21,878 nt of DNA from Opitutales bacterium (GTDB lineage: Bacteria > Verrucomicrobiota > Verrucomicrobiia > Opitutales > JAIRKQ01): assembly GCA_029059365.1 (NCBI GenBank), contig JAIDVZ010000195.1, positions 1 to 21,878 of the forward strand, read 5' to 3'. The position numbers and the translations under genes are program-made. The notes under the pieces are model-generated. The model was given only the letters and a program-made list of their open reading frames with translations. It made no database searches and was not told where the DNA came from. Numbering within the stretch: position 1 is the first letter of the stretch; each line of letters starts with the position of its first letter. Shown here piece after piece: positions 1 through 21,878 of the stretch.

Positions 1-22
1 ATTTCACTTATAGGGTCTTTAC

Positions 23-1117
23 ATGAACAATCTGCCTGACATTGAACCATTTAGGAAGCGTTATGATGAGCTGAGCGCGTTGATGTCGGAACCAGATTTT
101 TATTCTGATCAGAGACGAGCAACTAATATTTCCCGTGAGCATCAAAAATTGGCGACTTTAATCGAGCAATCCGAACGTTTAAAAAAAATCTCTGAGGAGC
201 TTTCAGAGTCACGTGAGTTACTAGAAGATAGTACGTTAGACGCTGAATTGCGCGAACTTGCGCACCAAGATGTACAGACCAAAACGGAACAAATTGATAC
301 TATTAAACGCGATATAACACTGTTGATGCTCCCACCAGATCCATCTGATTCAAGAAATACTGTATTTGAAATTCGAGCGGGGACTGGTGGTGATGAGGCA
401 TCATTATTTGCAGCTGATTTGTTTCGAATGTACTCAAAATTTGCAGAGTCTCGCGGCTGGAAAATTGAGCTGATGTCAAGTAGTCCATCCGAAACTGGCG
501 GATTTAAAGAGGTAATCTTTCTAATCTCCGGAGAGGATGTTTATAAATTTCTGAAGTTCGAAAGCGGGGTTCATCGCGTACAACGTGTACCAATCACTGA
601 AGCAAATGGACGTGTCCATACCTCGGCTGCTACGGTTGCGGTACTACCTGAAGCTGAGGAAGTAGATATACAAATCGCACCTGAAGATCTCGAAATTTCC
701 GTTTGCCGGGCAAGTGGACCTGGTGGCCAGGGGGTCAACACCACCGATTCTGCGGTACAAATATTACATAAACCAACTGGTATGCAGGTATATTGCGCAG
801 ACGAACGTTCACAGCAAAAAAATAAAATAAAGGCTCTCAAGGTACTGCGGTCCCGCTTGTTACAACAAAAAGAAGAAGAGGAACGTGCAAAATATGCCGC
901 TAACAGAAAGGATCAAATCGGTACAGGCGATCGATCAGAACGCATAAGAACATATAATTTCCCACAAAATCGGCTAACTGATCACAGAATCGGCTTAACA
1001 TTGCACAATCTGCCACAAATCATGGAAGGGGAGCTTGATGAGCTGATTAATACACTCCAACAAGCCGATTACGAGCGTAAATTAAAGGATTTTGCTGAAC
1101 AAAAATCAGAATCGTGA
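23..1117 (+). CDS. prfA: Peptide chain release factor 1 (RF1)
   Basis: Cytosolic class I release factor that reads UAA and UAG in the ribosomal A site and triggers hydrolysis of peptidyl-tRNA. The 364-residue product is close to the usual ~360. It shows an N-terminal helical domain (about 1-110), the central domain with the stop-codon-reading tripeptide Pro-Ile-Thr at 190-192 in the context RVQRVPITE, and the catalytic GGQ loop at 234-236 in GPGGQGVN. A basic C-terminal region follows ([20 protein letters not shown]). The PxT tripeptide rather than SPF separates RF1 from RF2. The Gln of GGQ is the usual target of PrmC methylation, but no prmC is visible here. The ATG start has a weak purine stretch (AGGG) upstream. 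The last 49 bases overlap the convergent comEC. The middle residue of PxT is usually Ala or Val, so Ile is a mild oddity. Confidence 0.97.
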
Positions 1118-2658
1118 ATTTGTGGATTGGTATATTTCCTGTTTTGAGAAAAGCGGTGTCCAGTATACGCTATCGCTAACAAAGTTAACAACCACAATCC
1201 CGATAACGGTATCTTGTAACTAATAGAGCCGTGATGTATGGCGCGGGTAATGTCGAAGCACTTTTCAACCAGAATGATCGGTACGATTGCCAAATTATTA
1301 ATGTACTCACAGGCTGTCCACAAGTGTAATATACCACAGAAAATTGACAAACTTCCAAGTATTATCGAGGTAGAGGCCAGCGGAATAACAACGATGTTGA
1401 ATAACATTGTTAACCAGGATATTTGGCCAAAAAATTCCAGCGATATCGCCAAACTTGCTATACAGGCAGCAAGCGATACACAAATATTTTCTAAAAGGTA
1501 TTTTTTACAAAAAAGACTTATTTTACTTAAAAAATTAATATCACGAAAATTTCGTATTTCGTTGCTAAACAACAAGTTACGCAACATTATATTCAATGGA
1601 TAAGCTAACATAATTATTCCGAACACCACACAGTATGAAAGAAGAAAACTGATGTTATAGACTATCACCGGACGACACAAAATATGAACAAACGCACTGT
1701 TGGCAAATGCAGAAACTACGTTTGGTCGCCTGTTAAATAATATCGCTGCGTAATAAAACATCACCATTAAATAAGCTCGCACAGATGACGGCGATGCACC
1801 AATAACATTGACGTAAATACCCAATATTCCGACAACCGGAAATGCGCGTAACTTTTTGTTAATCAAGAAAATACGCAATATTTTATCTAAAAAAATTGCA
1901 ATGAGTCCGATATGCAGCCCGCTGATTGCAAATATGTGGGCCACCCCGGCAGAACAAAAATCAGTACGTCGTGATCTACTAATTTTATATTTCGCACCTG
2001 TAAGCATTCCGACCAAAATACCAGACTGTGGTCGATCAGAAATTCCAAGCTCAAGCCAAGCAAAGATCTTACTTCGTGCATGCGAACAAAATTGTTGAAA
2101 TTTAGAAGCTGCGCTCAGTACACCTAAAATTTCTCCATCGCAACAATACCAAAAAATATGATTCTTAAACAAAAACTTTGAAAAAGCTTTTCGGGCATTC
2201 GGTGAAGTATGAACTAATTTGCACGAAACCCTTATTTTCTGCCCTGAACATATTTCGGGTTTATCAGTGGTTAAAATAAAATACACCATCTGTTTTAAAA
2301 TCGGAGATAATTTTTCCGGGGCTGAAAATACCTTAGCGTATCCGTACACGGTTTGGGTTTCAGGCTTTTCAGTAACTGAATCTACATGCAAAATCAGTTC
2401 AACATTTTTGCAACATCTAAAGTGAGATAACTTGTTGGTAAACAATGAGTTGCAATAAAAGTTTCCAAACAAAATGAATATTCCTATTAAGAATAACAAT
2501 TTGCAAAATGGCCAGCGGAAGAGGGCATATAACCCAACAATAATGCACAAGCAAGCGATGTCTATAAAACACAAACATACACTGGATAGGTGCATACCAA
2601 CGATGAAACCGAACACCATTGATAATATCCAATATACACTTTGAACCTCCTTACGCAC
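1069..2658 (-). CDS. comEC: ComEC/Rec2-family DNA-uptake channel protein, short form
   Basis: Polytopic inner-membrane protein of the ComEC/Rec2 family, which carries single-stranded DNA across the membrane in natural transformation. N-terminal membrane helices (about 5-65) are followed by a soluble OB-like region (about 80-190). The competence domain then contains the family signature [16 protein letters not shown] and, further on, [12 protein letters not shown], with many further membrane segments. At 529 residues it ends after the competence domain, without the C-terminal metallo-beta-lactamase-like domain of full-length (~750 residue) members. It lies 54 bases downstream of miaB on the same strand, so co-transcription is likely. 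The start is uncertain: GTG at 2658 is the only early in-frame start, but a strong AAGGAGG lies inside the reading frame just after it, and the next ATG in frame is at 2619. The 3' end overlaps prfA by 49 bases. Confidence 0.88.
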
Positions 2659-2672
2659 CTTTCATAAAAGGT
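2645..2672 (-). promoter_or_regulatory. Hairpin plus strong Shine-Dalgarno at the comEC start
   Basis: On the minus strand a perfect 6-bp inverted repeat, ACCTTT-TATG-AAAGGT (2672-2657), is followed by TAAGGAGGTT (2654-2645). The GTG proposed as the comEC start (2658-2656) sits in the 3' arm of the hairpin. The Shine-Dalgarno lies downstream of that GTG. The only start codon at ideal spacing from it is a GTG at 2639, which is out of frame with comEC. A four-codon ORF (ATG AAA GGT GCG TAA, 2665-2651) ends on the Shine-Dalgarno. This is compatible with translational control of comEC, but could be chance. Confidence 0.35.
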
Positions 2673-2712
2673 CATAAAGCTTAATCTTTTTTTTGTAAAG
2701 CAAACAAAAAAA

Positions 2713-4041
2713 TTATACACAGTTGCCATACAAAGCCGTTATTCCGTAGTCACAAATTTTTATATTTAAAAACTTTCCGATATCAGCATCGGTTCCATCG
2801 AAAATAACTTTATATCCATTCGCACTACGGCCGAATAACCTACCATCGCCACGTTTGGCGTGTCCTTCGACCAATATTTCTACTACAGAACCAAGCATAG
2901 CCTGGTTGTATCGCAGAGAATCTCGCTGAATGATATCCAACAAAATTTTGTTCCTTTGATCCTTTTCTTGTGCAGAAACATCATCAAGCATACCAGCGGA
3001 AACAGTACCAGCACGGGGGCTATACTTGAAAATATACGCCATATTAAAATGAATATCTTCGAATAACGATACTGTTTCGCTGAAATCTTGCTCCGTTTCA
3101 CCAGGAAACCCAACTATAACATCCGTTGTGATCGCTACGTTCGGTATCTTGTCCCTTAAGGCCTTGATAATTGAGCATATACGTTCACGGGAATACGGAC
3201 GCTTCATCAAGCGAAGTATCCGATCAGATCCGCTTTGTACAGGTAAATGTACGCTTGGGCAGAGCGTTTTTAATCGCCTATGGGCATCTATCAGATCCAT
3301 GCGAAATCCCTTCGGATGCGGTGACATATAGCGTATACGCGCAAGCCCAGGGATGCGGTCTAATTGCTCTAGCAATTGCACAAATGGACTTTTTTGATCA
3401 ACGATTTTAAATTGCCCAACCCCATAATTATTGACAATTTGTCCGAGCAACATGATCTCTTTGATCCCACTATCGACTAAAGATCGGCACTCAGAAACAA
3501 TGTCGCCAATTGGACGATAAATTTCTTGTCCACGTGTCTTAGGTACGATGCAATAACTACAACACATATTGCACCCTTGCATAATCGACACACCTGCGTT
3601 TGCTGAATTGCTGGAGTGATCGTGATTGGACAAAAATGAAGCTTCTGGTTTACCATCTCCCAACAATAATACGTGATCGACAAACGGTTGCGCAAGTACT
3701 AGCTTAAGCTCATTCAGTCGGCGTGGGCCAATTATAAAGTCAATTTTTGGATTTAATTTAAACAGTTCTCGCCCAAGATTTTCAGCCATGCATCCAACTA
3801 TACCGAGCAGAAAATTTGTTCCATGTTTCTTCCGACGTGCAAGAAAGCCAGACTTCCCAATTGCCTTGATCTCTGCCTGTTCACGCACACTACAAGTATT
3901 TAATATGAAAACATCAGCCTCTTTTTCGTCCTCCACAATCTCATGCCCAGCTGAGCGTAAATCAACCATAAGTTGCTCAGATTCGCGAACGTTCATCTGA
4001 CAACCGTATGTTTTAATAAAAATTTTGCGCAACACCGTCAT
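2713..4041 (-). CDS. miaB: tRNA-2-methylthio-N6-dimethylallyladenosine synthase (MiaB)
   Basis: Radical-SAM methylthiotransferase that converts i6A37 to ms2i6A37 in tRNAs reading UNN codons. The N-terminal methylthiotransferase domain supplies the auxiliary [4Fe-4S] ligands C14 (KTYGCQMN), C50 (NTCSVRE) and C84 (GCMAE). The radical-SAM CxxxCxxC is C157, C161 and C164 in GCNMCCSYCIVP, followed by the MiaB-type PKTRGQEIYRP. The rest of the SAM barrel (SVHLPVQSGSDRILRLMKRPYSR) and a C-terminal TRAM domain (about 375-442) complete it. Length 442 is normal. The segment LLGQIVNNYG differs slightly from the usual LLGQNVNSYG. The ATG at 4041 lies directly before the conserved N-terminus. It diverges from the next gene on the plus strand across about 95 bases and leads into comEC. 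Confidence 0.96.
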   Translation of the reverse strand: MTVLRKIFIKTYGCQMNVRESEQLMVDLRSAGHEIVEDEKEADVFILNTCSVREQAEIKAIGKSGFLARRKKHGTNFLLGIVGCMAENLGRELFKLNPKIDFIIGPRRLNELKLVLAQPFVDHVLLLGDGKPEASFLSNHDHSSNSANAGVSIMQGCNMCCSYCIVPKTRGQEIYRPIGDIVSECRSLVDSGIKEIMLLGQIVNNYGVGQFKIVDQKSPFVQLLEQLDRIPGLARIRYMSPHPKGFRMDLIDAHRRLKTLCPSVHLPVQSGSDRILRLMKRPYSRERICSIIKALRDKIPNVAITTDVIVGFPGETEQDFSETVSLFEDIHFNMAYIFKYSPRAGTVSAGMLDDVSAQEKDQRNKILLDIIQRDSLRYNQAMLGSVVEILVEGHAKRGDGRLFGRSANGYKVIFDGTDADIGKFLNIKICDYGITALYGNCV

Positions 4042-4136
4042 GTAGCCAATTCATTTGCGCATAAAAACATGATTTGTCGAGCATGATCTGAAAACGATTG
4101 ACACCAGTACAAGAAAATCATCCAGTTGCCACAAGT

Positions 4137-4685
4137 ATGGCGAACACAAAACAATCGACCAAAATACGCAACTATACACGTATTCGTTGGATAATCGCTA
4201 TAATCAGCAGTTTTGGGGTATTAGTGTTCGCATTTTTCGCAATAAAACCTGAAATAAAACCCACCTGTCCCGAGTATGTACAACCTGTCCCGTTTATCCA
4301 ATTAATCGACGAAACCCCAGCTACAAGTAACAGAAATTACGAAGCATTTTTTTTACCAACGAAATACAATTTTGCTCTCAAAGTTAAACCTCCAAAAGCT
4401 AATTTCAGTGATGAAATAAAAGCAACATCCGCTAAACCAATTTTTTCTCAACTCGATCGACTACGTATCTTACGAACATTCACCAATCGATTCACTGAGT
4501 CAGAGTATTGGACAGTATCAAGAATTCAAATGCACCCACGTAGTAAAATGTTTTCCGTAAGTAAACGATTTATTGAGGATGTTCCTGAACCATCATCAAA
4601 AATGATAGAGGTATTGGAAAAAAATTACGATATTTCTACAGAATTTTTATTTTCAGAGCGCAATATCAATGAATACTCAAAATAA
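4137..4685 (+). CDS. Hypothetical single-pass membrane protein
   Basis: I do not recognise this protein. From ATG 4137 it has 182 residues: a short basic N-terminus (MANTKQSTKIRNYTRIR), one hydrophobic segment at about 17-35 (IIAIISSFGVLVFAFFAI), then a polar, partly proline-rich domain predicted outside the cytoplasm. The C-terminal half is basic (RILRTFTNRF, MHPRSKMFSVSKRF) and ends in an acidic helix-like stretch. A TTG at 4098 would add 13 residues, but neither start has a convincing ribosome binding site; I prefer the ATG because the basic N-terminus and membrane segment follow it directly. It overlaps the exonuclease gene by 17 bases in another frame, so the two are probably translated together. 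No function is proposed. The coding call rests on the operon-like overlap and a sensible membrane-anchor architecture. Confidence 0.7.
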   Translation: MANTKQSTKIRNYTRIRWIIAIISSFGVLVFAFFAIKPEIKPTCPEYVQPVPFIQLIDETPATSNRNYEAFFLPTKYNFALKVKPPKANFSDEIKATSAKPIFSQLDRLRILRTFTNRFTESEYWTVSRIQMHPRSKMFSVSKRFIEDVPEPSSKMIEVLEKNYDISTEFLFSERNINEYSK

Positions 4686-5565
4686 GAAAAAATGGATATT
4701 GGTAGACGGACATAATTTAGCATTCCGGTGCTTTTATGGCGTTCCCGACATGACACGTTCTGATGGGTTACATGTTAATGCGATTTACGGATTCATCCGA
4801 ACATTGATGAAGCTAAATTCGACTTATACCCCAGATGCAATCTGTGTATTTTTCGACACAGATGGGTCCAAGGTACGCAAACATGAATTATCCACTTACA
4901 AGGCAAATCGTAAAAAAATGCCAGTCGAACTTGTCGAACAGATTCAAATTTTGCCATCGTTGGTAATTTCAATGGGATATTATGTTGATCAGCATAGCGG
5001 CATCGAAGCAGATGATCTCATCGGCATGTATGCAAAAAAGATCGCAAACGAGGATGAGATTGCATATATTGCGAGCGCAGATAAGGATTTTGCTCAATGT
5101 ATATCAAAGAATGTTTTTCAACTACTTCCACCGGTAAGTAAATCAAAAACTTCTAATTGGAAATTGCTCGACCATAACGGTGTCATCGAAAAATATGGCC
5201 TGCGCCCCGATCAAATGGTAGATTATTTGGCACTGATTGGAGACTCCGCTGACAATATTGACGGTATTCCCGGGGTTGGTCCAAAAACTGCTACAAAATG
5301 GCTGAAAGAATTGGGAACCATAGAATCAATATATGATAATATCACAAAAATTTCACCGATTAGATTTCAAGATATTTTGCTAGCAAACAAAGAGCTCGTT
5401 TATCGCAATCAGCGCCTCATAACACTACAAGAATACAACGATTTTAATTTACCGTCTGCGGAGCATAAGCCGGACATGTTAGCATTTGAAAAACAACTAC
5501 AAGAAATCGGACTTTTTTCTATTGCGCGCGAGATCAGGAAGGAAAATCAGAGGGAATTATTTTAA
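4669..5565 (+). CDS. Stand-alone 5'-3' exonuclease (Pol I N-terminal-domain family)
   Basis: A 298-residue flap endonuclease/5'-3' exonuclease equivalent to the N-terminal domain of DNA polymerase I, without the polymerase. It probably removes RNA primers or flaps, or acts in repair. Visible metal-binding acidic residues are D13 (LVDGHN), D63 (VFFDTDG), E113/D115/D116 (GIEADDLIG), D138/D140 (SADKDF) and D192/D195 (IGDSADNI). The helix-3-turn-helix GIPGVGPKTATKW at 199-211 binds DNA. The arginine/lysine clamp is represented by KANRKKMP (78-85). All key acidic positions are intact, so it should be active. The ATG lies inside the end of the upstream membrane-protein gene. The 3' end overlaps the convergent uppP by 9 bases. 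Whether a full PolA with its own exonuclease domain exists elsewhere cannot be seen here. Confidence 0.92.
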   Translation: MNTQNKKKWILVDGHNLAFRCFYGVPDMTRSDGLHVNAIYGFIRTLMKLNSTYTPDAICVFFDTDGSKVRKHELSTYKANRKKMPVELVEQIQILPSLVISMGYYVDQHSGIEADDLIGMYAKKIANEDEIAYIASADKDFAQCISKNVFQLLPPVSKSKTSNWKLLDHNGVIEKYGLRPDQMVDYLALIGDSADNIDGIPGVGPKTATKWLKELGTIESIYDNITKISPIRFQDILLANKELVYRNQRLITLQEYNDFNLPSAEHKPDMLAFEKQLQEIGLFSIAREIRKENQRELF

Positions 5566-6510
5566 TAGAAAAAACACGGATATTCCAAGAATTAATCGAT
5601 ACCACGCAAATATCCAAAGTCCACGTGCGCTAAGATATGCAACAAACCATCGCACGGTCAGAATCGAAAATATAAATGCTATTAAAATTCCTACCGTAAA
5701 CGTCTGTATCGAGAAATATTGGAACAAAATTTCATGATCGGTCAGGATCTTAAATATGGTTGCAGCTGATAATGTCACAAATCCGAGTAAAAAACTATAT
5801 TCCGCTGCGCTCTTTTTATCCAAGTTACAAAAATATCCACCCACGATAGTCGACATCGAGCGACTCATTCCAGGGATCAAAGCGAGACACTGCCATAAAC
5901 CAATTTTTATACAACTTGCGGCCGATAAATCCGTAATTTCACAGGATTTCGGACCATTTTTTGTATACCATCTCTCCGCAAAAATCATCAAAAAAGAACC
6001 GAATATCAGCGCATAAGCAATACACATCGGATTATAAAGTAAATTTTGCAGCATACCATTTAAACACATTCCCAATAATCCTGCGGGTAAAAACGATAGC
6101 AACAAATCACGGATTAAATATCCTCCTCGTTTATTTCTAAAAAAACATGCACGGAACATGTCCAAGATGCGATTCCGGTATAAAATCAAAATTGCCAAAA
6201 TTGATCCGCTTTGGATGATAGTGAAGTACGAATTCATCGCTTCCTGATATGAAATACTAGATTTTCCCTTATTTAAAAAATATTCTGCAAGAATCATATG
6301 GCCCGTCGAAGATACTGGCAAAAATTCCGTAACTCCTTGTATAACACCAAGTAATGCAACATTAGAATATTTGTCTTCTTGGACACTATCATCAAATTTC
6401 TCAGTCTCAAATTTTGTCTCAAAATCGGGAAAACTTTTGTCATAATTACTTGCCAATAAAGAAGTTACACCAATAAACACAAAAAAAATGACAAATCCGA
6501 ACCGTTTCAT
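5557..6510 (-). CDS. uppP: Undecaprenyl-diphosphatase (UppP/BacA) with N-terminal extension
   Basis: Integral membrane phosphatase that converts undecaprenyl diphosphate to the monophosphate carrier needed for peptidoglycan and O-antigen export; it also confers bacitracin tolerance. The two catalytic regions are clear: GVIQGVTEFLPVSSTGHMIL (about 55-74), with the catalytic Glu and His, and PGMSRSMSTIVGGYF (about 218-232), with the Arg. Multiple membrane helices fill the rest. Length is 317 against ~270 for E. coli. The surplus is mainly an N-terminal signal-like hydrophobic segment (MKRFGFVIFFVFIGVTSLLA) plus an acidic linker to about residue 48, and a slightly longer first loop. It starts 4 bases after the TPR gene stops, so it is the last gene of the glmS operon. 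The 3' end overlaps the exonuclease gene by 9 bases. Confidence 0.95.
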   Translation of the reverse strand: MKRFGFVIFFVFIGVTSLLASNYDKSFPDFETKFETEKFDDSVQEDKYSNVALLGVIQGVTEFLPVSSTGHMILAEYFLNKGKSSISYQEAMNSYFTIIQSGSILAILILYRNRILDMFRACFFRNKRGGYLIRDLLLSFLPAGLLGMCLNGMLQNLLYNPMCIAYALIFGSFLMIFAERWYTKNGPKSCEITDLSAASCIKIGLWQCLALIPGMSRSMSTIVGGYFCNLDKKSAAEYSFLLGFVTLSAATIFKILTDHEILFQYFSIQTFTVGILIAFIFSILTVRWFVAYLSARGLWIFAWYRLILGISVFFLLK

Positions 6511-6514
6511 CTTT

Positions 6515-8974
6515 TTACAGTAATCCCTGATATTTTACTATCATATCCTCAATACTTTCCAACAAGTAAGGATGCACATCCGTTAAGTCAAAAGTATCGT
6601 GTAGCAAATATAATATTTGTAGCGCCCAAAATGCTGTTTTTTGTGTAAATCGTGTCTCATTTTGAGATAAATTTTTTAAAGCATCAAATGCAATGGTATG
6701 CAATTTAGCGAAATCTTTCTTTAATTTTAGCGCCAAACAATACTCTGCAGTGACCTCCAAACACCAGTCCAAATCAGTATTGCGCGCGAGATAAAGTTTA
6801 TCTAATTCGATCAATGCTTGATCAACCACGGAAGCTTTTTTATTGCGCTGTGCCAATAGACAGCGTGCATGAGCAAGTGAGGTGTAACGCAAGTAATCAT
6901 CATCGTGCGTCTCACTCAACACTCGATCATAAATAGCATCAGCACCAGCAAATTGTCCAATCAGTCGCAATGTATCCCCCTGCGCGATGCGTGCCAACAT
7001 CGCCAAATCGGTCTGCCCATTTTCTCGAATAATGAGATCAAATAATCTCAACGCTTCTCCTATTTTCCCATCTGCACGTAAAATTTCTGCACTTCTATAC
7101 TGTACGTAAGCCAAATATCGCTCATTATCACATTGTTCAAGTAACTCCAGTGCGCGCTTGTTGTCCCCCAGTGTTTGCCAATATTCAGCCTCTTTTATCA
7201 TCGATAAAGCAGCGTATTTGCTATTCTTAAATCCTGTACGCAAGCGCTTAAAAAGGCTATTTGCTTTCTCATAATCATGTAATTTAAGCGAACAGAGCCC
7301 TTTGATAAATAGCGCATGACTGACTAAATCTCGAGTGGCGACGGTGATGCTTCCATCCGGTAATGCGTCTAGGACCTTGGTCACATATAATATCGCCTGT
7401 GAAAGCTGGTGATTTTGTAACAAAAGACGCGATTTTTGTAGGTAAAGTTTGAGTCGAAAAATTTTCGGCAAACGTGAGTTATCAATGGAATCGATGTACT
7501 CAAGTCCCTCGGCAAACCGCTCATTTTTTCTAAACGCTTTTATGAGAAGCAAAGTCGCTTCACATTTTTTTGGTGAAAAATTCTCAATTCGCGATAGATG
7601 CTCCTTAGCTTGATCGAAATTTTGCTGCGCGATATCGCTGATTACCTGATTTTCAATAACATCTTGAAATTTTTTCGCTTTATCAAGCGCGAGTACCTCG
7701 TCATACATTTCTGAGGCTAATTTAAAATCATGATTATTGAAAAACGCATCTGCTATCTGCAAAGTTATCGCTAATTTCGCAGTATCATCTTTTGCTGAAA
7801 CACGTAATTTATCCAGGTAATGAACAGATAAGCGATACTCATTATCCTCCTCCTCTACCGATAAATACGCCAATAATTCGTAAATCTCAGCAAAATATTT
7901 GTCATAATCAAAAATACTGATGTACCGATTAGCTATATTTTGACAAATATGGGGCACATTGTGCTTTATCGTGATCGCCATTTCAGCTAAAAGCACCTGC
8001 CGTTTTAACCAATCTGAGGACGATTTTTCAAAAACGGAATCGAGCAAATTTATAATCTTTCCTAGCTCATCCTCATCAAAATCCACCGAAGTAACCAACT
8101 TTAACGCCAATAGTTGCGTATTTCTGTTGAAGGTGCCCAGCAAAACATCCTCTAAAAATTTTATCCCCCGTATTGAACTCAGCCCGGAGTATATCGCTCG
8201 ATATAGTAATATCTCGTAAACTTCTTCGACATTCGATACATGCTTGAGTACAGTATCCACTAAATCATCTTTAACTTTTTCCGGATGATGTGCAGAAGTA
8301 AACAACAGAATGTATTGCTTTAAAAATGGTAACGCTCGCGAACCGTAATCGTAATGTTTAATTTTATTTTCTAATGATTGTGCGATCTGATTAACATCAG
8401 AATCGATATTTAGGCTCACCTCGCACTGTGTTTTAATCGCCTCAACAACCGCGAGTTGTGTATCACTTGAACAGCAATTAAATGCCATATCAAATTCCGA
8501 TTTCGCATCATGAAAATCTCCGCGTTGCGATAAAATTAATGCATACAAACAATGATACCAGGCCAAATCTTCATTATTTAGAGCCAAAAAATCAATAGAC
8601 AATAATAGGTCCATTGCAGCAGCAAAGTGATTGTTCTTTACTAACAAAAAACATTCTCGCAGTAGTAAGGAGTCATACCCGAATAAGTGTTGAAAAGATG
8701 CAAAGTCGTACCGGCTGGTCAATACATCAGCAGATAACCAATCTCCCATCGATAACATTGTATCCAGTAGCCCAGTCGTACATAGCAGGCCTAAATGAGA
8801 AGATGCATGACAATGGGGCAAAATATCGTAATAAAACTCCTGAGCAACTTTATAATCACCGGCTTGATAAGCATATTCGGCACAACGATACTTAAAAATT
8901 AGGTCGTCAGTGCCAGTACAAACACCAGCTACAGGTGCAAACAACAAGCAAAAGCTACATATCAATGCTTTCAC
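6515..8974 (-). CDS. Secreted tetratricopeptide-repeat protein
   Basis: An 819-residue, mostly alpha-helical repeat protein with a Sec signal peptide (MKALICSFCLLFAPVAG). The Cys at about residue 19 is preceded by Val, so a lipobox is not convincing and a soluble or loosely attached periplasmic protein is more likely. TPR-like helix pairs run through the whole chain, for example AEYAYQAGDYKVAQEFYYDI near the start, LASEMYDEVLAL in the middle and ALRLFDLIIRENGQ and GADAIYDRVLSE towards the end. No enzymatic domain is visible. The GTG start has GGAG four bases upstream, overlapping the glmS stop (TGA-T-GTG), which supports translational coupling. It sits between glmS and uppP, so a scaffold role in envelope assembly is plausible but is inference only. 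Confidence 0.85.
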   Translation of the reverse strand: MKALICSFCLLFAPVAGVCTGTDDLIFKYRCAEYAYQAGDYKVAQEFYYDILPHCHASSHLGLLCTTGLLDTMLSMGDWLSADVLTSRYDFASFQHLFGYDSLLLRECFLLVKNNHFAAAMDLLLSIDFLALNNEDLAWYHCLYALILSQRGDFHDAKSEFDMAFNCCSSDTQLAVVEAIKTQCEVSLNIDSDVNQIAQSLENKIKHYDYGSRALPFLKQYILLFTSAHHPEKVKDDLVDTVLKHVSNVEEVYEILLYRAIYSGLSSIRGIKFLEDVLLGTFNRNTQLLALKLVTSVDFDEDELGKIINLLDSVFEKSSSDWLKRQVLLAEMAITIKHNVPHICQNIANRYISIFDYDKYFAEIYELLAYLSVEEEDNEYRLSVHYLDKLRVSAKDDTAKLAITLQIADAFFNNHDFKLASEMYDEVLALDKAKKFQDVIENQVISDIAQQNFDQAKEHLSRIENFSPKKCEATLLLIKAFRKNERFAEGLEYIDSIDNSRLPKIFRLKLYLQKSRLLLQNHQLSQAILYVTKVLDALPDGSITVATRDLVSHALFIKGLCSLKLHDYEKANSLFKRLRTGFKNSKYAALSMIKEAEYWQTLGDNKRALELLEQCDNERYLAYVQYRSAEILRADGKIGEALRLFDLIIRENGQTDLAMLARIAQGDTLRLIGQFAGADAIYDRVLSETHDDDYLRYTSLAHARCLLAQRNKKASVVDQALIELDKLYLARNTDLDWCLEVTAEYCLALKLKKDFAKLHTIAFDALKNLSQNETRFTQKTAFWALQILYLLHDTFDLTDVHPYLLESIEDMIVKYQGLL

Positions 8975-8975
8975 A

Positions 8976-10820
8976 TCACTCCACGGTCACCGATTTTGCG
9001 AGGTTACGAGGCTTATCGATATCGCACCCACGTGACTTGGCAATATAATATGCAAGTAATTGTACTGGAATAGTTGCAATGATTGGTTGTAATGCAGGGT
9101 GTACATCCGGCACTACGATGAGATCATCGACCATATCACGCATCGATTCATGCCCATCCGCAACAACCGCGATGACCGGAGCATGCCTCGAACGAACTTC
9201 CTGAATATTGGAGATATTTTTCTGCAAAATATGTTCCTGGGTGGCTAAAAACATACATGGGCATTTCTCGGATATCAGTGCAATCGGACCATGTTTCATC
9301 TCGGCTGCGGGATATCCCTCAGAGTGAATATATGAAATCTCTTTTAATTTGAGCGCCCCCTCAAGCGCGATTGGAAATAACGACTGCCGGCCGAGAAAAA
9401 GCATATCGGTATATTCAGCGTACTTTTCTGCAATTTTTTTGATATTGTCGCTCTGTGATAAGGTCTTTTTAACCGCATCTGGTAACATGCGTAAAGCCTC
9501 AACAAATCGTATACCATCATCAAAAGACATGTCTCGTATACGTCCAAAATATAGTGCTAACATCGCAGCTACACAGATCTGCGCAGTAAATGATTTCGTT
9601 GAAGCTACTCCGATTTCCGGACCAGAATGTTGGTAAATTCCACCTTCTGATTCACGTGCGATGGATGAGCCAATAACATTGGTAATTGCCAGCGTCCGGA
9701 AGCCCTTACGCTTTGCTTCCTGTAGCGCCGCTAACGAATCAATAGTCTCCCCAGACTGGGAAATGATAAAAACCAATGTATTCTTATCCAACGGTGCATT
9801 TCGGTATCGAAATTCTGAAGAATACTCGACCTCAACTGGTATACGTGCATATCTTTCAATGAGGTATTCAGCTTCTAAACAAGCGATCCAAGCAGAACCA
9901 CATGCACATAATAATATCCGATCCACTTGCCGCAATTCATGCGCACTCATGCGTAATCCACCGAATCTCGCCGTGCTATAATCATCAGAAAATCGGCCAC
10001 GCATCGCATTTTCCAGAGCAACCGGCTGTTCAAAAATCTCCTTCAACATGAAGTGCTCGTATGGACCCTTATCGGTGTCCTCCACTTGCCAGTCAAGTTC
10101 ACAAGTAACAGCATGTACATTATCATTTCCCAATGTAATAATTGAAAAATCATCCTTCGTTAGATGAGCGACTTCTCCATCATTTAAATAAACCACACTG
10201 CGTGTATGCTGAACAATAGCAGAAGCATCACTCGCAACAAATATTTCATTATCTCCGATACCAATCAACAAAGGTGAGCTTTTACGCGCAACCACCAGTT
10301 CTTCCGGGCATTCTTTGCACAAAACAGCTAACCCATATGTGCCACGAACATGAAACAGGGCCTTTTGCACACTCTTAACAAAACGATTTTCACGATCTTT
10401 TTCTTTGTTGTAATGGTACTCTATCAGGTTGCAAAGTACCTCAGTATCGGTATCAGAAGAAAATTTAAATCCATGCTTTAAAAGAAAACTTTTAATGGGT
10501 ATGTAGTTCTCAATAACCCCATTATGTACGATATTGAATAAGCCGTGTGTACTTTGCTGAGGATGAGCATTTTTTTCAGATACCGCACCATGTGTTGCCC
10601 AACGAGTATGTCCAATTCCAGTATGTCCGCCTAAATGCAGCTCATTTACTGTATGGGCCAAGTTACTTACACGTCCGACTCGACGAACTACTTGAAACCC
10701 AGTATTCATTACCGTTGCAATCCCAGCAGAATCATAACCGCGGTACTCCAACCGAGTTAGACCTTCGAGCAAAATTTGTACCGCCCCCCTATCACCAACA
10801 TATCCTATGATTCCGCACAT
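8976..10820 (-). CDS. glmS: Glutamine-fructose-6-phosphate aminotransferase (isomerizing)
   Basis: Makes glucosamine-6-phosphate from fructose-6-phosphate and glutamine, the entry step to UDP-GlcNAc for peptidoglycan and LPS. The 614-residue chain starts MCGIIGYVGDRGAV, so Cys2 is the N-terminal nucleophile of the class II glutamine amidotransferase domain (about 1-225); HTRWATHG and VHNGVIENY are also present. Two SIS sugar-isomerase domains follow (about 290-430 and 465-600), with SQSGETIDSL and GALKLKEISYIHSEGYPAAEMKHGP. It ends PRNLAKSVTVE, as in characterised GlmS proteins. It is the first gene of the glmS-TPR-uppP operon. The 69-base gap to the upstream methyltransferase gene contains a TATAAA (10870-10865, minus strand) that could be a -10 box, but no good -35. 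I see no glmS ribozyme in that short leader. Confidence 0.97.
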   Translation of the reverse strand: MCGIIGYVGDRGAVQILLEGLTRLEYRGYDSAGIATVMNTGFQVVRRVGRVSNLAHTVNELHLGGHTGIGHTRWATHGAVSEKNAHPQQSTHGLFNIVHNGVIENYIPIKSFLLKHGFKFSSDTDTEVLCNLIEYHYNKEKDRENRFVKSVQKALFHVRGTYGLAVLCKECPEELVVARKSSPLLIGIGDNEIFVASDASAIVQHTRSVVYLNDGEVAHLTKDDFSIITLGNDNVHAVTCELDWQVEDTDKGPYEHFMLKEIFEQPVALENAMRGRFSDDYSTARFGGLRMSAHELRQVDRILLCACGSAWIACLEAEYLIERYARIPVEVEYSSEFRYRNAPLDKNTLVFIISQSGETIDSLAALQEAKRKGFRTLAITNVIGSSIARESEGGIYQHSGPEIGVASTKSFTAQICVAAMLALYFGRIRDMSFDDGIRFVEALRMLPDAVKKTLSQSDNIKKIAEKYAEYTDMLFLGRQSLFPIALEGALKLKEISYIHSEGYPAAEMKHGPIALISEKCPCMFLATQEHILQKNISNIQEVRSRHAPVIAVVADGHESMRDMVDDLIVVPDVHPALQPIIATIPVQLLAYYIAKSRGCDIDKPRNLAKSVTVE

Positions 10821-10889
10821 ATCTTGGCATGATTAAAAAATGCTAAGGATTTTTCGAGCTAAAATTTATACACGTAATTTTGATCTTTA

Positions 10890-12119
10890 TTACTTCAAAT
10901 CCAGTGTAACGATGTTCTCGATGTGCCGCGTTTGCGGGAACATATCAACTGGCTGTACATCGCTGATCTTGTACCGTGCTTTGAGTATCGCAATATCACG
11001 CGCTTGCGTATCAGGAGCACAAGAAATGTATACAATTTTTTTCGGCAAAAATGTTAATAATTGTTCAATAAAATCCTTTCCACATCCCGCTCGCGGAGGA
11101 TCGATCAGAACACACGTATTCTCCGACGCAAATGGAACATTAACAAATATTTTAGCAGCATCACCGGAAATAAAATCGGCATTTCGAATATCATTAATTT
11201 TGGCATTTTCTCGCGCCAATTTAATCGCATCATCATCTATTTCGATCCCGTATACTCGCTTAAAGTATTTTGCAGCATATATCCCGAATGTTCCAACTCC
11301 ACAGTAAGCATCTATTAAAAAATCACATCCTTGGCCAGCATGTGCTGCATAATCGAGCATCTTGGGTAAAAGATACGGATTATTTTGAAAAAATGATCCC
11401 GCTTTAAACGTAAATTTGTACACACCAACATCCTGTTCAACACACGCATTGCTGTTTGTTTCGACACCATTGAATGTATCGCGTAGTAATATCGTTCCTC
11501 CACGTTTTTTCGTACGGGCAGATGAAAGAACATCCTGCCGAATTTTGGGCAAAACACTATTTATCCCAGCTGTAGCAATCAAACATTCTGGAATATCGGT
11601 GATCTTTTGCCGACATCCGTAGCTCAAAAAACCAATACTGAATGTTTCTTCTGAACGAAATCTCTGAAAATGTGGGGTAATTTTTGAGCGATAATGGTAT
11701 TCATACTCCGAAGATAAACATTCATTAACCGGAACATCAATCCCGCCCAATTTTAAAAGTAATTCATGAACATGTGAACGCTTTAATCGTAATTGTTCAG
11801 GATACTGCATATGTTGGTATTGGCAACCGCCGCATGAACCAAATAATGGACAACGTGGCTCTACACGCTTGTCAGAGGGTACCAGTACCTGGAGTAAATC
11901 AGCCTCTGAGTAATTTTTATGTATCTTGAATATTCTGGCACGTACGCGCTCACCGATACATACGAATGGGACCATTATCACCCAATTATTCACACGGCCA
12001 ATACCAAGTCCAAGATTAGTAATTGCAGTAATATCCAGCTCAACCTCATCATGATATTTAAACGGAGGCACGGTGAAATTTTCAGATATTTCGGGACTCA
12101 CAACGCGATACAAAAGCAC
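10890..12119 (-). CDS. rlmD: RNA uracil-C5 methyltransferase, RlmD/TrmA family
   Basis: SAM-dependent 5-methyluridine methyltransferase of the RumA/TrmA family, probably acting on 23S rRNA. A TRAM domain spans about 20-82. The iron-sulfur ligands are C90, C96 and C99 (RCPLFGSCGGCQYQ), with a fourth Cys likely in DIPECLI. The SAM-binding motif is DAYCGVGTFGIYAAKYF, and VLIDPPRAGCG follows. The nucleophile motif is YISCAPDTQARD, where ISCNPxTLARD is more usual. The C-terminus DMFPQTRHIENIVTL is typical. The iron-sulfur motif plus TRAM domain favour RlmD or RlmCD over TrmA, but the exact target cannot be told from sequence alone. The start is a GTG at 12119 without a clear ribosome binding site. 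It precedes glmS by 69 bases on the same strand and diverges from the large gene at 12247. Confidence 0.88.
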   Translation of the reverse strand: MLLYRVVSPEISENFTVPPFKYHDEVELDITAITNLGLGIGRVNNWVIMVPFVCIGERVRARIFKIHKNYSEADLLQVLVPSDKRVEPRCPLFGSCGGCQYQHMQYPEQLRLKRSHVHELLLKLGGIDVPVNECLSSEYEYHYRSKITPHFQRFRSEETFSIGFLSYGCRQKITDIPECLIATAGINSVLPKIRQDVLSSARTKKRGGTILLRDTFNGVETNSNACVEQDVGVYKFTFKAGSFFQNNPYLLPKMLDYAAHAGQGCDFLIDAYCGVGTFGIYAAKYFKRVYGIEIDDDAIKLARENAKINDIRNADFISGDAAKIFVNVPFASENTCVLIDPPRAGCGKDFIEQLLTFLPKKIVYISCAPDTQARDIAILKARYKISDVQPVDMFPQTRHIENIVTLDLK

Positions 12120-12246
12120 TAAATCAGTTTTTCAATGCAAAATTTAGCGTACCTTTACGTGGACAAAACATCTAATACCTCAGTAAATTTCCACTATAGT
12201 TTATTTTGTACTTTATTTTCTGATAAAAAATCTTACACTGGACGTG

Positions 12247-15200
12247 ATGGATGACCTTAAAAATACGCTTGGTATCGATAAGTGCGGACATAATATTTCA
12301 CTAACCGCAGAAGATATCGCAGCGATAAAAAACCAATTAATGCAATTAGGGCAGCCAACCTCTACCGAAATATTCGAGGTTCTCGGTAAAAATAAACAAC
12401 CCAAAAATATCGAGCGCGCACCGGTAGATATAAGAATTGAGAACTTCCTAAACGAATTTCTTAAAGATACAATCGAGAACAAACAAACATGGTTACCCAA
12501 AACAACATTCGTTTGTCGAAAACATGGGGTTTCTCGGATATTGTCATTGCCGGAAGACGCAGATGAATTTCACTCAGAATATGTCGATAGCTATCGTGTA
12601 TATCAGGGAATATTAAATAATCCATCAACTGATAAACGCACAACAGCAAAATCATTCCATATAGTTGAAGGTGGACCAATAGTACAAATCGATAAAATTG
12701 AAGTACCTAAAATCGCGTTTGCTAATATGCTTAAACTGGCATTCAACCCACCGGATGATATGCTAATTTTGCCTTTCTCTTCCAAACAACAGACCAAAGC
12801 TAAGCTATTTGTATCAGCATACCTTAAACCAACCATCTGCCCAGGTGTACCTGGAATAATGTCCGAAAAAAACATGGAAATACGGATGTTTGTGCCTGGT
12901 AGTTTAGTGAGTATATTGGACTGCACAGAGAGTATATTCGGTAATGCAGGATCTCCGTTTATACCGAAGAACGATGCAGCAATGGACCCACAATTATGGT
13001 CAGGTTATACTGGATGTATAGTATTTGCACCACAACTTAGACATGTAACAAAAAAAGCATTAGGGTTGCCCCATGTTTCGGAAGCAACCGAGCGTCAAAA
13101 ACGTGAAGGTATGTGCTGGGAGGATGAAAACGAGATTTATCATGATGGACAGCCATTCCGTGTAGTCGCTAGAACTGGTGGTAATGTAATAGTATCTATC
13201 GTAGCAGACAGCTACAACGGATATGGCAAAAAAGAGGTAAAGACGCAAATATCGTACGCAGCAAACATGTATGGATTGTGCGAAGAGGAACATTCTGGTG
13301 GAACACTCGTATTTCCACAATATAACCTCGGGGATGAATTCAATCATGATAAATTTTTAGGAGCACAGACAACATTCAAGGATCTAGTTGATATAAATGT
13401 TTCAAATATGGAGCTCCAACCAGGTGGATATGCAATTGATAAAAATTACCCGAATATTGTTTATGTCCCTGGCACTGCAACATTTTGTTTACCAAAATTA
13501 CAAATTTCTTGGCAGATGCACGATGCTGAGCAGACACTATTGTTTGAATTGGGCAAAACGTATGTTTTACCAAGTGGATATCAGATACATCTGGAAAAAC
13601 CAGTTGGAGAGGACATGCGCTGGAAAATGATCGGTACTCACCCAGATACAATATTTTGCTACAAACCAGCTACAGTATCCGGTGGCGGGAAATCCGAAAT
13701 CGCTAAGCCATTATCTGATGCGATAATTCATGGCCCGATGGTCATAACAGACTATAAAAAAGATTTTCAACTAGCAGACGAAATTTTACATCGTGATTAT
13801 TCAGATCGATTTATTGATAAGAGCATAGTGGATGACAGAGGTATACTTTCTGAAAAACGTACTTTAGGTTCGGTAATAAAGCTGTTAAATTTTAATACAA
13901 AATACACCGAAGAATATAATAACTGGTTAAAAACCATTCCGGCACACATCAGAGAATTAGTGTTTGCAATAAAAACTTTTTACAAACCGTCTTGGGGAGA
14001 TAATTGGCAACAATATTTTTCGGTAGATATTATTAATGGGCAATACGGGAATGAGCTAAAATACAAGCAGGAGAATTTATCCGAACAGTATGTACGTATC
14101 GGGTATACACCTGACAAAAATTGGCGAAAATTTTCTTTACGTGATGATTTTCATCCGGCTTTTAAACTACAGCTCGCAGATGATATAACAACAACCGTCA
14201 CGATACCAGCAAAGGGTATTTTGGGATTAAGTATAGAAAATGATTCTTTATCTGTTAAATTTGTAAAAAATTGTGAATATCGACTATACCAACGTCCAGA
14301 TGAAGCAGTAGTCCCAGGATATGACCACGAAACTGAGTATGAAATTTCACAGCCAAATACATTTACGTGTAACTATAAGCCATTAACACGCGCAGATGTT
14401 CAAAATATCATAAATAATCGTATACAGTTTGAGAAGTATACCTCTCCGATGAAAACTTTACTAACAAATTTTGTAAACGATCCAAGCGCTCCACAATATA
14501 TTGTCTGCCCATCTGAGTTACGTGTCATGCCAAGCGGAGAGATTTCAAAAAATAAACGATACCTTCAAAATCGACAGGATATCACCAATCATGAAGCAGT
14601 ATATCTTTCGAAATTGGCGGTTAAATTGCACAAAAAGTTACCACATATCGAGAGTGTAAAATTTCCGGTGCAAGCAATCTTAAGTGGAAGACGAAATAAT
14701 CCACCCGAACAGGGAGTACGTCCACTAAGTGTGTACAGCCCGTTGCATTATATGGACTTACCAGAATTGTTCATGGAGTACATATCCAGTATGACCGGGA
14801 AATCTCCATCTACCACAGGTGCAGGATTAGAAGGTGCAATGACAAAGGGCCCATTCAATCCTCTGAGTTTCATATACGATCTAAATAATGCCTTATTGTC
14901 ATTCATTTTATGTGATTTTCATGGATTCTTATCATCTGCTGGATATGTCGGTCCACACTTCGTAGTCGAACATGATATAACATACATCTTACCTGAAATA
15001 TGGTCACGTATGCAGGCACATGAGCGAAATCCACGCTTTCTGATTGAACATGAATATCTCGAAAAATGCAATGATTTTACATATGAGGGGCGTAATATTC
15101 CATTCAGTCGGCTTGGATATCGAATCTCCAAAAAATTTGTTAAAATATTTGCAGGACGTGTATTATCTTTCCCAGATTCGTTGTTCACAGACGATATCCT

Positions 15201-15639
15201 TCACCCAGAAGATCAGGATAAAGATATCTTCGTAGACAGCATGGATAATATCACTGAGTCACACAAAAATGCAGCGAATATCATACTAGACAGCGGAGAA
15301 ATTGAAAAAGCGATACCACCGCTAATGACTCTACTTTACATAATGCGCGATGGATCACATGACGGTATGAATTTATCATCTGAACGATTCCGTAGCATGT
15401 TCAACAGACAGAACGTTCTTAGCAGCAATTGGTATCACGCACGATTAGAAAGCAAGCAACAAAGCTATATTGAGCACCTGAAAAATGGGCAAAAATATTT
15501 ACAAGAATACATCAGTGCACACGAACTTAGCGAGGATGTTAGCGATTTTGAACAAAATCTCAATTGGACAAATGATGAATTAGTCCGCGTCACTTCTCCG
15601 GACTATATAAATCGTTTAGTGGGAACAATCGGGAGATGA
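12247..15639 (+). CDS. Large cytosolic protein, candidate PPi-dependent PEP carboxykinase
   Basis: A 1130-residue soluble protein without signal peptide, membrane segments or obvious repeats. Length and the most conserved-looking stretch, SSMTGKSPSTTGAGLEGAMTKGP (about 853-875) followed by FNPLSFIYDLNNALLSFIL, match what I remember of the diphosphate-type phosphoenolpyruvate carboxykinases of Entamoeba and Propionibacterium and their PVC-bacterial relatives. That enzyme interconverts oxaloacetate plus PPi with PEP, Pi and CO2. The assignment rests on memory of length and motif and is not verified; a generic large hypothetical protein is the fallback. GKSPSTTGAG resembles a phosphate-binding loop. 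Further conserved-looking blocks are GRVLSFPDSLFTDDIL and SNWYHARLESKQQ. ATG 12247 follows directly on an alternative GTG (12244); there is only a weak TGGA upstream. The gene stands alone and ends at a strong terminator. Confidence 0.6.
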   Translation: MDDLKNTLGIDKCGHNISLTAEDIAAIKNQLMQLGQPTSTEIFEVLGKNKQPKNIERAPVDIRIENFLNEFLKDTIENKQTWLPKTTFVCRKHGVSRILSLPEDADEFHSEYVDSYRVYQGILNNPSTDKRTTAKSFHIVEGGPIVQIDKIEVPKIAFANMLKLAFNPPDDMLILPFSSKQQTKAKLFVSAYLKPTICPGVPGIMSEKNMEIRMFVPGSLVSILDCTESIFGNAGSPFIPKNDAAMDPQLWSGYTGCIVFAPQLRHVTKKALGLPHVSEATERQKREGMCWEDENEIYHDGQPFRVVARTGGNVIVSIVADSYNGYGKKEVKTQISYAANMYGLCEEEHSGGTLVFPQYNLGDEFNHDKFLGAQTTFKDLVDINVSNMELQPGGYAIDKNYPNIVYVPGTATFCLPKLQISWQMHDAEQTLLFELGKTYVLPSGYQIHLEKPVGEDMRWKMIGTHPDTIFCYKPATVSGGGKSEIAKPLSDAIIHGPMVITDYKKDFQLADEILHRDYSDRFIDKSIVDDRGILSEKRTLGSVIKLLNFNTKYTEEYNNWLKTIPAHIRELVFAIKTFYKPSWGDNWQQYFSVDIINGQYGNELKYKQENLSEQYVRIGYTPDKNWRKFSLRDDFHPAFKLQLADDITTTVTIPAKGILGLSIENDSLSVKFVKNCEYRLYQRPDEAVVPGYDHETEYEISQPNTFTCNYKPLTRADVQNIINNRIQFEKYTSPMKTLLTNFVNDPSAPQYIVCPSELRVMPSGEISKNKRYLQNRQDITNHEAVYLSKLAVKLHKKLPHIESVKFPVQAILSGRRNNPPEQGVRPLSVYSPLHYMDLPELFMEYISSMTGKSPSTTGAGLEGAMTKGPFNPLSFIYDLNNALLSFILCDFHGFLSSAGYVGPHFVVEHDITYILPEIWSRMQAHERNPRFLIEHEYLEKCNDFTYEGRNIPFSRLGYRISKKFVKIFAGRVLSFPDSLFTDDILHPEDQDKDIFVDSMDNITESHKNAANIILDSGEIEKAIPPLMTLLYIMRDGSHDGMNLSSERFRSMFNRQNVLSSNWYHARLESKQQSYIEHLKNGQKYLQEYISAHELSEDVSDFEQNLNWTNDELVRVTSPDYINRLVGTIGR

Positions 15640-15649
15640 AGAAACAATT

Positions 15650-15685
15650 TTAGGTAAGATCTTCGCTGTTTAAGATCTTGCCTAA
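15650..15685 (+). other. Stem-loop after the PEPCK-like gene
   Basis: TTAGGTAAGATCTT (15650-15663) pairs with AAGATCTTGCCTAA (15672-15685) over 14 positions, one of them a G-U in the plus-strand RNA, with an 8-base loop. It begins 10 bases after the stop codon. No T-run follows directly, so it is not a classical terminator by itself. It may protect the mRNA 3' end or act together with the next hairpin. Confidence 0.7.
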
Positions 15686-15700
15686 TTATCCATAATACCA

Positions 15701-15736
15701 GCGTCTGGTTGCAAGCAACCAGACGCGTCCTTTTTT
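15701..15736 (+). terminator. Rho-independent terminator after the PEPCK-like gene
   Basis: A perfect 11-bp stem, GCGTCTGGTTG and CAACCAGACGC, closes a CAAG tetraloop (15701-15726). After GTCC come six T residues (15731-15736). It lies 62 bases after the stop codon of the large gene and 19 bases before the convergent sodA stop. The T-run is on the plus-strand side only, so it serves the plus-strand gene best. Confidence 0.9.
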
Positions 15737-15754
15737 AGAAAATTTTATCTTGTA

Positions 15755-16402
15755 CTACCGATTTTCGATATACGATTTAAATCGGCTTGAAACAGCATCC
15801 CAGTTGACAACTCGCCAGTACGCTTCGATATATTCCGTCTTGCGATTATTGTATTTTAAGTAGTATGCATGCTCCCAAAGATCTAGCAGTAGTATCGGGT
15901 ATCCAGCACGTTGTACATGGTTGACCATCAGTGGATTATCATGATTGGATGTTGAGCATATAAACAATTCATCTCGCTTTTCTAAGCCCGCACATAACCA
16001 TGTCCAGCCAACCCCTAGGTGGGATAATGCCGATTTTTCGACCTGCTTCTTGAGCCCATCTAAACCACCAAATGCTTGTACAACCGCGTCCGATAATAAA
16101 CCAACCGGAGTACTCGCTCCACCAGGGGATATCATTCTCCAAAACAGATCATGATTGTAGTGCCCACCAGCATTGAACCGGACACGCGAACGAAAATCAT
16201 CACTGCCTGGCAGTGTATCGATCTTAGCAATGAGCTCTTCTAGTGAAGAAGGAGCATGAATACCATTTTCTGCCAAAAGGCTGTTTAATTTATCGATATA
16301 AGCGGCATGATGTTTATCATGGTGTAGATGCATCGTTTTTTCATCAAAATTTGGCTCCAGAGCATCATATGGATATCCAAGTTCATTTAATCTATAAGAC
16401 AT
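15755..16402 (-). CDS. sodA: Superoxide dismutase (Fe/Mn family)
   Basis: Cytosolic Fe/Mn-type superoxide dismutase of 215 residues. Metal ligands are H27 (MHLHHDKHH), H84 (GGHYNHDLFW), D174 and H178 (LDLWEHAYYLKYNNRK); Tyr35 is the conserved second-shell tyrosine. GGHxNH is Mn-like. However, the position that is Gln in typical Mn enzymes (TANQDSPL) is His154 here (TSNHDNPL), so the metal could be Mn, Fe or either. The start is ATG 16402, because GGAGG lies five bases upstream; an ATG one codon earlier (16405) is too close to it. An open frame continues upstream to 16498, but that would overlap nrdA and lacks conserved sequence. It follows nrdA by 67 bases on the same strand and may share its transcript. 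Confidence 0.93.
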   Translation of the reverse strand: MSYRLNELGYPYDALEPNFDEKTMHLHHDKHHAAYIDKLNSLLAENGIHAPSSLEELIAKIDTLPGSDDFRSRVRFNAGGHYNHDLFWRMISPGGASTPVGLLSDAVVQAFGGLDGLKKQVEKSALSHLGVGWTWLCAGLEKRDELFICSTSNHDNPLMVNHVQRAGYPILLLDLWEHAYYLKYNNRKTEYIEAYWRVVNWDAVSSRFKSYIENR

Positions 16403-16407
16403 CATAA

Positions 16408-16412
16408 CCTCC
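16408..16412 (-). promoter_or_regulatory. Ribosome binding site deciding the sodA start
   Basis: GGAGG on the minus strand (16412-16408) is spaced five bases from ATG 16402. It is one of the clearest Shine-Dalgarno sequences in the window and rejects the longer N-terminus that the open frame would allow. Confidence 0.8.
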
Positions 16413-16426
16413 ATTATATAAACCTG

Positions 16427-16444
16427 ACGGGGACGAGCCCCCGT
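16427..16444 (-). other. GC-rich hairpin between nrdA and sodA
   Basis: On the minus strand ACGGGG pairs with CCCCGT, extended by a G-U pair around a CTCG tetraloop (16444-16427). It is conspicuously GC-rich in an AT-rich gap. Only a short TTTATATAA follows, so it is at best a weak terminator. It could instead be an mRNA processing or stability element separating sodA from the nrdA message. Confidence 0.55.
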
Positions 16445-16469
16445 TGATAAATCTGAAATATAAAAACGA

Positions 16470-19400
16470 CTAACGTGAATAATCACGCAAACGATCAAGT
16501 GCGTTCAACACAGCGCTTGTACCATCATCATCGTTATCTCGCGAACTTTTACCGAGCATAAAACCAGCAGATTTTACATCATGTATAGACTTGATTCCGC
16601 TTTTCCACGCATTAACAAACATTTTCGATAATGCATGTAGATTAGGAGCCGCTAAAAACAGCCGAATCGATTGTGCCTGATCTATCCACTGCTGAACAAT
16701 GGATGCCTGTGCAATCAATACCTCGGTATCAATCATAAACGCAGTACAGTATAAATTTTTAATATCATCCGAAATCTCATCAATTGCAGCTAATTCACCC
16801 TCAAAATAACGAATCTGCTTATGTATCTCTTTGTTCCAGAATTCATGTTTTTTCAGCGTATTCACTAGTTCTTGGCTAATTACCATCATCTCGTGGTTAC
16901 CAGAAAGTGTCTTAGTGAAAACGTTACGTGTAGCCGGGGTAAGGCCAGGATAACATCCCATCAAACGTGATATTTTTCTGGTCGGAGAATTGGCATTTAG
17001 ATAAGCATTTCGTATGCCATACTTCTTTAAATCCTGTCTAATATGGTCCCAATCAAGCGCAGTTTTCACTCCCTTTGGGGCAAAATCCATGGGTAATTTC
17101 CCGAGTTTCCATTCAGTATCGTTATAAACTGGACAAGGACCTGATTTCTTGGCCAATGCAATCGACTCTTCAATCGTGTCGTATGAAAGATGCTCGAAGC
17201 ATTCATTAATAAATTTTAATGTTTGCTCACTGTTGAATGGCAAATTTTTATGATAAAGTGCATTTTGGAATCCCATGATGCCAAGCCCGATCGCTCGATA
17301 CTTTTCAGCAAATATACGAGATGCTTTCGTTGGATAAAAATTGACATCAACAATCGAGTCAAGTGCACGCACCGCTATACGCACAGTTTCTCGCAATTTT
17401 TCATGATCAAGTGTACCATCTTGGCGCAAATGTTTACTAATATCTAACGAACCTGTGTTACACACTGCGGTTTCATCAACAGATGTGTTCAGCACGTGCT
17501 CTAGACACAAATTTGGAGAATGAATAACCCCATTTTTGCACATATTCGATCGGTTACAGGTGTCCTTAAACGCGATCTTTGGATAGCCCGTCTCGAAGAT
17601 TCTTTGCATGATTTTTTGCCACAATTCCGGTGCGGATAAACGCTTGGAGAATATTTCTCCATTGATCGCTTTTTTTTCAAACTCCAGATAAGCTTTTTCA
17701 AATTCTTCACCGTACAGATCGTGCAGGCTCCTTACATCTGCTGGATTAAATAATGTCCAATCTTCATTTTCTTCCAGCCGTTTCATGAACAGATCGGGTA
17801 TCCAGAGTACAGTCCCTAATTCTTCGCTATGTACACCGGCATAGCTACTCTTCTTTTTATAATCAATGAAATCTTGAACATCACAGTGCCAGATCTCCAA
17901 TGCTGCTATTCCACGCCCGCGTCTGCGTTCCGTTCCTTGGTTCGCAACCGCTAATTGATGCTGATGAAGCTGCAAAAAGGGGATTATCCCGGGAGAATCA
18001 CCTCGCGTACCCTTTATCCTCATTCCATGTCCACGGACATTTGTCCATGATCCACCTACGCCACCTCCCCACTTCGAGATAAACGCATTGTCCGCAATAC
18101 CACGCCCCATGATACTCTCTAAATCATCTTCTATGTGGTAAACATAACTTGCACACATCTGTGCCTTTGGCGTTCCTGCGTAGTATAACGTCGGAGTTGA
18201 TAAACAAAAACGTCGATCTTTCAATAAATTGTACAGAGCAATGACATCATCTTCCGAACGATCCTTTGTCAGAAACACGCCCATAGCAACACGCATCCAA
18301 AGCATCTGCGGGGTTTCCAAAATTTTCTGTTCTCCATCACGCAATAGGTAATTTTCGACCAAACTTTGTAGGGCAATCGCATCGAACTTGAAGTCAGCAC
18401 ATACATCAAGCACAGTGGCTAGCTTACCGAGATCATATTTCAACATGTCCTTATTAAGCAGACCGGACTTCACACCGTACTTAATATATTTTTCAAACAC
18501 TGCTATCTGCTTCTCACGCAATCTATCCATGCCGTCGGTCATGCAGTGCCAGTCAAAAATTTCTTCATACAAATATGACAGTTGTATACGAGCGGCAAAA
18601 ATCGCAAATCCAGGATCCTTCTCAATCAACCCACGGGCATTTTCAATGATCCGTTCTCTAAGAGTCTGATTATCAATCTCATTTACTATTCCATCGCGCA
18701 ATGACCCAACGACCTCATCATGCGTCAAATGCGAATCAATCCCTTCATGTGCAAACATTATTCGTGCCTGCAAATCAGATCCATCCCATAAGAAGCTCTC
18801 GCCATCGCCCTCTTTTATTAAGATTATTGATTCTTGATATCCTGCATCACCAGAAGATTCTTCCAATGTGTCAGCACGCATACGGGCACGCTGAGCACGG
18901 TATAAAATATATGCTTCTGCGACTTTGAAAAAACCTGCACGCATGAGTTCTTCCTGTACAGCATTTTGAACATCCTCGATATCGACAAAAGATAGTCCAG
19001 CTTCGATGATATTGCACGTCACCGCATCTGCAATCTTGGCAGCTGGCGCAGGGTCCTGATTAACTGACAAAAATGCTTGAGCAACCGCATGCTCAATTTT
19101 CGATTTATTCCAAGGCACGACTTGTTTATTCCGACGAATGAGCTTTATCGTCGGGCTACAACGACAAGAATTGTTATAATCTTCACGCTCAAGACGCTTT
19201 TTCATGACGAAACTACGGGCAATATCGTTCCTCTCATTGCGCACTAAGATTTCCTCAATTATATTATCAAGCTCGCTGCTGCTCAGTGTGTGGGTTTTAT
19301 ATTTCGTACTTTCCAGCGCAACAGCTGATACCATATTAGCAACTAGCTGCTTATTCTCTTTCGTGAAAATATCGGACTCTCCACGTGATAAGCAAACATT

Positions 19401-19562
19401 CGTCAGTGCTTCACCAATCTCCCGCGCAACATTGGCAAGATTACATTCTGGATGAGCATCTTTTGCAACGACTATCTTCTCCCAACGAAAATTCGGTTTT
19501 TCCTCATTAGGGGTAGAAATTAAACGTTTGAGTTCCAAATTTTCCTTCGCGTCTATAAACAT
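16470..19562 (-). CDS. nrdA: Class I-like ribonucleotide reductase large subunit (NrdA), atypical
   Basis: Reduces ribonucleotides to deoxyribonucleotides. From ATG 19562 it has 1030 residues, much longer than E. coli NrdA (761) and near the Chlamydia length. There is a degenerate ATP-cone-like region (about 24-122), a clear ATP cone (137-230: IKLIRRNKQVVPWNKSKIEHAV) and a third cone-like segment (245-335). The barrel follows, with STPTLYYAGTPKAQ, the thiyl-radical motif PNLCLE (N684, C686, E688) and AVCNTGSLDI (C701). Odd points: the first redox Cys position is Ser472, with Cys470 two residues before. The two radical-transfer tyrosines are replaced in GIKSIHDVKSAG (H994-D995). The last ~35 residues have no cysteine. 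No nrdB is in the window. A TTG at 19598 is open, but it overlaps a TTGACT promoter-like hexamer, so I prefer the ATG. It lies downstream of nrdD and upstream of sodA. Confidence 0.88.
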   Translation of the reverse strand: MFIDAKENLELKRLISTPNEEKPNFRWEKIVVAKDAHPECNLANVAREIGEALTNVCLSRGESDIFTKENKQLVANMVSAVALESTKYKTHTLSSSELDNIIEEILVRNERNDIARSFVMKKRLEREDYNNSCRCSPTIKLIRRNKQVVPWNKSKIEHAVAQAFLSVNQDPAPAAKIADAVTCNIIEAGLSFVDIEDVQNAVQEELMRAGFFKVAEAYILYRAQRARMRADTLEESSGDAGYQESIILIKEGDGESFLWDGSDLQARIMFAHEGIDSHLTHDEVVGSLRDGIVNEIDNQTLRERIIENARGLIEKDPGFAIFAARIQLSYLYEEIFDWHCMTDGMDRLREKQIAVFEKYIKYGVKSGLLNKDMLKYDLGKLATVLDVCADFKFDAIALQSLVENYLLRDGEQKILETPQMLWMRVAMGVFLTKDRSEDDVIALYNLLKDRRFCLSTPTLYYAGTPKAQMCASYVYHIEDDLESIMGRGIADNAFISKWGGGVGGSWTNVRGHGMRIKGTRGDSPGIIPFLQLHQHQLAVANQGTERRRGRGIAALEIWHCDVQDFIDYKKKSSYAGVHSEELGTVLWIPDLFMKRLEENEDWTLFNPADVRSLHDLYGEEFEKAYLEFEKKAINGEIFSKRLSAPELWQKIMQRIFETGYPKIAFKDTCNRSNMCKNGVIHSPNLCLEHVLNTSVDETAVCNTGSLDISKHLRQDGTLDHEKLRETVRIAVRALDSIVDVNFYPTKASRIFAEKYRAIGLGIMGFQNALYHKNLPFNSEQTLKFINECFEHLSYDTIEESIALAKKSGPCPVYNDTEWKLGKLPMDFAPKGVKTALDWDHIRQDLKKYGIRNAYLNANSPTRKISRLMGCYPGLTPATRNVFTKTLSGNHEMMVISQELVNTLKKHEFWNKEIHKQIRYFEGELAAIDEISDDIKNLYCTAFMIDTEVLIAQASIVQQWIDQAQSIRLFLAAPNLHALSKMFVNAWKSGIKSIHDVKSAGFMLGKSSRDNDDDGTSAVLNALDRLRDYSR

Positions 19563-19613
19563 GATTTCTGAATTAAATTTTAATAAACGAACAGTCAACT
19601 ATTCGTGGCAAAA

Positions 19614-19660
19614 TAAAAAAGATAAAAAATTGGCTGAGCAAAAAAACCTCTACCCAGCCA
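19614..19660 (-). terminator. Probable terminator after nrdD
   Basis: On the minus strand TGGCTGGG pairs with CTCAGCCA (8 bp, one G-U) around a 14-base loop (19660-19631). ATTTTTTATCTTTTTT follows directly (19630-19615). The large loop makes it weaker than a typical terminator, but the two T-runs are convincing. It lies 28 bases after the nrdD stop and would separate nrdD from nrdA. TTGACT (19598-19593) and TTTAAT (19577-19572), 15 bases apart, could then be an nrdA promoter with almost no leader; this is weak. Confidence 0.7.
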
Positions 19661-19688
19661 ACTTCATAAAATATCCTAACAAACAAAT

Positions 19689-21839
19689 TTAACTAGCTTT
19701 CGCACATTCACAAAGCTCGTTGGTATCAAAACACAAACTTGTACGCATTTTGAACTCCGCTTGTTTACCATCGTTCCATTGCTGCACCGGACGTAGATAA
19801 CCAACAATACGTGAATATATCTCCGTTTTCTTTCCACAATGTGGACAAACCGATTGCTCACCAGATAAATAACCATGCTCTGGACAGATCGAAAAAGTCG
19901 GGGTTAAAGAATAGTACGGCAATTTATAGTTTTGGGCAACCTTCCGGACCAACTCCTTTACGACATTCTTGTCCGATATACGCTCACCGAGGAATAAATG
20001 TACAACTGTACCACCAGTAAATTTCGTCTGTAATTCATCCTGATGATCCAACACCGCGAACAAATCATCGGTATAATTCACCGGTACATGTATTGAATTT
20101 GTGTAATACGGCACATCGTTATCATCTCTTTGTCTATCCTCATTGGCAGCTAAAATGGCATTCCCAAAACGACTTTTATCTTTTCTCGCCAATCTAAAAG
20201 AGGTGCCTTCAGCCGGGGTAGCCTCGAGATTATAATGGTTACCAGTCTTTTTCTGATACTCCAAAATTTTAGCACGCATAAAATCCAACACCTCAAGTGC
20301 GAATGCTTTGCCCTCCGGTGTTGTGATATCCTTTTTCAGGAAATTCAAACATGCCTCGTTCATGCCGACCAACCCGATCGTTGAAAAGTGATTCTTCCAA
20401 TACTTTCCAAAACGTTCAAAGATATGTTTGAGATAAAATGTCGTATAAGGATATAAATTAGACGCTGTCAATTTCTCCAACAGCTCACGCTTAATTTCCA
20501 AACTTTCACTGGCGAGATCCATCAAATTTGATAGACGTGATAAAAACTCTTCCTTAGATTTCGACAAAAACCCGATTCTTGGGAGATTGATAGTAACAAC
20601 TCCTACACTACCGGTCAAAGGATTAGCTCCAAACAACCCACCTCCGCGTTTATCGAGTTGAGTATTATCGATACGCAAACGACAACACATCGAGCGTGAA
20701 TCTTCCGGATTCATATCCGAATTGATAAAATTCGAAAAATAAGGGATACCATACTTACCGGTCATTTCCCAAAGTCCATCGAGATTAGGATTATCCCAAT
20801 CAAAATCCTTGGTCAAGTTGATGGTTGGGATTGGGAAAGTCATTATTCGTCCACGAGCATCCCCGTTGGTCATCACCTCAAATAATGCTCGATTAAAAAT
20901 ATCCATCTCATTCTGGAATTCAGAATATTTATTCTCCTTCATCTCGCCACCGATAATAACCGGCTCATTTGCCAGGTGCTTCGGACAAAACAGATCAAGT
21001 GTAATATTAGTGAATGGGGTTTGAAATCCAACCCTGGTTGGAACATTAATATTAAAAACAAATTCCTGTAACGCTTGTTTTACTTGTTCAAAGGTCAAAT
21101 TATCAAAACGAATGAAAGGCGCAAGCAAGGTATCAAAATTCGAAAATGCCTGTGCACCTGCAGCTTCTCCCTGCAAGGTATAAAAGAAGTTCACAATTTG
21201 GCCAAGTGCTGTACGCAAATGTTTTGGTGGACGAGCTTCAATTTTACCAGACACCCCACAAAATCCTTCACGCAACAAATCCGCCAAGTCCCAACCAACA
21301 CAGTATACTGATAATTGATTGAGATCATGTATATGAAAATCACCCGATTCGTGAGCATCGCGTATGCGTGATGGATAAACACTGTTCAACCAATACGTCT
21401 GACTTAATGCCCCGGACAAATAATGATTCAACCCTTGTAAAGAGTAGCTCATATTGCTGTTCTCACGTACCTCCCAGTCCGCACGGGAAATATATTGATT
21501 AATTCTCTCAATTTCGGCCTGCTTAGCGATTTCCGGCAAACGATTCCTACGATCGCGTGCCAAAATAAATGTTTTGGCAGTTACATGATATCTAGATAGC
21601 ATCAATGTCTGCTCGATAAAATCTTCAATCTGGTCGATACTTGGCTCATTATTCGGACAATATTCCCAAATTTTGGCAATTACTTCACGTGTGAGATCCC
21701 ATGCGACCTCCGATCCGTATTCATGTGTCGCCTTCCCAGCCTCAAACAAAATCTGGTAAATTTGACCATGAAGCATGACCTCACGTGACACTTCTTGGAC
21801 CACACCACACGAACAATCTCTTTTCCTTGTTTTCTCCAT
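19689..21839 (-). CDS. nrdD: Anaerobic (class III) ribonucleoside-triphosphate reductase
   Basis: Oxygen-sensitive glycyl-radical enzyme that makes dNTPs without oxygen, after activation by the radical-SAM protein NrdG (not in this window). The 716 residues comprise an N-terminal ATP cone (about 23-100, lacking the usual first strand), the barrel with GDFHIHDL, SMCCRLRID (C385, C386) and RGGGLFGANPLTGSVGVVTINLP, and a zinc site at C652, H655, C665 and C668. In this site the first CxxC is CxxH. The radical glycine is G680 in RIVGYLRPVQQWNDGKQAEF. Beyond that is an extra tail with three cysteines (SLCFDTNELCECAKAS) of unknown role. The ATG at 21839 has no clear ribosome binding site; only 39 bases upstream are in the window. 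A terminator-like hairpin separates it from nrdA. Confidence 0.95.
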   Translation of the reverse strand: MEKTRKRDCSCGVVQEVSREVMLHGQIYQILFEAGKATHEYGSEVAWDLTREVIAKIWEYCPNNEPSIDQIEDFIEQTLMLSRYHVTAKTFILARDRRNRLPEIAKQAEIERINQYISRADWEVRENSNMSYSLQGLNHYLSGALSQTYWLNSVYPSRIRDAHESGDFHIHDLNQLSVYCVGWDLADLLREGFCGVSGKIEARPPKHLRTALGQIVNFFYTLQGEAAGAQAFSNFDTLLAPFIRFDNLTFEQVKQALQEFVFNINVPTRVGFQTPFTNITLDLFCPKHLANEPVIIGGEMKENKYSEFQNEMDIFNRALFEVMTNGDARGRIMTFPIPTINLTKDFDWDNPNLDGLWEMTGKYGIPYFSNFINSDMNPEDSRSMCCRLRIDNTQLDKRGGGLFGANPLTGSVGVVTINLPRIGFLSKSKEEFLSRLSNLMDLASESLEIKRELLEKLTASNLYPYTTFYLKHIFERFGKYWKNHFSTIGLVGMNEACLNFLKKDITTPEGKAFALEVLDFMRAKILEYQKKTGNHYNLEATPAEGTSFRLARKDKSRFGNAILAANEDRQRDDNDVPYYTNSIHVPVNYTDDLFAVLDHQDELQTKFTGGTVVHLFLGERISDKNVVKELVRKVAQNYKLPYYSLTPTFSICPEHGYLSGEQSVCPHCGKKTEIYSRIVGYLRPVQQWNDGKQAEFKMRTSLCFDTNELCECAKAS

Positions 21840-21878
21840 GACTATAAAAATTTTAAGTTAAATTGTACACAATAATAC

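What the first reader, a model, noticed from the sequence alone, without database searches (positions are those of the whole stretch)
16470..19562. Class I-type NrdA without the radical-transfer tyrosines or the C-terminal redox cysteines
Seen: the active-site core matches class I (PNLCLE, then Cys 15 residues later as in human R1). At the C-terminus, the position of E. coli Tyr730-Tyr731 (GVKTLYYQNTRD) reads GIKSIHDVKSAG. The last ~35 residues, where the redox Cys pair normally lies, contain no Cys. Known: class I enzymes pass the radical from the small subunit through these tyrosines, and thioredoxin or glutaredoxin reduces the tail cysteines. Inference: this protein either receives its radical another way, uses another reductant, or has become non-catalytic. 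The conserved reading frame over 1030 residues argues against a pseudogene. It could represent an undescribed reductase variant.
Basis: partly seen in the sequence, partly recalled or inferred. Interest (0 to 1): 0.72.

Follow-up and report, generated by a model that had tools for sequence, protein, structure and literature searches.

The report
Repurposed NrdA lacking its catalytic machinery
A family of tiny-genome bacteria keeps, under strong selection, a large-subunit ribonucleotide reductase that has lost its partner subunit and several residues needed to make DNA building blocks, so it probably does a different job.

Summary
The protein (1030 aa, window 16470-19562, minus strand) has the class I NrdA fold, but His994-Asp995 sit at the E. 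coli Tyr730-Tyr731 positions and the tail has no Cys. All 26 full-length clade members found (the window's own and 25 relatives) lack Tyr731, C225 and a terminal Cys pair. All 11 genomes searched in this GTDB family carry the variant, none has a detectable nrdB, and 10 of 11 carry class III nrdD and 10 of 11 NrdG2. dN/dS (ten closest pairs) is 0.045-0.071, close to nrdD in the same family (0.039-0.062, six pairs). So it is neither a sequencing error nor, here, a decaying pseudogene. NrdA-like proteins in four other small-genome families of the order also lack the dyad, and 14 of 15 examined lack Cys439. Best reading: a class I NrdA freed from ribonucleotide reduction when class III took over, and kept for a non-reductase, nucleotide-binding role. 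The role is inferred. A bolder reading is weak but not excluded: a glycyl-radical enzyme using the conserved K-x-[AT]-G-F just after the lost Tyr pair.

The parts
16470..19562 (-). nrdA-derived gene (nrdA'), 1030 aa; alternative TTG start at 19598 less likely (clade members are 1030-1058 aa as predicted in the database)
18885..19145 (-). ATP-cone domain (PF03477, 80.8 bits), retained
18165..18389 (-). Ribonuc_red_lgN all-alpha domain (PF00317)
16584..18149 (-). Ribonuc_red_lgC barrel (PF02867, 493 bits)
18147..18149 (-). Ser472 at the position of E. coli Cys225 (redox partner lost); Ser in 26 of 26 clade members
17499..17513 (-). finger loop N684-L-C686-L-E688 = E. coli N437/C439/E441, retained here (N684 is Gly in 14 of 26 clade members)
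17460..17462 (-). Cys701 = E. coli C462, retained
16974..16979 (-). Arg862-Lys863 replacing Ala-Thr of P-T-A-T-I (substrate-phosphate loop, role recalled), fixed in the clade
16578..16583 (-). His994-Asp995 in place of the radical-transfer Tyr730-Tyr731 (in a strand in the model)
16560..16574 (-). K997-S-A-G1000-F1001; K, G and F invariant in 26 of 26; resembles a glycyl-radical motif
16488..16526 (-). new C-terminal segment (D1013 and L1022 invariant in 26 rows; predicted helix, mostly low confidence) where ordinary NrdA has its Cys pair
19689..21839 (-). class III nrdD directly upstream, same strand, with glycyl motif SRIVGYLRP

Best explanation
The gene descends from an ordinary class I NrdA of the Opitutales type. 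In a genome-reduced lineage the class I system was replaced by class III NrdD plus activase NrdG2, and nrdB was lost (shown as non-detection in the surveyed, incomplete genomes). Without a radical-supplying partner, the radical-path Tyr pair, the redox cysteine C225 and the C-terminal redox tail disappeared (shown). The protein was not discarded: it evolves under purifying selection similar to nrdD (shown), its ATP-cone and barrel persist (shown), and residues around the substrate and specificity loops were replaced and then fixed (shown by sequence; the roles of the loops are recalled). Inferred: it now works as a non-reductase, nucleotide-binding protein, most likely an ATP/dATP- or NDP-sensing regulator or scaffold in dNTP metabolism, perhaps acting on NrdD through the new C-terminal segment. 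My confidence in that specific role alone is about 0.3; the score below is for 'repurposed, no longer a ribonucleotide reductase'.
For: nrdB: 0 of 11 genomes of the GTDB family, while the same search finds it in 5 of 5 same-order genomes with canonical NrdA that I included (G005, G010, G017, G079, G100). Variant NrdA 11 of 11; nrdD 10 of 11; NrdG2 10 of 11. YY, C225 and terminal Cys pair lost in 26 of 26 clade members. [quoted passage not shown] that it is the C225 equivalent is my recall. dN/dS 0.045-0.071 (ten closest of 55 f1 pairs) versus 0.039-0.062 for nrdD (six of nine pairs, three saturated). Fixed replacements of otherwise invariant residues are concentrated in active-site and specificity segments: 16 of 61 versus 28 of 331, p = 2.5e-4. 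Sister families lack Cys at the C439 position: f25 7 of 7, f27 2 of 3, f28 4 of 4, f12 1 of 1. nrdD is adjacent in 3 of 3 genomes of this genus where the contig allows a check.
Against: C439, E441 and C462 are kept in 26 of 26 clade members, which a pseudoenzyme need not do (167 of 392 canonical-invariant positions are kept, so three of three is only mildly surprising). Six of 26 members, this one included, have a Cys two residues before the lost C225 (Cys470; the other 20 have Met), and other fixed cysteines (675, 870) exist, so a substitute is conceivable. Absence of a Cys at the finger-loop tip does not prove inactivity: T. maritima class III RNR lacks it and is active (PMC4493059). No direct evidence for any nucleotide binding or regulatory role. 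Adjacency to nrdD is not conserved in the second genus. dN/dS is about three times that of canonical nrdA (0.018-0.025, four pairs); the nrdD comparison rests on pairs of the second genus, as pairs with the window's own genome were saturated. The segments were chosen after seeing the table, so its p value is optimistic. Family genomes are 83-93% complete. The pattern 'nrdB or nrdD' is not general: G059 has class I genes and nrdD, and one search shows ATP-cone ORFs of nrdD-like length in other canonical genomes, not checked.
Confidence: 0.62

Rival explanations
1. A class I-derived glycyl-radical enzyme: NrdG2 (or another activase) puts a radical on Gly1000 of K-x-[AT]-G-F, which passes it to C686 in place of the Tyr dyad; the substrate may be a nucleotide or something else.
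For: K997, G1000 and F1001 invariant in 26 of 26 and Ala at -1 in 25 of 26; the pattern resembles glycyl-radical motifs (nrdD here: SRIVGYLRP; other motifs recalled). C439, E441 and C462 kept. An activase exists in 10 of 11 genomes. [quoted passage not shown]
Against: Most ordinary relatives already have LRTLGA here, so the Gly is largely ancestral. The AF2 model keeps a strand over the dyad, with residue 1000 matched to E. coli 736, outside the dyad; the model is biased by canonical rows and its finger loop is low-confidence. Sister families f25 and f27 lack the Gly. Profile comparison with NrdD gave no meaningful alignment. Only one NrdG2 above cut-off per genome, explained by nrdD.
Confidence: 0.1
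2. A decaying relic: a former nrdA slowly lost after replacement by nrdD, with no present function.
For: Six genomes of one genus (f27 g46) have nrdD and no detected NrdA, as expected at the end of such decay; f25 has dN/dS 0.185 (one pair) and f28 about 0.16 (two pairs near saturation); the C439 position differs within f27 (P0241 Cys, P0232 and P0250 Gly).
Against: In the window's own family the frame has no internal stop in any of the 11 genomes and dN/dS is close to nrdD; bacteria with 0.7-0.9 Mb genomes would be expected to delete a useless 3-kb gene (inference).
Confidence: 0.12
3. Still a ribonucleotide reductase with an undetected, very divergent radical generator or cofactor and a different cysteine reductant.
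For: C439, E441, C462 and the barrel are kept; new cysteines (C675, C870 in 26 of 26; C470 in 6 of 26) could replace C225.
Against: nrdB undetected in 11 genomes; no second PF02867 gene; NrdJ model score 319.5 below its cut-off of 399.95; C225 lost; nrdD already present to supply dNTPs.
Confidence: 0.1
4. A host-directed protein, by analogy with herpesvirus R1 proteins that act on host pathways.
For: A CesT-type chaperone gene lies two genes upstream in a sister genome (L095 5051-5566, Pfam), and a similar ORF in L034. [quoted passage not shown] two passages seen).
Against: A Na+/H+ antiporter gene lies between; no secretion signal was tested; no such chaperone is seen beside the gene in this window (ORFs only).
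Confidence: 0.04

Closest known systems
Class I NrdA of Verrucomicrobiota (P. aeruginosa 5im3 is the nearest solved sequence)
   Different: No Tyr dyad, no C225, no terminal Cys pair, no nrdB detected, changed substrate and specificity segments
Class III NrdD
   Same: K-x-[AT]-G-F resembles the glycyl motif; same genomes; adjacent gene in the window's genus
   Different: No PF13597 match, no meaningful profile alignment
Herpesvirus R1 homologs with non-reductase roles
   Same: R1 used for functions besides reduction (PMC12282084, start of abstract)
   Different: Viral and host-targeting; loss of catalysis in betaherpesvirus R1 is recalled, not checked here
NrdA-like proteins of sister small-genome families (f12, f25, f27, f28)
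   Same: No YY; no nrdB detected (0 of 9 genomes); nrdD in 8 of the 9 genomes that carry the protein; f25 and f27 tails may share a short motif with this clade
   Different: 14 of 15 examined lack Cys at the C439 position; the window's clade keeps C439/E441/C462 in 26 of 26

Membership tests
Class I ribonucleotide reductase alpha (NrdA) | R1 fold with barrel and ATP-cone | tested here: met
   NCBIfam TIGR02506 533.4 bits over cut-off 341
Class I ribonucleotide reductase alpha (NrdA) | Tyr730-Tyr731 radical-transfer dyad | tested here: not met
   His-Asp here; YY in 0 of 26 clade members
Class I ribonucleotide reductase alpha (NrdA) | active-site redox pair C225-C462 | tested here: not met
   C225 is Ser in 26 of 26; C462 kept
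Class I ribonucleotide reductase alpha (NrdA) | C-terminal Cys pair | tested here: not met
   two Cys in the last 16 residues: 0 of 26 clade members, 256 of 259 homologs with the full canonical residue set
Class I ribonucleotide reductase alpha (NrdA) | thiyl-radical cysteine C439 with E441 | tested here: met
   26 of 26
Class I ribonucleotide reductase alpha (NrdA) | partner NrdB encoded in the genome | tested here: not met
   0 of 11 genomes by PF00268, all incomplete
Class II (NrdJ) | curated NrdJ model cut-off | tested here: not met
   TIGR02504 319.5 bits, cut-off 399.95
Class III (NrdD) / glycyl-radical enzyme | NRDD family match (PF13597) | tested here: not met
   not among matches at E 1e-3
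Class III (NrdD) / glycyl-radical enzyme | glycine placed next to the thiyl cysteine | tested here: inconclusive
   invariant Gly1000 near the dyad, but the model keeps the class I arrangement; coordinates not available
RNR pseudoenzyme | loss of residues required for catalysis together with purifying selection | tested here: met
RNR pseudoenzyme | no reductase activity | not testable with these tools
   needs protein

The most novel reading that the evidence does not exclude
In this bacterial family a class I NrdA has been converted into a glycyl-radical enzyme: after losing NrdB, the strand that once carried the Tyr pair now ends in a conserved K-x-[AT]-G-F whose glycine is charged by the resident activase and feeds C686, with a rebuilt pocket for a new substrate or the triphosphate form.
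Probability: 0.07. Interest if true: 0.95.

Novelty: new variant of a known kind. Interest (0 to 1): 0.64.

Why it matters
RNR is a highly constrained enzyme, and the automatic name (TIGR02506 is passed; database names read 'ribonucleoside-diphosphate reductase subunit alpha') would wrongly give these bacteria a working class I RNR. A bacterial lineage that keeps a de-catalysed NrdA under strong selection, with sister lineages at further stages (C439 lost, gene absent), would be a natural series of an essential radical enzyme being repurposed or dismantled. It makes testable whether NrdA has a second, non-catalytic function, and whether class I and class III radical chemistry can interconvert.

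Tried and rejected
Sequencing error or frameshift: rejected, 25 relatives share the features. Diverged nrdB missed: the PF00268 search rings in five same-order canonical genomes, in G059 and in 7 of 14 controls, but in 0 of 11 family genomes; a partner outside PF00268 is not excluded. Tyr pair elsewhere: structural alignment puts 994-995 at 730-731. In one search I labelled residue 470 as the C225 position; the alignment with solved structures and one search showed it is 472. I first took the variants of other families for independent losses (tree, midpoint root); the later tree places all 18 variant rows on one side of a branch against 18 canonical ones (SH-aLRT 100), so a single loss is possible; long branches make the count unsafe. 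Profile comparison with NrdD gave nothing. Replacement of NrdR: matches to NrdR exist in 10 of 11 family genomes, so this idea was dropped. New tail as a mimic of the NrdB tail: NrdB tails read in three canonical loci (fourth masked) do not resemble it. First genome-contig scan found nothing; the second, with an alignment, did. Phage search: the five rows listed are at most 35.5% identical (capped at 5000 records).

Not in print, as far as searched: searches listed no paper on a bacterial NrdA without its catalytic residues (open full texts only; listings seen; searches returned none). Passages of PMC9531940 (12 of 15 places shown) and PMC2795772 did not mention such proteins.

Full report
What is there. 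The gene at 16470-19562 (-) encodes 1030 aa with ATP-cone, all-alpha and barrel domains of class I RNR. It passes the NrdE_NrdA curated cut-off (533.4 vs 341 bits), so it would be annotated as NrdA. Upstream on the same strand lies class III nrdD (19689-21839) and downstream a superoxide dismutase gene. The window is contig C107 of an 843-kb, 203-contig assembly, 89.6% complete. Close relatives are named 'Puniceicoccales bacterium' MAGs; that they are termite-gut assemblies is recall, which no call confirms.

The observation. Key sites in the 1030-aa numbering are S472 (E. coli C225), N684 (N437), C686 (C439), E688 (E441), C701 (C462), H994 (Y730) and D995 (Y731); E. coli roles are recalled. 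The structural alignment of the AF2 model gives the same dyad positions from its end points. In 297 homologs pooled from three searches, each listing at most 120, 259 read CNCECYY. The 26 full-length members of the window's clade (the window's own protein and 25 relatives) read S-[NG]-C-E-C-[HNSY]-[DE] without two Cys in the last 16 residues; one further member is partial (P0027); 11 more are variants from other families. In 80 genome-contig loci, 69 are CNCECYY, one is cut before the dyad and 10 are the variant; these ten appear to be the same genomes as in the next paragraph. So three things that class I catalysis needs are missing together: the radical path, the redox partner C225 and the redox tail. 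In 16 of the 26 a Tyr remains at the Y730 position, but Y731 is always Asp or Glu; His-Asp itself is in 5 of 26.

The genomes. Of 11 genomes in the GTDB family, the variant is in 11, nrdB in 0, nrdD in 10 and NrdG2 in 10. No second PF02867 gene is found. Five same-order genomes with canonical NrdA that I included have nrdB and no nrdD. This pattern is not general: G059 (f26) has nrdB, a distant class I NrdA and nrdD, and I did not survey nrdD in the other canonical genomes. Four other small-genome families have NrdA-like proteins without YY: f12 (G012), f25 (G025, G043, G073; the dyad was read in G025 and G043), one genus of f27 (G029) and f28 (G034, G101, G113, G124). None of these nine genomes has detected nrdB; eight have nrdD (not G073, 68% complete). 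Among proteins examined, the C439 position is not Cys in f12 (1 of 1), f25 (7 of 7), f28 (4 of 4) and f27 (2 of 3). Six genomes of the other f27 genus have nrdD and no NrdA-like gene. Variants form one side of a branch against canonical NrdA, but branches are long.

Selection. For the ten closest of 55 pairs in the family dN/dS is 0.045-0.071; for nrdD it is 0.039-0.062 in six pairs, three further pairs being saturated. In the six matched pairs, all of the second genus, nrdA' is 1.0 to 1.4 times nrdD. Canonical nrdA gives 0.018-0.025 (four pairs with finite dS); f25 0.185 (one pair); f28 about 0.16 (two pairs near saturation). Hence the gene is maintained, somewhat less tightly than a working nrdA. 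Of 392 positions invariant in 74 canonical sequences, 167 stay invariant and 44 are replaced by a residue fixed in at least 25 of 26. The 44 are enriched in segments that I associate from recall with the active site, specificity loops and beta-J: 16 of 61 versus 28 of 331 (segments set after seeing the table). Retention of the old residue is not different between the two sets (23 of 61 versus 144 of 331, p = 0.48). Examples: C472S, N520R, Q524P, G545E, K546R, A862R, T863K, A1001F. The tail carries a new predicted helix with invariant D1013 and L1022, mostly at low confidence.

Mechanism. Shown: no detected nrdB; loss of dyad, C225 and tail; presence of nrdD/NrdG2; purifying selection; retained ATP-cone. 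Inferred: the protein no longer reduces ribonucleotides, and acts as a nucleotide-binding regulator or scaffold, perhaps on NrdD. For NrdD: adjacency in 3 of 3 genomes of the window's genus where it can be checked (G000, G131, G132; G006's contig begins inside the gene). Against: no adjacency in the other genus, where NrdG2 lies about 2.5 kb upstream in two genomes (G134, G098) and part of nrdD on the same contig in one (G110). A caution against reading C439 loss as proof of inactivity: T. maritima class III RNR lacks the Cys at the finger-loop tip and is active (PMC4493059).

The bold alternative. Just after the lost dyad stands [VI]-K-x-[AT]-G-F with K, G and F invariant in 26 of 26. [quoted passage not shown] Against it: most ordinary relatives already read LRTLGA, the model keeps the class I arrangement, f25 and f27 lack the glycine and profile comparison finds nothing. 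I give it 7-10%.

Literature. PMC4493059 (introduction and passages) states that Cys125 of T. [quoted passage not shown] equating it with C225 is recall. PMC9531940 (passages) places the Tyr dyad on strand beta-J next to the catalytic Cys. Searches listed no report of a bacterial NrdA like this one.

Noticed in passing
G026 and G107 (same order, family f26): No match to PF02867, PF13597 or PF00268 in two genomes 95% and 91% complete: possibly no ribonucleotide reductase at all.
   Followed up: no
window 12244-15639 (+): 1131-aa ORF without any Pfam match at E 0.01; an ORF of 1114 aa with a similar start lies beside nrdA' in G132 (L094 4881-8225).
   Followed up: no
L095 5051-5566: CesT-type secretion chaperone gene upstream of nrdA' in a sister genome, between NrdG2 and a Na+/H+ antiporter.
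   Followed up: partly
f27 g46 genomes (G061, G075, G087, G097, G109, G122): nrdD found in 6 of 6, NrdA-like gene in none: apparent end state of class I loss.
   Followed up: partly
window 15755-16402 (-): Mn/Fe superoxide dismutase gene directly downstream of nrdA'; start taken at the Met before SYRLNELG.
   Followed up: no
C-terminal 26 residues of P0225-P0232, P0241, P0250: Sister families f25 and f27 show a short M..L tail motif that may match the new C-terminal segment of this clade (by eye).
   Followed up: no
G059:C1:4900-8134: A same-order small genome with a distant class I NrdA (763-aa frame, 27% identical), nrdB and nrdD together, perhaps a replacement by transfer.
   Followed up: no
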